A stretch of 64,000 nucleotides of DNA. Source: Flavobacteriaceae bacterium. Lineage in GTDB: Bacteria > Bacteroidota > Bacteroidia > Flavobacteriales > Flavobacteriaceae. Made by a program: the position numbers and the translations under genes. The notes under the pieces are model-generated. The model had not been told where the DNA came from. It worked only from the letters and a program-made list of their open reading frames with translations, and ran no database searches. The DNA lies in assembly GCA_018669795.1 (NCBI GenBank), contig JABHSQ010000005.1, forward strand, positions 248,001 through 312,000. The letters are read 5' to 3'. Positions 1 to 64,000 of the stretch are shown in pieces (position 1 is the first letter of the stretch; each line of letters starts with the position of its first letter).

Positions 1-2
1 AT

Positions 3-164
3 TCCGTTTCCAACCTAGGATTTGAATACCTAATACAAGAAAAGTTATTTCCAATAAAAATTGGAATTAAATTTAACAATATTTTCAATACGTATTATGA
101 GAATGTTGCTTACCGGCCTATGCCAAATAGAAATATACAAACCTTTATAAACTTAAAATTTTAA
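3..164 (+). CDS. TonB-dependent receptor, C-terminal end (partial)
   Basis: An open frame runs in from the left edge and stops at 162-164, giving 53 residues. It contains YRPMPNRN and ends in INLKF. Alternating polar and hydrophobic residues, a YRPMPGR-like motif and a terminal Phe are typical of the last beta strands of outer-membrane TonB-dependent receptors, where the final Phe is the BAM recognition residue. It lies 4 bases before the beta-propeller lipoprotein gene, so the two are almost certainly co-transcribed. The substrate cannot be read from this fragment; the partner suggests a cobalamin (BtuB-like) or other small-ligand receptor. Confidence 0.75.
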   Translation, partial: SVSNLGFEYLIQEKLFPIKIGIKFNNIFNTYYENVAYRPMPNRNIQTFINLKF

Positions 165-168
165 AAAA

Positions 169-1224
169 ATGAACTTATTAAAAAAAATCGCTTATTTAGT
201 TACTTTTACTTTCTTAGTTGCTTCTTGTTCTCAAGATGATGAAGGTGTACCATTGCCATTAGGAGCTTATGAAAACGGATTCTTAATCACCAACGAGGGA
301 CCGTTTCAAAATGGATCAGGTACGGTATCATTTGTTTCAGATGATTATTTATTTGTGGAAAATGAAATCTTCAACCAAGTTAACTCCTCTGATTTGGGAA
401 ATATAGTACAGTCTATGGGTTTTAATGATGATCAAGCTTTTATAGTAGTAAACAATTCCAATAAAATTGAAGTTGTAAATAGGTATACTTTTGAATCTAT
501 TGCTTCCATAACAGAAGGTTTAAATAATCCACGGTACTTTGTGTCTTCAGGTAGCAATGGGTATGTTACTAATTGGGGAGATCCTTTTGATGATACCGAT
601 GATTTTGTTGCCGTAATTGATCTCTCTACACATACGGTAACCTCTATTATACCTGTTGCTTTTGGTCCAGAGAAATTAATAATGGCAAACAATGATTTGT
701 ATGTTGCTCATCAAGGTGCCTATGGTCAAAATAATATTTTATCTGTGATAGATGTTTCAGCTAATATTTTAGAATCCACCATTGAAGTAGGAGATGTTCC
801 CAATTCGATGGTAGTTTCAAATAATGATATTTGGGTACTTTGTGGCGGTAATCCTGAATTTACCGGTAATGAAACGAATGGAAAATTAGTAAAAGTTGCA
901 ACAAGGGAAAATGCGGTTGTACAAGTTTTTGATTTTTTACCGACCAACCATCCTAAAAGTTTATCGATTGATGGTGTCAGTTTAATTTATAATTTAAATG
1001 GAGAGGTTTTTAGTAAGGAAGTAACTAGTAGTTCTTTGCCAACAAGCAGTATTATTGCTGGATCCTTTTATGCCATGACTATTAATGATGGAAAACTTTA
1101 TGCTACTGACGCTGGTGATTTTGCAAGTAACGGAACATTAAAAATATTTGATTTATCTACCAATTCAGAAATCATAACAATCGCTACAGGAATTATTCCT
1201 GGAGGAGTTTACTTTAATAATTAA
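169..1224 (+). CDS. Surface lipoprotein, DUF5074/YncE-like beta-propeller (BtuG-like)
   Basis: 351 residues. The N-terminus is a lipoprotein signal with lipobox LVASC and mature start CSQDDE. Acidic residues right after the Cys resemble the Bacteroidota export signal that sends lipoproteins to the cell surface. The rest is a repetitive beta-rich protein with DUF5074-type phrases (FLITNEGPFQNGSG near residue 40, then repeated propeller blades), and no catalytic motif is visible. In Bacteroides, BtuG proteins of this architecture sit beside BtuB and bind cobalamin tightly at the surface. The direct linkage here to a TonB receptor end suggests the same arrangement, but the ligand is inferred. 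A terminator follows. Confidence 0.75.
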   Translation: MNLLKKIAYLVTFTFLVASCSQDDEGVPLPLGAYENGFLITNEGPFQNGSGTVSFVSDDYLFVENEIFNQVNSSDLGNIVQSMGFNDDQAFIVVNNSNKIEVVNRYTFESIASITEGLNNPRYFVSSGSNGYVTNWGDPFDDTDDFVAVIDLSTHTVTSIIPVAFGPEKLIMANNDLYVAHQGAYGQNNILSVIDVSANILESTIEVGDVPNSMVVSNNDIWVLCGGNPEFTGNETNGKLVKVATRENAVVQVFDFLPTNHPKSLSIDGVSLIYNLNGEVFSKEVTSSSLPTSSIIAGSFYAMTINDGKLYATDAGDFASNGTLKIFDLSTNSEIITIATGIIPGGVYFNN

Positions 1225-1246
1225 TTAGAAAAATTCTTGATTTATG

Positions 1247-1275
1247 AGCACCTCAGGCATTGGGGTGCTTTTTTT
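1247..1275 (+). terminator. Rho-independent terminator after the receptor/lipoprotein pair
   Basis: A 9-bp stem (1247-1255 with 1261-1269, one G-T pair) with a 5-base loop is followed by seven T (1269-1275). It lies 22 bases after the lipoprotein stop codon and touches the stop codon of the convergent gene. Confidence 0.8.
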
Positions 1276-2365
1276 ATTTAATCTCCAGTAATATAAACTG
1301 ATTGAGCTGTTTGCCAAAAACTTGAAAATTATCATCAGCGACAAAGATTAATGATTTATTCCCATTATTAAGAATAGGACCAAAAGTAATGCCTTCAATA
1401 TTATCTATAATACCCTCGGTAAGCTCACTTTTAATAGCGTCAAACTCGAAGAGTAATTTTTTATTCAAAGGTATGTAATCTGTGCTTTTTAAAGAATCGA
1501 TAGCTAATGAATTTGTAGTAGAACTATCTGCATAGGCATAATAAATATTAACCGTGTTGCCATACCCAAAATAATCACTTTGATAGGTTCTTTCGATAAC
1601 AAAAAAATGATTGGCTTTAAACTCTAAAATATCGGTAACTCCATTGATATTGAATCCTCCTTTATTAGTCTTTGTAATAGCAGATAACTGATATACAAAC
1701 TCTTTTGATGGCTTTCCAGTTTCTTTATCAAAATAAGTAAATCTAACCGGTGAATTTGCTTTCTGGTATTTAGGTTCCTCTCCATCTATAGGAAGGGGCA
1801 GTTCAAAAGCAGTCCAATAGCCTTTATCATCAATACTATGGCTTAGTCCTTCCAATGTTGCGTTATGAATGGGCTTGGAATTTGCACTTGCTAAGAATTT
1901 AGTTGGTAATTGGAAGTCTTTTATAAATTCACCATTTTCTTTAGCTGAAAATAAAAGAGGATCTTTACCATTATTAATAGCCCCTTCACTTACCATAATT
2001 ATCTTATTATTTGGCGCTGCAAGTATAGATTCTATATCCAAAACGTGATCTTGATAATAGGGGTCGTCTTCAAAAATAACCACATCAATAAAATTGATTT
2101 CTGAAATAGTATCATTTTTAATATTAATTTTTGCCTTGCAATAACGGGGCGTTTTAGAGTCATCAACCGCTAAGTAATAAATCCCATTTTTATAATCTAT
2201 TCCTGAAAGTCCTCCAATTTTAGTTTTTTTTATAGTTTGATTAATAGGATAGACATATTCATCTAAAAAATGAAGCGATATTTTTTGTTGCTCTTTTGGT
2301 AAAGAGGAACAACAGATAAAAAGAAAAGATAAAGAAAGAAAGAATAAATAGTTCATAAGCAACAT
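1274..2365 (-). CDS. Phytase-like (esterase-like activity of phytase) lipoprotein
   Basis: 363 residues with a lipoprotein signal (FLFICCSS). Phrases typical of the phytase-like beta-propeller family are GGLSGIDY near residue 50, LDIESI, LEGLSHS and DNIEGITFGP near the C-terminus. Family members are secreted or periplasmic and poorly characterised; a phosphoesterase-like activity is family knowledge, not demonstrated. The gene starts 7 bases after the S41 peptidase stop, so they form one unit. An alternative start lies three codons in (MNYLFF), which would give a shorter signal peptide of the same type. Confidence 0.75.
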   Translation of the reverse strand: MLLMNYLFFLSLSFLFICCSSLPKEQQKISLHFLDEYVYPINQTIKKTKIGGLSGIDYKNGIYYLAVDDSKTPRYCKAKINIKNDTISEINFIDVVIFEDDPYYQDHVLDIESILAAPNNKIIMVSEGAINNGKDPLLFSAKENGEFIKDFQLPTKFLASANSKPIHNATLEGLSHSIDDKGYWTAFELPLPIDGEEPKYQKANSPVRFTYFDKETGKPSKEFVYQLSAITKTNKGGFNINGVTDILEFKANHFFVIERTYQSDYFGYGNTVNIYYAYADSSTTNSLAIDSLKSTDYIPLNKKLLFEFDAIKSELTEGIIDNIEGITFGPILNNGNKSLIFVADDNFQVFGKQLNQFILLEIK

Positions 2366-2372
2366 TTCAGTT

Positions 2373-3770
2373 TTATTGTTCTGCTATCATAAGTTGATAA
2401 ATAGGAGATTGAATTTTGTTTTCCAATAATTCATTAAATTGAGTAGTTGACCTAGGTTGCGGTTGTGGTATGGATAGAATATCATTTAAAGCAGCAGCTA
2501 AGAGAGGTTCGTTAACATCTCCTAAAACACCTAAATTGGTATAATTTTCTTTCAGTTGAATGTCGGGAAACAAACCTTCTGCATAATCAGTGAACCCTAC
2601 AGCATTAGAGGTTTTAAATACTAATGGTAACATTGCATAGGTGTGTCCTGGATTTGCTTGACTTTTACTAAAGTTAGGAGCTGGAGCATCGTATAATAAA
2701 AAAGATGCCTGATATTTTCCAGTAGTGGTATCTCCAACTTGCGTCATATCAATATATGGGTTAAGGCCATTAATAACCAATTCACTAGCAGAAGCAGACC
2801 TTTTGGTCGTTAGCACATATGCTTTTGTTAAGTTTAGACTGTTAATGGCTTCGCCTGTAAAAATTTGGTTATCAAATAACTTAGGACTTGCATATTCAGC
2901 TTGACGATCTGTATTCCACTCTTCATTTGCAAATACTTGATTATAAAATTGACCAGTTATCATGCTGGATAAATCAATGGCAGTTTCTACAGAACCTCCT
3001 CCGTTATATCTCAAATCAATGACTAGATCTGTAATAGCATCTGCTTTAAATTGTGCAAAAACACCATTTAATTGAGAATCGAAATCCCTAGTAAAAGCAT
3101 TGTACATTAAATAACCTATTTTTTGACCTTCTACCGTTAGGGTTTCAGCAATAAGTATAGGGTTCTCCGTATATTGTTGTTTTACTAATGTTATACTTTC
3201 TCCAGTGGGAGTAATTGCAGTTCCATCAAAAGTTGCTAAACCTATTTCATAGGAATTGAGGCTTAATAACCCAGAAAAATTCGTGTTGGTTAATTGTTGT
3301 CCATCTATGCTATTAAAAATCATACCTCGTTCTAAGTTCTTAGATTCAGCACCAGTTCCCGGCAAAACATAGCGTATATAGCCAAATACATTACTACTAT
3401 TATTGGGATAATAAACCAAACCGAATTCCATACCGTTATTTAGGCTAACTCCATTTAAAGCATCTTCTAATTCATTATAGTTAGCTACTAATAAACTAAA
3501 TCGATCTTGTGGAGATTTTAAAAAACTAAATAAACTTTCAGGAGTTTCAAACGAATTTAAAAAAGTATTTAACTCGCCTTGATTAGCAAAATTATCATTC
3601 GCTAGTTCTGGTGTGTCTGCTTTATAAAGATAAAAATAGTTAAGCCCTCTATAAATAAAGTTTTCAATGTCTAGGTCGGAAGCGCTTTGTATATTGTCAT
3701 CCAAATCTTCAAAGCAAGAAACAAATAAAGTAGAAATAGTAATTAGCAACAATAAGATTTTCTTTTTCAT
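2373..3770 (-). CDS. S41 family peptidase (C-terminal processing protease-like) lipoprotein
   Basis: 465 residues with lipobox LFVSC and an acidic mature start (CFEDLDD). The S41 core is recognisable: VIDLRYNGGGS near residue 250, TTKRSASASELVING with the catalytic Ser, and GDTTTGKYQ with the general-base Lys. A degenerate PDZ-like region precedes the core. The acidic residues after the lipobox suggest an envelope or surface location in the outer membrane. The upstream gene of a two-gene unit with the phytase-like lipoprotein. Substrate unknown. Confidence 0.85.
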   Translation of the reverse strand: MKKKILLLLITISTLFVSCFEDLDDNIQSASDLDIENFIYRGLNYFYLYKADTPELANDNFANQGELNTFLNSFETPESLFSFLKSPQDRFSLLVANYNELEDALNGVSLNNGMEFGLVYYPNNSSNVFGYIRYVLPGTGAESKNLERGMIFNSIDGQQLTNTNFSGLLSLNSYEIGLATFDGTAITPTGESITLVKQQYTENPILIAETLTVEGQKIGYLMYNAFTRDFDSQLNGVFAQFKADAITDLVIDLRYNGGGSVETAIDLSSMITGQFYNQVFANEEWNTDRQAEYASPKLFDNQIFTGEAINSLNLTKAYVLTTKRSASASELVINGLNPYIDMTQVGDTTTGKYQASFLLYDAPAPNFSKSQANPGHTYAMLPLVFKTSNAVGFTDYAEGLFPDIQLKENYTNLGVLGDVNEPLLAAALNDILSIPQPQPRSTTQFNELLENKIQSPIYQLMIAEQ

Positions 3771-3898
3771 AAGTTTGGGTATATTCGATATTGAATTAAA
3801 CCACTAAAATAGTTACATTATTGTTAATTGAAAATATTTTGTAACAATATTAAGCGAAACTCGTCATCTTAATATAACAGTAAATAATTAGTAATCTT

Positions 3899-4405
3899 TT
3901 GAAACAAAAAGAGTTTTTAAATACTATTCTTCCTTGCAAAAACACCTTATATAGGTTGGCAAAAAGACTTTTAGTTTCCAGCGATGAAGCTGAAGATGCT
4001 GTGCAAGAGGTTTTTTTAAAACTATGGAAAGGAAGAGATAAAATTGATAATTATAGAAGTCCAGAGGCTTTTGCAATTACCATAACAAAAAATTATTGTT
4101 TAGATCGATTAAAATCAAAACAAGCTTCAAATATAAAAATCGTTCATAATAATTATAAAAATAGCGAAAATATTGAAAGAACTATTGAAGGAAATGAAGG
4201 AGTAGAATTAGTTACTAAAATCATGGAGACCTTACCAGAAAAACAAAAAATGATCATGCAGTTAAGAGATATTGAACAATTCGAATTTGTTGAAATATCC
4301 CAGATGCTAGAAATAAATGAAACTGCAATTAGAGTAGCATTATCAAGAGCTCGAAAAGTAGTTAGAGAACAATTAATTAAACAATACAATTATGGAATTA
4401 GCTAA
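3899..4405 (+). CDS. ECF-type RNA polymerase sigma factor (sigma-70 family)
   Basis: 168 residues. The sigma-2 region contains DEAEDAVQEVFLKLWK (about 29-44) and the sigma-4 helix-turn-helix contains EFVEISQMLEINETAIRVAL (about 130-150). The start is a TTG at 3899; an in-frame stop only 18 bases upstream leaves no ATG. The stop overlaps the next gene by 14 bases, the usual layout for a sigma factor and its membrane anti-sigma partner. The two downstream DUF4252 genes are probable members of the same operon. Confidence 0.88.
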   Translation: MKQKEFLNTILPCKNTLYRLAKRLLVSSDEAEDAVQEVFLKLWKGRDKIDNYRSPEAFAITITKNYCLDRLKSKQASNIKIVHNNYKNSENIERTIEGNEGVELVTKIMETLPEKQKMIMQLRDIEQFEFVEISQMLEINETAIRVALSRARKVVREQLIKQYNYGIS

Positions 4406-4826
4406 AATAGAAGCATTATTAGATTCTTATTTTAAAGGTGAAACAAGTTTAGACCAAGAGAACATGCTTCGTGATTATTTTTCAACTGCTACCATAGCTC
4501 CTCATTTAATGGCCTATCAAGGATTATTTGTAGGTTTAAAAAATGCACAAAAAGAAGTTTCAGAACGAGAAGTTAGTCTTCCTGAATCTTCAACTAATTC
4601 GAGAAGTTGGTGGTTAAGTATTGCAGCCACTTTAGTTATATTATTAGGAGTGGTTGGTTTACAGTTTCCAGCAAACCAAATGACTACGGAAGAACAACAT
4701 GCCTTGGCAGAATTCAATAAATCAAGAACGACTTTATTACTTATGTCTAAGAGTTTTAATAAAGGAACCCAAGAATTGGCAGTTATATCTCAGTTTACGG
4801 AAACAAAAAATAGAATTTTAAAATAA
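4392..4826 (+). CDS. Probable membrane anti-sigma factor
   Basis: 144 residues, not recognised as a named family. An acidic cytoplasmic N-terminus of about 70 residues (ALLDSYFKGETSLDQENMLR) is followed by one membrane segment (WWLSIAATLVILLGVVGL, about 74-91) and a C-terminal region of about 50 residues outside the membrane. Position and topology, directly after and overlapping the sigma gene, are those of anti-sigma factors. It has no HXXXCXXC zinc motif. The N-terminal phrase is common in flavobacterial proteins of this position. Function is inferred from context. Confidence 0.7.
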   Translation: MELAKIEALLDSYFKGETSLDQENMLRDYFSTATIAPHLMAYQGLFVGLKNAQKEVSEREVSLPESSTNSRSWWLSIAATLVILLGVVGLQFPANQMTTEEQHALAEFNKSRTTLLLMSKSFNKGTQELAVISQFTETKNRILK

Positions 4827-4857
4827 ATAGTATTCAATAATTAAATAAATAAGAATA

Positions 4858-5391
4858 ATGAAAAAGTTAGCAATTATAATAGCAATAGTAGTAGCTCCAA
4901 TGTATATGAGCGCGCAAGATGCATTTGACTCATTTGAATTTGAGCGTGAAGTAAGTTCAGTGGTAGTTACCAAAAACATGTTCAAACTTCTAAGTAAATT
5001 AGATTTAGAATCTAATGATATAGAAGCCAAAGAATATTTAGAATTAGTAAACAATCTAGATAATATCAAGATTTATAGTACTGAGAATAAAGAAGTAGGT
5101 GGAAGAATGGATGTTGCTGTAGCAACCTATTTGTCACAATCTCCTGGATTATCTGAATTGATGAGGGTAAAAGACAGTGGTAAAAACATTAAGTTTTATT
5201 CAAGAAATGGTAAAAGTGATAATTATGTAAGTGAATTATTAATGCATCTTACTGGAAATATCGATGGTGATGACAGAACGATTATTATGAAAATTACTGG
5301 AAACATAGACCTTAAAAAGATTTCAAAACTTACAAGTGAACTAAATATGCCTGGTAGCGAAGAATTGAAGAACATAAATAGCGAAAACTAA
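4858..5391 (+). CDS. DUF4252 domain-containing secreted protein
   Basis: 177 residues with an N-terminal signal peptide ending near MYMSAQ. The start of the mature protein (FDSFEFEREVSSVVVTKNMF) is the characteristic DUF4252 opening. No catalytic residues are apparent. It lies 31 bases after the anti-sigma gene and 4 bases before a second DUF4252 gene. Its repeated association with ECF sigma/anti-sigma pairs in flavobacteria suggests a regulated envelope function, but none is established. Confidence 0.8.
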   Translation: MKKLAIIIAIVVAPMYMSAQDAFDSFEFEREVSSVVVTKNMFKLLSKLDLESNDIEAKEYLELVNNLDNIKIYSTENKEVGGRMDVAVATYLSQSPGLSELMRVKDSGKNIKFYSRNGKSDNYVSELLMHLTGNIDGDDRTIIMKITGNIDLKKISKLTSELNMPGSEELKNINSEN

Positions 5392-5395
5392 ATAG

Positions 5396-5938
5396 ATGAT
5401 ACTTATAAAATATATTTTAGGAATTGGATTAGCAGCACTTACTTTATTTAGCTGTAGTAATAAAGAATCATTGCAACGCTATATCGTAGATAGGCAAGAC
5501 GATGACTCTTTTTTAAAAATTGATATTGCAGCAAGTTTATTACAAACAGATAGCGCTAATTTATCTCAAGAAGAAAAAGATATTTTGAAAACTATAAAAA
5601 AGATAAATGTAATTGCATATCCAATAGAAGAAGGAAATGTTTCAGCCTATGAAGTAAAAATGCAAGTGTTAAAAACGATCTTAGATCAAGATCGCTATAA
5701 AACGCTTATGAAGTATGGGTCCAATAAAGAAGGAGCAACCCTAAAATATGTAGGTTTAGAAGATGCAATTGACGAAATTATAGTGTTTGTAAGGGATGAT
5801 GAAAAAGGATTTGCTTTATTCAGATTATTAGGTGATAATATGCGTCCTGAACAAATGATAAAATTAATGACTGCTATTGAAAAAGGAGATGTAGATATCT
5901 CTAAATTAAATTCAATAGGAAAGATCTTCAATATGTAA
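5396..5938 (+). CDS. DUF4252 domain-containing lipoprotein
   Basis: 180 residues with lipobox LTLFSC (Cys about 20). It shares the DUF4252 pattern with the preceding protein (conserved hydrophobic strands and a VFVRDDEKGFALFRLLG segment), so the two are probably diverged paralogues, one soluble and one lipid-anchored. It is the last gene of the sigma cassette, and a strong terminator follows its stop codon. Confidence 0.78.
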   Translation: MILIKYILGIGLAALTLFSCSNKESLQRYIVDRQDDDSFLKIDIAASLLQTDSANLSQEEKDILKTIKKINVIAYPIEEGNVSAYEVKMQVLKTILDQDRYKTLMKYGSNKEGATLKYVGLEDAIDEIIVFVRDDEKGFALFRLLGDNMRPEQMIKLMTAIEKGDVDISKLNSIGKIFNM

Positions 5939-5958
5939 AAAGAAAAATAACTTCAATA

Positions 5959-5992
5959 AAAAAAGATCGATTTATATAGTCGATCTTTTTTT
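5959..5992 (+). terminator. Terminator of the ECF sigma / DUF4252 operon
   Basis: A 12-bp stem (5959-5970 with 5980-5991) encloses a 9-base loop. The right arm ends in a T run; the left arm starts with an A run, so it can also work for purB on the other strand, whose stop lies 25 bases away. Confidence 0.85.
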
Positions 5993-6016
5993 ATAATTCA
6001 ATTTTAAAGTATAAAT

Positions 6017-7360
6017 CTATATTCCAGTATAGTTAGAAGGTGTAATCACTCGCATTTCTTGCTTTACACTTTCAGAAACGTCTAAGGTTTCAATAAAAGC
6101 AGCGATGGATTGTGCATTTATCTTCTCATTAGTTCGGGTTAATCCTTTTAATGCTTCATAAGCATTGGGATACCCTTCCCGACGTAGAATGGTCTGAATA
6201 GCTTCTGCAACAACCGCCCAATTATTTTCTAAATCCTCCGCAAATTTACTTTTGTTTAATAATAATTTATTCAATCCTTTTAAGGTTGATTGAAATGCAA
6301 TTAGGGTATGTCCAAAAGGAACTCCTATATTTCTTAAGACCGTACTGTCTGTTAAATCTCTTTGCAATCTACTTATGGGAAGCTTTGCAGATAAATGCTC
6401 AAATAAAGCATTAGCAATTCCTAAATTACCTTCACTGTTTTCAAAATCGATAGGATTTACTTTATGAGGCATCGCACTAGATCCAACTTCACCTTCTTTG
6501 ATTTTTTGTTTAAAATAATCCATAGACACATAAGTCCAGATATCACGATCTAAATCGATAAGGATATTATTTATTCTTTTTAAGCAATCAAATAAAGCAG
6601 CCATATGATCGTAATGCTCAATTTGTGTAGTTGGAAAAGAATGATGAAGTCCTAGTTTATCATGAACGAAGTTTTCTGCAAATGTTTTCCAATCGGTAGT
6701 TGGATATGCGACTTTATGAGCGTTAAAATTTCCAGTTGCTCCCCCGAATTTCGCAGCACTTTTAAGATTGTCTAATAAATCGAATTGCTCTTCAATACGA
6801 ACTACAAATACATTTATTTCTTTGCCCAAACGAGTAGGAGAAGCAGGTTGCCCGTGAGTTCTAGCAAGCATTGGGATATCAGCCCAATCGGAAGCTAAGG
6901 AAGCTAATTTGTTTTTTAATTCTAATAATTGAGGAACATATACATCGTTCATCGCATTTTTTAAAGATAAAGGAACTGCTGTATTGTTAATGTCTTGAGA
7001 AGTCAATCCAAAATGAATAAACTCTTTATATTCCTTTAAGTTTAAAACATCAAATTCTTCTTTAATAAAATACTCAACTGCTTTTACATCGTGGTTAGTT
7101 ACCATTTCAATGTCCTTAATTCGTTGAGCATCTTTAGTAGAAAAATTGGTATATAATTTTCTCAATTCAGGAAATAATGAAGAATCAAAACTAGCAAGTT
7201 GAGGTAGCTTTAATTCTACTAAGGCAATAAAATATTCAATCTCAACTTGAACACGATATTTAATCAGCGCTTCTTCAGAAAAGAAAGGAATTAAAGAATT
7301 GGTTTTGGAAGCATACCGACCATCAATAGGTGAAACAGCTTGTAATGATTGAGTTGACAT
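6017..7360 (-). CDS. purB: Adenylosuccinate lyase
   Basis: 447 residues from the ATG at 7360, which begins MSTQSLQAVSPIDGRYA and matches the usual family start; an upstream in-frame ATG at 7390 would only add ten unconserved residues. The enzyme splits SAICAR and adenylosuccinate, releasing fumarate in purine synthesis. The fumarase/aspartase-superfamily signature GSSAMPHKVNPIDFEN is present, as are ARTHGQPASPT and TSQDINNTA. Length is normal. A -7 type box lies upstream, and a remnant of a gene often found beside purB in flavobacteria follows on the same strand. Confidence 0.97.
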   Translation of the reverse strand: MSTQSLQAVSPIDGRYASKTNSLIPFFSEEALIKYRVQVEIEYFIALVELKLPQLASFDSSLFPELRKLYTNFSTKDAQRIKDIEMVTNHDVKAVEYFIKEEFDVLNLKEYKEFIHFGLTSQDINNTAVPLSLKNAMNDVYVPQLLELKNKLASLASDWADIPMLARTHGQPASPTRLGKEINVFVVRIEEQFDLLDNLKSAAKFGGATGNFNAHKVAYPTTDWKTFAENFVHDKLGLHHSFPTTQIEHYDHMAALFDCLKRINNILIDLDRDIWTYVSMDYFKQKIKEGEVGSSAMPHKVNPIDFENSEGNLGIANALFEHLSAKLPISRLQRDLTDSTVLRNIGVPFGHTLIAFQSTLKGLNKLLLNKSKFAEDLENNWAVVAEAIQTILRREGYPNAYEALKGLTRTNEKINAQSIAAFIETLDVSESVKQEMRVITPSNYTGI

Positions 7361-7412
7361 AGTTATGGTTTTGAATAGTTTACAATGCAATATGCAATGG
7401 AAAATAAAGATG

Positions 7413-7420
7413 CAAAGATA
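7413..7420 (-). promoter_or_regulatory. Probable -7 promoter element of purB
   Basis: On the minus strand the sequence reads TATCTTTG, a match to the Bacteroidota -7 consensus TAnnTTTG, 52 bases before the purB ATG. No clear -33 TTG is seen at the ideal spacing. Confidence 0.45.
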
Positions 7421-7462
7421 GGGAAGTTTAATAGTTTGCTATTATGCCTTTAGATTTTTTAA

Positions 7463-7735
7463 CTAATTCTTTTCAATTTTATCGATGGTTATTTTTCCAA
7501 GAGTTTTATAAGCTACTGTTTTGTTGTTTAGAGGGTGTTCAATAATTATTCTTAATAATAAATGAATCCAACAGTTCTAAATATAAAACTTCAATATCCA
7601 AGTAGCTCTTTAAGATACCTCATCTTTATTTTTGAAACAATAGTTTAATAATTCAGTTAGGATCTCTGGATAATTAATTACCTGATGTGCAGTATCTAAT
7701 CGATTGAAACGATATACTCTTGTAGCGCCGATTTG
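7463..7735 (-). pseudogene. Decayed purB-neighbour gene (HEAT-like protein remnant)
   Basis: One minus-strand frame reads through about 90 codons with two in-frame stops (TAA after NKDEVS, TAG after ILKFYI). It contains RLDTAHQVINYPEILTELL, RATWILKF and a C-terminal NNKTVAYKTLGKI. These resemble, in order, the N-terminal, middle and C-terminal parts of a roughly 180-residue helical-repeat protein often encoded next to purB in flavobacteria and mis-annotated as adenylosuccinate lyase. The segment between the last two blocks appears deleted. The family match is from memory and unverified; the stops are directly visible. Confidence 0.6.
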
Positions 7736-7781
7736 TTAGCTAATATTTAAGAATTGGTTTTCATTAATAAAACTGCTGAGC

Positions 7782-8462
7782 TTATTTAATGTTTTTAATA
7801 AATTCAATTGCTTTTGCAACACCTGTGGTGGCTTTTTCAGCATATATCTTTATTTTTTCTGTTGAATTTACGGCTGGTTTCGGATCTATGAAAAAAATTT
7901 TTACTGATGGTGAAGCAAATTGAAGCAAGCTAGCCGCAGGATATACCTGCATCGAAGTTCCTACAATAATCAATATTTCAGCTTTTTGTACTATTTTAAT
8001 AGCAGTATTCATTTCAGGAACCTCTTCTCCAAACCATACAATATGTGGTCTTAACTGATAACCATCTTTACATTTGTCTCCTATTATCAAATCTTTTTTC
8101 CATTCCAATACCGCAGTATTAATAGCGGTACTTCTAACTTTTAATAACTCTCCGTGTAAATGCAAAACATTGGAACTTCCAGCTCTCTCGTGTAAATCGT
8201 CTACATTTTGAGTGATAATCGTTACAGCATGTATTTTTTCTAAATCAGCTAATATCTTGTGGGCTTCATTAGGATTGACTTCTAACAATTGTTTGCGACG
8301 TTGATTGTAAAAATCTAAAACTAAATTTTGATTGGCATTCCAACCTTGAGGAGAAGCAACTTCCATCACATCATGGCCTTGCCAAAGACCATTGTTATCC
8401 CTAAAAGTATTAATTCCACTTTCGACACTCATTCCAGCTCCTGTTAAAACGACGATGTTCAT
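7782..8462 (-). CDS. cobB: Sir2-family NAD-dependent protein deacylase (CobB-like)
   Basis: 226 residues. Sirtuin motifs are in order: GAGMSVESGINTFRD (NAD binding, about 8-22), TQNVDDLHERAG, catalytic His in HLHGELLKVRS, RPHIVWFGEEVPE and GTSMQVYPA. FYNQRR supplies the Tyr and Arg that in class III sirtuins recognise acidic acyl groups, so desuccinylase activity is plausible. Only one Cys remains in the usual zinc-finger region, so a structural zinc is doubtful. Cytosolic regulator of lysine acylation. It is divergent from trmH. Confidence 0.93.
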   Translation of the reverse strand: MNIVVLTGAGMSVESGINTFRDNNGLWQGHDVMEVASPQGWNANQNLVLDFYNQRRKQLLEVNPNEAHKILADLEKIHAVTIITQNVDDLHERAGSSNVLHLHGELLKVRSTAINTAVLEWKKDLIIGDKCKDGYQLRPHIVWFGEEVPEMNTAIKIVQKAEILIIVGTSMQVYPAASLLQFASPSVKIFFIDPKPAVNSTEKIKIYAEKATTGVAKAIEFIKNIK

Positions 8463-8477
8463 TCTTGTTGGTTTTTA

Positions 8478-8485
8478 TATCTTTG
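8478..8485 (+). promoter_or_regulatory. Possible -7 element for trmH
   Basis: TATCTTTG matches TAnnTTTG in the 73-base divergent spacer between the sirtuin gene and trmH. No correctly spaced TTG is visible upstream, so this is weak. Confidence 0.3.
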
Positions 8486-8535
8486 TAAAAACTAATTTTA
8501 GTGTAAAATTTGATTTTTAAAAATAAAGAATAATC

Positions 8536-9192
8536 TTGGATAATCAATTATTAGAACACTTACTTTCTTTTTTAACAGATCGAAGAAAAAACCTTTTTGA
8601 TGAGGTGATTTCTAAGCGTACTAGACATTTTACAGTAGCAACAGAAGATGTGTATCAACTGCATAATACCAGTGCGGTAATGCGATCTTGTGATGTTTTT
8701 GGTGTTCAAGACTTGCATGTAATTGAAGAAAAAGTAAGTAAGAAAATAGATAGAGAAATTGCAATGGGAGCTCAGAAGTGGGTGAACGTAGATCGCCATA
8801 ATTCTACAAAAGAATGTATTGATAACTTAAAAGAAAATGGGTATCAGATCATTGCCACTACTCCACATAATAATTCTAACGAATTAAAAGATTTTGACAT
8901 TTCTAAGAAATCAGCTTTTTTCTTCGGTAAGGAAAAAGAAGGCCTGAGTGATATTGTTTTGGAAGCTGCTGATGGATATTTAAAAATACCGATGTATGGT
9001 TTTACCGAAAGTTTGAATATCTCAGTTTCTGCAGCAATCATATTACAAACTTTAATTACTAGATTAAAAGATTCTAATGTTGATTGGGAACTTTCAGAAC
9101 CAGAGAAAAATGAAATTAAGTTAGATTGGGCCAAAAAGAGTGTAAAAAGCTCCATAAAAATCATAAAAAGGTATAAAAATAAAATAAAATAA
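8536..9192 (+). CDS. trmH: TrmH-family tRNA (guanosine-2'-O)-methyltransferase
   Basis: 218 residues. The start is a TTG at 8536. SPOUT methyltransferase motifs are present: HNTSAVMRSCDVFGVQDLHV near residue 38, FFFGKEKEGLS and IPMYGFTESLNISVSAA, which forms the AdoMet-binding knot. The N-terminal LSFLTDRRKN and the C-terminal basic tail match TrmH, which methylates G18 in the D-loop of tRNA, rather than the longer rRNA enzymes. TrmH subfamily membership is reliable; the exact target nucleotide is inferred. Confidence 0.88.
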   Translation: MDNQLLEHLLSFLTDRRKNLFDEVISKRTRHFTVATEDVYQLHNTSAVMRSCDVFGVQDLHVIEEKVSKKIDREIAMGAQKWVNVDRHNSTKECIDNLKENGYQIIATTPHNNSNELKDFDISKKSAFFFGKEKEGLSDIVLEAADGYLKIPMYGFTESLNISVSAAIILQTLITRLKDSNVDWELSEPEKNEIKLDWAKKSVKSSIKIIKRYKNKIK

Positions 9193-9208
9193 AATAATTC
9201 CTTCTCAC

Positions 9209-9238
9209 TTGTTATTTACAATTAATTGTCTACTTTTA
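9209..9238 (+). promoter_or_regulatory. Probable promoter of the 9260 secreted protein
   Basis: TTG at 9209-9211 and TACTTTTA at 9231-9238 are 19 bases apart, close to the Bacteroidota TTTG / TAnnTTTG arrangement (last base differs). The gene starts 22 bases downstream. Confidence 0.45.
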
Positions 9239-9259
9239 TAAAAACTAAAAACATTTAAA

Positions 9260-10072
9260 ATGAAAAAAACAGTAACAATTTTATTATTAGCTATTTTACC
9301 TTTTACAGGTTTTACTCAAGAAAAGCAAGTCTATGAATCTATTGCCTACATCAATGATGTGTCGGTTTCTGAAATTCCAAGATTTGTTGAACTCTTCAAA
9401 AAATTTACTGATATGTCTATGGGAGAAAATAGAACAATGACTGGAGAATGGCTTTTTAGACATTGGTATGGGTCTGGACAAACATTTACAGTAGCTTCTC
9501 AATACAATAGCATGGAGGACTACCTCGCTGATGGCGACCTAGCCAATGATAATATCAGAGCCAAAATTAAAGCTACTGCAGGTGAAAAGGAACAAGAAAC
9601 ATTAATGGATGAATGGTCTGAGCTAACAGCATTCTGGAATAACCATAGCGATGAAATACGTGTAGCTAATACTACTACGGGACTTTATAGCAAAGAAGAT
9701 GTTAATTTTGATGTGCCTTTTGTGATGTCTGTTGGACGTTATAACTCTTCTGGTGATTGGGCTGACATGGGGAATGCATTTTTTGATTGGGCAATAGCTC
9801 CCGATGTTGATAGTGGTGCTTCTATTGCTGGTGGTGTAAGTTACCATTATATGGGTTCTGGTCCTGATGTAGAAGTTTGGAGTTGTTATAATAGTTTGGT
9901 AGATTTTGCTACTGCTGTTACTGCCGACAGAGCGGATACAGACAAATCCAAAGCAGGACGTACCGCTTTTTGGAGTCTTGCTGATGGAGCGCATGAAGAT
10001 CAAATCTACTTGCACATTGGACATGTAGATATGGATAAAGGAGTTTTTGATTTAGCTGGAGCAGATCGCTAA
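9260..10072 (+). CDS. Secreted protein of unknown function with two related halves
   Basis: 270 residues with a signal peptide ending about GFTQ (residue 20). I do not recognise the family. Both halves look alike: a short strand (YESIAYIN; FVMSVGRYN), a helix, then a strand-rich segment (GSGQTFTVASQYNSMEDY; GSGPDVEVWSCYNSLVDF). That shared GSG...YNS pattern, with a helix after it, suggests a duplicated ferredoxin-like or dimeric alpha-beta barrel domain. The gene is monocistronic, with its own promoter-like sequence and a strong terminator. Periplasmic or extracellular location is inferred from the signal peptide. Confidence 0.7.
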   Translation: MKKTVTILLLAILPFTGFTQEKQVYESIAYINDVSVSEIPRFVELFKKFTDMSMGENRTMTGEWLFRHWYGSGQTFTVASQYNSMEDYLADGDLANDNIRAKIKATAGEKEQETLMDEWSELTAFWNNHSDEIRVANTTTGLYSKEDVNFDVPFVMSVGRYNSSGDWADMGNAFFDWAIAPDVDSGASIAGGVSYHYMGSGPDVEVWSCYNSLVDFATAVTADRADTDKSKAGRTAFWSLADGAHEDQIYLHIGHVDMDKGVFDLAGADR

Positions 10073-10092
10073 AGATTAAATTAAATATTAAT

Positions 10093-10119
10093 AAAAAGAG
10101 GTGCAAAGCACCTCTTTTT
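10093..10119 (+). terminator. Terminator after the 9260 gene
   Basis: A perfect 12-bp stem (10093-10104 with 10108-10119) has an AAA loop and ends in five T, 20 bases after the stop codon. Confidence 0.9.
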
Positions 10120-10170
10120 GTGTTTTAGATGTACTAAAAGTTGTTTATTTACATAAATTATTCCTGCGAT

Positions 10171-10746
10171 ATGAAATTAGTTTTTGCAACTCATAATAAA
10201 AATAAAATAAGAGAGGTGAAAGCGTTAATGCCTTCTTATATAGAATTGTTGAGTTTAACAGATATTAATTGCTTTGATGAAATACCTGAAACTTCTTCAA
10301 CGATAGAAGGGAATGCTTTGTTAAAAGCAAATTTCGTAAAAGAACATTATGGCTTTGATTGTTTTGCCGATGATACTGGATTAGAAGTTCAGGAACTAAA
10401 TAATGAACCGGGTGTTTACAGTGCAAGATATGCTGGACCCGCTAACGATGCCCAAGCTAATATGGATAAATTATTAGCTAATTTAAATAATAAAAGCAAT
10501 CGAAACGCTCGTTTTAAAACGGTTATTGTGTTTATTCAATCTGAAAAAACAGAATTTTTTACCGGTATTTGCGAGGGAACTATTACCATGGATAAAAAAG
10601 GAGCTTCAGGATTTGGATATGATCCAATATTTCAAGCAATTGGCTTTAAAAAAACATTTGCAGAAATGACATTAGCTCAAAAAAGTAAAATCGGGCATAG
10701 AGGAAAAGCTGTTCGCTTATTAATCAATTACTTATCAAAAGCTTAG
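10171..10746 (+). CDS. rdgB: Non-canonical purine NTP pyrophosphatase (RdgB/HAM1)
   Basis: 191 residues from the ATG at 10171 (MKLVFATHNKNKIREV), the family's usual start; an in-frame TTG 30 bases upstream adds unconserved residues. The enzyme removes ITP, dITP and XTP from the nucleotide pool. Family motifs: FATHNKNK, GNALLKANFV, DDTGLEVQELNNEPGVYSAR with the catalytic Asp, GFGYDPIF and GHRGKAV. Length is normal. The next gene on the strand is the DEAD-box helicase, which has its own promoter-like box. Confidence 0.95.
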   Translation: MKLVFATHNKNKIREVKALMPSYIELLSLTDINCFDEIPETSSTIEGNALLKANFVKEHYGFDCFADDTGLEVQELNNEPGVYSARYAGPANDAQANMDKLLANLNNKSNRNARFKTVIVFIQSEKTEFFTGICEGTITMDKKGASGFGYDPIFQAIGFKKTFAEMTLAQKSKIGHRGKAVRLLINYLSKA

Positions 10747-10762
10747 ATTAAAAATAAAGCTA

Positions 10763-10770
10763 TATATTTG
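10763..10770 (+). promoter_or_regulatory. Probable -7 element of the DEAD-box helicase gene
   Basis: TATATTTG is an exact TAnnTTTG match. Transcription would start at about 10776-10778, leaving a leader of about 100 bases before the ATG. No TTG lies at the usual -33 position. Confidence 0.5.
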
Positions 10771-10775
10771 CCGCT

Positions 10776-10878
10776 TGAAAATCCTCAGGATGAGGACGTG
10801 TTGAAAGAAGTAGTATAGGATTTATTTGTCGGGTATACTTCTAAAACATCACACAAATAAATAAAATAAAATACTATA
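10776..10878 (+). promoter_or_regulatory. Structured 5' leader of the DEAD-box helicase mRNA (candidate)
   Basis: Two pairings that exclude each other are visible. A 6-bp hairpin (10782-10787 with 10791-10796) shares bases with a 7-bp long-range pairing (10779-10785 with 10817-10823). A third weaker pairing joins about 10807-10812 to 10836-10841. Helicase mRNAs of the CsdA/DeaD type are often controlled through long leaders during cold shock. A switch here is an inference from complementarity alone. Confidence 0.35.
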
Positions 10879-12822
10879 ATGAGCAAATTTGCTGAACTAG
10901 GTCTGGAAGAAAATCTTCTAAAGGCCATCGAAGATATGGGGTTTACAACTCCATCTGATGTACAAGAAAAAGCAATCCCAGTTTTACTAGAAAAAGATAC
11001 CGATATGGTTTCTTTAGCACAAACAGGAACTGGTAAAACAGCAGCATTTGGTTTTCCTATGTTGCAAAAAATAGATATAGGAAGCCGTACCACTCAAGGG
11101 CTGATACTTTCTCCAACAAGAGAACTTTGTTTGCAAATCACCAACGAAATTAAAAATTATGGTAAGTATTGCAAAGGATTAAATGTAGTAGCAGTATATG
11201 GAGGAGCTAGCATTTCTGATCAAGCCAGAGACATTAAAAAAGGAGCGCAAATTATTGTTGCAACTCCTGGAAGAATGAAAGACATGATTGGTAGGCGAAT
11301 GATCGACATTTCAAAAATTGAATATTGCGTTCTTGACGAGGCTGATGAAATGTTGAATATGGGATTCTATGAAGATATTACAGAAATACTTTCATATTCT
11401 CCAGATGATAAGAGTACCTGGTTGTTTAGCGCAACGATGCCAAGAGAAGTTTCTAACATCGCTAAAAAATTCATGTATGATCCCGTTGAAATTACGGTAG
11501 GTGGTAAGAATATGGGAGCAGAAAATGTATCTCATGAATACTATCTAGTAAACGCAAGAGACCGGTACAATGCTTTAAAAAGACTAGCAGATGCAAATCC
11601 ATCTATATTTTCAGTGATATTTTGTCGTACCAAAAGAGATACACAAAAAGTAGCAGAATTATTGATAGAAGATGGTTACAGTGCTGCTGCATTACACGGA
11701 GATCTTAGTCAGAACCAACGTGATTTGGTAATGAAATCTTTCCGTAACAGACAAATACAAATGTTAGTAGCAACAGATGTTGCTGCACGTGGTATAGATG
11801 TAGACGATATTACACACGTAATAAATTATCAATTATCAGACGAAATAGAAACCTACACACACCGAAGTGGGCGTACAGGTAGGGCTGGTAAAACTGGAAT
11901 TTCTATAGTGATTGCTTCAAAAAGTGAAAGTCGAAAAATTCATGCTATAGAAAAAATTATTCAAAAGAAATTTATTTTAAAAGAAGTTCCTTCAGGAATG
12001 GAAATTTGTGAAGTTCAATTGTTTCATTTAGCTAATAAAATAAAACAAACAGAAATTAATCATGATATAGATGCATACCTTCCAAATATCAACGAAGTAT
12101 TAGAAGAGTTTTCAAAAGAAGAATTGATTAAAAAAGTTTTTTCTGTAGAGTTTACAAGATTCTATAATTATTATAAAAAAGCAAAGGATTTAAATGTATC
12201 AGCAGGTGATATGTCGGAAGGATCTAAAGACACAGTTCGTTACTTTATAAATATTGGAGGGAAAGATGATTTTGATTGGATGAGTTTAAAAGATTTCTTA
12301 AAAGAAATGTTGCATCTTGATCAAGATGATCTATACAAAGTAGATGTTAAAGAAAGCTTTTCTTTCTTTAATACAGATACAAAGCATCAAGAATTAGTAA
12401 TGGATTTCTTTAAAGATTTTGAACTCGAAGGAAGAAGAGTTTCTGTAGAAATTTCAAAAGACACTGGAAGAGGAAAACGTGGAGGAAGAGATCGCGATCG
12501 TGGTGGAAGTCGTGGAGGATTTAAAAGCCGTGGAGGAGATAGAAGAGGTGGCGGTGACAGAAGAGATAATAAAAGAAGTAGCGGAAGCGGAGGTGATAGA
12601 AGAGATAATAGAAGAAGCAGTGGAAGCGGAGACGATAGAAGAGGTGGTGGAAGCGGAGATGATAGAAGAGGTGTTGGAAGAAGTGACGGAGGTAGAAGTG
12701 ATAGAGCTGGTAGTGACAGAGGTAGAGGCGATAGTGGAAATTCTGGTTTTAAAGGAAGAAGTCGTAGGTCTAGCGATAAACCTGCAGGTTCAGGTACTGG
12801 AGGTAGAAGACGTAGAGATTAA
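10879..12822 (+). CDS. DEAD-box RNA helicase with DbpA-like domain and RG-rich tail
   Basis: 647 residues. Helicase motifs are complete: Q motif GFTTPSDVQEKAIP, Walker A AQTGTGKT, PTREL, TPGR, DEAD, SAT, HGDLSQNQRD, VATDVAARGIDV and HRSGRTGRAGKTG. A DbpA-type RNA-binding domain follows (about 455-530), then about 110 residues rich in Arg, Gly, Ser and Asp with near-repeats such as GDRRDNKRSSGSG. The architecture is that of CsdA/DeaD-like helicases acting in ribosome assembly and cold adaptation. The tail probably binds RNA non-specifically. Confidence 0.93.
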   Translation: MSKFAELGLEENLLKAIEDMGFTTPSDVQEKAIPVLLEKDTDMVSLAQTGTGKTAAFGFPMLQKIDIGSRTTQGLILSPTRELCLQITNEIKNYGKYCKGLNVVAVYGGASISDQARDIKKGAQIIVATPGRMKDMIGRRMIDISKIEYCVLDEADEMLNMGFYEDITEILSYSPDDKSTWLFSATMPREVSNIAKKFMYDPVEITVGGKNMGAENVSHEYYLVNARDRYNALKRLADANPSIFSVIFCRTKRDTQKVAELLIEDGYSAAALHGDLSQNQRDLVMKSFRNRQIQMLVATDVAARGIDVDDITHVINYQLSDEIETYTHRSGRTGRAGKTGISIVIASKSESRKIHAIEKIIQKKFILKEVPSGMEICEVQLFHLANKIKQTEINHDIDAYLPNINEVLEEFSKEELIKKVFSVEFTRFYNYYKKAKDLNVSAGDMSEGSKDTVRYFINIGGKDDFDWMSLKDFLKEMLHLDQDDLYKVDVKESFSFFNTDTKHQELVMDFFKDFELEGRRVSVEISKDTGRGKRGGRDRDRGGSRGGFKSRGGDRRGGGDRRDNKRSSGSGGDRRDNRRSSGSGDDRRGGGSGDDRRGVGRSDGGRSDRAGSDRGRGDSGNSGFKGRSRRSSDKPAGSGTGGRRRRD

Positions 12823-12893
12823 ATCTTAAATTTTTGTTATTATAAAAACTTTGGTTTAAAATTGGTGTCTATTAGGTTATATTAGCGACCTCT

Positions 12894-13694
12894 ATGAAAA
12901 AATATTGTTTATTACTATTGTGTTTTGTGACTGTTTTAGGATGGTCTCAAGATGAACTTCCTAAAAAAAAGAAAGACTCTGTTGTATTATCTTCAATGAT
13001 TAATGGAAAGGTTTTAAACGCCTCAAACAATCTAATATTAGAAAATGTACACGTTGTTAATTTAAATACTGTAAAAGGTGCTTTAACTAACAATAAAGGT
13101 ACATTTATAATGAAAGCAGAAGTAAATGATACCTTATATTTTTCTTATTTAGGGTTCAAGTCTATTCGGGTAAGGGTGACTAATGACTGGTTAAAATTTG
13201 GTGAGATTAAAATTAAAATGACCGAGTTAAGTATCGCTTTAGAAGAGGTAATCTTAAGGCCTATTCAGTTAACAGGATATATAGAAGTAGATGCTAAGTT
13301 AATACCTATTTATGATGATTATCGTTATCGAATCGCAGGAGTTGGAGGAGGTTATGAAGGAGGTCAATCTCAGCCTGGGTCTGTAACTAAAGTTTTAAAT
13401 TCAATATTTAACCCTGCAGATTTTCTCTATAATGTTTTTGGAAAACGACCAAGACAAATGAGTAAAATGCGTAAAATGAAAGATGATGACGAGATAAGGA
13501 ACTTGCTTCAGTCTAAATACGATAGAGAGACTTTAATGGCGGTATTGCAATTAGAAAGAGTTGATATTGATGAAATACTAAATAATTGTAGTTATTCAGA
13601 AAATTTTATTAGGACTGCAAACGATCTTCAGATATTAGATGCTATTAGTGAATGTTACGAAGAGTATCGAGTTTTAAACAGGGGAAGGAAGTAG
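12894..13694 (+). CDS. Secreted CarboxypepD_reg-like domain protein
   Basis: 266 residues with a signal peptide ending near LGWSQ. Residues about 35-120 form a carboxypeptidase-regulatory-like beta sandwich (INGKVLNASNNLILENVHV, GTFIMKAEVNDTLYFSYLGF) of the kind found at the front of TonB receptors, but here not followed by a barrel. The remainder is basic and helical without known motifs. It lies 3 bases before the DUF6122 gene. Function unknown; an envelope location is likely. Confidence 0.75.
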   Translation: MKKYCLLLLCFVTVLGWSQDELPKKKKDSVVLSSMINGKVLNASNNLILENVHVVNLNTVKGALTNNKGTFIMKAEVNDTLYFSYLGFKSIRVRVTNDWLKFGEIKIKMTELSIALEEVILRPIQLTGYIEVDAKLIPIYDDYRYRIAGVGGGYEGGQSQPGSVTKVLNSIFNPADFLYNVFGKRPRQMSKMRKMKDDDEIRNLLQSKYDRETLMAVLQLERVDIDEILNNCSYSENFIRTANDLQILDAISECYEEYRVLNRGRK

Positions 13695-13697
13695 TCA

Positions 13698-14009
13698 ATG
13701 CTTCAGATTATAATACACTACACATTACATTTTTTGGTGCCTGGCCTAATAGCATGGTTGTTTTTTAGAGAACAATGGAAAAAAGCTTGGCTTATTATGA
13801 TTGCAACCATGTTAGTGGATTTAGATCATTTACTGTCAAGTCCAATTTATGTTGCTAATCGTTGTAGTATTAATTTTCATGTATTACATTCCTATTATGC
13901 GATTGCAATTTATTTAATATTATTTTATTTTAAGAAATTTAGAATCCTTTCTGTTGGGTTATTATTTCATATGCTTACTGATTTTATTGATTGTTTGTTA
14001 ATGAAGTAG
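13698..14009 (+). CDS. DUF6122-type small membrane protein
   Basis: 103 residues, hydrophobic throughout, with about three to four membrane segments. Conserved polar residues sit in DLDHLL, FHVLHSYYA and FHMLTDFIDC. His and Asp residues placed in membrane segments resemble membrane-bound metal-dependent hydrolases of the YdjM/DUF457 kind, which is how DUF6122 proteins are usually described. Probably co-transcribed with the gene before it. Activity is not known. Confidence 0.7.
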   Translation: MLQIIIHYTLHFLVPGLIAWLFFREQWKKAWLIMIATMLVDLDHLLSSPIYVANRCSINFHVLHSYYAIAIYLILFYFKKFRILSVGLLFHMLTDFIDCLLMK

Positions 14010-14038
14010 TATTTTAGTGATTCGTTAAATTCTTATTT

Positions 14039-15400
14039 ATGAATGATATAGTTTCTAAACAACGCGCATTTTTTTATACCCATAAAACGAAAGCAATTCA
14101 ATTTCGTTTAGCCCAACTTAATAAAGTAGAAACGCTTTTAAAATCGAATGAAGATTTATTGTATCAAGCGATATATGAAGATTTTAAGAAATCTAAATTT
14201 GACACCTATGTTACTGAATTAGCTTTGCTGTATCAGGATATAAAAGAAGCTAAAAGAAATGTTCGTAAATGGTCAAGAACGAAGCGAGTAGGAACCAATA
14301 TGCTTAATTTTCCCGCCCGTAGTTATATCATTCCTGAGCCATTAGGTGTTTGTTTGGTAATTGGAGCATGGAACTATCCATATCAATTAACATTAGCTCC
14401 TGTAATTGCAGCTATAGCTGCTGGAAATACTGTAATTATAAAGCCAAGTGAAATGGCTCCAAAGACCAGTGCTTTAATGGCAAATTTAATCAATGAAAAT
14501 TTTGATTCTGCGTTTTTAAAAGTTGTAGAGGGTGGTGTTTCAGAAACAACAACGCTATTAAAAAGTAAATTTGATAAAATATTTTTTACTGGCAGTCCAC
14601 AGGTAGGAAAAATTATTTACCAAGCTGCAGCTAAAAATTTAACTCCTGTGACTTTAGAATTAGGTGGTAAAAGTCCTGCAATTATAACAGCAGATAGTAA
14701 TTTAAAGATGACTGTTAAAAGAATGGTTTGGGCAAAATTTTTAAACGCTGGCCAAACTTGTATTGCTCCAGACTATGTGTTAGTTCATAAATCGGTAGAG
14801 AAAAAGCTACTGGAATTATTGAAGCTTGAAATAGAAAAAGAGAATTTTTCTATTGAAAATGGAAACTATACTCAAATTATAAATGAACGTAATTTAAACC
14901 GTATTTCCAACATGTTTTCTTCTGAAAATGTTTTTGTTGGAGGTAAAATAAATACTTTGAACAGAACTATTGAACCAACTGTATTACAAAATATTAGGTT
15001 TTCAGATGATGTAATGAAAGAAGAGATATTTGGCCCTGTTCTCCCGGTAATATCATATCAAAATATCGAAGAGGTAATACAATATGTAAATAGTAACCCT
15101 ACACCTTTGGCTTGTTATGTTTTTACAAATAATAATCAAGTGAAAAAGAAAATTTTAAACGAAATTTCATTTGGTGGTGGAGCTGTAAACGACGCAATTA
15201 TGCATATTTCAAATTCGAATTTACCATTTGGTGGAGTTGGTAATAGTGGTATTGGTTCTTATCATGGGGAAGCTGGATTTAAATCTTTTTCTCATTATAA
15301 AAGTATTTTAGAAAAATCGAACCTTATGGAATTATCTTTAAAATATTATCCTCACAGTAAGAGAAAGCTTTCCTGGGTTCAACGATTTATAGGTTTTTGA
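14039..15400 (+). CDS. Aldehyde dehydrogenase (NAD(P)+-dependent, class 3-like)
   Basis: 453 residues, the length of class 3 fatty-aldehyde dehydrogenases. Motifs: WNYPYQLTLAPVIAAI, FTGSPQVGK, catalytic Glu in ELGGKSPAI and catalytic Cys in LNAGQTCIAPDYV. It oxidises aliphatic or aromatic aldehydes to acids in the cytoplasm. The C-terminus carries a basic extension but no clear membrane anchor. It converges with the molybdoenzyme gene, with 46 bases between stop codons. Confidence 0.93.
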   Translation: MNDIVSKQRAFFYTHKTKAIQFRLAQLNKVETLLKSNEDLLYQAIYEDFKKSKFDTYVTELALLYQDIKEAKRNVRKWSRTKRVGTNMLNFPARSYIIPEPLGVCLVIGAWNYPYQLTLAPVIAAIAAGNTVIIKPSEMAPKTSALMANLINENFDSAFLKVVEGGVSETTTLLKSKFDKIFFTGSPQVGKIIYQAAAKNLTPVTLELGGKSPAIITADSNLKMTVKRMVWAKFLNAGQTCIAPDYVLVHKSVEKKLLELLKLEIEKENFSIENGNYTQIINERNLNRISNMFSSENVFVGGKINTLNRTIEPTVLQNIRFSDDVMKEEIFGPVLPVISYQNIEEVIQYVNSNPTPLACYVFTNNNQVKKKILNEISFGGGAVNDAIMHISNSNLPFGGVGNSGIGSYHGEAGFKSFSHYKSILEKSNLMELSLKYYPHSKRKLSWVQRFIGF

Positions 15401-15446
15401 TGCTACTTTATCTAATAAATCACAAAAGAGAATCACTTTTTTTAAC

Positions 15447-17741
15447 TTATTGCTTATGAACTGTAATGATAACGGTTTTTGATGTTGGCGTATTACTAAT
15501 TCTAGCTTTACTTTGTAACGGTACCAATACATTAGCTTCTGGAAAGTAAGTGGCAGTACATTGTTTAGGTATATCATAAGGGATAACAAGGAAACTTCTA
15601 GCGATCCGTTCTTTTCCTTTAAAATGACTTATTAAATCAACTTTATCGAGTTTTTTTAATTTTTGTTGCTTGATGTCATCTGGATTCATAAAAATAACTC
15701 TACGCTCATTTAAAACGCCTCGGTATCTATCATCTAAACCGTAAATAGTTGTATTGTATTGATCATGAGTTCTGATAGTCATCATAATCAATTGATCTTT
15801 CTTCAATACAATATCAGAAACAGTATTTATACTAAAGTTTGCTTTTCCAGTTGCTGTAGGGGTAAAATCGTTGTTTCTTGCAGTATTTGGTAAATAAAAT
15901 CCACCTTTTATCCTTATGCGTTTATTATAGTTTTCAAATCCTGGAATGGTAGCTTCTATTTTATCCCTAATACAATCGTAGTTTTTAATGAATTCAGACC
16001 ATTTTATGGTTGAATTCCTTAAGCTTGCTTTTGCTATTCCAACAACAATTGCTGGTTCACTTAATAAGAATTCGGACAAAGGCTTTAAAGGGCCAGAAGA
16101 TGATTGAACAACTCCCATGGAATTTTCGACGCTTACAAATTGAGCTCCTTTCTCTTGAATATCTTTTTCAGACCTTCCCAAGCAAGGTAGAATCAATGCT
16201 TTTTTTCCATGTATTAAATGACTTCTATTTAATTTAGTAGAAACCTGTACCGTTAATTTACAATTTTGTAATGCTTCAGCTGTATATTCAGTATCTGGAG
16301 TTGCAGAAAGGAAGTTACCTCCCATCCCAATAAAAACACTAGCTTTTTTTTGATGCATAGCTTCTATTGCGTCCACAACATCATAGCCACGCTTTCGGGG
16401 TGCTTTAAAGTTAAATTCTTTTTCTAAATTATCTAAGAATGCCTCTTCTGGTTTTTCCCAAATCCCCATTGTTCTGTCTCCTTGCACATTAGAATGTCCG
16501 CGAACAGGGCAAGTTCCTGCACCTTGTTTTCCAATACTTCCTTTTAATAATAATAAGTTGACAAGTTCACGAATGTTATCTACAGAATTTTTGTGTTGTG
16601 TTAATCCCATAGCCCAACAGATAATTATTTTTTTCTTTTGGGCAATTAACTCTGTAGCTTCTTTGATAGTGTTAAAATCTATACCTGTTTGTGGGATTAA
16701 TTCTTCAATAGAAGCGTTTTCTAGATCTTTGATGAAATCATCATATCCTATTGTTTTTGAATTGATAAATTGATGATCAAAAACTGAATTGGGATTTTCT
16801 TGTTCTTTTTCCCACAGTAATTTTAAGATTATTTTTAACAAAGCAACATCGCCATTTATTTTTACTTGTAGAAAAATATCTGTTAATTTCTGACCTTTAC
16901 CAATCCATTTAATCGGATTTTGTGGATCATTATATCGCATTAATCCAACTTCTGGCAATGGGTTGATGGTGATAATTTTACCACCTCTTTTTTTTGTTTC
17001 TCCTAAAGCAGTTAACATTCTAGGATGATTTGTCCCAGGGTTTTGACCCATTACAATTACTAATTCTGAATATTTAAAATCATCAAGGGTTACAGATCCT
17101 TTTCCAATACCTAGCGTCTCGCTTAGCGCTGCTCCGCTAGATTCATGACACATATTAGAACAATCAGGTAGGTTATTGGTACCAAATTTTCTTACAAACA
17201 ATTGATATAAAAAAGCAGCTTCATTACTGGTTCTTCCTGAAGTGTAAAAAATGGCTTCATTAGGAGAGGGTAATAATTTTAATTCGTTACCTATCATTTT
17301 AAAAGCATCTTCCCAAGAAATTTCTTCATAATGATCTTTACCTTCATGAACAACAACAGGATGTGTAATTCTTCCTTTTTTCCCTATTTCATAATCTGAT
17401 AATTTTGATAGTTCTGAAATAGAGTGAGTGGCAAAGAACATTGGTGATACTCTATTTTTAGTAGCTTCTTCAGCTACTGCTTTGGCACCATTCTCACAAT
17501 ACTCTGCTAAAAAAGCTCTTTTTTCATCTGGATCTGGCCAGGCACAACCCGGACAGTCAAATCCACCTTTTTGATTTAGATTTGCTAAAAGGCTAATTCC
17601 CTTTACCAATCCAACCTCATCTTTTATCCGAGAAATAGTAGATTTTATTGCTTTAAACCCAACAGCGGAAGTTGGAATTTTTTTTAATTCTATTCCTGTT
17701 AGTTTTTCAGGCGGTTGTGCATGTATTTTTTTTGTTCTCAT
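15447..17741 (-). CDS. FdhF/YdeP-family molybdopterin oxidoreductase
   Basis: 764 residues. The N-terminal CPGCAWPDP and the following segment are typical of the YdeP branch of the formate dehydrogenase superfamily. Bis-MGD binding motifs include GRTSNEAAF, NMCHESSG, GQNPGTNHPRML, CPVRGHSNVQG and a C-terminal molydopterin-dinucleotide domain (TIRTHDQYNTTIYG). No signal peptide, so cytoplasmic. The substrate is not known; E. coli YdeP is linked to acid resistance. The start overlaps the fdhD stop by 4 bases, so the sulfurtransferase that activates this enzyme class is translated from the same message. Confidence 0.9.
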   Translation of the reverse strand: MRTKKIHAQPPEKLTGIELKKIPTSAVGFKAIKSTISRIKDEVGLVKGISLLANLNQKGGFDCPGCAWPDPDEKRAFLAEYCENGAKAVAEEATKNRVSPMFFATHSISELSKLSDYEIGKKGRITHPVVVHEGKDHYEEISWEDAFKMIGNELKLLPSPNEAIFYTSGRTSNEAAFLYQLFVRKFGTNNLPDCSNMCHESSGAALSETLGIGKGSVTLDDFKYSELVIVMGQNPGTNHPRMLTALGETKKRGGKIITINPLPEVGLMRYNDPQNPIKWIGKGQKLTDIFLQVKINGDVALLKIILKLLWEKEQENPNSVFDHQFINSKTIGYDDFIKDLENASIEELIPQTGIDFNTIKEATELIAQKKKIIICWAMGLTQHKNSVDNIRELVNLLLLKGSIGKQGAGTCPVRGHSNVQGDRTMGIWEKPEEAFLDNLEKEFNFKAPRKRGYDVVDAIEAMHQKKASVFIGMGGNFLSATPDTEYTAEALQNCKLTVQVSTKLNRSHLIHGKKALILPCLGRSEKDIQEKGAQFVSVENSMGVVQSSSGPLKPLSEFLLSEPAIVVGIAKASLRNSTIKWSEFIKNYDCIRDKIEATIPGFENYNKRIRIKGGFYLPNTARNNDFTPTATGKANFSINTVSDIVLKKDQLIMMTIRTHDQYNTTIYGLDDRYRGVLNERRVIFMNPDDIKQQKLKKLDKVDLISHFKGKERIARSFLVIPYDIPKQCTATYFPEANVLVPLQSKARISNTPTSKTVIITVHKQ

Positions 17742-18544
17742 GACAATACTTTAGTTTGTAAAAAGCTAGGATTTGCATAAACAGTCATTTTATTTTCTCT
17801 AGTAAATCCAATTAAACAAATGCCAAATTCCTTTGCGAAATCTACAGCCATAGAAGAACAGGCTGAAACTGCAACAATTACTTGGATTTTAGCCAAAAAA
17901 GCTTTGGAAACAATTTCATATGAAACACGCCCGCTTACCAGTAAATACATTCCATTTTTTAAACTATTCTTTTGTAATAAACTGCCAACACATTTATCTA
18001 CAGCATTGTGTCTCCCAATATCTTCTCTAATGGTTAGAAGCTGAAACTGCTTATCAAAAATTCCTGCAGCATGGCTTCCTCCAGTTTTTTTAAACGTTTC
18101 TTGATGTTTTTGTAAGGGTCCAAACATATGCAACAAGCTTTCAGAAGAAAAAGATACTTTTTTAACTATTTTATCACCACTAACCTTTAAATCTTCTAGT
18201 TGTTGTTTTCCGCAAATACCACATGAAGAAACTGATAATAATGTTCTTTTGTTTAAGTACCCTTTTCCTAGAACATTTGTTGCAATAGTTACATTTATAA
18301 TACTTGGAATTCCATATTCCTCCTTAATAACTTCAAAAGGAATTGAGCTAGGTTTTTTATAAATATCTTCCGCGTACAAGAGACCAAGAACTAAATCTTT
18401 GTCATTATTGGGCGTTCGCATTACTACCGAATATGCCTTGGAGTTAATGTTAATTTGCAAAGGAGCTTCAACCACTAACTCATCCTTTCTAATAGATTGA
18501 GAATTATTTATTATGTGAAGTCCTTCGTATGTATTTGTCTGCAT
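17738..18544 (-). CDS. fdhD: FdhD sulfurtransferase for formate dehydrogenase-type enzymes
   Basis: 268 residues. The sulfur-carrying CxxC lies in SSCGICGKQQ (about 110). Other family motifs are TGGSHAAGIFD, REDIGRHNAVDK and GRVSYEIVSKAF. FdhD transfers sulfur from IscS to the molybdenum cofactor of FdhF-type enzymes. The 4-base overlap with the YdeP-like gene points to that protein as its client. No other Moco biosynthesis gene is in the window. The 208-base spacer before the divergent CatA-like gene holds a TATTTTTG box at 18705-18712 that faces the other way. Confidence 0.95.
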   Translation of the reverse strand: MQTNTYEGLHIINNSQSIRKDELVVEAPLQININSKAYSVVMRTPNNDKDLVLGLLYAEDIYKKPSSIPFEVIKEEYGIPSIINVTIATNVLGKGYLNKRTLLSVSSCGICGKQQLEDLKVSGDKIVKKVSFSSESLLHMFGPLQKHQETFKKTGGSHAAGIFDKQFQLLTIREDIGRHNAVDKCVGSLLQKNSLKNGMYLLVSGRVSYEIVSKAFLAKIQVIVAVSACSSMAVDFAKEFGICLIGFTRENKMTVYANPSFLQTKVLS

Positions 18545-18752
18545 AATATAACCAGTAAAAAGTTATCAAAACAAATCTAGTAAAAAAAAAAGCATGAACA
18601 CCTCAAAAAAATATAAGTTAAAGCATATTAAAATTATACTTTATAAAATATAAAGGTTTTTTTTGTTAAATTAAATCAATAAAAAATTGCTCTTTCGGTA
18701 TTATTATTTTTGTAGCTATCTTACCAAGGTATAAATTTCACTTTATAACTTT

Positions 18753-19382
18753 ATGAAAATTCTTGATAAATCGACTTGGAAACGAAAAGAACATTTTGAT
18801 TTTTTTAATCAATTTGATGAGCCATTTTTTGGTTTAGTTACTGAGGTTGATTGCACAAAGGCATATCAAATATCAAAAAGTAAAGGGCAATCCTTTTTTG
18901 CTTATTACCTTCATAAATCTTTATTGGCAGTAAATTTAGTCGATGAGTTGAGGTATCGCATAGAAAATAATGATGTAATAATATTTGATGAAATTCATGC
19001 GTCCTCAACTATAGGAAGAAAAGATGGTACTTTTGCATTTACATTTGTTCCGTATAGTTTTGATTTTGCTAATTTTAATGAGTCATTAAAAGAAGAAATT
19101 AATCACGTACAAAACTCAAATGGATTGCGAGTAAATGACGATGATTCTAGAATTGATGTAATTCATTACTCTTCAATACCATGGCATACATTTTCTGGAT
19201 TGACTCATGCAAGAAATTATAAGCGAAAAGATAGTGCGCCAAAAATTACATTTGGAAAAATGTTTCAGAAAGGAGATCAGAAAATGATGAATATTGCCAT
19301 ATATGTGCATCATGGATTGGCAGATGGATTTCATATAGCTAAATATTTAGACTATTTTCAAAAATTTATGAATGGTGAATAG
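18753..19382 (+). CDS. CatA-like O-acetyltransferase (chloramphenicol acetyltransferase family)
   Basis: 209 residues, close to the 213-220 of classical CAT enzymes. The catalytic His is in HHGLADGFHI near the C-terminus; SIPWHTFSGLTHARN and FGLVTEVDCTKAY match the CAT fold. CAT enzymes are cytoplasmic trimers that acetylate chloramphenicol with acetyl-CoA. Chromosomal flavobacterial homologues are common and many have not been tested for resistance, so the substrate stays open. A TATTTTTG box at 18705-18712 could serve as its -7 element. Confidence 0.85.
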   Translation: MKILDKSTWKRKEHFDFFNQFDEPFFGLVTEVDCTKAYQISKSKGQSFFAYYLHKSLLAVNLVDELRYRIENNDVIIFDEIHASSTIGRKDGTFAFTFVPYSFDFANFNESLKEEINHVQNSNGLRVNDDDSRIDVIHYSSIPWHTFSGLTHARNYKRKDSAPKITFGKMFQKGDQKMMNIAIYVHHGLADGFHIAKYLDYFQKFMNGE

Positions 19383-19419
19383 TGATTTTTAAAATAAAAA
19401 ATAAATTTCAATTCCTAAA

Positions 19420-20766
19420 ATGAAAAAAACATTCAAATACATAGCAATACTATTAATTATAGTTATTACGTATTTTATAATTACAACCTATCCAAAATTG
19501 GATTTGATAAGTGGCTTTGCTGCAAAGAGTATTTCATCACATTATTTTATTGGAGATCGTCCTATTAAATATACAGAACTAGAAGATAATTTAGCTTCAA
19601 CTATGGGTATGGCTTCAAGTGAAATATTGGTTTCTGAAAAAATAACAAAATCAAATGTTTTTGACTTAAAAGAAAGAACTGCTTTTTATAGAGATGGTGT
19701 TGGCAGTGTTCTGATACCCACCGGTAAAAAAAGAATAAACGCTTCCCTTGCAAAACCAAAACGCAATAAAATATCTACTAACCTTGCATATCCTTATGGA
19801 GATCTGCCTCAAAAAGATACTATTTTTCAAAATATTGATTATAAGAAATTACATAAGGTCATAAATAATGCTTTTATAGATTCAGTTGGAATTGAAAAGA
19901 AAACGCGTTCTGCTCTTGTAATTTATAAAGGACAAATAATTGAAGAACAATATATCAATGGATTCGATGAGAAATCAATGATGTTGGGATGGTCTATGAC
20001 AAAAAGCATTACAAGTGCTGTTATTGGAGTTATGGTTAAAGAAAAGAAAGTGAGCCTTAGTCAAGTTAATTTATTTAACGAATGGAGTGATGATTCTCGT
20101 AAAAATATAACTCTTGCGAACCTTTTGAATATGAATAGTGGTTTAGAATGGGAGGAAAATTATACTAAAATTTGCGATGCCACTAAAATGCTTTTTTTAG
20201 AAGAAAACATGACCCAATCACAATTAGTAAAACCATTAATAGCTGAGCGAAACAATTCATGGAACTATTCTAGCGGAACAACTAATTTGTTAAGTGGATT
20301 TATTAGGAATCAATTTTCAACACATCAAGATTATTTAGATTATTGGTATGAAAAAGTCATTGATAAAATTGGAATGCACTCGATGCTAATAGAAACTGAT
20401 TTCGATGGTAATTATATTGGAAGCTCATATGCATGGGCTACGACAAGGGATTGGGCAAAATTTGGCTTATTGTATTTGTACCATGGGAATTGGAATGGAG
20501 TCCAGGTTTTAGATCCTTCTTGGGTAGATTTTACAAAAAAACCAAGCGTTGGCTCTGCCGGTGTTTATGGAGGTCATTTTTGGTTAAATGCTGGAGGAAA
20601 ATTTCCAGATGTACCAAAAGATATGTTTTCTTGTAATGGATTTCAGGGACAAAGAGTTTGGATTATTCCATCTAAGGATTTAGTGATCGTAAGAACAGGA
20701 TTGCACGAATATCCGTTTTTTGATATCAATCAATTTTTAAGTGATATAGTTTCAACTATAGAATAG
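19420..20766 (+). CDS. Serine hydrolase of the beta-lactamase/penicillin-binding fold
   Basis: 448 residues with an N-terminal hydrophobic anchor (about 5-25). The SxxK nucleophile motif is in GWSMTKSIT (about 190), a YSS motif in WNYSSGTTNL and a late GGHFWLN replaces the usual KTG-like element. This is the COG1680 type: esterases, peptidases or amidases, rarely true beta-lactamases. Membrane-anchored on the periplasmic side. It lies 37 bases after the CatA-like gene and may share its transcript. Confidence 0.85.
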   Translation: MKKTFKYIAILLIIVITYFIITTYPKLDLISGFAAKSISSHYFIGDRPIKYTELEDNLASTMGMASSEILVSEKITKSNVFDLKERTAFYRDGVGSVLIPTGKKRINASLAKPKRNKISTNLAYPYGDLPQKDTIFQNIDYKKLHKVINNAFIDSVGIEKKTRSALVIYKGQIIEEQYINGFDEKSMMLGWSMTKSITSAVIGVMVKEKKVSLSQVNLFNEWSDDSRKNITLANLLNMNSGLEWEENYTKICDATKMLFLEENMTQSQLVKPLIAERNNSWNYSSGTTNLLSGFIRNQFSTHQDYLDYWYEKVIDKIGMHSMLIETDFDGNYIGSSYAWATTRDWAKFGLLYLYHGNWNGVQVLDPSWVDFTKKPSVGSAGVYGGHFWLNAGGKFPDVPKDMFSCNGFQGQRVWIIPSKDLVIVRTGLHEYPFFDINQFLSDIVSTIE

Positions 20767-20855
20767 GGCTAGTTTCAGCTTTAAATAGTACTGGTATCAG
20801 TAAAATCTTATTATATTGTAAAATATAAAATATATAAAATCTAATTAAATGATCT

Positions 20856-22442
20856 ATGGAAAAAGTTTTCTTTACTCTAATTGTGTTTATAAGTATTCAA
20901 GTTAGTTCTCAAACGATTACTTCTACCATTGCTTATCAAGGTTATGATGAATCACAAGCCTACTATGGTGAAGGTGAATATCAACTATTTTTAGATGCTA
21001 TAGATGGAGTATTGGATAAACCAATTATAATGATTGATGGATTTGATCCAGGAGATGAAAGAGATATCTCCATGTTGTATGCTAAATTAGATTTTAATGG
21101 AGAAAATTTAGCAGATATTTTAAGAGATGAGGGTTATGATTTTATTGCTTTAAATGCGCATTTATATACTACAGATGAAAAATATATAGATGGTGGTGCC
21201 GATTATATTCAGCGTAATGCAATGGTTTTAGTGGAGTTAATTAATTTTATTAATAATGAAAAAGTTGGAAGTGAAGAATTAGTGATAATTGGTCCAAGTA
21301 TGGGAGGTTTGATTGCCCGATACGGATTGTCATATATGGAGCAAAACAGTATGGATCATGAAACACGTCTTTATATTTCTTTTGATTCACCTCATTTGGG
21401 TGCTAATATCCCTGTAAGTTTTCAATATTTAATAAATTATTTTGCAAAAGATCAAGGTAATGCACAAGCTCAGGTAGTTGTAGATAATGTTTTAAACAGT
21501 CCAGCAGCTAAAGAGATGCTAATCGATCATTATTTAGGGCATTTATTAGCTGGATCAGACTATGAACAAGACCCAACTTTATTATTACCTGTTGGAGCTC
21601 CAAATTTTAGAGATGCTTTTCAAACGGAATTAGATAATTTAGGTTTTCCACAGAATGTTAGAAATATAGCCATGATAAACGGTAGCGGAAATGGTACTAT
21701 GATTGGTGTTCCTGGAATGTCTATGATAGATACTACCTTGGATTTGGGAAATAGTCTGACTGCAGATATTTCGCTTCATTTTGCTCCAGCTGCAGGAGAG
21801 ACTATTAATATAACAGATTTCACGACTTATTTTTTTGGGTATCCTCTTGCTTCTTTTGAAGCTTTCGAAGAATCCTTTTCATTTACTGACGGTTTGGATA
21901 GTTCTCCAGGCGGAAAAGGTGATATTACGTCTGGACTTGCAGATTTGAATGACTCTTTAATAGATGCATTTATTGAAGCCTTAGAGCAAGAAAATTATTC
22001 ATTTATTCCTACAATAAGTTCATTGGCAATTAGCAATGAAAATAATTGGTATGAAACTCCTACTATTGGAGATTCTCCTTTTGTTAATACATATGTGCCT
22101 TCAGAAAATGAAAATCATGTAACTTTAACACAACAAAATGCAAATTTTGCTTTAGCTGAAATAAGACAAGAACCGTTAAATACTATAGATTTTGAATTGG
22201 TTAATTATATTTTAATGGAAAACCCTGTTTTTGAGCAAATTCGATTAAAACTAAATCCTTCGCTTTCGTATACTAATATTTCAATTTCGGTTTATAATAC
22301 TTCAGGACAGCAAATCCTAACTAAAAAAATTCAAAACCCTTCAGATATAATAACTATAAATCATTATTTAAAATCAGGTATTTATATACTAAATATTGTT
22401 GACGATGCATATAGTTATAATACAAAAATGATAGTCAAATAA
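20856..22442 (+). CDS. Alpha/beta hydrolase with T9SS type A sorting domain
   Basis: 528 residues with a signal peptide ending near QVSSQ. The hydrolase domain has an oxyanion region MIDGFDPGDERD (about 60) and the nucleophile elbow GPSMGGLIARYG (about 145), similar to PGAP1/lipase-like proteins. The last 75 residues form a type IX sorting domain (VYNTSGQQILTKKI, LKSGIYILNIV, final KMIVK). The protein is therefore expected to be exported by the gliding-associated type IX system and attached to or released from the cell surface. Likely a secreted lipase or esterase. Confidence 0.85.
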   Translation: MEKVFFTLIVFISIQVSSQTITSTIAYQGYDESQAYYGEGEYQLFLDAIDGVLDKPIIMIDGFDPGDERDISMLYAKLDFNGENLADILRDEGYDFIALNAHLYTTDEKYIDGGADYIQRNAMVLVELINFINNEKVGSEELVIIGPSMGGLIARYGLSYMEQNSMDHETRLYISFDSPHLGANIPVSFQYLINYFAKDQGNAQAQVVVDNVLNSPAAKEMLIDHYLGHLLAGSDYEQDPTLLLPVGAPNFRDAFQTELDNLGFPQNVRNIAMINGSGNGTMIGVPGMSMIDTTLDLGNSLTADISLHFAPAAGETINITDFTTYFFGYPLASFEAFEESFSFTDGLDSSPGGKGDITSGLADLNDSLIDAFIEALEQENYSFIPTISSLAISNENNWYETPTIGDSPFVNTYVPSENENHVTLTQQNANFALAEIRQEPLNTIDFELVNYILMENPVFEQIRLKLNPSLSYTNISISVYNTSGQQILTKKIQNPSDIITINHYLKSGIYILNIVDDAYSYNTKMIVK

Positions 22443-22474
22443 TTAAAGTAATTGAACGTATTCATTTATCATTG

Positions 22475-22505
22475 TTGGTGCCAATAGTAAATTAGCGTAT
22501 TTTTG
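22475..22505 (+). promoter_or_regulatory. Promoter of the ferritin gene
   Basis: TTG at 22475-22477 and TATTTTTG at 22498-22505 are 20 bases apart, an excellent Bacteroidota promoter. It decides the ferritin start: the in-frame TTG at 22503 lies inside the -7 box and cannot be used from this transcript, whereas the ATG at 22527 lies about 15 bases after the expected transcription start. Confidence 0.75.
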
Positions 22506-22526
22506 GGATTAATTAAAATAGTAGTT

Positions 22527-23033
22527 ATGGTATCAATAAATATTGAAAATGCTTTAAATAAACAGATTAGAATTGAAGCAGAATCTTCTCAAATATATTT
22601 ATCAATGGCCTGCTGGGCAGAATCTAAAGGTTTTGAAGGAGTAGCTGAATTTATGTTTGCACAGGCAGATGAAGAGCGTGAACATATGCTGCGATTATTA
22701 AAATATTTAACCGAACGTGGTGGAAAAGCAATCATTTCAGAATTAAGTAAACCTTCTACCGATTATAATTCTCCGAAACAGATGTTTGAAGAAGTTTTTG
22801 AGCATGAAATATTTGTTTCTAACTCTATAAATGAATTGGTATCCTTAACTTTTGAAGAAAAGGATTTTGCAACACATAATTTTTTGCAGTGGTATGTAGC
22901 AGAGCAAATTGAAGAAGAATCAACCGCTAGAACTATCTTGGATAAAATTAACTTAATTGGTGATGATAGAAGTGGTTTTTACTTGTTTGATAAAGATGTG
23001 CGTTCCATGATAGCAAAACATTCCGCTCAATAA
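22527..23033 (+). CDS. ftnA: Ferritin (iron storage, non-heme)
   Basis: 168 residues. Four-helix ferritin with ferroxidase residues in IRIEAESSQIYLSM (Glu, Tyr), DEEREHM (Glu, His) and VAEQIEEE. It oxidises Fe(II) and stores it in a 24-mer shell in the cytoplasm. Start chosen at 22527 because the longer frame overlaps the promoter. Monocistronic, converging with rlmH with one base between stop codons. Confidence 0.95.
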   Translation: MVSINIENALNKQIRIEAESSQIYLSMACWAESKGFEGVAEFMFAQADEEREHMLRLLKYLTERGGKAIISELSKPSTDYNSPKQMFEEVFEHEIFVSNSINELVSLTFEEKDFATHNFLQWYVAEQIEEESTARTILDKINLIGDDRSGFYLFDKDVRSMIAKHSAQ

Positions 23034-23034
23034 A

Positions 23035-23508
23035 TTAGCTATGGTGATAAGGTTCATTTTTTAAAATGGTAAATCCTCTATACAATTGTTCAATAAAAAA
23101 CAAGCGAACCATTTGATGAGAAAAAGTCATTGTTGACAAGGATATCTTGCCAGTAGCACGCTGATACATTTCTTCACTATACCCATAAGGTCCACCAATA
23201 ATAAAGATTAAATTTTTAAGTCCACTATTCATTTTCTTCTGAAGAAATTCTGAAAACTGAACAGAACTAAATGTATTGCCTTTTTCATCCAAAATAATCA
23301 TGGTATCCGATTTTTCTATTCGTTTTAAAAGTTCGTTTCCTTCTGCTATTTTTTGTTGTTTTTCAGATAAGTTTTTAGCATTTTTAATATCCGGTATTAT
23401 TTCAAAATTAAATGAAACATAGAAACCAAGTCGTTTACTGTATTCTTCAATTAAAGCTTGCAGATCTTTAGAATCTGTTTTTCCAATCGCGAGTAGTTTT
23501 ATTTTCAT
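23035..23508 (-). CDS. rlmH: 23S rRNA pseudouridine-1915 N3-methyltransferase
   Basis: 157 residues, the standard RlmH length, from the ATG at 23508 (MKIKLLAIGKTDSKDL). SPOUT knot motifs: FIIGGPYGYSEE, SLSTMTFSHQMVRLFFIEQL and the C-terminal YRGFTILKNEPYHHS, which is almost invariant. It methylates pseudouridine 1915 in helix 69 of 23S rRNA on assembled ribosomes. A longer frame to 23547 adds 13 unconserved residues. A TATTTTTG box on the minus strand (23545-23552) is a possible -7 element. Confidence 0.97.
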   Translation of the reverse strand: MKIKLLAIGKTDSKDLQALIEEYSKRLGFYVSFNFEIIPDIKNAKNLSEKQQKIAEGNELLKRIEKSDTMIILDEKGNTFSSVQFSEFLQKKMNSGLKNLIFIIGGPYGYSEEMYQRATGKISLSTMTFSHQMVRLFFIEQLYRGFTILKNEPYHHS

Positions 23509-23607
23509 ATTCTTGCTTATAGGATTGTAATATATTATAAAAATCAAAAATACAAAGATTACTAAGTTCTTTTCTTAGTTCTTTCTTAATGCTTCCAGCT
23601 AATTTCT

Positions 23608-23615
23608 TATTTTTG
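23608..23615 (+). promoter_or_regulatory. Probable -7 element of nadC
   Basis: TATTTTTG fits TAnnTTTG and ends 16 bases before the nadC ATG. The -33 region is not convincing. Confidence 0.4.
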
Positions 23616-23631
23616 TTAAAAACCTACCCTT

Positions 23632-24489
23632 ATGATTTCTGAAAAAAAATTTAATAAAGAAGTAGATTTAATTATTGCTAATGGCATACGTGAAGACATT
23701 GGTGATGGAGATCATAGCTCTCTAGCCTGTATACCGTATGATGCTATAGGTAAAGCGAAATTATTAGTAAAAGAAGATGGAATTATTTCTGGAATTGAAT
23801 TTGCTAAACGTGTTTTTGATTATATAGATCCAGGGCTAAAATTAGAACTATTAGTGGAAGATGGGAGTGAAGTAAAATACGGAGATATTTGTTTTTATGT
23901 TACAGGTAATTCCCAATCCATTTTAAAATCTGAGCGATTGGTATTAAATGCAATGCAGCGTATGAGTGCTATTTCTACAAAAACTAAAAAGTTTGTAGAT
24001 TTATTAGCGGGTACAAAAACAAAAATTTTGGATACCCGAAAAACGACACTAGGCATTAGAGCATTAGAAAAATGGGCAGTAAAAATAGGAGGAGGAGAAA
24101 ATCATCGTTTTGCTTTATATGATATGATTATGCTAAAAGATAATCATATAGATTTTTGTGGTGGAATTACGAAAGCAATCCAACAAACAAAAGAGTATCT
24201 TTTAGATAATCGTTTGAATTTAAAAATTATTGTAGAAGCTAGAAATTTAGAAGAGATAGAAGAGATATTGCAATCTGAAGGGGTGTATAGAATTTTAATT
24301 GATAACTTCAATTATGAAGATACTAAAAAAGCAGTTACATTGATTGGTGATAAATGCCTAACAGAATCAAGTGGTGGTATCTCATTAGATACCGTAAAAA
24401 AATATGCAGCATGTGGAGTGGATTTTATTTCAAGTGGTGCTATCACTCATTCAGTCTATAATATGGATTTAAGCCTAAAAGCAATATGA
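23632..24489 (+). CDS. nadC: Nicotinate-nucleotide pyrophosphorylase (carboxylating)
   Basis: 285 residues. It converts quinolinate and PRPP to nicotinate mononucleotide in NAD synthesis. Typical motifs: ILDTRKTTLGIRALEKWAVK, GGGENHRFALYDMIMLKDNH, VEARNLEE and SGGISLDTVKKYAACGVDF. Length normal. The stop codon overlaps the start of the YihY gene (ATGA), so the two and probably priA are one operon. Confidence 0.96.
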   Translation: MISEKKFNKEVDLIIANGIREDIGDGDHSSLACIPYDAIGKAKLLVKEDGIISGIEFAKRVFDYIDPGLKLELLVEDGSEVKYGDICFYVTGNSQSILKSERLVLNAMQRMSAISTKTKKFVDLLAGTKTKILDTRKTTLGIRALEKWAVKIGGGENHRFALYDMIMLKDNHIDFCGGITKAIQQTKEYLLDNRLNLKIIVEARNLEEIEEILQSEGVYRILIDNFNYEDTKKAVTLIGDKCLTESSGGISLDTVKKYAACGVDFISSGAITHSVYNMDLSLKAI

Positions 24490-25397
24490 GTGATAACATC
24501 GAAAAATACATCTTAAAAATACCGATACTAAGATTGCTGATTACCATTCCTCAAAAAATTTATTTACCCAGATTTAAAGGACTGACATTATATGATCTCA
24601 TTAAAACTTATTTCTTTGGAATAATAGAAGGGACATTTTCATCTAGAGCAGGATCTATTGCATTTAGTTTTTTTATGGCATTGTTTCCTTTTATATTATT
24701 TCTTTTAAACTTGATTCCTTATTTACCAATAGAACCTCATCATTTTGTCGAATTTATAGAAGATGTATTGCCAAAGGATACAGCAAGTTTTTTTATGCCA
24801 GTTATCCTAGATATAATTGATAACCCAAGAGGAGGCTTGCTTTCGCTAGTGTTCTTGTTGACTATATTTTTAATGACAAATGGGGTAAATGCTATATTTA
24901 GTAGTTTTGAATACTCTTATCATATCACTATTAATAGGTCTTTTTTTAAACAGTATTTTGTGGCATCATTAGTTTCTATATTTTTAGCTTTATTACTTTT
25001 ATTAACCATTGTTATTATCGTTTTTAGTGAGCGATTTATATGGGATTTAAGCAAAGAAGAATTGTTGAGTAATGGAGTGTTTTGGATAGAAGTCATTCGT
25101 ACTATTATTTTTCTTATTTTGGTCTACTTTGTGATTGCTATTCTCTACTACTTTGGAATTAAAAAAGGAAAGAATAATCGCTTTTTCTCTATTGGAGCTT
25201 TCGTTACGACGATGTTATTTGTTTTAACGACGTATCTATTTGGAGTTTATATTACTAATTTTTCAAATTATAACGAATTATACGGCTCTATTGGAGCTTT
25301 ATTAATTTTAATGCTTTACATATGGATTAACTCTAATTTATTGTTATTGGGGTTCGAATTAAATGCAACATTAAAAACCCTTAGATTAAAAGAATAA
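24486..25397 (+). CDS. YihY/BrkB-family membrane protein
   Basis: 303 residues with about six membrane segments. The family motif around SRAGSIAFSFFMALFPFILF (about 57-76) is clear, as are TNGVNAIFSSFEYSYHI and the late YGSIGALLILMLYIWINS. Inner membrane; true function unsettled (once called ribonuclease BN in error). Overlaps nadC by 4 bases and lies 4 bases before priA. Confidence 0.9.
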   Translation: MSDNIEKYILKIPILRLLITIPQKIYLPRFKGLTLYDLIKTYFFGIIEGTFSSRAGSIAFSFFMALFPFILFLLNLIPYLPIEPHHFVEFIEDVLPKDTASFFMPVILDIIDNPRGGLLSLVFLLTIFLMTNGVNAIFSSFEYSYHITINRSFFKQYFVASLVSIFLALLLLLTIVIIVFSERFIWDLSKEELLSNGVFWIEVIRTIIFLILVYFVIAILYYFGIKKGKNNRFFSIGAFVTTMLFVLTTYLFGVYITNFSNYNELYGSIGALLILMLYIWINSNLLLLGFELNATLKTLRLKE

Positions 25398-25401
25398 TAC
25401 A

Positions 25402-27852
25402 GTGTATTTTATAGACGTCATCTTACCAATTCCTTTAAAACAAATATTTACCTATGAGGTAAATAAAGATGAAGCTATGTTCCTGAAACAAGGAATGCGA
25501 GTTGCAGTTCCATTTGGGAAATCTAAACTATATACGGGAATTGTTTTTGCAATCCATAGAACAGCTCCTCAGGGTTATGAAACTAAATCTATTGATCAAA
25601 TTTTAGATGAGAAGCCAATTGTAAATGGGATTCAGATAAAACATTGGGAATGGATAGCCAATTACTATATGTGTACTTTGGGTGAAGTTTTGAGAGCCGC
25701 TTTACCTAATGCCTTTTTATTGGAAAGTGAAACGATTATAACGTTAATAAATAATACACTCCAAGATGAATCTAAATTAAGTGATCAAGAATTTTTGGTT
25801 TTAGAAGCATTACAACACCAGTCAACTTTACATATAAATGATATTCGCACCATTTTGGATAGAAAAAATGTAGTAAGTATACTGCAGAAACTTTTAGAAA
25901 AAGGAGTGATAGGTGTGCAAGAAGAAGTTTATGATAAATACAGTCCAAAAATTAAACGCTATATAAAACTTTCACCTGACTATTCTTCAAAAGAAAATTT
26001 AAAAAAATTATTAGATTCTTTAAGGAGAGCACCAAAGCAAAAACAAGTTCTTATGGCATTGTTTATGCTGTCTTCACAAGAAAAAAAATCAATAGAATCG
26101 ATATTTCTTCAGAAAAAAAGTGAAACTAGCTCTTCTGTAATTAATAGTTTAGTTAGCAAAGGCATTTTGGAAGAGTATTTTATTCAAAAAGATAGAATAA
26201 CTTATGAAGGTGAGGACTCTTCGGATATAAAAAAATTAAGTGATGCCCAATCGGAAGCATTTAAAAAAATAAAAACCTCTTTTTTAACTAAAAATACGGC
26301 ATTATTACAGGGGGTAACTTCAAGCGGAAAAACGGAGATTTATGTTCAATTAATTGAAGAAATTCTGCAACAGCATAAACAGGTTTTATATATGCTGCCA
26401 GAAATAGCATTAACAACTCAACTAATAAGCAGGTTGCAATATTATTTTGGTAAAAAAATCTCAGTTTATCATTCAAAATATTCGATAAGTGAGCGAGTTG
26501 AAGTTTGGAATAATGTATTGGAAAACAAACCAAAAGCTCAGATTATTATCGGTGCACGATCCTCACTTTTTCTACCTTTCTCTAAGTTAGGGCTTATTGT
26601 TGTCGATGAAGAGCATGAGCCTTCTTTTAAACAATATGCACCCTCACCGCGTTATAATGCTCGAGATAGCGCAGTAGTACTTGCTAAATTACATAATGCA
26701 AAAGTATTAATGGGCTCAGCAACACCTTCATTGGAAAGTTACTACAATGCAAAAAATGACCGTTATGGATTAATTAAATTAAAACAACGTTTTGGTAATG
26801 TTATGATGCCAGCGATAGAATTGGTAGATATAAAAGAAAAGTATCGTAAAAAATTAATGAAGGGTCATTTTAGTGATCGTTTGCTTGAAGAAATAAATGC
26901 ATCACTAAAGAATAACGAACAAGTAATTTTATTTCAAAATAGAAGAGGCTATTCACCAGTGATAGAATGTAATACTTGTGGTGTTTCTCCGCAATGTCCA
27001 AATTGTGATGTAAGTTTAACGTACCACCAATATAAAAATCAGTTAAGGTGTCATTATTGCGGTTATAATGTGCCAAAGATGATATCTTGTATTGCTTGTG
27101 GAAGTGAGTCATTAGATCATAAAGGCTTTGGTACAGAACAGATTGAATTAGAGTTGAAAGAATTATTTCCTGATCATAGAATTGCTAGAATGGATCAGGA
27201 TACAACCAAGCGAAAACATGCGCATGCTAAAATAATTGAAGCCTTAGAACTTCAAGAAATAGATATATTAGTTGGTACTCAGATGTTAGCAAAAGGATTA
27301 GATTTTAGACATGTTAGTTTGGTTGGGGTAATGAATGCAGATAATTTATTAAATTTTCCCGATTTTAGAGCTCATGAAAGGAGTTTTCAATTATTACAAC
27401 AAGTAGCAGGTAGGGCAGGGAGAACTAAAAAAAGAGGAAAAGTAATTATACAAACCTACAATCCATATCATCAAATATTACAGCAAGTTAGTACCAATAG
27501 TTTTGATGAAATGTACAAACAGCAAATGGAAGATCGGTATCAATTTAAATATCCTCCTTACTATAGGATGATTAAAATTGTAGTTAAAGAACGATCTTTC
27601 CAAAAAATGGATAAAGCAGCTATTTGGTTAGCTAATGCTTTAAAAATACAGTTAAAAGAAAATGTGCTTGGTCCAGAAGCTCCATCAGTAGGTAGAATTC
27701 GTAATATGTTTATGACTAACATATTGGTTAAAATTCCAAAGAATCAATCGATAACAAAAACAAAAGGGTATCTCAATTTAATTATGAGAAATTTTAACTC
27801 GATAAAAGAATTTTCAAGTGTTCGAATAATTATTGATGTAGATAATTATTAA
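25402..27852 (+). CDS. priA: Primosomal protein N' (PriA, replication restart helicase)
   Basis: 816 residues with a GTG start. N-terminal DNA-binding domain (about 1-100), helicase with Walker A GVTSSGKTEIYVQ, DEEH box (VVDEEHEPSFKQY), and the zinc-binding region with four CxxC pairs between about 525 and 570 (CNTCGVSPQCPNC, CHYCGYN, CIACGSE). Motif V/VI region VAGRAGRTKKRG is present. It recognises stalled forks and reloads the replisome. It is the last gene after nadC and yihY and overlaps the convergent regulator remnant by 4 bases. Confidence 0.96.
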   Translation: MYFIDVILPIPLKQIFTYEVNKDEAMFLKQGMRVAVPFGKSKLYTGIVFAIHRTAPQGYETKSIDQILDEKPIVNGIQIKHWEWIANYYMCTLGEVLRAALPNAFLLESETIITLINNTLQDESKLSDQEFLVLEALQHQSTLHINDIRTILDRKNVVSILQKLLEKGVIGVQEEVYDKYSPKIKRYIKLSPDYSSKENLKKLLDSLRRAPKQKQVLMALFMLSSQEKKSIESIFLQKKSETSSSVINSLVSKGILEEYFIQKDRITYEGEDSSDIKKLSDAQSEAFKKIKTSFLTKNTALLQGVTSSGKTEIYVQLIEEILQQHKQVLYMLPEIALTTQLISRLQYYFGKKISVYHSKYSISERVEVWNNVLENKPKAQIIIGARSSLFLPFSKLGLIVVDEEHEPSFKQYAPSPRYNARDSAVVLAKLHNAKVLMGSATPSLESYYNAKNDRYGLIKLKQRFGNVMMPAIELVDIKEKYRKKLMKGHFSDRLLEEINASLKNNEQVILFQNRRGYSPVIECNTCGVSPQCPNCDVSLTYHQYKNQLRCHYCGYNVPKMISCIACGSESLDHKGFGTEQIELELKELFPDHRIARMDQDTTKRKHAHAKIIEALELQEIDILVGTQMLAKGLDFRHVSLVGVMNADNLLNFPDFRAHERSFQLLQQVAGRAGRTKKRGKVIIQTYNPYHQILQQVSTNSFDEMYKQQMEDRYQFKYPPYYRMIKIVVKERSFQKMDKAAIWLANALKIQLKENVLGPEAPSVGRIRNMFMTNILVKIPKNQSITKTKGYLNLIMRNFNSIKEFSSVRIIIDVDNY

Positions 27853-28411
27853 CGTTTCAAAGAAGTAGTAAGTGCTTTAACAAGCTGAGATTTTCTATTT
27901 CTGCTTAAAGGGACTTGTTGGTTTTCCAATTCAATAACTTTACTGTTATATAGTAAAAATTTATCAAGATTTACGATATATGATTTATGAATTCTTAAAA
28001 ATCGATCTTCTGGTAATATGCCTTCAAAAGTCCCATTGTTTTTCATTTTAAAATTACTAACAGTCTTATGTGCAGCATTTGAAAAACGCTCTTTTAAAAT
28101 TGGTTTGTGTAAGTAATCTAAAGCATCATAATCAAAAGCTTTAAAAGCATATCTAGTTTTACCAGAAACAAAAATAATTTGAGGTTTTAAAGTAAGATCA
28201 TCTAATAAGGCAAATCCAGACATAATCGGCATTTCAATATCTAAAAAACGAGATCAATTTTTGTTGTTTCCAAACCTGTTTTTGCTTCAATTGCATTATT
28301 GTATTCAGCAATAAGTTCTAATGAAGGATGTTTTTCTATAAATCTTACAATAGATAGTCTTTACAAAGCAGATTCATCTACAATTGCGCATTTTAATATT
28401 GGTTTATTCAT
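27849..28411 (-). pseudogene. LytTR-family response regulator, inactivated
   Basis: From an ATG at 28411 the minus strand encodes a receiver start (MNKPILKCAIVDES) and then meets TAA at 28361-28363 where the text implies Gln. The receiver resumes (RFIEKHPSLELIAEY) until a T run at 28243-28248, where one missing T puts the phosphoacceptor stretch (LVF / DIEMPIMSG) out of frame. The remaining 127-residue frame from 28232 holds the end of the receiver and a full LytTR DNA-binding domain (RFLRIHKSYIVNL, PLSRNRKSQLVKAL). Two independent lesions argue for true decay. No histidine kinase partner is nearby. Confidence 0.85.
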
Positions 28412-28538
28412 AATCTTAGCCTTAAGGAATATATAAAGTATCTGAAATATCGATGAAATATAAGTTTTGTTAACTTTAACGATAAAATAAGGGTTTTCCC
28501 TTTTTTTTATAGGATTAAAATTTACTTATATAAAGAGG

Positions 28539-28569
28539 TTTGTTAATAATAAAAAAAGTAGTATTTTTG
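28539..28569 (+). promoter_or_regulatory. Promoter of the rpsF-rpsR-rplI operon
   Basis: TTTG at 28539-28542 and TATTTTTG at 28562-28569 with 19 bases between them match the Bacteroidota promoter consensus. The transcript would carry a leader of about 47 bases before rpsF. Confidence 0.8.
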
Positions 28570-28622
28570 CACGCTCTTGGCGAAGTGCTGAGGTATTAAT
28601 TAATAATTTAAAATAGATTTTT

Positions 28623-28961
28623 ATGAATCATTATGAAACTGTTTTCATCTTAAATCCCGTTTTGTCTGAAGATCAGATAAAGGAAACAGTAAAGAAATAC
28701 GAAGATATTCTTGTTTCTAAAGGTGCTAAGATGATATCCAAAGAAAATTGGGGGCTAAAAAAATTAGCTTATGCAATTCAACACAAAAAAAGTGGCTTTT
28801 ATCACTTATTTGAGTTCACAATAGCTGGTGAAGCTCTTAACGACTTAGAAATTGAGTTTAGAAGAGATGAACGTATTATGCGTTACCTAACTGTTGCACT
28901 AGATAAACATGCAATCGCTTGGGCTGAGAAAAGAAGAAATCGTAACAAAAAAACCGCATAA
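28623..28961 (+). CDS. rpsF: Small ribosomal subunit protein bS6
   Basis: 112 residues. NHYETVFILNPVLSEDQIKE at the start and GFYHLFEFTIAGE, FRRDERIMRYLT in the middle are diagnostic. It binds the central domain of 16S rRNA as a pair with S18, which is encoded 3 bases downstream. First gene of the S6-S18-L9 operon; there is no ssb or priB between, as is usual in Bacteroidota. No acidic C-terminal tail. Confidence 0.98.
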   Translation: MNHYETVFILNPVLSEDQIKETVKKYEDILVSKGAKMISKENWGLKKLAYAIQHKKSGFYHLFEFTIAGEALNDLEIEFRRDERIMRYLTVALDKHAIAWAEKRRNRNKKTA

Positions 28962-28964
28962 GCT

Positions 28965-29261
28965 ATGTCATCTATAGAACAACAATCAAAAGGAAAAAAA
29001 GAGGGAGATATTAGATATCTAACACCTCTTAATATTGAGACTTCAAAGGTTAAGAAATATTGTATGTTTCAAAAATCTGGAATCAAATATGTTGATTATA
29101 AGGATTCTGATTTTTTAATGAGGTTTATTAATGAGCAAGGTAAAATTTTACCAAGAAGATTAACAGGTACTTCATTAAAATACCAGCGTAAAGTTGCTGT
29201 AGCTGTAAAAAGAGCTCGTCATATAGCATTAATGCCATACGTAGCAGATTTATTAAAATAA
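28965..29261 (+). CDS. rpsR: Small ribosomal subunit protein bS18
   Basis: 98 residues. Family features: [18 protein letters not shown], the conserved [20 protein letters not shown] and [14 protein letters not shown]. Partner of S6 in the 30S platform. The single Cys lies in the KKYC position, with no full zinc site. It sits between rpsF (3 bases) and rplI (14 bases). Confidence 0.98.
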
Positions 29262-29275
29262 AAAATAGATAGGAT

Positions 29276-29728
29276 ATGGAACTTATATTAAAACAAGACG
29301 TTGAAAATCTAGGATTTATTAACGACTTAGTAACTGTAAAAAATGGATACGGTAGAAACTTCTTACTTCCTCAGGGATTAGCAGTTTTAGCCACACCATC
29401 TACAAAAAAGATACTAGCAGAAACTTTAAAGCAACGTGCTTTTAAAGAAAAGAAAATAGTTGATGATGCTCAAAAAGAAGCAGATAAACTAAACGGATTA
29501 GAAATTAAAATAGCTTCTAAAACTGGAGAGGGTAACAAATTATTTGGATCTGTTTCTAGCGCTAATTTAGTAGAAGCTTTTGAAAGTAATGGTGTAACTA
29601 TTGACAAGAAATTTATTACCATCGCTGGTGGATTAATTAAACGTACTGGTCAATATGAAGCTAAAATTCGTTTTCATAGAGATGTTATTGCTAACTTTTC
29701 TTTTGAAGTAGTTGGAGAAAAAAAATAG
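29276..29728 (+). CDS. rplI: Large ribosomal subunit protein bL9
   Basis: 150 residues. The N-terminal domain MELILKQDVENLGFINDLVT with VKNGYGRNFLLPQGLA is typical, followed by the long connecting helix and a C-terminal rRNA-binding domain (GNKLFGSVSSANLVEAF). It binds 23S rRNA near the base of the L1 stalk. Last gene of the operon; a terminator follows. Confidence 0.98.
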   Translation: MELILKQDVENLGFINDLVTVKNGYGRNFLLPQGLAVLATPSTKKILAETLKQRAFKEKKIVDDAQKEADKLNGLEIKIASKTGEGNKLFGSVSSANLVEAFESNGVTIDKKFITIAGGLIKRTGQYEAKIRFHRDVIANFSFEVVGEKK

Positions 29729-29762
29729 ATATTGTTAATTAATAACTAAAAGTTGTTAATAT

Positions 29763-29796
29763 AAAAAACCATTTACCTTCGTAAATGGTTTTTTTT
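29763..29796 (+). terminator. Terminator of the rpsF-rpsR-rplI operon
   Basis: A perfect 14-bp stem (29763-29776 with 29781-29794) has a CTTC loop closed by C-G and ends in an eight-T run. Confidence 0.93.
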
Positions 29797-29835
29797 ATTT
29801 TTATTTTCGAATCATAATAACCAATTAATTTATTT

Positions 29836-32800
29836 ATGATGAGACATTACAAAAAATTATTATTTGCTATGTTTTTTTTATTAGGGGCGATAAGTGCTGA
29901 GGCACAGGTAACATCTTCTAGTATTAAAGGTTTAGTCTTGGATGAAAGCAATCAACCCTTTTCAGGAGCAAATATTGTAGCCATTCACACACCTTCAGGC
30001 ACAAAATCTGGTGCAATTACTAATTTTGAGGGTAGGTATAGTTTACTTAATATGAGGGTAGGCGGACCATATACTGTCACCATAACCTATTTAGGATACG
30101 ATAGCCAAATTTTTAATAACGTATATCTTGATTTAGGGATCACCTATAATTTAAATGTAGTCTTATCAGAGGATAGCCAACAATTAGATACAGTAGTTAT
30201 TACTGGAAGTACTGGTAAAAGCACCTTCGGATCTGATCGAACAGGTCAAGAAACCAATGTAGGTAGAAGAGAATTAACTCGTTTACCATCCATTTCAAGA
30301 TCTGCTAAAGATTTCACAAGATTAGAACCTTCTGCGAGTGATGGGTCTTTTGGAGGAAGAAACGATCAGTTTAACAATTACTCACTTGACGGTGCAATTT
30401 TTAGTAATCCGTTTGGTTTAGATGCAGCAACACCTGGAGGACAGACAGATTCCCAACCAATATCCTTGGATGCTATAGAACAAATACAAATCTCTACAGC
30501 ACCTTATGATGTAAGACAGTCAGGATTTACAGGTGCCTCAGTAAATGCAGTTACTAAAAGTGGAACGAACGAATTTCATGGTACCGTTTATGGTTTCTAC
30601 AGAAATCAAGACCTTACAGGTAGTAAAATTAAAGGAGAAAATATATCAGTTCCAAAACTAAAACAACTACAATTCGGTGCTAGTGCTGGTGGTGCAATTA
30701 TAAAAAATAAATTATTCTTTTTTGCCAACTTTGAAAAAGACGATAGAGAGGATTTAGGTCAAAATTGGTTACCAAATACAGGTACTGGTTTTATCAATGA
30801 ATCAAGAGTTTTAGAATCTGATTTAAATGAAGTTAGAGATGCATTATTAAGTGTAGGATATGATCCAGGCGCATACGAGGGATATACTCATAAAACAGAA
30901 TCTACCAAGGGAATTTTTAAATTGGATTGGAACATTAATGATAATAACCGTTTAGCTATTATTTATAATTTTTTAGATGCATCAAAAGAAAAACCTGCTC
31001 ATCCATCAGCTTTAGGGTTTAGAGGCCCAAGTGCATCCACTTTACAGTTTGAAAATGCAGGTTACCAAATAAATAATAAATTAAATTCCATACAAATGGA
31101 GCTGAATTCTAACTTTGAAGGAAATGCCTCTAATAAATTGCAAATAGGCTATAGTTCTTTTCATGATTTTAGAAATCCAAAATCGACACCAGCACCTTCT
31201 ATAACTATTACTAAAGATGGATCTAATTATATTATTGCAGGTCAAGAGCCATTTTCAATTCATAATGACCTTAAGCAAAAAGTTTTTCAGTTTTCTGATA
31301 ATTTAAGTTTTGTAAAGGGGAATCATACCGTAACTTTTGGTGTATCCTTTGAAAAGTTTGAATTTGATAATTCTTTTAACTTAGGCGCTTATGGAGGACA
31401 AGGTGTATTCTTCCCAACTTCAACCATGGAAGGGTTTGGAGAGTATGTTTCTTCAGGTGCTTTACAAGAAGCTTTTGATTTTGCAATTGCTCAAAATGCT
31501 TCTTTAAATGAAAACGGTGAAGGCAATCCTGGAGGTTGGGCTTTAGCGGAAACAAATGTGGGTCAAATGTCATTTTATACTCAAGATGAATGGGATGTTT
31601 CGAATAACTTTAAATTAACCTATGGAATTCGTTTTGATAAACCATTGTATTTTGATACCGCAGAGAAAGCACAAGAAGTAATTGATAATGCTTGTTGTAA
31701 TGTACCTAGTATTCCTTATGTAAATCCTAATACTGGGGAAACAGTAACTATTGATAATACTCAAATGCCGTCTAATAAAGTATTGTTTTCTCCAAGGTTT
31801 GGTTTTAATTATAACCATAAAGGAGAGGATAAACTTCAATTTCGTGGAGGTTCAGGAGTCTTTACTGGCCGTTTGCCATTTGTTTGGATAGGTAATCAGA
31901 TATCAAGTCCAGAAGTATTTTTCTTGCAAGCAGTAGATCCAGATTTTAAGTTTCCACAAGTTTGGAGAACCAATTTAGGGACCGATTATAGATTTGACGG
32001 TGGATTAATTTTAACTGGAGATTTATCGTACACAAAAGATATTAATGCTGCTCATGTCCAAAATTGGGGCTTATTGCCTCCTACTGGAACTTTAGGTGGT
32101 GTGGATAATCGTCCGATTTATACTGCTAATGATCTAATTAATAATGCATATGTAATGACAAACTCAGATAAAGGTAGTACTTGGAATGCTACTTTAAAAG
32201 GTCAAAAAACATTTGGGGAAGGGTATTATGTAATGTTGGCTTATAACTATTTAAATTCACAAGATGTTAATTCTATTGAAGCTGAAATAACAGGGGATGC
32301 TTTTGCATTCAATGCAGCATTAGGTAATGTAAATGATGCTGTTCTTGCGAATTCTAAATATGGTGATCAACACAGAGTTATTGGTGTTGCTAGTAAAAAA
32401 TGGAAATATGGAAATGATAAGTGGGCAACAACAGTTTCTACATTTTTCGAATATGCAAAAGGAGGACGTTTTAATTATACTTATGGAGGTGATATCAATG
32501 GAGATGGGTCTAATTTAAATGATTTATTATATATTCCAACAAGTGCTGAAATTAATCAAATGGAATTTTCTGGATCAGGTCAAGGTGCAGCATTTGACGC
32601 TTATATTAGTCAAGATGATTATTTGAGTGAACGTAGGGGAGAATATGCAGAACGTTATGGAGCTCTTTCTCCTTGGAGAAGTCGTTATGATTTAAAAATA
32701 TTACAAGATTATAATATTAAAATTAACGACAAAAAAACAAACACAATTCAAATAAGTGTTGATATGTTAAACGTAGGAAATCTAATTAGTTCTGATTGGG

Positions 32801-32967
32801 GTCTTATTCAACAACCCAATAATGTACAGCCTATTGGAGTATCTTTAGATGCTTCAACCAGTATGCCAACCTATACTTTTAATCCTGATTTAAAAGAAAC
32901 ATTTGGATATGATTCTAGTTTAGCTTCAAGATGGCAAGTGCAATTTGGATTGCGTTATATATTCTAA
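29836..32967 (+). CDS. TonB-dependent outer-membrane receptor, Oar-like
   Basis: 1043 residues. Signal peptide ending at AEAQ (about 24), a CarboxypepD_reg domain (about 28-112, SSIKGLVLDESNQPFSGANI), a plug domain (about 120-235, DTVVITGSTGKSTFGSDR; YDVRQSGFTGASVNAVTKSG) and a large barrel ending in QVQFGLRYIF. The long plug phrase and barrel type match the Oar/OmpA-related group rather than SusC. Such receptors import unknown nutrients or, in Myxococcus, help export a protease. No SusD or lipoprotein partner is adjacent, and the gene has its own terminator. Confidence 0.92.
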   Translation: MMRHYKKLLFAMFFLLGAISAEAQVTSSSIKGLVLDESNQPFSGANIVAIHTPSGTKSGAITNFEGRYSLLNMRVGGPYTVTITYLGYDSQIFNNVYLDLGITYNLNVVLSEDSQQLDTVVITGSTGKSTFGSDRTGQETNVGRRELTRLPSISRSAKDFTRLEPSASDGSFGGRNDQFNNYSLDGAIFSNPFGLDAATPGGQTDSQPISLDAIEQIQISTAPYDVRQSGFTGASVNAVTKSGTNEFHGTVYGFYRNQDLTGSKIKGENISVPKLKQLQFGASAGGAIIKNKLFFFANFEKDDREDLGQNWLPNTGTGFINESRVLESDLNEVRDALLSVGYDPGAYEGYTHKTESTKGIFKLDWNINDNNRLAIIYNFLDASKEKPAHPSALGFRGPSASTLQFENAGYQINNKLNSIQMELNSNFEGNASNKLQIGYSSFHDFRNPKSTPAPSITITKDGSNYIIAGQEPFSIHNDLKQKVFQFSDNLSFVKGNHTVTFGVSFEKFEFDNSFNLGAYGGQGVFFPTSTMEGFGEYVSSGALQEAFDFAIAQNASLNENGEGNPGGWALAETNVGQMSFYTQDEWDVSNNFKLTYGIRFDKPLYFDTAEKAQEVIDNACCNVPSIPYVNPNTGETVTIDNTQMPSNKVLFSPRFGFNYNHKGEDKLQFRGGSGVFTGRLPFVWIGNQISSPEVFFLQAVDPDFKFPQVWRTNLGTDYRFDGGLILTGDLSYTKDINAAHVQNWGLLPPTGTLGGVDNRPIYTANDLINNAYVMTNSDKGSTWNATLKGQKTFGEGYYVMLAYNYLNSQDVNSIEAEITGDAFAFNAALGNVNDAVLANSKYGDQHRVIGVASKKWKYGNDKWATTVSTFFEYAKGGRFNYTYGGDINGDGSNLNDLLYIPTSAEINQMEFSGSGQGAAFDAYISQDDYLSERRGEYAERYGALSPWRSRYDLKILQDYNIKINDKKTNTIQISVDMLNVGNLISSDWGLIQQPNNVQPIGVSLDASTSMPTYTFNPDLKETFGYDSSLASRWQVQFGLRYIF

Positions 32968-32994
32968 ATAAATATAAATTTTATACTTAGATTT

Positions 32995-33020
32995 GTGCCC
33001 CTATTTTAGGGGCACTTTTT
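32995..33020 (+). terminator. Terminator after the Oar-like receptor
   Basis: A 9-bp GC-rich stem (32995-33003 with 33007-33015), TTT loop and five T. The next gene's ATG follows immediately at 33021, so that gene must be read from transcripts that pass the terminator or from a promoter overlapping it. Confidence 0.88.
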
Positions 33021-33494
33021 ATGATGAAATACAGTAGACTTACCAAAGAACAATTTGAAGAACTACAAGAAGAATTTATAAACTTTTTGGCAGCACAATC
33101 CATTACTGGTATGGAATGGGATGAAATTAAAAGAGTAAAACCTGAAGTAGCAGAAGAAGAGTTGGACGTTTTTAGCGATCTAATTTGGGAAGGTGTTTTA
33201 AATAATGCTTCCTATCTTGAAAATATTTCTGCACAGCAATTATTTCTTTTTAAAGTAGAAGAATCTTTTATGAAATTAATAGTAATTAAAACTACTAATA
33301 AAAAAATTGATTTTACTACAGTAGCTGGTTATCAATGGCTTCAAAAGAATTTTGCGTTTGATGAAGTTGAATTTTTTACTGCCAATAAAGATTTCATAGG
33401 TCATAAAAATGAAGATATTTTCTCATTAGTATCGCAGGGGGCTATCATCACAAAAGGATCTTTATTTAACTTTTTTAATGATATTATTAATTAG
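33021..33494 (+). CDS. DUF6495-family cytosolic protein
   Basis: 157 residues without signal or membrane segment. The N-terminal YSRLTKEQFEELQEEFINFL and EVAEEELDVFSDLIWEGV are shared by a conserved flavobacterial family that I recall as DUF6495. Function unknown. Two consecutive ATG codons start the frame directly after a terminator T run. The 3' end overlaps the convergent acetyltransferase gene by 8 bases. Confidence 0.72.
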   Translation: MMKYSRLTKEQFEELQEEFINFLAAQSITGMEWDEIKRVKPEVAEEELDVFSDLIWEGVLNNASYLENISAQQLFLFKVEESFMKLIVIKTTNKKIDFTTVAGYQWLQKNFAFDEVEFFTANKDFIGHKNEDIFSLVSQGAIITKGSLFNFFNDIIN

Positions 33495-34023
33495 ATTTTA
33501 ACATATAAATTCTATTATTTGGAAAGCCTTCATCCCTTCGGTCTTTTTGAAGTATAAAATTATTCTTTTCTAAGAGCTTGATGGAACTGTTGTTTTTAAA
33601 ACTTGTAAATGCTTCAATAGTTTTGAAGTTGGATTCTTTAAAGCCAAATTCTACAACATTAATTATAGCTTCATTCATATATCCTTTACGGTGGTATTCA
33701 GGGATTAAATCATAGCCTATTTCAGCATATGTTCTGTCTTCAGAAATATTCCAAAGACAAATAGTACCAATCAATTTTTTAGTTGATTTTAACATAATTC
33801 CCCAATAAAAAACTTTGTTTTCGGCATTGTCTTTTTTGCGATCAAAAATAAATTTTAATGCTTCCTCCTCAGCTTTCATTTTTGGACGATCAATGTATTG
33901 AGTTACTAATTCATTAGATCTTAAATTAAGAATATCTAAGAAATCGGAATATAATACATTTCTGAGCATTAAGCGTTCAGAGGTTAAAATAGGAAAGGAT
34001 GTTAATGAATCAGTGTTATTCAT
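33487..34023 (-). CDS. GNAT-family N-acetyltransferase (RimJ/RimL-like)
   Basis: 178 residues. The opening LTSERLMLRNV, the central WNISEDRTYAEIGYDLIPEY and the acetyl-CoA loop HRKGYMNEA match the RimJ/RimL branch, which acetylates protein N-termini or small amines. The start overlaps the end of the upstream ABC permease gene by 8 bases, so translation is probably coupled. Target unknown. Confidence 0.88.
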   Translation of the reverse strand: MNNTDSLTSFPILTSERLMLRNVLYSDFLDILNLRSNELVTQYIDRPKMKAEEEALKFIFDRKKDNAENKVFYWGIMLKSTKKLIGTICLWNISEDRTYAEIGYDLIPEYHRKGYMNEAIINVVEFGFKESNFKTIEAFTSFKNNSSIKLLEKNNFILQKDRRDEGFPNNRIYMLKSN

Positions 34024-35254
34024 ACCTCAAACTTTCGATAGGATCAAGTTTAGATGCTTTCATAGCTGGATAAAAACCTGCAATAATTGCTACAACAAAT
34101 GTGATAATTGTTGCCCAAATCATTGGGATCCATGGCAAAGAGAATTCAGATTCAAAAAAGGAAGAAAAAGCCAATCCTGTTAAAATTCCCAATATGATTC
34201 CTAAAACACTACCTATTTGACCAATAACAATAGTTTCGATAAAAAACTGAGTTGATATGGTAGCGTTTTTTGCACCTAGTGCTTTTCGAACTCCAATTTC
34301 TCTAGTTCTCTCAGTTACAGATACTAACATGATATTCATTAATGCGATCGAAGAACCTAAAATGGTAATAATACTAATAATCCAAGCAGCAACCTCTAAG
34401 TACCCGGTGATACTGGCAATTCTATTAATTAAATCATCGCTCCTTTCTATCCCAAAATTATCCTTTTCAATTGGACTTAGCCTTCTGATGTTTCGAAAAG
34501 TAACTATGGCCTCGTCTTGTGCAGCATTTAATAACTCTTTTTCCTTTACCATGATACTTATGGTATAATTGATATTAGGCTCCGTAAAAATCCCTCTGGC
34601 AACCTGAATTGGAATTAGAACTTTTAAATCTTGATTGTTTCCAAATGTAGATCCTTTAGATTCTAAAACACCAACCACTTTAAATTTTACACCTCTAATG
34701 CTAATGGTTTTACCGATGGGATTATCATTTACAAATAAGCTCTTTAAAAAGTCCGAACCGATAATACAGACTTTGTTATTATTCTGAATATCAAAAATGG
34801 TAAAGTTTCTTCCGTTTTCTATTTCTGTTCCTGTATTTTCAAGATAAAACTCATTGATTCCATAAATCTGAACTTCGGGATCTGTTTTTTCGCTTTCAAA
34901 TTTAACTTCTGCAGCTCTAGTTCCTGTAAATGATAAGGAAGTTTGAGTGGTTGGATATTCATAAATAGCTACAAATTCTCTAATGTTTTGATAACTTATA
35001 ATTGGATTTACCTTTTCTCTTTCCCCGCCACGTCTTTGTATATTAAAATCGTAACGTTGTATGTTAAAAGTATTTGAGCCCATAGAAGCAAAACTTCCTG
35101 AAATCGAGTTTTCCATTGCTTTTACAGCACTTAAAATACCTACTAAAGCCCAAATACCAATTGCGATAATAACAACCGTTAAGATGGTTCTTAATAATTG
35201 AGTTTTAATTGAATTAATTGCAATTTGTACATTAACTCGAAAAAGGGAAAACAT
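34016..35254 (-). CDS. ABC transporter permease, MacB/FtsX type
   Basis: 412 residues. One N-terminal membrane segment, a MacB-type periplasmic core domain (about 45-250), and three C-terminal membrane segments of the FtsX fold with the diagnostic TERTREIGVRKALGAK (about 315). Such permeases pair with a separate ATPase in lipoprotein release or macrolide/peptide efflux, but no ATPase gene is adjacent in this window. Co-transcribed with the GNAT gene. Confidence 0.92.
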   Translation of the reverse strand: MFSLFRVNVQIAINSIKTQLLRTILTVVIIAIGIWALVGILSAVKAMENSISGSFASMGSNTFNIQRYDFNIQRRGGEREKVNPIISYQNIREFVAIYEYPTTQTSLSFTGTRAAEVKFESEKTDPEVQIYGINEFYLENTGTEIENGRNFTIFDIQNNNKVCIIGSDFLKSLFVNDNPIGKTISIRGVKFKVVGVLESKGSTFGNNQDLKVLIPIQVARGIFTEPNINYTISIMVKEKELLNAAQDEAIVTFRNIRRLSPIEKDNFGIERSDDLINRIASITGYLEVAAWIISIITILGSSIALMNIMLVSVTERTREIGVRKALGAKNATISTQFFIETIVIGQIGSVLGIILGILTGLAFSSFFESEFSLPWIPMIWATIITFVVAIIAGFYPAMKASKLDPIESLRYE

Positions 35255-35394
35255 AAAAAGGGTTTTATTTTATCCGTTAGACTAAAATTGAACTATAAAG
35301 TTACCATTATTTTGAAATATCTTTATCATTTAAATTTGAAATTAGGATATTTGCAGAACTATATACAAAAATAAAGAAACTAAATATTATCAAA

Positions 35395-36765
35395 GTGGCA
35401 CAAAAACCATCCATACCAAAAGGAACTAGAGATTTTTCATCTTTAGAAGTATCCAAAAGAAACTATATCATGACTGTGATGAGAAATAGTTTTAAAACTT
35501 ATGGGTACCAGCCTATAGAAACTCCATCATTTGAAAAAAGTGATACCTTAATGGGTAAATATGGAGAAGAGGGAGATCGATTGATTTTTAAGATTTTGAA
35601 TAGCGGTGATTATTTAAAAAAAGCAGATGATCAATTATTATCAGAAAAAAACAGTTTAAAGCTTACATCAAGTATTTCAGAAAAAGCCTTGAGATATGAT
35701 CTTACAGTACCTTTTGCTAGGTATGTGGTGCAAAACCAAAACGATATTATATTTCCTTTTAAACGGTATCAAATTCAACCAGTATGGCGTGCAGATCGTC
35801 CGCAAAAAGGACGATTTAGAGAGTTTTATCAATGTGATGCCGATGTGATAGGATCTACTTCCTTATGGCAAGAAGTTGAGTTGGTTCAGTTATACGACGA
35901 TGTATTCAAGCAATTAAACTTAAAAGGGATTACTATTAAATTAAACAATCGTAAGATTTTAAGTGGTATTTCTGAAGTGATTGGTGCAGAAGATAAACTA
36001 ATAGATTTTACGGTTGCCTTAGATAAGTTGGATAAAATAGGTGAGGAGGGCGTTAAAACTGAAATGTTAAGCAAGGGTATTTCTATAGAAGCATTGGATA
36101 AATTAAATCCATTATTTGGTTTAAATGGGACTGCTTCAGAAAAACTTTCAGAATTAAAGAAAATGCTTTCTTCTTCAAAAACTGGTTTAAAAGGAATTGA
36201 AGAGTTAGAATTTATTACCAATGCTTTTGAAACGCTTTCGTTAAAATCAACAAAATTAGAGGTTGATGTTACCCTTGCAAGAGGCCTTAATTATTATACG
36301 GGGGCTATTTTTGAAGTTTCACCACCAGAAGGAGTGAATATGGGAAGTATTGGTGGTGGTGGTCGTTATGATGATTTAACAGGAATTTTTGGATTAAAAA
36401 ACACGAGTGGTGTTGGTATTTCATTTGGACTGGATAGAATATATTTAGTCTTAGAAGAACTAAACCTTTTCCCTGAAACTGTTCTTGCTACTACAAAAGT
36501 ACTATTTATTAATTTTGGTGATAAAGAATCGTTATATGCAATGCAAGCCATTTCTAAATTAAGAGAAAATGGGATTGCTAGCGAATTATATCCAGATCAA
36601 GCTAAGATGGGAAAACAGATAGGCTATGCAGATAAAAGAAATATACCATTTGTAATTTTAGCAGGTAATAAAGAAATAGAAAATCAGTCATATACGTTAA
36701 AAAGTATGTTAAGAGGAGATCAATCAAACTTTACTTTAGATCAACTGATATCGTTTTTTAAATAA
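35395..36765 (+). CDS. hisS: Histidine--tRNA ligase
   Basis: 456 residues with a GTG start. Class II motifs: IPKGTRDFSS, LRYDLTVPFARYV, RPQKGRFREFYQCDADVIG (motif 2 region) and the histidine-specific LARGLNYYTGAIFEV; motif 3 lies in GVGISFGLDRIY. A C-terminal anticodon-binding domain follows (about 365-456). It charges tRNA-His in the cytoplasm. The next gene begins 56 bases downstream and may be read from its own promoter. Confidence 0.97.
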   Translation: MAQKPSIPKGTRDFSSLEVSKRNYIMTVMRNSFKTYGYQPIETPSFEKSDTLMGKYGEEGDRLIFKILNSGDYLKKADDQLLSEKNSLKLTSSISEKALRYDLTVPFARYVVQNQNDIIFPFKRYQIQPVWRADRPQKGRFREFYQCDADVIGSTSLWQEVELVQLYDDVFKQLNLKGITIKLNNRKILSGISEVIGAEDKLIDFTVALDKLDKIGEEGVKTEMLSKGISIEALDKLNPLFGLNGTASEKLSELKKMLSSSKTGLKGIEELEFITNAFETLSLKSTKLEVDVTLARGLNYYTGAIFEVSPPEGVNMGSIGGGGRYDDLTGIFGLKNTSGVGISFGLDRIYLVLEELNLFPETVLATTKVLFINFGDKESLYAMQAISKLRENGIASELYPDQAKMGKQIGYADKRNIPFVILAGNKEIENQSYTLKSMLRGDQSNFTLDQLISFFK

Positions 36766-36821
36766 GTTATTATAAATTGCAAAACATATAAGTTCAAAAA
36801 TGTTAATTCCATTACATTGAT

Positions 36822-39143
36822 ATGAAAAACACATTTAGATTATTATTTATTTTTTTTATGTTTGTTGTTTCTACACACGTTTTTGCACAAGATAAAAAGC
36901 CTAAAGTCGCTTTAGTTTTAAGTGGAGGAGGAGCAAAAGGTATTGCGCATATTCCTGTTTTACAAGTTTTAGATTCTTTGGGGATTGTTCCAGATCTTAT
37001 AATTGGTACCAGTATGGGAAGTGTAGTTGGAGGTCTTTATGCAATGGGATATTCTGGTGATAGTATTGCAAATATTGCTAATAATACAAATTGGGACAAT
37101 TTGTTAACTTTAGACATTCCATTGAACAAAGTTAGTACTGAAGAAAAGAGTGAATTTAAAAAATATTTAGTTGAATTGGACATCATTAATTGGTCTCCTA
37201 AACTAAACCCTTCGCTATTAAGAGATCAAAACCTCCGTGAATTTTTGAGCCTATTAACTTTTCCAGTTTACAATATTAATAATTTTGATGACTTATCCAT
37301 TCCATTTCGAGCAATGACAACAGATATTGTAAATGGGAAAGAAGTTATTTTAGATAAAGGATCTTTAAGCCTAGCGATGCGCGCTAGTATGTCAGTGCCA
37401 AGTATATTTCAGCCGGTAGTTTATGAAAACACCTTGTTGGTAGATGGAGGGATACTCAATAATTTCCCTACTGATGTAGCAAAACTAATGGGTGCAGATA
37501 TTATTATAGGCAGTACAGTAGGAGGTGGTATGCTACCGAAAAATAAATTAGATAATATGTCTGCTTTATTAGTTCAATCAAGTATGCTATCAAGTAATTT
37601 AAAGGTTAAAAAAAATAAAGAAATCTGTGATATTCTTATAGATCATGTACCTTATCTTGAATATTCTACAGGAGATTTTAATAAAAGTAAAGAAATATTT
37701 AAAGAAGGAGAAATTGCAACTAACAACAATTTATCTAGTTTAGTTAAATTATCTAAAACTTTAAAAAAATATAAACAAAGAGTTCATAAAGTACCAGATG
37801 CTAAAAAGAAAATTCTTTTAGATACTATTATTTTTAAAAATATAAGTATTGGAAATTACGAAGTAGCTAAAGAAAGAACTGATATTGAACCTCATAAAAA
37901 ATACAGCGCTAAGGAATTAGTAGCAGGTGTTAACAGAGCAATAGGTACAAGAATGTTTTCAAAAATCAACTATAAATCATTTATAGAAAATAATCAACTT
38001 GGTTTGCAGTTAAACTTTTTTGAGTATTCTAAAAATCAATTCAAAGGTTCATTACATTACGATACGTATCGGGGTGGAGGAATAGTTGTTAATTATACTG
38101 GAAGAAATATTTTGGGTAAATCCTCTAGATTACTTGTTACTTTAGATATAGCTGAACAACCAAGGGCTAGATTGCAATATCAAAAAATATTTGGAACGCA
38201 TAAAAATTGGTGGTTTCAATCGGAGGCAATAGGAGAGTTGTTAATTCAAGAAGTATTTGAAGATGGAATTAAAATAGAAAATATAAAACAAAATTATTTT
38301 CAATTTAAGAATCAAATAAACAAGAATATTAATTCATTATACAGTTATGTTGGAGTTGGAATAGATTATGAGCTAACTAATTTAAGGCCAAGATTTAATC
38401 CAGATTTAGTTGGTAATTTTTTTGGTCTAAAAAAATATAATTTTAATACCATTGAAATTAATGCAAACTACACCTATAATAGTTTAAATAAAGTATTCTT
38501 TTCAACTAAAGGAACTTATTTTAAAGGCTCGGTAAGCAGGTCTATACATAACGCTATTTACATAGAGCCAATAGATGAAAATAGCCCTTCAATTGATGGT
38601 TTTACCAATCGTTTTTCAAAACTTAATTTAAGTTTTGAAAAACGATTTGGCTTTACTAAAAAAATAACAGGAATTTTAAAAGGCACTACTAACTTTATTT
38701 ATGAAGATACTCTAAAATCAGATGAGGTTTCATTTAATGAATATGGTTATGCAGGAAAATATTCTCTAGGAGGATATATTCCTAATAACCGCAGTAGAAG
38801 TTATTTGTTTGCAGGATTGCATGAAGATGAGCTTACCGTTAATCAATTCATGAAAATAACACTAGCCCTGCAATTAAATCCAATCAATAAAATATATGTA
38901 GTTCCCCATGTCAATATTGCTTCTGTTGGATTTACCAATTTTGACGATTATATAGAAGATGCTTTTTTTCCAAAAGGAGACTGGGAAGATAAAATAGAAA
39001 CCAGTTTATTAATGTCTGCAGGAGCTACTTTTTCATATAATTCTTTATTAGGTCCTGTTAATTTTGATATATCTTATATAAATGATGTTAATAAACTTAG
39101 GCTTTATTTTAGTGTAGGTTTTTTATTTAATTCATCCAACTAA
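36822..39143 (+). CDS. Patatin-like phospholipase with outer-membrane barrel
   Basis: 773 residues with a signal peptide ending at FAQ. Patatin domain (about 28-260): oxyanion loop SGGGAKGIAH, nucleophile GTSMGSVVGGLYA and DGG of the Ser-Asp dyad (LLVDGGILNNFPTD). A POTRA-like segment and an Omp85-type barrel follow (TYRGGGIVVNYTGRNILGKS onward). This is the PlpD / type Vd layout, in which a lipase is carried to the surface by its own barrel. First gene of a tight three-gene run with the sulfotransferase (10 bases) and START protein (6 bases). It could act on membrane or host lipid esters. Confidence 0.9.
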   Translation: MKNTFRLLFIFFMFVVSTHVFAQDKKPKVALVLSGGGAKGIAHIPVLQVLDSLGIVPDLIIGTSMGSVVGGLYAMGYSGDSIANIANNTNWDNLLTLDIPLNKVSTEEKSEFKKYLVELDIINWSPKLNPSLLRDQNLREFLSLLTFPVYNINNFDDLSIPFRAMTTDIVNGKEVILDKGSLSLAMRASMSVPSIFQPVVYENTLLVDGGILNNFPTDVAKLMGADIIIGSTVGGGMLPKNKLDNMSALLVQSSMLSSNLKVKKNKEICDILIDHVPYLEYSTGDFNKSKEIFKEGEIATNNNLSSLVKLSKTLKKYKQRVHKVPDAKKKILLDTIIFKNISIGNYEVAKERTDIEPHKKYSAKELVAGVNRAIGTRMFSKINYKSFIENNQLGLQLNFFEYSKNQFKGSLHYDTYRGGGIVVNYTGRNILGKSSRLLVTLDIAEQPRARLQYQKIFGTHKNWWFQSEAIGELLIQEVFEDGIKIENIKQNYFQFKNQINKNINSLYSYVGVGIDYELTNLRPRFNPDLVGNFFGLKKYNFNTIEINANYTYNSLNKVFFSTKGTYFKGSVSRSIHNAIYIEPIDENSPSIDGFTNRFSKLNLSFEKRFGFTKKITGILKGTTNFIYEDTLKSDEVSFNEYGYAGKYSLGGYIPNNRSRSYLFAGLHEDELTVNQFMKITLALQLNPINKIYVVPHVNIASVGFTNFDDYIEDAFFPKGDWEDKIETSLLMSAGATFSYNSLLGPVNFDISYINDVNKLRLYFSVGFLFNSSN

Positions 39144-39153
39144 TTATTATTAC

Positions 39154-40290
39154 ATGCCTAAAAAAAGTAAAAAAGGAATGTTATTACCACCTGCAATAGG
39201 ATATTCTTTTAAAATAGTTTTAGACTTGATTAGAAAGAATAAAATTCAATTTAAGTATGTTCCAAAGTTAATAGCAATAGTTATTGTGAATCTGATTAAT
39301 TATCCTTTTCGAAGCTATGAACGTTTATTTATTAATCCCAACTATTATAAAAAAAAAATTGATCATTCTCCAGTCTTTATAATTGGACATTGGAGAAGTG
39401 GTACGACTCATCTTCATAATTTGCTTTGTCAAGATGCTCAAATGGCTTATGCCACTACCTACCAAAGTGTATTTCCTGATACCCTATTCAATAAATTAGG
39501 GCGATTTTTATTTAGGGGTTTTTCCACCCTTTTAATCCCTGGAACTCGAAATGGTGATAATGTAACATTAGGAGCATCACTTCCTCAAGAAGAAGAATTT
39601 GCATTAGGAGATAAAACTCCACTATGTTTTTACTTTTTCTGGATGTTTCCTAACAATATGATTCAATACTATAATGATTTTATTAGGTTTAATAATATTG
39701 ATATTAATCAACTAGAGAAATGGAAAGCAGATTATAAGTTACTTATAAAGAAAGCTATAAAAAACACAAATAAGAAGCGTTATCTTTCTAAAAATCCTCC
39801 AAATACTGGACGTGTTAAGGTATTATTAGAAATGTTTCCTGACGCAAAGTTTATTCATATACATAGAAACCCAATAGAAGTATTCTTATCTACTCAAAAT
39901 TTTTATAAAAAGATGTTACCCCCATTGCAGTTGCAAAGCATTAGTTCTGAGGAAATTGATTTGAAAATTCAGGATATTTATAAAAAAATAATGAATGATT
40001 TTATTAAACAAAAAGAATCAATACCGAAGGGGAATCTTATTGAAATTTCATACAATGAATTGGAAAAAAATCCAATTGATACCTTAAGTGGGATATACAC
40101 AGCATTAAATATTGATAATTACGATATTGCTTTGAAAAACTTTGAAGCGTATGTTGATAAATTAAAAAGTTACAAAAAAAACCGGCACAAAATTAAAAAG
40201 AGTCAATTGGATATATTAATAAAAGAATGGGGTTTTACTATGGAAAAGTATAACTATTCGATTCCAAATAGTATAGAAATAGTAGATTAA
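39154..40290 (+). CDS. Sulfotransferase family protein
   Basis: 378 residues. The PAPS 5'-phosphosulfate loop is FIIGHWRSGTTHLHNLL (about 73-89) and the 3'-phosphate motif is FIHIHRNPIEVFLSTQNF (about 230). A long N-terminal stretch with an amphipathic or hydrophobic segment precedes the fold, so membrane association is possible. It transfers sulfate from PAPS to a hydroxyl or amine; the acceptor cannot be read. Flanked by lipid-related genes (patatin, START), which suggests a lipid or sterol-like acceptor. Confidence 0.9.
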   Translation: MPKKSKKGMLLPPAIGYSFKIVLDLIRKNKIQFKYVPKLIAIVIVNLINYPFRSYERLFINPNYYKKKIDHSPVFIIGHWRSGTTHLHNLLCQDAQMAYATTYQSVFPDTLFNKLGRFLFRGFSTLLIPGTRNGDNVTLGASLPQEEEFALGDKTPLCFYFFWMFPNNMIQYYNDFIRFNNIDINQLEKWKADYKLLIKKAIKNTNKKRYLSKNPPNTGRVKVLLEMFPDAKFIHIHRNPIEVFLSTQNFYKKMLPPLQLQSISSEEIDLKIQDIYKKIMNDFIKQKESIPKGNLIEISYNELEKNPIDTLSGIYTALNIDNYDIALKNFEAYVDKLKSYKKNRHKIKKSQLDILIKEWGFTMEKYNYSIPNSIEIVD

Positions 40291-40296
40291 TTTCAC

Positions 40297-40935
40297 ATGA
40301 AAAATATAGTAGTTTTAATATTTTTTTTAGCAGTTCAAAATTCATGTGTGTTCTCTCAAGCAGAATGGGTTTTAAATAGAGATACTGATGGGATAAAAGT
40401 TTATTCAAAAGAGGTGGAGGATTGTCAATTTAAATCCTTCAAAGCAATTACTACAATTAATGGATCTATTCATGATTTTGTTTTTACCCTTGCAGATATA
40501 GCTAATTTTCCAAAATGGGGACATCAAATTAAATCTGCTACAATATTAGAAAAAACAGGAGATACTCTACAAATCTATTATTCCATAGCAAAAGCTCCAT
40601 TTCCTTATAAAGATAGAGATGGTATATATCTCAATCGCTTTAAATGGGATTCAGATGCCAAAACTTTGACAGTAGAAATTGAAGTACTTAATGACTATTT
40701 AGATCATGATGATAACTATATTAGAGTAAAAGGATATGGTTATTGGAAAACAGTCCTTGTATCAGAAAACAAAATGGAGGTGACTTTTTCAATGCAAATA
40801 GATCCAGGAGGAAGTATTCCTTCTTGGCTTGCAAACTTGTTTGTAGACGGAACTCCTTTTCATACTTTATTAAACTTAAAGAATAGAATAGAAGCTAGTA
40901 AAGAAACTAATTTTAGATATGACTTTATTGATTGA
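40297..40935 (+). CDS. Secreted START-domain lipid-binding protein
   Basis: 212 residues with a signal peptide (cleavage near FSQ). The rest is one START / SRPBCC domain: EWVLNRDTDGIKVYSKEV, FTLADIANFPKWG, the hallmark SIAKAPFPYKDRDGIY and IDPGGSIPSWLANLF, WLAN preceding the C-terminal lid helix. START domains enclose a single hydrophobic ligand such as a sterol, phospholipid or ceramide. Export to the periplasm makes it a candidate shuttle. Last gene of the plus-strand run; its stop codon is one base from that of the convergent LolA-like gene. Confidence 0.88.
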   Translation: MKNIVVLIFFLAVQNSCVFSQAEWVLNRDTDGIKVYSKEVEDCQFKSFKAITTINGSIHDFVFTLADIANFPKWGHQIKSATILEKTGDTLQIYYSIAKAPFPYKDRDGIYLNRFKWDSDAKTLTVEIEVLNDYLDHDDNYIRVKGYGYWKTVLVSENKMEVTFSMQIDPGGSIPSWLANLFVDGTPFHTLLNLKNRIEASKETNFRYDFID

Positions 40936-40936
40936 T

Positions 40937-41671
40937 TTATTGTTTTAAATTTTCAACAGTAAAAACGTCATCATCAATTCCTTGATCAAATTTTACATCT
41001 GTCAATAAAATAGAAGTTGAATGTTTTTTTAAAACACTAGTCATGATGACTTCTTTTGCATACCAATACTTATCTTGTTTTTTATATTTATAAGTAGCTA
41101 ACTTGAAATAGTTATTACTTTTATTAAAAAATTCCATTTTAATTGGATAATAATTAGTTTTATCCATTGTTAAAATAATTTTCGAGTACTTTGTTTTTTT
41201 AGATTTTGGTGTCAATTCTAATGTGTAAAAATCAGGATCATTAGCGTTAATTATGATAGGATCATACCTATCACTATATGGAATACCACTCATATCTTCT
41301 TGTGAAAAATCAGTTCCTGTAAATGCTTGGCTTTTACTTAGCAAAGAAATTCTAATTGCTTTTCCAAATGCAGGCATGTATAACCATATTAAATCATCTG
41401 GAAGTGATAATGTAGCGATTCCCGATTGTTTTTCTGGTTTTGTATATCTATATAATTTTTTGAATTTCCCTTTTTGTTTTAAGGAAGCTTCTCTTTTCTT
41501 TTCATTACCCGATTTATCCGTTATTACCATTAAAACGGAAGCTTCTTTATCTTTAGGTGCTGCAATTAAAAGATCCATGTTTTGTAACAAAGCGATAGCG
41601 CTTTGAGCTTTTAATGGACTGTAATTAAAAAAGATAATAACGATATATACTGTTACAAGCTTAAGATTCAT
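40937..41671 (-). CDS. LolA-like outer-membrane lipoprotein-sorting protein
   Basis: 244 residues with a signal peptide ending near LKAQ. It has the LolA/LolB-like half-barrel pattern of the COG2834 type (MVITDKSGNEKKREASLKQ, LIWLYMPAFGKAIRIS, YPIKMEFFNK, TDVKFDQGIDDDVFTV). Members of this group regularly pair with RND transporters and are thought to accept the lipid cargo. Here the start overlaps the RND gene by 11 bases, so the pair is translationally coupled. Periplasmic carrier; ligand unknown. Confidence 0.85.
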   Translation of the reverse strand: MNLKLVTVYIVIIFFNYSPLKAQSAIALLQNMDLLIAAPKDKEASVLMVITDKSGNEKKREASLKQKGKFKKLYRYTKPEKQSGIATLSLPDDLIWLYMPAFGKAIRISLLSKSQAFTGTDFSQEDMSGIPYSDRYDPIIINANDPDFYTLELTPKSKKTKYSKIILTMDKTNYYPIKMEFFNKSNNYFKLATYKYKKQDKYWYAKEVIMTSVLKKHSTSILLTDVKFDQGIDDDVFTVENLKQ

Positions 41672-43925
41672 TTTGCATATTGTTTTTAGACTTATTTCTA
41701 TTCATTAATATTAATATGGAAGGAAGTAGTGTTAAAGCACCTAAACATGAGCTAACCATACTAAGTGCAATGAGTAGTCCGAAATATTGTAACGGAACCA
41801 TTTCTGAAAAAACTAAAATTAAGAATCCTGCAGAAACTGAAATTACATTAATAATTATCGCATTTCCACTAATTAAAATTGATTCTTGAATTGATGCATA
41901 AAGATCTTGACTTTTTTTGTAGGATTCATTAAAATGTGAAATGATGTGAATGGAATAATCTATTCCTATCCCGAGAGCAACACTAGCAACTAATACAGTT
42001 GCAATGTTTAATGAGATTCCAGTCAGTCCCATAAAACCAAATAGTAAGATGATGGTTGCTATAATTGGTATGGAAGCATAAAGGCCACTTATCCAAGAAC
42101 GCAATATGATGCCTACTAAAATGATAACAAAAAGTATCGCAATTAAGATACTTCCTATTTGACTATTTATTAAACTTTGATCCATTGTGATATCAACAAA
42201 TGGCATTCCAGTGATTTCAATTTCACAATCTTCAGAAGAATTAGTAGCTATAAAAGCCCTCATATATTTTGCAAATTCTTTTTTTGATTCATTATCGGGA
42301 GATTTAAATTTAGAGATGATAATACCTTCCGTTAAATCTTCATTTACAAAACGATTTAAGACTTCATTCCCTTCTAGTAAAAACCATAATTGTTCTATCT
42401 GTTCACTCTTATTTGGTATTCCTCTTGTATTCGTAATATTTAAATTAATTTCAGCAATCAATTTTGCAATAGACATTGAAGTATATACATCTGGGCTTTT
42501 CTCCATATATTCAGAAGTCTGAATCATGGTCTTTAAAACCTTAGGGCTTTGCATATTGCCTTTAAAATGAACAAATATTGGTTTGGTGCCTCCAAACTTT
42601 TCAATCATTATGTTTTCGGCCAATCGCGTTGGATTGTTCTTTTTAAAATACTCTTGAATATCAACACTTCTTTTAATTGAAGACATTCCAACAATACTTA
42701 TTGCAATTAATACCATCCAAAAAATCAATATAGTTTTGGGTCTTTTAATTAATAATGCATTAATGGGTTTAAGAAAATAATTGGTTAGAAAGGAATGTTC
42801 CTTTTGCTTAATATTTTTTTTTCTTTTATAATTTATAACTTCTAAAATAGCAGGGACGAAGAAAATGGATAATAGGGATGCAAACAAGGTGCCTAATGCT
42901 GTAAAGATTCCAAAATCAACAATCATATTAAGATAGGCTCCAAATATGAAAGAAACAAAGCCAATAATCGTTGTGAGTGCTGCTAAAATTAATGGTATTA
43001 AAACAAAAGCAAGAGCCCTAGCAATTACATCTGTTTCTTTTGATTGACTTACTTTATTGATTCTATTGATCACGTGGATGGTATAAGCACTTCCAATCGC
43101 CAATAATATAATGGGTATATTATTTGAAATCATAGACATTTTAATATCGAGAAAAGCCATGCTACCCAAACTCCAAACTATAGCTATAATGGCAATTAAA
43201 AGAGGCAATAATACACCGCTTATCGATCTAAAACTCAAGAATAAAATGAATGCAATTACTAAAAAAGCAAGGGGTAATAAATTTGTTAAATCATCCCTCA
43301 TTAAATCTGAAATATAGGTTAGTAGCATAGGGGAACCTATATAGTAAAGCTTCTCAGGTAAGTTTAATTCTTCTGTTTTTTGAATTACGTTTTTAGCTAT
43401 CGCATTAACATCGGAATTATTATCTAAATTAAAAATGATTAATGTAGAAGTTTCATCTTCAGAGACAATGGAACCTTTATACATTTCATTATTTAAAATA
43501 TTATTTCTTAAAATTTGAAAATCTTTAGGACTTTCAGGCATTTCATATTCATCTACTAATTTTCCAATTTCAATTCCATAATCACCTCCTTTGATATTTA
43601 TAATATTAGTAAGGCTAGAAACAGTTGTAATTCCATCGATGTTAGCTAAAGTATATGTAAGTAATTGAATGTGCTCTAATACAGAGGTCTGGTAAATGTT
43701 ATCCGTTTCAAGGATAATAACTCCCATATTATTGCCTCCAAAATTCTCTCCTATTTTTTTTAATAACCTGGCATCTGGATCTTCATCTGGTAAAGATCTT
43801 AAAATATCAGCATCTATTTTCAGGCTTCTTATTTCATTTCCAAAGAAAAGGGTGCCCATTAAAACCAATGAGATGATCAGCCACTTTTTAGCTAATATTC
43901 CTTTAGATAACTTTAGGAGTTCCAA
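41661..43925 (-). CDS. RND/MMPL-superfamily lipid transporter
   Basis: 754 residues, about 12 membrane segments in two halves, each with a large periplasmic loop (about 35-210 and 420-590). Typical text: LLPLLIAIIAIVWSLGSMAF, AIGSAYTIHVINR in the first half and the matching VALGIGIDYSIHIISHFNES in the second, with acidic residues that could carry protons. The family (COG1033) includes hopanoid and sterol exporters and is distantly like NPC1/Patched. The annotated start is a TTG at 43925 directly behind 13 consecutive A (coding strand); see the separate entry for the frame problem. Operon partner: the LolA-like gene. Confidence 0.88.
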   Translation of the reverse strand: MELLKLSKGILAKKWLIISLVLMGTLFFGNEIRSLKIDADILRSLPDEDPDARLLKKIGENFGGNNMGVIILETDNIYQTSVLEHIQLLTYTLANIDGITTVSSLTNIINIKGGDYGIEIGKLVDEYEMPESPKDFQILRNNILNNEMYKGSIVSEDETSTLIIFNLDNNSDVNAIAKNVIQKTEELNLPEKLYYIGSPMLLTYISDLMRDDLTNLLPLAFLVIAFILFLSFRSISGVLLPLLIAIIAIVWSLGSMAFLDIKMSMISNNIPIILLAIGSAYTIHVINRINKVSQSKETDVIARALAFVLIPLILAALTTIIGFVSFIFGAYLNMIVDFGIFTALGTLFASLLSIFFVPAILEVINYKRKKNIKQKEHSFLTNYFLKPINALLIKRPKTILIFWMVLIAISIVGMSSIKRSVDIQEYFKKNNPTRLAENIMIEKFGGTKPIFVHFKGNMQSPKVLKTMIQTSEYMEKSPDVYTSMSIAKLIAEINLNITNTRGIPNKSEQIEQLWFLLEGNEVLNRFVNEDLTEGIIISKFKSPDNESKKEFAKYMRAFIATNSSEDCEIEITGMPFVDITMDQSLINSQIGSILIAILFVIILVGIILRSWISGLYASIPIIATIILLFGFMGLTGISLNIATVLVASVALGIGIDYSIHIISHFNESYKKSQDLYASIQESILISGNAIIINVISVSAGFLILVFSEMVPLQYFGLLIALSMVSSCLGALTLLPSILILMNRNKSKNNMQNES

Positions 43926-43928
43926 ATC

Positions 43929-43941
43929 TTTTTTTTTTTTT
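43929..43941 (-). repeat. Homopolymer A13 at the RND gene start
   Basis: On the coding (minus) strand an ATG at 43950 is followed by two codons and 13 A. It is one base out of frame with the RND protein; with 12 A it would read MHFKKKKDLELLKLSKG, a natural start with a basic N-terminus. With 13 A only the TTG at 43925 is in frame. The tract could be a phase-variable or slippage switch, or a base-count error. Confidence 0.6.
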
Positions 43942-43993
43942 GAAGTGCATTATAGTGATGTATTCAATTGCTAATTTACTTTTTTTAATTTTA

Positions 43994-44743
43994 TTACCAC
44001 AATTTAGGCAGAAGTGCTTTCCTTTTTTTAGGATATTTTTTAAAATTATTTTTATACCAATTATGATGTCCCGCTACTCTTGGCAGTAAATTAGCAGCTG
44101 TCCATATTAAAAAAGTTGTTGCTGGAAAATTCCAAGCCATTAAAGCAAAACCAATCCATTGAATAATCTCTCCCAAATAATTTGGGCAAGAGATATATTC
44201 AAAAAGAAAACCTCTTGGTATTTTATAAGCTATTTCACCTGATTTTCTAAGGTTAATAAGAATGGTATCACTAATTTGATTTATTAAAAAACCACCAATA
44301 AACAGTAGTATACCTAAATAAAAATTCCAGTTTTGAAAAGAAGAAATATCATAGTGTTCCAAATTGGATAAAAAATATCCATTCAACCCAGCATTAACAA
44401 AATTGAAACCTATAGCAGATAGCACAATAGTAATGGGCATTTTTTTTCTTTTGGTTCTAATCCTAAATGGGTATATAAAAGTTCTATTAAAATAATGAAT
44501 CAGCCAAAGTACACTTAACATAGCGGCATAATGACTCTGCTTGGAACTTACAAAAAAATAAAAGATGATTAAAAACGAAGGTATTTCCATAAGAACCCAT
44601 CCCAAATTATTAGGAATTTCTATTCCCCAACCTTTTCTTAGGTGCCTACCATAAGGCGCTCTTATAAATTGCAATAGAATAAATGAAGAAACACCAACTA
44701 ATGACCAGATGATACAGATTAAATTAAATGTTTCTAAACTCAT
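43994..44743 (-). CDS. Steroid 5alpha-reductase family membrane enzyme
   Basis: 249 residues, six to seven membrane segments. It follows the eukaryotic SRD5A/DET2 layout closely: RAPYGRHLRKGWG with the conserved Tyr and Arg, WVLMEIPS with the catalytic-region Glu, RGFLFEYISCPNYLGEIIQW (the NADPH-binding signature) and the C-terminal HHNWYKNNFKKYPKKRKAL. SRD5A enzymes reduce a 4-ene-3-oxo steroid double bond with NADPH; relatives reduce other enones, polyprenols or fatty enoyls. Between the SDR gene (5 bases) and the RND gene (68 bases). The fold is secure; the substrate is inferred. Confidence 0.88.
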   Translation of the reverse strand: MSLETFNLICIIWSLVGVSSFILLQFIRAPYGRHLRKGWGIEIPNNLGWVLMEIPSFLIIFYFFVSSKQSHYAAMLSVLWLIHYFNRTFIYPFRIRTKRKKMPITIVLSAIGFNFVNAGLNGYFLSNLEHYDISSFQNWNFYLGILLFIGGFLINQISDTILINLRKSGEIAYKIPRGFLFEYISCPNYLGEIIQWIGFALMAWNFPATTFLIWTAANLLPRVAGHHNWYKNNFKKYPKKRKALLPKLW

Positions 44744-44748
44744 AAATT

Positions 44749-45717
44749 TTATTTTTTTCTATACCAAGTCAATAAGTCTTGTATGGTTTCATTGATTGGT
44801 CTGACCAAATGATTTAAAGCTGTTTTAGCTTTAAAAAAATCCATTTGCTTTGGTGCTAGTTTTAAGGTTATTAAACTCTCTTTGCTTATAGGCCAATGTG
44901 AATTAAATATTTTTTTAGCAATTTTAATAAATGGTATTGTAGCGATTAGTAAAGGAATTGGAATACTAATAAAGTATTTTTTTGGGTTTGCAATTTCTGC
45001 AATTTGTTTGACGGTAAAATAATTACCACCCACTAAATAAATTTCTCCTTGTTTACCTAAACTAATACTATTAATAATGGTTTGTGATAAATCCCTAACA
45101 TCTACTATATTGTATCCTCCTGTGGTAATAAATGGGATTTTATAATTAGCCATGTCTATAATTGATTGTCCAAAATGTGAAGGTTTATGATCTGGAGGGC
45201 CAACAATAGCAGTTGGTCTTATTATAAAAGCTGCTAAGCTAAAATTTTCAATCGCTTTCAGTACTTTTTTTTCAGCGGTTGCTTTTGTCCAATCATACAA
45301 AAAATGATCTTTTGTTTTATAGGGTCTATTTTCGGTATATACTTCCTTCTTTTTAGTTTCAATAACTGCAGCACAAGAGCTTATATAAATCATTTTAACG
45401 TTTTGATTTAAACAAGCATCAATTAAATGTTCTGTACCTTTTACATTGATTTGATAAACTTCACTTTCATTTTTATCACCAATAGAAATAATACCGGCTG
45501 CATGAATTAATACAGACGTATTTTTAAGCAACTCTTTTAAGGTATCCGGTTTTAATACGTCTCCCTTAATCCAATTTAAATTTGGATGAATTACAGTAGG
45601 TTTACTATGGTAATATAGTGCATTGACATAATAGTTTTTTTCAAGAAGTAATGTTATCAAACAACTTCCTAAATGACCGGCTCCTCCCGTGATACTAATA
45701 AATTTCTCTTTATCCAT
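44749..45717 (-). CDS. NAD(P)-dependent SDR, 3beta-HSD/DFR-like
   Basis: 322 residues. Extended short-chain dehydrogenase with nucleotide loop TGGAGHLGSCL (about 10-20), ISSCAAV with the catalytic-region Ser, YDWTK active-site Tyr-Lys (about 145), RPTAIVGPPDHKP and GGYNIVDVRDLSQ. This is the branch that includes 3beta-hydroxysteroid dehydrogenase/isomerase, dihydroflavonol reductase and hopanoid-associated sugar epimerases. The gene ends 5 bases before the 5alpha-reductase gene, and both redox steps would act on a related ring system if the steroid reading is right. Cytoplasmic. Confidence 0.85.
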   Translation of the reverse strand: MDKEKFISITGGAGHLGSCLITLLLEKNYYVNALYYHSKPTVIHPNLNWIKGDVLKPDTLKELLKNTSVLIHAAGIISIGDKNESEVYQINVKGTEHLIDACLNQNVKMIYISSCAAVIETKKKEVYTENRPYKTKDHFLYDWTKATAEKKVLKAIENFSLAAFIIRPTAIVGPPDHKPSHFGQSIIDMANYKIPFITTGGYNIVDVRDLSQTIINSISLGKQGEIYLVGGNYFTVKQIAEIANPKKYFISIPIPLLIATIPFIKIAKKIFNSHWPISKESLITLKLAPKQMDFFKAKTALNHLVRPINETIQDLLTWYRKK

Positions 45718-45768
45718 TTTATTTGAAAAAACAATTGGGAAGATACTGAATTTGTTGAACTAATAAAT

Positions 45769-46428
45769 TTATTTAAAATAAGGAGTTATTTTATTAAAAC
45801 TAATTTCTTTAAAATTTGAAATTATTTTAGTTGCCTCTGCATATTCTTGATTTTTTGAATTAGGACTTTTAAAAGCTACACAAAAGATACCTGCAGCTGC
45901 AGCTGCTTTAATACCATTGGTAGAGTCTTCAATAACCAAACATTCATTTTTTGAATGCCCTGAAGCGATAGCGGCTTTTATAAATATCTCTGGATGAGGT
46001 TTAGACGCTTTTAAATCTGCCCCACTAAGTTTCGCTATAAAATAGTTATTTAGTCCAAACCTGTTAAAAACATTATTTATCGTAGCCATAGAAGCTGAAG
46101 ATGCTAGTACCAGCGTTATACCGTTTTTGTGATAATCTTTAATTAAATCTAAAACACCATCAATGAGAGCTAAGTTTTTATCATTAAAAAACAGTTCCTT
46201 AAAAAAATTTCTTTTCAGTAGAACTAAGGTTTCTGATGATTGAGATAAATTAAAAAGGTTGCAAAGTTGTTTGCATATATTGCTAGTAGATTGTCCTGTA
46301 AATGATTCATACAATGTATCTGAAACAGTAATATTTACTGCATCAAACATTTTATAATACGCTTTACAATGTAGCGGCTCGGTATCTACAATGACCCCAT
46401 CCATATCAAATAAAACGGCTTTTAACAT
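45769..46428 (-). CDS. HAD-superfamily hydrolase (beta-phosphoglucomutase-like)
   Basis: 219 residues from the ATG at 46428; an upstream in-frame ATG at 46443 adds only five residues. Motif I FDMDGVIVDTEP, motif II LVLASSA, motif III Lys in ASKPHPE and motif IV VIEDSTNGIKAA are all present, with a helical cap after motif I as in beta-phosphoglucomutase and phosphoglycolate phosphatase. Substrate unclear; a sugar phosphate or polyprenyl-type phosphate are options. It precedes the SDR gene by 51 bases. Confidence 0.88.
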   Translation of the reverse strand: MLKAVLFDMDGVIVDTEPLHCKAYYKMFDAVNITVSDTLYESFTGQSTSNICKQLCNLFNLSQSSETLVLLKRNFFKELFFNDKNLALIDGVLDLIKDYHKNGITLVLASSASMATINNVFNRFGLNNYFIAKLSGADLKASKPHPEIFIKAAIASGHSKNECLVIEDSTNGIKAAAAAGIFCVAFKSPNSKNQEYAEATKIISNFKEISFNKITPYFK

Positions 46429-46477
46429 AGTTTTTATTTGCAAATATACACGATGATTTAACCAATCGAATACTAAG

Positions 46478-46624
46478 TTATTGATTTGCGATTTTAATAA
46501 TTTGCTTCAGCTTTTCTTTGCGAGTATCTTCTTCTTCTTCTCGTAATTTATTTTTTTTGCGATTGATAAGTTTTGTATGCTTTGCTTTATTTCGAGTATT
46601 TTTTTCCTTTCCTTTTTTGGCCAT
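46478..46624 (-). CDS. Small, highly basic protein (48 residues)
   Basis: ATG at 46624, stop at 46478-46480. About half of the residues are Lys, Arg or Glu (MAKKGKEKNTRNKAKHTKL, then LREEEEDTRKEKLK). No Cys, no membrane segment; predicted to be one charged helix. Similar short Lys-rich proteins starting MAKK are found in other flavobacteria, from memory. It could bind nucleic acid or ribosomes. The clean ATG and charged, non-random composition support a real gene. Confidence 0.55.
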   Translation of the reverse strand: MAKKGKEKNTRNKAKHTKLINRKKNKLREEEEDTRKEKLKQIIKIANQ

Positions 46625-46750
46625 AAGTCTAACAAAAATAGAGAAATAATAAAATAGGTTTATGAATGTGTATTAATTTATTATAATTATTTATTTGTTT
46701 AATGAAATGTTATTATGATTAAACAGATTTTTGTACCTTTATAAAATAAA

Positions 46751-46815
46751 TTTTGTATAAAAAAAGACTATATGTAAGCATTTTTTGAATTTTTTTTTTC
46801 TAATTTTATACAAAA
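46751..46815. promoter_or_regulatory. Perfect 12-bp inverted repeat before the TIGR03643/photolyase genes
   Basis: TTTTGTATAAAA at 46751-46762 and its exact reverse complement at 46804-46815 flank 41 bases. A TACCTTTA box at 46734-46741 may be the -7 element, which would place both arms downstream of the start site. Bacterial photolyase genes are often controlled by light-responsive MerR-type repressors (LitR/CarH); an operator role here is inference. Confidence 0.45.
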
Positions 46816-46848
46816 ACAAATAAGTTTTTAATACATATATAGTTTAAC

Positions 46849-47136
46849 ATGACAGAAAAATTGCAATTTACGATGCGGGAATTAGATCGCATTATAGAAA
46901 TGGCTTGGGAAGATCGCACTACTTTTGAGGCTATACTACTCCAATTTGGATTGCCAGAAAATGAAGTCATTAAGCTAATGCGCAGAAACTTAAAAGAATC
47001 TAGTTTTAAACGTTGGCGTAAACGTGTTAATAGTGGTGTAAGTAAAAAACATTTAAAAAAACGAAATCCAGCAATTAGTCGCTTTAAATGTTCTCGGCAA
47101 AAAGCCATATCTGGGAATAAAATAAGCAAGCGTTAA
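46849..47136 (+). CDS. TIGR03643-family protein
   Basis: 95 residues, basic. The pattern LDRIIEMAWEDRTTFEAILL, LPENEVIKLMRRNLK, SFKRWRKRV is the TIGR03643 family, a short helix-turn-helix-like protein found next to cryptochrome/photolyase genes. No direct function is established; a regulatory or DNA-binding role is plausible from its composition. It ends exactly where the photolyase frame begins (no gap). Confidence 0.85.
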   Translation: MTEKLQFTMRELDRIIEMAWEDRTTFEAILLQFGLPENEVIKLMRRNLKESSFKRWRKRVNSGVSKKHLKKRNPAISRFKCSRQKAISGNKISKR

Positions 47137-47643
47137 ATGGAATTATTTGAAACCCAATCTTCCCTTTTTCCAACTAAATATTCTGAAATACTTCAGCGTG
47201 TTCGCCTTATAGACCCTATTAAGTATAGTTCGACACGAAATTACATCAATGGTTCGGTTAGCCATTTATCACCTTATATTTCAAGGGGAATTATTTCTAC
47301 AAAATTTATTCTATCCGAAATTTTAAATCGTGGATATAAACCTGGTCAGGTTGAAAAATTCATACAAGAATTAACTTGGAGAGACTACTGGCAACAGGTT
47401 TGGGTTTCAAAAGGTGACGGTATAAATGAAGACATTAAAAATAAGCAAACACCCATTACTAACACCTGTATTTCAAAAGCTATCATTGAAGCCAATACTG
47501 GTATTCAAGCAATAGATCAAAGCATTCAAAATTTTTATAAAACAGGCTATTTACACAATCACCTAAGGATGTATATCGCTTCAATAGCTTGTAATATAGC
47601 GGCTAGCGGTCCTACAAGCGATATTATAAGGATGCTTAAATAG
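47137..47643 (+). pseudogene. Photolyase/cryptochrome-related gene, 3'-truncated
   Basis: 168 residues matching the start of the FAD-binding domain of flavobacterial photolyase-like proteins: STRNYINGSVSHLSPYISRG, ELTWRDYWQQVWV and GYLHNHLRMYIASIACNIA. After that (about 47607) similarity stops and 13 unrelated residues lead to a stop. The region expected next (the WASNALSWQWVAG-type segment that holds much of the flavin pocket) is missing, and it is not found in any frame of the following 870 bases. The protein should be about two to three times longer, so it is very probably inactive. Confidence 0.75.
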
Positions 47644-47887
47644 AGTGACATAGTTCGATTTTTTCAGGTGTGCTAGGCCAGTTTAAGTTGTTGTTGATAC
47701 AACTAGATACAGATGCCCATATCTTAAGCTTATTCAAAATTTGAATTCGTTTATTAGGTAATTTAGCTATAGGTATACACTCCTTCATCTTGGTCATAAA
47801 TTTAACATAATAAAAATAAGCTGTATACAGCTCTTTTTTTAAAATATTTACCGTTGTTTGCTTCTCTCTAGCGTTACTCTGAAATCT
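47636..47887 (-). other. Orphan open frame in the scar, unidentified
   Basis: An 83-codon minus-strand frame without a start near its upstream end (stop-to-stop, ending at 47636). It reads VNILKKELYTAYFYYV, then a Met 54 codons from the end (MTKMKECIPIAKLPNKRI) and ends WPSTPEKIELCHSI. The composition looks protein-like rather than random, but I recognise no family. It may be the 3' remnant of a gene whose upstream part is broken by stops. Confidence 0.3.
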
Positions 47888-48200
47888 TCATTAATATTAA
47901 TGATTTTTTTTATGCCATCTTACGCTTATGCTATATAGTTATCATCCCCAACCAAAAAAATCACTTCAGTCTGTCCCATTGTTTGAGCGGTTTATTTATG
48001 AAGATCTAGTTAAGTATTAAAACTATTGAAAAAGCGATGTATTTTTTAATTCTTGTTGCTTTGTATCTTGTCAAATTAACATCGTTTACAAAAGTAATAA
48101 TATTTTTCGAACTCGCTACTTTTTAAATAAGCTATTGCAGTATGCCATCAACTTTTATCAGTCTAGTTTAGTTGTGCTTATCATTGAAGAACTCAGTAAG

Positions 48201-48226
48201 CCTTAGCTAAAATAAATTAGCTAAGG
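48201..48226. repeat. Perfect inverted repeat built on TTAGCTAA
   Basis: CCTTAGCTAA (48201-48210) and TTAGCTAAGG (48217-48226) form a 10-bp stem with a 6-base loop; partial pairing continues outwards (AGTAA with TTACT). No T run follows, so a simple terminator is unlikely. It overlaps the first tandem repeat unit. Confidence 0.7.
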
Positions 48227-48311
48227 AGTTACTAATTAAAAGGGTTAGCAATCTTGCTAAAATAAATTAGCTAAGGAGTTACTAATTAAAAGGGTTAGCA
48301 ATCTTGCTAAA
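48206..48311. repeat. Tandem direct repeat, two perfect 50-bp units
   Basis: Bases 48206-48255 and 48256-48305 are identical, followed by six bases of a third unit. Identity over 50 bases points to a recent duplication. Confidence 0.9.
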
Positions 48312-48518
48312 GGAAATTTGAATGCACGATTTACGGGAGTATTTTATAACTTGTAAATCGAAAACAAAAATTTTGAATTGAAAATTAATTATTAACATTT
48401 AAACAAAATTTATTTATAAAACATTTGACAGAATAATTGATTAGCGATCAATCAAAAACACCACTATTCTTTTTTTAAGTAAAAAAGATGCAACAGTATA
48501 AGACCTGTTTTCTGAAAA

Positions 48519-49805
48519 TTAATCCAATTCCTTTTTATAAGTCTCTGGGATAAATAATGCGGTTAAAATGGCGATAATACAAGTTGCTATTAAATAATAG
48601 GCAGGCATCCATACATTTCCTCCACTAACTTTTATTAACCAAGTACATACAAGGGGGGTAGTACCTCCAAATAATGCCAATGAAATATTATAGCTTATGG
48701 AAAGCCCTGTATATCGAATACTTGTTGGAAAAGATTCCGTCATTAGCGCAGGTATTACTGCCTGAAACATGGCCTCAAAAAGAGAAAATACGAGCATCGC
48801 TATAAGTATGGCCATAAAAGTATTTTCAAACATCAATGCAAAAAGAGGGTATGTAAAAATAGCAAAGCCAATAAGAGACATAAACAGTACTTTTTTTCGG
48901 CCAATTTTATCGCTTATAAATCCAAATAATGGTATTATAAGCATTAATACAATGATTGCAATAGTGTGAGCTGATAGTGCATCTTCCAATTTTACATCAT
49001 GAAAAGTATGTAAATAAGACGGAAGAAAAATAAATATCAGATAAACAGAAACACCAAATGCCCAGCTTAACAAGATTATTTTGAGTGCTTGCATCTTATA
49101 GTCTGCCCAGAATTCAGCCAATGGAGTTTTAGTTGATGTATGTTCTTTTTTAATTTTATCATAATAGGCATCAGCACCCATCCTTTTGCGAAGATAAATA
49201 CCTATAATACCAATTACTGCTCCAAATAGAAAGGGAATTCTCCATCCAAAATCGTGTAACTGTTCTGTCGATAGCAAACCTGTAATTAGTGATGCAATTC
49301 CGGAACCCAAGAGCATTCCGCCAAAAACACCAAAGGTAGACCAACTGCCGTAAAAACCTCGTTTTCCTTTGGGTGCTTTCTCCACTAGAAATGATATTGA
49401 TCCGGTAAACTCTCCACCTACCGAAAGACCTTGCAAGAGTCTTAATGTTACAAGTAAGGCTGCCGAATACCATCCAATATTCACATAAGTAGGAAGAAAA
49501 CCAATCAATGTTGTTGGGATGGCCATTAATAGTACAGATATCATCAAGGCTTTCTTTCGGCCATACTTATCTCCAATATGACCAAATATTACCCCACCTA
49601 TAGGGCGCATTAAATAACCAGCGGCGAACACTCCAAATGCTGCAATTAATTGAACTATTTTATCTTCCTCAGGAAAAAATTGCGCGCCAATTACAGTGGC
49701 AAAAAAACCGTAAACTGTAAAATCGTACCACTCTAATATATTACCAACAAACCCAGCTATAAGAGACCGTTTGTTAATAGGGCTGGTTTCTGTTTTTTTA
49801 ATCAT
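48519..49805 (-). CDS. MFS transporter, metabolite:H+ symporter (MHS) family
   Basis: 428 residues with 12 membrane segments. MHS features: GNILEWYDFTVYGFFA near the start, the loop GDKYGRKKALMISV, GLSVGGEFTGS and SDKIGRKKVLFMS in the second half. Members take up osmolytes, citrate, alpha-ketoglutarate, shikimate or similar organic acids with protons; ProP and KgtP are relatives. Inner membrane. It has no close operon partner; mqo is divergent, 278 bases away. Confidence 0.92.
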   Translation of the reverse strand: MIKKTETSPINKRSLIAGFVGNILEWYDFTVYGFFATVIGAQFFPEEDKIVQLIAAFGVFAAGYLMRPIGGVIFGHIGDKYGRKKALMISVLLMAIPTTLIGFLPTYVNIGWYSAALLVTLRLLQGLSVGGEFTGSISFLVEKAPKGKRGFYGSWSTFGVFGGMLLGSGIASLITGLLSTEQLHDFGWRIPFLFGAVIGIIGIYLRKRMGADAYYDKIKKEHTSTKTPLAEFWADYKMQALKIILLSWAFGVSVYLIFIFLPSYLHTFHDVKLEDALSAHTIAIIVLMLIIPLFGFISDKIGRKKVLFMSLIGFAIFTYPLFALMFENTFMAILIAMLVFSLFEAMFQAVIPALMTESFPTSIRYTGLSISYNISLALFGGTTPLVCTWLIKVSGGNVWMPAYYLIATCIIAILTALFIPETYKKELD

Positions 49806-49889
49806 TGTTTTTTTTTGTCAAAATAAAGATAAATAATTTTGCATTAATAGACCTAATAATTTAAAAAAGTTTAATCAACAGGCTAGCAT

Positions 49890-49972
49890 CCTTCAATACA
49901 ATTCAAACTGGTCATTGAGTGTTCCGATTGCAAATCGGAATGTATCGAAATGACTTTGTTTACCCTTCGATA
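49890..49972. repeat. Dispersed palindromic repeat, copy 1 (most complete)
   Basis: The core is a perfect 8-bp hairpin TTCCGATT-GCA-AATCGGAA inside outer arms GTCATT and AATGAC. The left half recurs at about 55936-55975 and the right half at about 57708-57743. It lies in the divergent spacer between the transporter and mqo. Confidence 0.7.
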
Positions 49973-50083
49973 CTATTCACAGAAAAAGCGAATCACTAAT
50001 TTGCAAATATACGCCTAATACAAAAAATTCTCATAGATACTCTATTCAGTTTTTATTTACTAGATTAGTTGCTTAAATAAATT

Positions 50084-51559
50084 ATGAAGAATCTAGAATA
50101 TGATTTAGTGTGTGTTGGAGGAGGTATCATGAGTGCAACCTTAGCGCTTTTGTGTAAGATACTAAAACCTGACTTGAATATTTTAATCCTTGAAAGGCTG
50201 GGTAATGTCGCAAAAGAAAGTTCTGCATCATGGAATAATGCAGGAACGGGGCACTCTGCTCTTTGTGAATTAAATTATACCCCTGAAGATAAAGATGGAA
50301 ATATTGACATTCATAAAGCCATTAAAATTTGCGGACAATTTGAAATGTCCAAACAGTTTTGGGCTTATTTGGTAACTGAAAAACTTATTCAAGACCCTTC
50401 CACATTTATTACAAAATGCCCTCATCATAGCTTTGTAACTGGCAAGAAAAATGCTCTTTACTTAAAGAAACGTTTTAAAGCAATGAAAGAACACTTTATG
50501 TTTGATTCGATTCAATTCACTACAGAATTTGAAATAATGAAAGAATGGTTTCCTTTAATATTAGAAGGAAGAGATAAGAAAGATGTTATTGCTGCTTCTA
50601 AAATTGATAGGGGAACAGAAATGAATTTCGGAAGTCTTACAGAACAATTGTATAAAATATTAGAAACAACATATAACACCAAAGTATTATGCAATAGAGA
50701 AGCAATAGATGTTGATCCCTACAGTGATGAAGATTGGTGTATAAAAGTTAAAGATATTCTTACTAAAGAAGTAACATTCGTAGCGACTAAGCATGTTTTT
50801 ATAGGTGCAGGAGGTGGAAGTCTACCATTACTCGAAAAAGTAGAGATCGATGAAAAGGATGGTTATGGTGGTTTTCCAATAAGTGGGGAATGGCTCGTTT
50901 GTAAAAACGAAAAAATTATTAACCAGCATTTTGCCAAAGTTTATAGTATGGCAGAGTTAGGTTCCCCTCCTATGTCTGAACCTCACTTAGACACCAGGTA
51001 TATTAATGGAAAACGGGAACTTCTATTTGGTCCATTTGCAGGATTTAGCACTAAATTTTTAAAAAAAGGCTCGTATCTAGATTTATTTAAGTCTATAAAG
51101 ATTGATAATCTTCCTTCGATGTGGGGTGTTTTTTGGCATAATTTACCCTTGACAAAATATTTAATCCATCAAGTGATGATGTCATTTGATGATCGAATGA
51201 ATGCGTTGCGTATTTTTATGAAAGACGCAAAAAATGAAGATTGGGAAATTATTGTTGCGGGGCAAAGAGTGCAAACTATAAAACGTGATAAAGAGGAGGG
51301 AGGAAAGTTAGAATTCGGTACTAAAACAGTAAGCAGTAAATGCGGAAAAATTACGTGCCTTCTTGGGGCATCACCTGGAGCATCAACATCAGTTGCCGCT
51401 ATGTTGGAGGTTATTGAAATGGCATTTCCAGAAATACTCAATTCCAATACCGGTAAAGAAATTTTAAAAAAGGTAATACCTTCTCTAAATGTTCCTATTG
51501 ATTCGAAATCTTTTAAGAAAAATTTAAAGGATGTAACAATAAGTTTAGGCTTAAAGTAA
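50084..51559 (+). CDS. mqo: Malate:quinone oxidoreductase
   Basis: 491 residues. FAD-binding dinucleotide loop DLVCVGGGIMSATLAL near the start, ERLGNVAKESSASWNNAGTG, and the C-terminal LLGASPGASTSVAAML that contacts FAD. It is a peripheral membrane enzyme oxidising malate to oxaloacetate and passing electrons to menaquinone, replacing or helping malate dehydrogenase in the TCA cycle. Full length. It follows the repeat copy and converges with the sterol-desaturase-family gene. Confidence 0.96.
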   Translation: MKNLEYDLVCVGGGIMSATLALLCKILKPDLNILILERLGNVAKESSASWNNAGTGHSALCELNYTPEDKDGNIDIHKAIKICGQFEMSKQFWAYLVTEKLIQDPSTFITKCPHHSFVTGKKNALYLKKRFKAMKEHFMFDSIQFTTEFEIMKEWFPLILEGRDKKDVIAASKIDRGTEMNFGSLTEQLYKILETTYNTKVLCNREAIDVDPYSDEDWCIKVKDILTKEVTFVATKHVFIGAGGGSLPLLEKVEIDEKDGYGGFPISGEWLVCKNEKIINQHFAKVYSMAELGSPPMSEPHLDTRYINGKRELLFGPFAGFSTKFLKKGSYLDLFKSIKIDNLPSMWGVFWHNLPLTKYLIHQVMMSFDDRMNALRIFMKDAKNEDWEIIVAGQRVQTIKRDKEEGGKLEFGTKTVSSKCGKITCLLGASPGASTSVAAMLEVIEMAFPEILNSNTGKEILKKVIPSLNVPIDSKSFKKNLKDVTISLGLK

Positions 51560-51618
51560 AAAAATATCAAATAAAAGCGCTATCAAATAAGTAAACGGAA
51601 TGCCTAGATATTCAATAA

Positions 51619-52494
51619 CTAGTTGTTTCTTTTTCTAAATCCGTAGGTGTTTTGATCTATAAAACTCTTGGGAAATTTATCGATACCAGGAAATCCCAAG
51701 TTAATAGTCCCGCTATCTTCTGGTATGTAATTAGTTTTAAAGATATAATCCCAAAGGCTTAGGCTAATTCCAAAATTCACGCCATACTTGCCTTCTGGCA
51801 CATCATAAGCATGGTGTTGTAAATGCATTACCGGGTTATTAATAATATATTTTAGGGGCCCCCAGGTAATTTTAATATTAGCGTGGTTAAAGTGACCGAT
51901 AGTAATTGCAATAAAATGAACAATGTAGGCCTGTTCTGGCTCAAAGCCAAACAATATCATAACAGCGAATGTTTTCAATGGCTTATAAAAGATGTTTTCC
52001 ATCCAGTGGTAACGCAAATGTGCTGCAAATCCCATTTCTTTAACGCTGTGGTGAACTTTATGGAATTTCCAAAGAAAGGAGTATTTATGGAGTAATGTAT
52101 GAGTAAACCACTGCACAAAATCCAAGATAATAAAGAAAACAACTAATTGCAACCACAAAGGCCAACTAGATGGATTGATAAGTGCTATGGTTTTATTTGT
52201 AATTCCGATATCAGTAAAACCTACTTGTAAAAGTTTGTAAAATCCACTTATAGCAATAGAAAAGATAAAGAAATTAAAAAACATATAAAAGCCATCTAAC
52301 CAAAAATCCTTTCTAAAAACAGATTGTTCCTTTCTCCACGGAAAAGCAATTTCTAAAACCCATACAAAAAGAGAAATAGTAATTAATCCCCAAAAGTAAT
52401 TGGTATACCAAGGCACTTCAAAAAGGATCGATTTCCAAGTCCAATCGACGGTTCCGTTAAAAGCATTAAAAAATGTATCTAGGTATTTAATCAT
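51619..52494 (-). CDS. Sterol desaturase / fatty acid hydroxylase family protein
   Basis: 291 residues with about four membrane segments. The di-iron histidine motifs are HTLLH, HKVHHS and LQHHAYD, plus further His residues (HFNHAN), as in the fatty acid hydroxylase superfamily. The enzyme inserts oxygen or a double bond in a lipid chain or ring in the membrane. It starts 2 bases after the rhodanese gene's stop, so it is read with the sulfite-oxidation genes although no functional link is obvious. Substrate unknown. Confidence 0.9.
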   Translation of the reverse strand: MIKYLDTFFNAFNGTVDWTWKSILFEVPWYTNYFWGLITISLFVWVLEIAFPWRKEQSVFRKDFWLDGFYMFFNFFIFSIAISGFYKLLQVGFTDIGITNKTIALINPSSWPLWLQLVVFFIILDFVQWFTHTLLHKYSFLWKFHKVHHSVKEMGFAAHLRYHWMENIFYKPLKTFAVMILFGFEPEQAYIVHFIAITIGHFNHANIKITWGPLKYIINNPVMHLQHHAYDVPEGKYGVNFGISLSLWDYIFKTNYIPEDSGTINLGFPGIDKFPKSFIDQNTYGFRKRNN

Positions 52495-52496
52495 AA

Positions 52497-53444
52497 TTAT
52501 TTAAATAGGCTTGTGATGCTATCTTGTTGAATAGGTGCCTGGTCAAAATTACTCCATTCTGTCCAAGATCCATCATAATTTTTTACATTTTTATAAGCTA
52601 ATAATTGAGTAAGCACAAATGTTGTATGTGCTGAACGCACACCACTATGGCAATAGACAATAATAGTATCATTTTTTGAAACACCAAATTTCTTATATAT
52701 TTTATCTAGTTCTTCTATCGATTTTATTTTTTTATCACCGTTATAATCTACAGCTACAGACCAATCAATACTTATGCTGTTTGGTATTCTTCCTCCTTTT
52801 GAAGCCCCATTCTTCTGTCTTTTCCCAGTAAATTCATCAGTAGTTCTAGTGTCCAATATCAGTGTTTTATTTGTGATAGCTTCTAGCATTTCTTCTTTTG
52901 AACCATAGTACTTCATAGAAGGTTTTTCAGGTAATTTAAATAGTGTTTTTTGCACCAAAGGCACTTCTGTGGAAATAGCGCCATTATGCAATTTCCAAGC
53001 TGCAATTCCCCCATGAAATAATCTCACATTTGTAAAATCATAATTCTGCAAGATCCACCATAATCTTGAAGAATCACAGAGTCCATTATCATCATAAATG
53101 ATGATGGTATCACTTTTATTTACACCTAGACGGCCTAACAAGGTCTCCATTTGCTCTTTTCCAGCCATCATCCCCTTATAAGGATAGGAGGCATCTTCTA
53201 GGTCTGTTCGCCATATATTTAAAGCTCCCTTGATATGTTCTTTTTTATAAAATTCAGATTTTCTAAAATCTAAAATCTTAATATTTGGTTCTTTGACTAT
53301 TTTTAGCAACTCATCTACTTCAATTAAGTAGTTGGTTTCTATATTTTTTTTAGCCTGCTCAATCACATCTATTTTAACTATTTTTTCTTCTTTACAAGCT
53401 GTAAAAGAGAGTATTAACACCACGAAACTAATTCTCCAAGTCAT
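52497..53444 (-). CDS. Tandem-rhodanese sulfurtransferase lipoprotein
   Basis: 315 residues with lipobox LSFTAC (Cys about 17). Two rhodanese domains: an N-terminal one (IKILDFRKSEFYKKEHIKGA, DDNGLCDSSRLWW) and a catalytic C-terminal one with the active-site loop CHSGVRSAH. This is the thiosulfate sulfurtransferase / SseA layout. Lipid anchoring puts it on the periplasmic side, where it can release sulfite from thiosulfate or persulfides. It overlaps the cytochrome gene by 17 bases. Confidence 0.9.
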   Translation of the reverse strand: MTWRISFVVLILSFTACKEEKIVKIDVIEQAKKNIETNYLIEVDELLKIVKEPNIKILDFRKSEFYKKEHIKGALNIWRTDLEDASYPYKGMMAGKEQMETLLGRLGVNKSDTIIIYDDNGLCDSSRLWWILQNYDFTNVRLFHGGIAAWKLHNGAISTEVPLVQKTLFKLPEKPSMKYYGSKEEMLEAITNKTLILDTRTTDEFTGKRQKNGASKGGRIPNSISIDWSVAVDYNGDKKIKSIEELDKIYKKFGVSKNDTIIVYCHSGVRSAHTTFVLTQLLAYKNVKNYDGSWTEWSNFDQAPIQQDSITSLFK

Positions 53445-53898
53445 ACCATGTTATATTTGTTAAGTTTTCGCGCCTACCTGTATCTTCAAAAGGATAATTA
53501 GTAACTAGATAATTCACTATGATCTCTTGATCAAGACCTAAATCCCATAAATTTTGTGTTTCCTGCATCCATATAATCGTTGCATTCCAATGTTCTTTAC
53601 TCATTCTGTTTTGTGTGACTAATTTTGCTGAATGGCAGTTGGTACAATTATTAATAACCGTCATTAATCCATCTGCATCAACAAATCCCGTTCGTAGGTG
53701 AATCCCATTTTCTATAATGTCCTCGTCTACCTCCTTTAATGAAGTAGCTGTTTCTGTGCGATCCTTAAATGCTGAAAAATTTGGGTCAAATACATAGTAT
53801 GTCATTAGCACTCCAACCATCATAAATAAACAAAAGCCTGCCATCATTAAATGATAGAGGATTTTGACGGATTTTTTAAATTCTTCTCCTTTGTTCAT
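53428..53898 (-). CDS. Membrane-anchored c-type cytochrome (SorB-like)
   Basis: 156 residues. One N-terminal membrane segment (about 15-33) and a single heme-c site NCTNCHSAKL (about 90-99) with a possible Met ligand downstream. It begins exactly one base before the sulfite dehydrogenase stop region and overlaps the rhodanese gene. Its place directly after a SorA-type enzyme identifies it as the likely electron acceptor, delivering electrons to the respiratory chain. The family is inferred from this neighbourhood; the sequence outside the heme site is not diagnostic. Confidence 0.85.
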   Translation of the reverse strand: MNKGEEFKKSVKILYHLMMAGFCLFMMVGVLMTYYVFDPNFSAFKDRTETATSLKEVDEDIIENGIHLRTGFVDADGLMTVINNCTNCHSAKLVTQNRMSKEHWNATIIWMQETQNLWDLGLDQEIIVNYLVTNYPFEDTGRRENLTNITWYDLEN

Positions 53899-55119
53899 TT
53901 AGCTAACTTTGATAGCAATTCGATGACAGGCATTATTTAAATATCCTTTTGGATTCCAACCTGGCACTAACATTGGTTGTTTTATATCTTGTGTATCTGT
54001 TGCTCTAGCCCAAACCTCATAGTATCCTTTTTTAGGAAATTCTACCCTTCCCGAAAAATGTTGCCAAGCTAAACGATTTGCAGGTTTTTCAATGGAACAC
54101 TCTTTCCAAGTGGATCCAAAATCTATCGAATATTCCATTTTTGTAACTTCTAATTCTCCAGCCCAAGCATGGCCTCTAATATTTAAAGAAGCGCCTTCTT
54201 TAATGATAGCACCAGATTTAGGGTATGTTATTAATGATTTTACAGGCATAGACTCTATAATACACATATCCTCATCCTTCACCTTTTCTCCTGGAGCAAC
54301 TGGGTCACAAGGTACTCGATAGGCTGTACCTATCATTTTTGCACCATCGTGTATTTTGTTTCTAATACTGATGCGATTTATCCACTTCCCAGAAACTGAT
54401 GCAGGCCAACCTCCAGCAACCAACCGCAATGGATAACCGTGCACTAAAGGAATATCCTTGCCATTCATCTTAAAAGCTACTAAGGTTTCGTCTTGAAGTG
54501 ACTTTAACATTGGAGCACCTCTTGAAATAGGTTCCTTATTAGGAGCTCCACTTAAATGCACATCGGCAGCATGGTAGCCAATGTAAACGGCATCATTTTT
54601 AATTCCTGCATCTTCTAAAACATCGCGCAATCGAACTCCTGTCCACCTAGCACAATGCACAGCGCCTATAGTCCATTGGTTTCCTTTTGCTGGCGGATTA
54701 AATTCGCTTCTTCCATTCCCTCCGCATTCTAAAGTTAGCTGATAGGTATGCTGTTTAAATTTAGATTTTAGTTCCGTAAGCGTATATTTTTTTTCTTTTA
54801 CTACCGACGCTCCGTCAATGGTGAGTGTCCAACTTAATGGTTCTATACCTTCCGGAATTAATCCATTGTTTCTAATAAACATTGCAGAATTTGGTGTGAT
54901 TTTATCATCGAGCAAATGTGCTTGAGCTTCCATATTCCAAGGTTTATCATTTAATAGGACCATTTCCTTTTTCTTATGAAACATCTTAAAGGGATCTGGT
55001 TCTTCTAACGCTAATGGATTATATCCTTCTAGCATATTAAATCCAAAAACAATTTCAGCTCCAATTAAAGCAGTAAATGAGCTTAATGTTGTTTTTTTAA
55101 CAAAATCTCTTCTCTTCAA
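53899..55119 (-). CDS. Molybdenum sulfite dehydrogenase/oxidase (SorA-like), Tat-exported
   Basis: 406 residues from a TTG at 55119, chosen because it starts exactly with a Tat signal (LKRRDFVKKTTLSSFTALIG); the frame runs open to an ATG at 55308, but those 63 extra residues look non-coding. Moco domain: Mo-ligand Cys in TLECGGNGRSEF, HCARWTGVRLRDVL and VHGYPLRLVAGGWPASVSGKW, followed by an Ig-like dimerisation domain (GASLNIRGHAWAGE, MEYSIDFGSTW). It oxidises sulfite to sulfate in the periplasm and passes electrons to the adjacent cytochrome. First gene of the run. Confidence 0.9.
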   Translation of the reverse strand: MKRRDFVKKTTLSSFTALIGAEIVFGFNMLEGYNPLALEEPDPFKMFHKKKEMVLLNDKPWNMEAQAHLLDDKITPNSAMFIRNNGLIPEGIEPLSWTLTIDGASVVKEKKYTLTELKSKFKQHTYQLTLECGGNGRSEFNPPAKGNQWTIGAVHCARWTGVRLRDVLEDAGIKNDAVYIGYHAADVHLSGAPNKEPISRGAPMLKSLQDETLVAFKMNGKDIPLVHGYPLRLVAGGWPASVSGKWINRISIRNKIHDGAKMIGTAYRVPCDPVAPGEKVKDEDMCIIESMPVKSLITYPKSGAIIKEGASLNIRGHAWAGELEVTKMEYSIDFGSTWKECSIEKPANRLAWQHFSGRVEFPKKGYYEVWARATDTQDIKQPMLVPGWNPKGYLNNACHRIAIKVS

Positions 55120-55335
55120 AACGATAAATTTATTTGTTCTTCGGGTAAATTTAAACAATATATTATTGTAATGCTTTTTTATTATCTTTAAATATTTATG
55201 GGTTCCATTAAAAAGAAAACGAATCAATTTCGGATTGACAATTTTAAATCTTGTTTTAATTTTCACTTTTGATTCTTTTCTGTCGCATATTCTAATTAAT
55301 TTATACATAGTAATTTTAATAATAAAACCAACATT

Positions 55336-55908
55336 ATGAAACGAGTACGATTAGAAATTGATGAAGTACAAATTCATAGACCAAAAAAAAGATGGAAACT
55401 TTATTTTGTTGTTCTCGCAGAACATCCAACCGATAGCGATAAAATGATTATGACCACCTTACCTCAACATCCTTTTAAATTGAGTAAAAAGCATAACAAT
55501 TCCTTTCAGTTTGACACGAATGAATCTGGATCGGAAGGATTATTTGTGCTGAGCAGAGAACTGGCCGATGACAGAGAATTGAATGTTCACCTATATTTAA
55601 GGCATACCAGAGAATCTACCCGAGATTTAGGAGCGGTATTAAAAGATGTTGAAAGTGGAATTGGAGGTGATTCGTTTGGGATTGTTACTGATATCGTAGG
55701 AACAACAATAGTTCCCTGGTTAGTAATTGCTAAGAAAGCAGTTCCTTTAATCGGAAGAATTTTATCAAAATTACCGGATAGAGATTTTGGTTTTCTAAGT
55801 GCTTTTGAAAGGTTTGGAAGTGAATTTGAACAAACCTATGAAATTGACAGAGAAAAAAAATTTAGTGGAGATGCCTCTTTAGTATATAGCTGGTCTATTG
55901 ATGAATAA
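55336..55908 (+). CDS. Conserved-looking protein of unknown function
   Basis: 190 residues, no signal peptide. I do not recognise it. The N-terminal 90 residues are beta-rich and polar (VRLEIDEVQIHRPKKRWKLY, DTNESGSEGLFVLSRE). A short hydrophobic stretch GIVTDIVGTTIVPWLVIAKK (about 118-137) follows, then a polar C-terminus. The overall look, a beta-sandwich plus a short amphipathic segment, resembles C2-like or membrane-perturbing domains, but this is only an impression. Divergent from the sulfite operon, followed by a repeat copy. Confidence 0.7.
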   Translation: MKRVRLEIDEVQIHRPKKRWKLYFVVLAEHPTDSDKMIMTTLPQHPFKLSKKHNNSFQFDTNESGSEGLFVLSRELADDRELNVHLYLRHTRESTRDLGAVLKDVESGIGGDSFGIVTDIVGTTIVPWLVIAKKAVPLIGRILSKLPDRDFGFLSAFERFGSEFEQTYEIDREKKFSGDASLVYSWSIDE

Positions 55909-55935
55909 TTTTTTTTACTGTTAACAAGGCCCTTT

Positions 55936-55980
55936 GATATAGTTCAAACTTGTCATTGAGTGTTCAGATTGCAAGACGAA
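55936..55980. repeat. Dispersed repeat, copy 2 (left half)
   Basis: About 30 bases (from TTCAAACT through GTCATTGAGTGTTC to GATTGCAA) match copy 1 with two differences. The right arm of the hairpin is lost and replaced by the upstream region of the next gene. Confidence 0.6.
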
Positions 55981-55982
55981 AT

Positions 55983-56014
55983 AATCTTATTTTCTTATAT
56001 TTACATAAAAATTA
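55983..56014 (+). promoter_or_regulatory. Duplicated promoter region, copy A
   Basis: 32 bases match 56485-56516 with two differences and include a TATATTTA box at 55996-56003 (TAnnTTTx). It lies directly before the small secreted protein gene at 56026. Confidence 0.5.
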
Positions 56015-56025
56015 AAACATCCAAA

Positions 56026-56412
56026 ATGAGAAAATTACTTTATTTAGTATTAATGTTAACGTTCACAGGATTATACGCACAAGAGGTTCCAGCACAAGAG
56101 ACAACTTCATTTGAAGTATTAGATGGACATGGCAAACCAGTTAGCACAAGCTTTGTAAACCTAGATAAAGCAAGGAGTATCTCTAATGAGATTATAGAGA
56201 AAGTATATATATCAGCACTTCAAAAGACGAAGTCAAGCTTAAATTCACCTTTATCATTCGTACCTGTGGAGGTTAAAATGATACTAGCTAAAGATCAATT
56301 AATAATAGCTTTTAAGGTTTATGTAAAAAATCATTACGGTGATGAGCAAGAGGTTAATGTACTAACGATATACACAGATAAAGGAGTGTTTGTTAGTTAT
56401 ATGAATTATTAA
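56026..56412 (+). CDS. Small secreted protein of unknown function
   Basis: 128 residues from the ATG at 56026 (MRKLLYLVLMLTFTGLYAQ), which gives a clean signal peptide; the longer frame to 55960 runs through the promoter box. The mature part is about 108 residues with a helix (ARSISNEIIEKVYISAL) and several strands. I do not recognise the family. It shares a near-identical promoter with the next gene, which suggests co-regulation. Confidence 0.7.
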   Translation: MRKLLYLVLMLTFTGLYAQEVPAQETTSFEVLDGHGKPVSTSFVNLDKARSISNEIIEKVYISALQKTKSSLNSPLSFVPVEVKMILAKDQLIIAFKVYVKNHYGDEQEVNVLTIYTDKGVFVSYMNY

Positions 56413-56484
56413 AAAGAACTAAACAATACCTAATACATCAAAGCCTTTTCAGAAATGTTAGGGTTTTTTTATAAAAAACATTCA

Positions 56485-56516
56485 AATCATATTTTCTTAT
56501 ATTTACAGAAAAATTA
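56485..56516 (+). promoter_or_regulatory. Duplicated promoter region, copy B
   Basis: A near copy of 55983-56014 with a TATATTTA box at 56498-56505, placed 30 bases before the BspA-like gene. Confidence 0.5.
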
Positions 56517-56527
56517 GCTCCATCAAC

Positions 56528-57025
56528 ATGAAAAAACTTATCTATTTATCCTTAACTATTTTACTCGTTTCTTTTACAAACGGTAATAGCGGCATATTAA
56601 TTCCTGAATCCATTTTTGATGCAGACAACCCAGTCTATATTGCTGATAATGGTATCACTATTAAGGCAAAAGAATGGGCAAAAACTGGTGCTACTGGAAC
56701 TATAGAGGGCCTTATTTATACCGTTGTGGATGAAGAAATGTTAAGAGAAATATTGGCTAATGAAAAAGATGTTAGCACAATAGCCACTACGAAAGTGACA
56801 GATATGTCTGCGATGTTTTATGGTGCTGAAACTTTTAACCAAGTTATTGGAAATTGGGATGTAACTAACGTGACAACTGTGCATAGCATGTTTTATGGCG
56901 CTACTTCTTTTAATCAAGACTTAAGTGCTTGGGATTTTGATACTGTTACAGACTGTGCTAAATTTAGTTATGACACTCCTCAATGGAGCATGCAAAAGCC
57001 TGTTTTTACTAATTGTAAGCCTTAA
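56528..57025 (+). CDS. Short BspA-like (DUF285) leucine-rich surface protein
   Basis: 165 residues with a signal peptide ending about FTNGNS. Two BspA/DUF285 repeats are visible: VTDMSAMFYGAETFNQVIGN and VTTVHSMFYGATSFNQDLSA, then the family's closing piece (CAKFSYDTPQW, FTNCKP). BspA-like proteins are usually several hundred residues with many repeats and bind host or matrix proteins. This one is a minimal version without T9SS sorting domain or lipobox. Its closing cap is intact, so it may be a natural short form rather than a fragment. Confidence 0.82.
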   Translation: MKKLIYLSLTILLVSFTNGNSGILIPESIFDADNPVYIADNGITIKAKEWAKTGATGTIEGLIYTVVDEEMLREILANEKDVSTIATTKVTDMSAMFYGAETFNQVIGNWDVTNVTTVHSMFYGATSFNQDLSAWDFDTVTDCAKFSYDTPQWSMQKPVFTNCKP

Positions 57026-57069
57026 CTAACTCTGCAAAAACAGAAATTAATAAAAAACATATCTATACA

Positions 57070-57252
57070 TTATTGCCCTATAGGGATTACAGAAAAAGAG
57101 TGTAATGTATGGTCTTCAATCATCAAGTCAAACTCAAGGGGATTACAGCAAACAGCACAGTCTTCAATAAAATTTTGATGATTAACAGAGGGATCAATCA
57201 TTTTTAATTGATGTTCCCAACAATGTGGACAGTCAAAATAATGTTCGATCAT
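57070..57252 (-). CDS. CPXCG-motif small cysteine-rich protein
   Basis: 60 residues. CPHCWEHQ near residue 8 and CAVCCNPLEF near residue 32 form the two zinc knuckles of the CPXCG family. DPSVNHQNFIEDC between them matches the family text. A small zinc ribbon, cytosolic, function not known. Confidence 0.88.
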   Translation of the reverse strand: MIEHYFDCPHCWEHQLKMIDPSVNHQNFIEDCAVCCNPLEFDLMIEDHTLHSFSVIPIGQ

Positions 57253-57396
57253 ATCAATATTATAGTTTGCTTTTCAGTTTAGATACTCCTATTGAAATAG
57301 TTTAAGTAAAAATACCACATATTTAATAATGTAGCAATTCCTTTTTTTTATTTTAATAATGAGTAATATTTAATATATTTATAAAAATTAAATACG

Positions 57397-57678
57397 ATGA
57401 ACGCATTATCAGAAAAAATTATTACAGAAAAAATAAAAGATTTTCAAGATTGGACCTATCATGAAAATGCAATTCATACCTCCTTAGAATTTAAGGATTT
57501 TAAAGATGCCTTTTCGGTGATGACACGCATTGCTTTTGAAGCAGAAAAATTAAGTCATCACCCGGATTGGAGCAATGTATATAATACTTTAAATATTAGT
57601 CTTTCAACCCATGATGCTGAGGGTGTAACGGATAAAGATTTTGAATTGGCTAAAATGATTGATGAATTAGTGAGTTAA
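57397..57678 (+). CDS. 4a-hydroxytetrahydrobiopterin dehydratase (PCD/DCoH)
   Basis: 93 residues, normal length. The active-site motif KLSHHPDW (two adjacent His and Trp) and the following NTLNISLSTHDAEGVTDKDF are diagnostic. It regenerates the pterin cofactor after aromatic amino acid hydroxylation; in bacteria without such a hydroxylase it may act in pterin or Moco metabolism. No phenylalanine hydroxylase gene is in the window. Confidence 0.93.
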   Translation: MNALSEKIITEKIKDFQDWTYHENAIHTSLEFKDFKDAFSVMTRIAFEAEKLSHHPDWSNVYNTLNISLSTHDAEGVTDKDFELAKMIDELVS

Positions 57679-57702
57679 TTTAAAATACAACGCACCGGTT
57701 AT

Positions 57703-57743
57703 TGTCTGTTCCGATTGTATATTGAAATGACTTTTAGTACCCT
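57703..57743. repeat. Dispersed repeat, copy 3 (right half)
   Basis: GTTCCGATTG, then TGAAATGACTTT and TACCCTTC in the same order as in copy 1 (with a deletion in the hairpin). It lies 25 bases after the dehydratase stop codon. Confidence 0.55.
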
Positions 57744-57869
57744 TCTGGACAATCCCAAAACTCATAAAATCATTTAAATCATTAATTTTAATCCTAAACC
57801 AATACACTTTTCTTAAATGGACACTCAAGAAGAAGAAAAAATATTTTATAAAAAATAAAACTTAGTAGT

Positions 57870-57974
57870 ATGTGGGGAGCAAATAAATGGACTGACGGTA
57901 TGTTTAAAAAATATTGGTGGCTTATTGTTATCTTAATAATTATTTATATACTTTTTAGAGTAATGAACCCTTAA
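57870..57974 (+). CDS. Tiny single-span membrane protein (34 residues)
   Basis: ATG at 57870, TAA at 57972-57974. The sequence starts MWGANKWTDGMFKKYWW and continues with one hydrophobic segment (LIVILIIIYILFRV). A tryptophan-rich, basic front before a single span is typical of small inner-membrane proteins with the N-terminus inside. No similar family comes to mind. A 13-codon frame (57817-57858) just upstream might be a leader peptide or chance. Confidence 0.45.
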   Translation: MWGANKWTDGMFKKYWWLIVILIIIYILFRVMNP

Positions 57975-58087
57975 TAGGATTATCTAATTGTAGATAAGAA
58001 ACGTCACTAAACTTATCTATACTTAGGATAGAAATTTTCTTTTCCTTCATGTACTTATAATCTAACTATTATCAATAAGTTAAAAGC

Positions 58088-58118
58088 AAAAAAAGAGCAA
58101 CCATTTCTGATTGCTCTT
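58088..58118 (-). terminator. Terminator after the NTF2-like lipoprotein gene
   Basis: An 8-bp stem (58093-58100 with 58111-58118) and a 10-base loop; on the minus strand it is followed by seven T. It lies 55 bases past the stop codon of the minus-strand gene. Confidence 0.75.
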
Positions 58119-58172
58119 ATAGTAGTGAGATCAATACTTAAACTCGAATCTCTATCTTATAAATACGTTTCA

Positions 58173-58685
58173 TTATTCTATCGTTTCTGTTTCTATTACT
58201 TCCACGGGAGCTGGTACCAAAGAATTCATCATACCTCCCAAGTCAAACCAATCTCCACCATTTATGATTTTACCATCTTTAAATTCAAAAGAATGGTAGC
58301 TGGTTAAACTTAATTCTTGTCCAGTTTCTGCAGAAACAGAGGTCCATGTTCCATAAACACGGGTGCTGCCATCGGGAACACCGGTTTCGGTATCTACACC
58401 AGGCAACCAATAATCTGCGGTAAATACCATATTATCAAATCCCGCTTGATATCCAAGAATAGCAGCTTTTACTTCTTCTATGCCACCGATTCCCATTCCA
58501 TAACCAGGCATGTGCCATGTTAAGTCATCGTGCAGATAAGTAAACATTTCTTCTGCATTTTCAGTTTCATGTAGTTTAAAATATGCCTTTGCAGCTTCCG
58601 TGTTTTTTTCAAATTCGGCATGTTTTCCATTTGAACAAGCTACTGCCATAACACCTGCAATTAAAAGGATTGATAATTTTTTCAT
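58173..58685 (-). CDS. NTF2/SnoaL-like lipoprotein
   Basis: 170 residues from the ATG at 58685, with lipobox VMAVAC (Cys about 17); the longer frame to 58763 adds 26 residues in front of the signal and is rejected. The body has the NTF2-like cone fold pattern: AAKAYFKLHETENAEEMFTY, LTWHMPGYGMG, VYGTWTSVSAETG, SYHSFEFKDGKI. Such proteins bind small molecules or act as isomerases; no catalytic pair is assigned here. Envelope-located. Single gene with terminator. Confidence 0.85.
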   Translation of the reverse strand: MKKLSILLIAGVMAVACSNGKHAEFEKNTEAAKAYFKLHETENAEEMFTYLHDDLTWHMPGYGMGIGGIEEVKAAILGYQAGFDNMVFTADYWLPGVDTETGVPDGSTRVYGTWTSVSAETGQELSLTSYHSFEFKDGKIINGGDWFDLGGMMNSLVPAPVEVIETETIE

Positions 58686-58885
58686 AATTAATTGTTTTAG
58701 ATTAATAGTCACTAAATGTAATAAATTACATTGAACCAAACAAATATGAATTTCAGATATCAATAAGATTTCTTATTATAATCCTAAGTATGACTTTATA
58801 AAAGGGCTTAAAGTACGCTGAGTTAAAAGAAACTGATTTGTATAATTAGGTCTTATTTAGGTTTTAACATACAGGAGTGCTTTTG

Positions 58886-60790
58886 TTATTTGTTACCGTC
58901 ACTTGAATTGGAGACTATTGGCAGCCTTATCTGTGAGGTATAATTTGAAGAATGATGTATCTTATTATGAGCGATTACACTTTCTATTTCATCATAGTTG
59001 TTACCTCCTGTATTCAAATTACGAGCAAAACGAGGAAAATTACTACTTGATATTTCAATGCGTATGCGATGTCCTTTTTTAAAAAAATTACTGGTTGACA
59101 TGGGGGTCAAATCTAATTGATAGACCTTGCCGTTCTCCATAAATACTTCTTTGTCATAACCTTCCCGATACCTTACACGCTGTATGGTTTCATCCAAATT
59201 ATATGCTGTTCCATCAGGATATACATCGATGAGTTTGATGGTAAAATCAGTGTCTTTTGCATCAGAAGATACATACAGTTTAGCTTCAATAAAACCTGAA
59301 ACTTCTATGCCTTCTTCTAAAATATCGGTGCTGTAAATCAAAATATCATTTCTCGTTTCCATTTGTTGTTGATCGAATGCACCTCCTTTAATTGCATTTC
59401 CTGTACAGCATACATTACCACCATAAGAAGGCACTGGTTTCATTGGATCATAAGTAAAACTATCTGGACTATCAAAATTTGCTTTTGATGTTGATAATTT
59501 TCCGTCCCCAAAAAAGCTATTGGCTTGCCCATTACTTTTTAAATAATAGCTCGTTAATTTAGCGTTTTCTGGAGGCCAAGTTTCTGACGCTTGCCACTTA
59601 TTGCTTCCCATTGTATAATATTGCACTCTTGGTATTTTCGCTTTAAAATCATTTTGTACTCCTTTTAGCCAAAAGTCAAACCATAGATAAATTTGTTCTT
59701 CATAGTTAAGTCTTGCATCTCCAACATTTCGTTCTCCGACAATAGTATTTTCAGTTGCTCGTTTATAGCGACAATGTAAAGTTGGTGCTATCACTAAGTA
59801 TTGATTATCGCTGATTGATTTGTTTTTAGCATTATTTCTAACGTGATTAAATAAGGCTAAATTTGGACTTATAGACACATCGTACCAAGAAGCGAACCAA
59901 AAACTTGGAACAGCAATTTCCATATCATCATGGTAAATCCCTCCATTAAACCAAGCTTCATCATTTGGTTTTCGGCGTATCATTTTATCAAAAACTTCAT
60001 TTTTACCATTTATGTTTTTTAGAATATCCTGAATGGGTAAATGATTTAAAGCTGCTGCCATATCTACTAGTGGATTTTCGGGTGCTAAATCGTAAAACCT
60101 GGAAATTCTAATTAAATCTTCCTGACTAGCTCCAGCTGGAATTCGGGGTTTAAACTTATCATGTTCTACACTATATAACCAAGAAAAGAATAACATTTGT
60201 TCTACACCGCCACGATACCAATTTCCCTGTTCGTTGATTTCACCAACCCGTCCAACACCAGCGCCATAACCTTGAGCCACCATTGCTGCATGAGAAGGAT
60301 GGTCTAAAGCGGCAACTGCCATTTGCCATTCGGCAGTAGAAGAACAACCCACAGTACCTATTTTACCATTGGACCAAGATTGATTTTTCATCCAGGTAAA
60401 TGCATCATAGCCATCGGTTAATGGAACTCCTAAAATATCCCATTCTCCTTCTGAAAAATAACGTCCACGTTCATTTTGAACTACATAAGCATAACCTCTT
60501 TTAACTGCTTCTAACGCCTTTTTAGCTGTTCTTGTTTTTTGTTTTCCATCTCCCCAGGAATTGAAATTATAAGGAGTTCGTGAAAAAATAATAGGCACTT
60601 TTTTATCCGTTTTAGGACGATAAATATCAGTAGCTAAACGAATACCATCTCGCATTGGTATCATTATTTTTTGATCTATAATAGCAATTTCTTCAAGTTC
60701 TTGAAAAACTTTTTCTTGTGCATGAAGATCAAAATTATCTATAAAGAAACAAGCAAGTACCAACGAAATTAAAATAGTGTGTTTTTTCAT
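58886..60790 (-). CDS. CocE/NonD-family (X-Pro dipeptidyl-peptidase-like) secreted hydrolase
   Basis: 634 residues with a signal peptide ending near LHAQ. Alpha/beta hydrolase domain: [15 protein letters not shown] near the start, [14 protein letters not shown], nucleophile region [14 protein letters not shown] (about 165) and [10 protein letters not shown] with the likely His region. A C-terminal jelly-roll domain follows ([36 protein letters not shown]). Relatives include cocaine esterase, alpha-amino-acid ester hydrolases and glutaryl-7-ACA acylases. The nucleophile motif departs from the usual GxSYxG by having SST after GC. Periplasmic. Confidence 0.9.
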
Positions 60791-61113
60791 TTTATTAATC
60801 TTTTTTTTGATGTGCTATAACATTTAGATAAAAACACAAGTGTGTTTATAGTTGATATAGATAGCTGCAAAGCTAATAAATTTTTAAGGAGCCTTTTGGA
60901 CATGGTGTAAATACAACACAGAAAGTTTAAATTGACGCACATCGACTAAAATCATGTATTAAAAGATGCTATGCTTGTATTTATTTACTCTTTGAGCTTC
61001 TTACATTCCATTTTTCATCTTCTATCTGTATGAATCTGAAAAAAATCGCAACGTGTTTTTAGATTTTATATAAACATTCAATCTGCTCGATAATTTAGAG
61101 AAACCGCAATTTA
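60791..61113. other. Non-coding spacer with one short inverted repeat
   Basis: 323 bases without a supported gene. AAACAC (60832-60837) and GTGTTT (60842-60847) form a 6-bp inverted repeat with a 4-base spacer, 42 bases upstream of the CocE-type gene, and might be an operator. Nothing else stands out. Confidence 0.4.
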
Positions 61114-61572
61114 CTATAGAATATTATTTACCTTTTCGTTATGTAAAACCATAGTGGTTTGGGTGCTTTGTATATAATCTAAGGTAGATAATCGATCGAG
61201 AATAAAAACTCTTAACTCATCAGAATCCTTTACTGCTACATGCAAAATAAAATCATTGTCACCTGCCATGTGAAATAATTGAAGAACACCTGGCAACTGA
61301 GAAGCTTTTTTTATAAAATCTCCAATTACCGAACGATGTTGCTTGTTCAGCTTAATGGCTAACATTACCTCAATATTAAGGCCCAGTTTTTTTTGATCAA
61401 TATGAACAGAAGTCCCTTTAAAATATCCCTTCTGGGTTAGTTTTTTAATTCGATCGTGTGTGCTAGATTGTGCAATTTCAATTTTTGCAGCAATCTCTTT
61501 GTTTGAAAGCCGTGCATTATTCAGTAATAGACTTAAAATCTGAATATCTTTCGAGTCCAATTCTTTTTTCAT
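61114..61572 (-). CDS. Lrp/AsnC-family transcriptional regulator
   Basis: 152 residues. N-terminal helix-turn-helix (LDSKDIQILSLLLNNARLSN, AAKIEIAQSSTHDRIKKL) and a RAM/AsnC ligand-binding domain (VMLAIKLNKQHRSVIGDFIK, VLQLFHMAGDNDFILHVAVK). Such proteins sense amino acids as octamers or dimers. It is divergent from thrB-thrC, and an inverted repeat lies in the shared spacer, so control of itself and of threonine synthesis is plausible. Confidence 0.93.
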   Translation of the reverse strand: MKKELDSKDIQILSLLLNNARLSNKEIAAKIEIAQSSTHDRIKKLTQKGYFKGTSVHIDQKKLGLNIEVMLAIKLNKQHRSVIGDFIKKASQLPGVLQLFHMAGDNDFILHVAVKDSDELRVFILDRLSTLDYIQSTQTTMVLHNEKVNNIL

Positions 61573-61608
61573 AGTAATATCGAATATATTTAGGTTTAAT
61601 TAAAGTAT

Positions 61609-61654
61609 GGACAAATATTATTGTGCATATATGTCTTTTTTCAGATATTTGTTC
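61609..61654. promoter_or_regulatory. Inverted repeat in the Lrp-thrB spacer
   Basis: GGACAAATAT (61609-61618) and ATATTTGTTC (61645-61654) are inverted copies with one mismatch, 26 bases apart in an AT-rich spacer. Lrp-type proteins bind paired sites of this kind. Inference only. Confidence 0.4.
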
Positions 61655-61718
61655 AAATATAGTTAAATATATGGAATTAAATACAAGTATCTTATAATCA
61701 ATCTTGTTCCAAATACAG

Positions 61719-62639
61719 ATGAATGAAATAAAAATATTTTCTCCCGCAACGGTTGCCAATGTAGCCTGTGGATATGATGTACTAGGTTTTTGCTTAGATG
61801 CAGTAGGAGATGAGATGCTTATTAGAAAAGTCAATAAAAAAGGCATTCGAATTACTAAAATTGAAGGATTCGATCTCCCTTTTAAAACTGAATTAAATGT
61901 TGCTGGAGTTTCTGCTCTAGCGATGTATGAAACGCTTCAACCAGATTGTGGTTTCGAAATTGAAATCTATAAAAATATAAAACCTGGAAGTGGTATTGGT
62001 AGTAGTGCAGCGAGTGCTGTTGGAAGTGTTTTTGGAATGAATGCGCTTTTAGGAAGCCCTTATAATAAAACCGAACTCACCCAATTTGCTATGAAAGGGG
62101 AAGCCTTGGCTAGTAAATGTGAACATGCAGATAATTTAGCACCTGCTTTGTTTGGAGGTTTTACCCTAGTAAAAAGCCTATCGCCTTTAGAAATTTTAGA
62201 AATTCCATCTCCAGATAAATTATATACAACCATTATTCACCCACAAATAGAGGTTAAAACAGCAGATTCTAGAGCCATTCTTCCAAAAGAAGTAAAGCTT
62301 CAAGAAGCGATTGTTCAATGGGCAAACTTTGGAAGTTTGATCCATAGTTTACATACTAACAATTACCAATTAATGAAAAGATCCTTGCATGATGCCATTA
62401 TAGAACCTCACAGAAGTAAGTTAATTCCGTTTTACAAGGAAGTTAAACAAGCAGCGCTAAATGCAGGAGCTTTGGGTACTAATATTTCTGGTTCGGGGCC
62501 TTCTATTTTTTCTTTATGTAAAGGAATTGAAACTGCAACCTTGGTAAGCGATGCTATAAAAAAAGTATATTTAAGCACAGGGATTAAATTTGATATTCAC
62601 ATCTCAAAAATTAATATTGAAGGGATTAAAGTGCTATGA
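61719..62639 (+). CDS. thrB: Homoserine kinase
   Basis: 306 residues from the ATG at 61719 (MNEIKIFSPATVANVACGYD), the usual family start; an in-frame TTG 15 bases earlier is less likely. GHMP kinase with ATP loop KPGSGIGSSAASAVGSVFG (about 93-111) and a C-terminal GTNISGSGPSIF. It phosphorylates homoserine in threonine synthesis. 48 bases before thrC. The aspartokinase/homoserine dehydrogenase gene that often precedes thrB in Bacteroidota is not here. Confidence 0.95.
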   Translation: MNEIKIFSPATVANVACGYDVLGFCLDAVGDEMLIRKVNKKGIRITKIEGFDLPFKTELNVAGVSALAMYETLQPDCGFEIEIYKNIKPGSGIGSSAASAVGSVFGMNALLGSPYNKTELTQFAMKGEALASKCEHADNLAPALFGGFTLVKSLSPLEILEIPSPDKLYTTIIHPQIEVKTADSRAILPKEVKLQEAIVQWANFGSLIHSLHTNNYQLMKRSLHDAIIEPHRSKLIPFYKEVKQAALNAGALGTNISGSGPSIFSLCKGIETATLVSDAIKKVYLSTGIKFDIHISKINIEGIKVL

Positions 62640-62687
62640 GGTAAACCGGAAACATTCCCAATCGAACGCTAGAAAAACAAACAAACA

Positions 62688-63983
62688 ATGAAATACTACA
62701 GTTTAAATAAAAAAGCAGCTAATGTATCTTTTAAAGATGCTGTTATTAAAGGATTGGCTCCAGATAAAGGATTGTATTTTCCCGAACAAATTACCCCCTT
62801 ATCAAAAGCATTTTTTGAGAACATTGATAGGCTATCTCATTCTGAAATTGCCTTCGAAGCCATCAAGCAATTTGTATCTCCAGAAATTCCAACAGATGTT
62901 TTAAAAACCATTATAGAAGAAACACTTTCTTTTGATTTCCCCGTCGTGGAATTCAATAAAAATATTTCAACTTTAGAACTATTTCACGGACCAACGATGG
63001 CATTTAAAGATGTTGGTGCTCGTTTTATGGCACGTTGTTTAGGCTATTTTAATAAAAATAATAACAATGAAGTGACCGTCCTAGTAGCTACCTCTGGCGA
63101 TACAGGTGCAGCTGTAGCAAATGGGTTTTTAGGGGTCAAAAATGTAAAAGTAGTAATACTATACCCGAGTGGTAAAGTGAGTGCCATTCAAGAAAAACAA
63201 TTAACGACCCATGGGCAAAACATCAGCGCTCTAGAAGTTAAGGGTACCTTTGATGATTGTCAAGCCATGGTTAAAACTGCTTTTTTAGATAAAAAACTTA
63301 CCGATATGATGCAGTTAACTTCTGCAAATTCTATCAATGTTGCACGTTGGTTGCCACAATTGTTTTATTTTATGTTTGCATACAGAAGATTACATAAAAA
63401 GCATAAAGACCTTGTTTTTTCTGTGCCAAGTGGAAATTTTGGAAATGTCTGTGCAGGAATTATGGCACAACAGTTAGGTTTGCCTATTAAACATTTTATA
63501 GCATCAAATAATGACAACAATGTCGTAACAAAATATTTAAGGACAGCGCTATACAAACCGGAGCCATCTGTGCAAACCATAAGTAATGCGATGGATGTAG
63601 GGGATCCAAGTAACTTTATTCGCATTCAAGAACTATATAAAAATAATTTTGAGACCCTAAAAGAAAACCTCTCGTCGTTTAGTTTTTCCAATAAGGAAAC
63701 CAAGGCAGCGATGTTAGAAATTTATAACCGTTATAATTATGTTGCTGATCCACATGGGGCAGTTGGTTATTTGGGATGTAAAGCTTATTTAGAAAAGAAT
63801 CCAACTGCTTATTGTGTGTTTTTTGAAACTGCACATCCCACTAAATTTTTAGACATTGTAGAAGCGGTGGTCAAAAAGGAACAAGTCCTACCACCACAAA
63901 TTAAATCGGTAATGGGAAAAATTAAAGAAGCAATCACAATAGTTACCTACGAGGATTTAAAACATTATTTATTAAATTCTTAG
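62688..63983 (+). CDS. thrC: Threonine synthase
   Basis: 431 residues. PLP lysine in HGPTMAFKDVGARFMAR (about 100-116), VLVATSGDTGAAVANGFLG, LTSANSINVARWLPQ, SVPSGNFGNVCAG. It converts phosphohomoserine to threonine. Full length, co-transcribed with thrB. The remaining 17 bases of the window contain nothing recognisable. Confidence 0.96.
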   Translation: MKYYSLNKKAANVSFKDAVIKGLAPDKGLYFPEQITPLSKAFFENIDRLSHSEIAFEAIKQFVSPEIPTDVLKTIIEETLSFDFPVVEFNKNISTLELFHGPTMAFKDVGARFMARCLGYFNKNNNNEVTVLVATSGDTGAAVANGFLGVKNVKVVILYPSGKVSAIQEKQLTTHGQNISALEVKGTFDDCQAMVKTAFLDKKLTDMMQLTSANSINVARWLPQLFYFMFAYRRLHKKHKDLVFSVPSGNFGNVCAGIMAQQLGLPIKHFIASNNDNNVVTKYLRTALYKPEPSVQTISNAMDVGDPSNFIRIQELYKNNFETLKENLSSFSFSNKETKAAMLEIYNRYNYVADPHGAVGYLGCKAYLEKNPTAYCVFFETAHPTKFLDIVEAVVKKEQVLPPQIKSVMGKIKEAITIVTYEDLKHYLLNS

Positions 63984-64000
63984 TTGAGTTTGATACATTA

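Follow-up and report, generated by a model that had tools for sequence, protein, structure and literature searches.

A conserved gene pair for an SRD5A-like reductase and a 3beta-HSD-like dehydrogenase in a Flavobacteriaceae genome: a possible sterol A-ring saturation module

Introduction

The closest described counterparts of the reductase analysed here are PbSRD5A, a proteobacterial steroid 5alpha-reductase (PDB 7c83), and human SRD5A2 (PDB 7bw1), a eukaryotic ER enzyme. Human SRD5A2 prefers testosterone, and NADPH is bound by Asn192 and Glu196 of PbSRD5A (PMC7815742). The flavobacterial 5alpha-reductase (5AR) is like PbSRD5A in its full-length fold, its NADPH residues and its catalytic Glu and Tyr, but has Met52 where PbSRD5A has Gln53. 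With SRD5A2 it shares the fold and the equivalents of Glu57 and Tyr91, whereas Gln56 is again replaced by Met.

Several bacterial systems are comparable in part. The isoalloLCA clusters of gut Bacteroidetes combine 5AR, 5BR and 3beta-HSDH genes, and the OYE-type 5AR of Bacteroidota likewise carries Met in place of Gln. SpiR and IsmA, the cholesterol-to-coprostanol enzymes of Eubacterium coprostanoligenes and its kin, belong, by their descriptions, to the same SDR family as the dehydrogenase of our pair, but have coprostanol as end product; SpiR oxidises cholesterol and reduces 3-keto steroids (accessible text of PMC13079761). In BstA/BstB/BstC of Methylococcus an RND transporter linked to sterol genes is combined with a periplasmic carrier (accessible text of PMC10942540), as at our locus. 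Here, however, the carrier is LolA-like and not phosphonate-binding-like, and a START protein and a sulfotransferase are added. BT_0416 of Bacteroides, to which we liken the latter by description, is a Bacteroidota sulfotransferase acting on sterol (accessible text of PMC12667688).

In marine sediments, stanols formed from delta5-stenols are taken to indicate bacterial degradation (PMC8704379, PMC7292411), and PMC7292411 calls the conversion anaerobic; the accessible portions of these two papers name no enzyme for it. A survey of mostly open-access literature, by titles and abstract openings, revealed neither a stenol-to-stanol enzyme nor a 5alpha-reductase of marine bacteria, and the main texts of two papers on bacterial sterol synthesis (PMC13277303, PMC10202945) contain neither "5alpha-reductase" nor "Bacteroid". 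With a defined gene pair in strains that can be cultured, the marine stanol question becomes testable. The reading preferred here, which we consider about evenly balanced between right and wrong, is that the two genes form a module for saturation of the sterol A-ring, which would convert scavenged sterol into 5alpha-stanol and is linked to outer-membrane trafficking.

Results

A conserved two-gene unit

The window, that is the whole stretch of 64,000 nucleotides analysed, is part of contig JABHSQ010000005.1 of a Flavobacteriaceae bacterium (GCA_018669795.1). The gene pair and its upstream neighbour are as follows.

44749..45717, minus strand: extended, 3beta-HSD-like SDR, 322 aa (PF01073)
43994..44743, minus strand: 5AR, SRD5A-like membrane 5alpha-reductase of the M-E-Y subgroup, 249 aa (PF02544, PDB matches, model)
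45769..46443, minus strand: HAD hydrolase, possibly co-transcribed, outside the conserved core (HAD_2, 104.9 bits)

Both ORFs were found as given in a preliminary description of this DNA, at 43994-45717 on the minus strand and 5 bases apart. Of 73 loci examined, 71 had a reductase that our script could identify. In 39 of these 71 Bacteroidota loci the gene immediately upstream of the 5AR is the SDR, and the two genes overlap by 4 bases in 19 of the 39. The adjacency is more than chance, and the data support a conserved two-gene unit of SRD5A-like reductase and 3beta-HSD-like SDR. The 32 loci in which no adjacent SDR is visible count against sterol saturation; in a few of them any neighbour is out of sight because the contig ends close to the reductase. 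A wider operon was considered; genes for HAD, patatin or photolyase-like neighbours were matched in few close relatives only; the HAD hydrolase had a match in only 5 of 33 related loci (L003, L004, L006, L007 and L025). No further steady partner of the 5AR was found in Lutimonas-type, Crocinitomicaceae and Bacteroidales loci. Its neighbours there include genes for acyl-CoA dehydrogenase, M61 peptidase, OYE, FAD oxidase, histidine kinase and TatC, among others.

The reductase is a Steroid_dh member with Met at the Gln site

The 5AR matched the entire Steroid_dh model PF02544 (positions 1-150 of 150; 173 bits, cut-off 22.6) and DUF1295 with only 32.4 bits. Its best solved relatives were 7c83 (210.6 bits) and 7bw1 (149.3 bits), which bears out the earlier claim of SRD5A likeness over the full length. 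In a separate comparison TECR reached 87.9 bits, against 265.5 (7c83) and 213.2 bits for two assayed steroid 5alpha-reductases. The AF2 model (pLDDT 89.4) has the SRD5A1/2-type fold seen in 7c83 and 7bw1, with Foldseek TM scores (query) of 0.93 and 0.87, respectively. A midpoint-rooted tree was built from 88 rows other than PDB chains, left after removal of repeats from 105, and in it TECR forms a very long branch. The grouping with fatty enoyl enzymes against which the preliminary description had warned was therefore not seen: a TECR identity is ruled out by score, fold search and tree, and a DUF1295 fatty enoyl-CoA reductase identity by score.

The active-site and NADPH residues map to the following positions.

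44585..44590, minus strand: Met52-Glu53, equivalent to Gln56-Glu57 of SRD5A2; both in 105 of 105 non-PDB rows
44492..44494, minus strand: Tyr84, equivalent to Tyr91 of SRD5A2; in 105 of 105 non-PDB rows and the PDB chains
44168..44203, minus strand: FEYISCPNYLGE, residues 181-192, NADPH side, with Asn188 and Glu192 (alignment)

None of Glu53, Tyr84 and Arg87 varies among 25 aligned sequences, one of which is that of the window. Asn188 is present in 104 of the 105 non-PDB rows and Glu192 in all of them, and the 13 NADPH-binding residues of PbSRD5A named in PMC7815742 all have identical letters in the window 5AR; among relatives, the Y189 site varies. The catalytic Glu and Tyr of SRD5A1/2 are thus in place, together with Arg87 and FEYISCPNYLGE, as had been noticed before. 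What had been overlooked is that the Gln of the Q-E-Y signature, present in both 7c83 and 7bw1, is Met52 here, and for this reason we assign the enzyme to an M-E-Y subgroup of Steroid_dh and not to the Q-E-Y type. The loss of activity in human SRD5A2 Q56A/L (PMC7815742) counts against sterol saturation. A local oddity or a sign of decay was rejected as explanation for Met52, because Met occupies this site in all 105 non-PDB rows (window included), a set biased towards the window's subgroup, its rows having nearly all been retrieved by similarity to the window 5AR; Met52 is a subgroup trait. Plant DET2 likewise has Met at the Gln site. We found no published assay of an established Met-subgroup member.

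The dehydrogenase is an extended SDR

The SDR matched PF01073 (3Beta_HSD) with 95.7 bits (cut-off 22), Epimerase being close at 92.8 bits, and carries the two motifs expected.

45667..45690, minus strand: cofactor motif TGGAGHLG, residues 10-17; T10, G11, G14 and G17 in at least 95% of 40 SDR rows
45283..45297, minus strand: catalytic YDWTK (Tyr141, Lys145); Y141 and K145 in at least 95% of 40 SDR rows

By score, nucleotide motif and YxxxK it is an extended SDR of the 3beta-HSD type, in line with the preliminary description, which had missed the nearness to the HpnA and SdmB models. These are its nearest NCBIfam models, both below cut-off (HpnA, 151.5 bits of 367.65 needed; SdmB, 124.3 of 600); OleD-type reductases were matched with 72-74 bits. 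On the strength of its sequence and of its place upstream of the 5AR, we propose that it acts as a 3-hydroxy/3-oxo sterol oxidoreductase.

Transport and modification genes beside the pair

Four further genes lie downstream of the pair.

41661..43925, minus strand: RND/MMPL transporter, 754 aa (MMPL 143 bits, Sterol-sensing 52.8 bits)
40937..41671, minus strand: LolA-like periplasmic carrier, 244 aa (PF17131 LolA_like 149 bits; PDB 3bk5 84.3 bits)
40297..40935, plus strand: START-domain protein, 212 aa (PF01852 33 bits, cut-off 22)
39154..40290, plus strand: sulfotransferase-family protein, 378 aa (PF13469 117.7 bits, cut-off 27)

The RND protein scored below cut-off with HAE3 TIGR00921 (280.7 bits), with BstA (30.5 bits of 1400) and with two HpnN models (49.2 of 1100 and 106.4 of 751.85 bits); its PDB matches include NPC1, Patched and HpnN, none above 42.2 bits. 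An ortholog is present in 13 of 33 related loci, in all of which the LolA-like gene adjoins it. The START protein, whose N-terminal hydrophobic helix is probably a signal peptide, has both the score and the fold of its family. Its model (pLDDT 81.9) gave 3qsz as best Foldseek match (TM 0.76), then CERT, with StAR and STARD4 lower, and resembles lipid- and sterol-transfer domains. Proteins of the START, LolA-like and RND kinds are carriers for diverse lipids, which counts against sterol saturation.

Orthologs of the sulfotransferase (at least 57%) were found in 6 of 299 genomes of the window's family, from four genera, and these are the same six that have the RND ortholog; among the neighbour genes, this genome search took in RND and sulfotransferase only. 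All six have the 5AR. In two of them the RND, LolA-like, START and sulfotransferase genes lie as a block at a different site and yet are all retained. In the window's lineage we recognise a six-gene set of SDR, 5AR, RND/MMPL, LolA-like, START and sulfotransferase genes. Strains of Bizionia, Formosa and Xanthomarina have the cluster. From this context the sulfotransferase may have a steroid role. An APS kinase (221.2 bits) in the window genome indicates PAPS supply, although it may serve sulfate assimilation alone. PDB entries 2zq5 and 2z6v are mycobacterial sulfotransferases.

The reductase co-occurs with sterol cyclases

The 5AR is carried by 53 of 395 Bacteroidia genomes and 12 of 299 genomes of the window's family (its own genome in both), and can thus hardly be called rare. 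The species names of some carriers, such as Xanthomarina spongicola and Lutimonas halocynthiae, hint at animal sources. Oxidosqualene cyclase matches were obtained in 79 of the 395 genomes at E<=1e-3, of which 51 were over the cut-off and 10 were full-length with more than 160 bits; the next-best match had 63.3 bits, and weak matches were dropped before the count. Every one of the 10 genomes with such a full-length match also carries the 5AR (hypergeometric 8.6e-10, kinship ignored), which places the 5AR in a steroid context. One cyclase was read over its whole length and matched lanosterol synthase with 680 bits; the remaining nine, which include a fragment, share 44-53% identity with this cyclase. 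Squalene epoxidase kin were found in 6 of the 10 stretches fetched from these genomes, one stretch having been tested with Pfam, and the SDR adjoins the 5AR in 9 of the 10 genomes.

Three observations count against sterol saturation: 9 of the 10 cyclase genomes come from one family (f29), so that the link is mostly that of one lineage; the sole cyclase genome in the window-family sample (G104) is without 5AR; and 43 of the 53 carriers are without a full-length cyclase. The window genome, listed as 99.12% complete, has no cyclase or squalene epoxidase match, and de novo sterol synthesis in this organism is rejected on that ground. Of the two-step redox pair postulated in the preliminary description, the conserved unit and the steroid context are supported; the four transport and modification neighbours and the lack of detectable sterol synthesis had escaped notice.

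Discussion

The steroid link of the gene pair is well supported. In the preferred reading, sterol saturation, the SDR would oxidise the 3-hydroxyl of a scavenged sterol, the double bond would move from C5 to C4, and the membrane-embedded 5AR, with Glu53 and Tyr84 holding the substrate carbonyl, would then saturate the 4-ene-3-oxo intermediate with NADPH, giving the 5alpha-ketone. The SDR would finally re-reduce the 3-ketone, the net change being stenol to 5alpha-stanol. RND, LolA-like and secreted START proteins would then shuttle this product among the inner membrane, the periplasm and the outer membrane, with possible sulfonation at the 3-hydroxyl by the sulfotransferase. In this scheme we infer the substrate, the reaction order, the direction of transport, the sulfonation and the agent of the double-bond move.

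Action on animal-type steroids or bile-acid-like compounds (C19-C24) from hosts or faeces, instead of full-length sterols, seems to us unlikely. Gut 5AR/5BR/3beta-HSDH clusters act in this way, isoalloLCA clusters of Bacteroidetes have been published (accessible text of PMC12697870), PbSRD5A prefers progesterone (PMC7815742), and the animal-suggesting names of some carriers would fit. In the four OYE-type loci (L134-L136 and L145), the OYE gene lies directly behind that of the 5AR, followed by an SDR in L145 of Phocaeicola, which from its gene content would be a gut isoalloLCA-type cluster, and SDR-like ORFs occur in L134 and L135. The 5ARs of these loci are, however, 31-38% identical to ours and form a separate branch (100/99), and the SDR close behind the L145 5AR is classical, whereas that of the window is extended. 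Neither OYE (5BR) nor a classical SDR was found beside the window pair, which is thus no gut-type cluster, and RND, LolA, START and sulfotransferase queries had no match in the four stretches. Co-occurrence with the cyclase, moreover, points to sterols.

The steroid likeness might instead be one of fold only, the pair reducing an alpha,beta-unsaturated carbonyl of a different isoprenoid or polyketide lipid, which would reach the outer membrane through the RND/LolA block; this, too, we hold to be improbable. The broad lipid range of RND and LolA-like carriers, the OleD-type matches of the SDR, Met in place of Gln and the 43 carriers lacking a full-length cyclase are what one would expect from it, whereas the closeness of the 5AR to PbSRD5A and SRD5A2 over its full length and its presence in every cyclase genome of the class sample argue for steroids. 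It is more improbable still that SDR and 5AR perform another step of sterol biosynthesis in the cyclase-bearing lineages, such as C-4 demethylation or alkene reduction, and that the window pair descends from that use: the SDR does match SdmB, with 124.3 bits in the window and 189.3 bits in L118, but both scores are below the cut-off of 600, and the window genome has no cyclase match. That the 5AR is a polyprenol reductase like SRD5A3, a member of the same broad family (PMC7815742), is very improbable, given its full-length closeness to the steroid enzymes and its patchy distribution (12 of 299 family genomes), which is unlike that of a core lipid step.

Returning to sterol saturation, the apparent inability to make sterols, a gene pair like that of ring-saturating steroid enzymes and genes like those of lipid carriers together suggest that such bacteria may change algal or animal sterols. 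A bolder proposal, which we regard as doubtful, is that marine flavobacteria that make no sterols scavenge them, saturate them to 5alpha-stanols and place these, perhaps sulfated, in the outer membrane by an RND-LolA-START route of their own. One further point counts against sterol saturation itself: the accessible text of PMC7292411 treats the stanol/sterol ratio as an indicator of microbial transformation under anaerobic conditions and describes Baltic water column samples as free of stanols, with which an aerobic plankton bacterium as stanol source sits poorly. If true, the bolder proposal would mean that some bacteria construct their membranes in part from sterols that they have scavenged and remodelled, and it would give a genetic origin to some of the 5alpha-stanols in sea water and sediment. 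The transport block of four genes would, besides, amount to a way of handling sterols different from BstABC. For annotation the Met subgroup matters, as the published Q-E-Y signature fails for a large set of bacterial relatives. Two distant relatives were also found in a plasmid collection.

Identity, fold and active site of the reductase

The preliminary description had placed an SRD5A-like reductase and an SDR 5 bases apart, and both genes were found in this arrangement:

43994-44743, minus strand, SRD5A-like reductase (5AR)
44749-45717, minus strand, SDR of the extended type, 5 bases from 5AR

In Pfam, 5AR matched Steroid_dh with 173 bits versus 32.4 bits for DUF1295. Only three relatives were detected in the PDB at E<=0.01: PbSRD5A (7c83, 210.6 bits), human SRD5A2 (7bw1, 149.3 bits) and TECR, whose 60-bit match covers the C-terminal part. 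A structure model built from 25 aligned sequences (pLDDT 89.4) superposed on 7c83 and 7bw1 with TM values of 0.93 and 0.87, respectively; the next fold match was sterol C14 reductase (E 0.035).

Two studies (PMC7815742; PMC7591894) assign a Q-E-Y motif of SRD5A2 and PbSRD5A to the substrate carbonyl: Glu and Tyr lie at the carbonyl, and Gln steadies Glu. They describe the SRD5A2 mutants Q56A/L, E57L and Y91F as having lost activity. The conserved Glu and Tyr/Arg reported earlier for the reductase are indeed kept, as Glu53, Tyr84 and Arg87, and so are all 13 named NADPH residues. The Gln of the motif, in contrast, is replaced by Met52. Met occupies this site in 105/105 aligned 5AR rows other than the PDB chains, a set that counts the window's own row and redundant entries of the same gene (88 remain in the tree once repeats are removed) and was nearly all collected by likeness to the window protein. 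Among these rows is a Phocaeicola reductase with an OYE and a classical SDR as neighbors; going by gene content, this locus would be the kind of Bacteroidetes cluster that is said to turn 3-oxoLCA into isoalloLCA (PMC12697870). Met at the Gln site is thus a trait of this subgroup. A reading of Met52 as a sign of decay was rejected, since Met is found throughout. We found no literature report of an assay of any protein shown to carry this Met.

The reductase tree (91 rows, midpoint root for drawing, SRD5A3 and DET2 left out) placed the TECR part on a very long branch, followed by SRD5A2, PbSRD5A and then the remaining rows; this deep order depends on long branches and is uncertain. Four OYE-type reductases formed one branch (support 100/99), and a separate one (97/65, as printed) comprised the 14 rows of the window cluster type, lying among Flavobacteriaceae-like sequences.

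The SDR and its pairing with the reductase

The SDR carries the usual motifs of the extended type. Its assignment to the 3beta-HSD branch held in that 3Beta_HSD was the top Pfam match (95.7 bits), but only narrowly, with Epimerase just behind (92.8 bits). The NCBIfam matches HpnA (151.5 bits) and SdmB (124.3 bits) were both far below cut-offs, and the best PDB match, 3wj7 (110 bits), was followed by sterol-4-alpha-carboxylate 3-dehydrogenase (64.9 bits). Together these scores describe a 3beta-HSD-like protein that cannot be placed under any named enzyme.

The pair was searched in 73 loci, in 71 of which our script recognized 5AR. The SDR lay directly upstream on the same strand in 39/71 (23/33 close-relative loci and 16/38 genome-sample loci), and the two ORFs overlapped by 4 bases in 19 of these 39; a few of the remaining 32 loci have 5AR close to a contig end. 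The pair is old and common. The 5AR family was present in 12/299 genomes of the window's family and 53/395 Bacteroidia genomes, the window genome being counted in both, and is thus patchy rather than core. In Lutimonas-type loci (L012-L015 and L144) an OYE-family reductase is encoded a few genes upstream, that of L144 matching BaiCD at 168 bits, far below cut-off; in L134-L136 and L145 an OYE lies directly behind 5AR.

Co-occurrence with sterol cyclases

No match to squalene/oxidosqualene cyclase or squalene epoxidase was found in the window genome. Full-length cyclases (>160 bits) were present in 10/395 class genomes, and all ten fall within the 53 having 5AR, leaving 43 5AR genomes without one. 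The SDR adjoins 5AR in nine of the ten (the exception is G434). Two points weigh against a link: nine of the ten come from a single family (f29) and cannot be counted as independent events, and the 43 5AR genomes lack such a cyclase. The one cyclase compared with the PDB was of the lanosterol-synthase type (1w6k, 680 bits, versus 165 bits for squalene-hopene cyclase), and adjoins a squalene epoxidase gene and a squalene/phytoene-synthase-family gene; the nine others, one a fragment, show 44-53% identity to it. Also against a link, the only cyclase genome of the 299-genome family sample, G104 (411 bits to lanosterol synthase), yielded no 5AR even at E 0.001. Cyclases of Fluviicola and Eudoraea were already known (PMC4919349).

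A putative transport block retained with the pair

In the window, SDR-5AR is followed by genes for an RND/MMPL transporter and a LolA-like protein, tail to tail with those for a START protein and a sulfotransferase. All six genes matched together in 13/33 related loci; flanks outside them vary across lineages and are shared by near relatives. Close RND orthologs (at least 64% identity) were found in 6/299 family genomes of four genera, and close sulfotransferase orthologs (at least 57%) in the identical six, one cut by a contig end; more distant RND (25-28%, nine genomes) and sulfotransferase (32%, two genomes) matches were left out. The genome-wide search covered these two proteins; LolA and START were observed next to RND in the loci that were inspected. 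All six genomes have 5AR, none (0/6) has a cyclase match, and in two, G253 (whose coordinates match the Lutimonas halocynthiae locus) and G025, SDR-5AR and the four-gene block are far apart. Such co-retention of unlinked genes is a stronger sign of common function than adjacency.

The RND protein matches a sterol-sensing domain at 52.8 bits; its PDB relatives include NPC1, Patched and HpnN, none above 42.2 bits, and it scored far below cut-off against the NCBIfam BstA and HpnN models. The START model was closest to a START protein from Xanthomonas, followed by CERT and, further down, StAR and STARD4, consistent with either a sterol or some other lipid as cargo. The sulfotransferase had only weak PDB matches (27.7 bits). 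PAPS can probably be made, since the genome encodes an APS kinase. By description, Bacteroides BT_0416 offers a precedent: it sulfonates cholesterol, according to a review on sterol metabolism in the gut (PMC12667688).

Most simply, SDR and 5AR would saturate the sterol A ring, acting on home-made sterols in cyclase-bearing lineages and on scavenged ones in the window's lineage, where the dedicated transport block would handle the product. In our judgement a substrate that is a steroid in the broad sense is quite probable; for the full stenol-to-stanol reading with transport we see about an even chance. Transport direction and sulfonation are guesses drawn from family names. Gut bacteria also use BaiP/BaiJ to convert bile acids into their 5alpha form (PMC13008668). 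No publication on a 5alpha-reductase of a marine bacterium appeared in our search of titles and abstract openings; subscription journals mostly lie outside it, so this negative result is weak. According to PMC7292411, 5alpha-cholestanol predominated among the stanols of surface sediment in the Baltic, whose water column samples lacked stanols altogether, and the ratio of stanol to sterol is described as marking microbial transformation under anaerobic conditions; an aerobic plankton bacterium is therefore not favored as the main stanol source.

Other features of the region

Just before the listed RND start codon, at 43929-43941, there are 13 consecutive T (coding strand, A), a tract whose length might change and so modulate expression. 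At 36822-39143 (plus strand) a patatin phospholipase fused to an Omp85 barrel ends 10 bases ahead of the sulfotransferase gene; L025 is the only one of the 33 related loci in which it was matched next to the block. The minus-strand region 51619-55308 encodes a fatty acid hydroxylase/sterol-desaturase-type protein adjoining a protein in which two stretches are of the rhodanese type and, further along, a molybdopterin oxidoreductase. A photolyase-like ORF at 47137-47643 (plus strand; only 168 aa, partial FAD_binding_7 match), with stops in all three forward frames after its end, is probably a remnant; it has a 157-aa counterpart in the close relative L025. Behind it, at 48206-48305, a 50-base unit occurs in two perfect tandem copies, accompanied by a 21-base imperfect inverted repeat.
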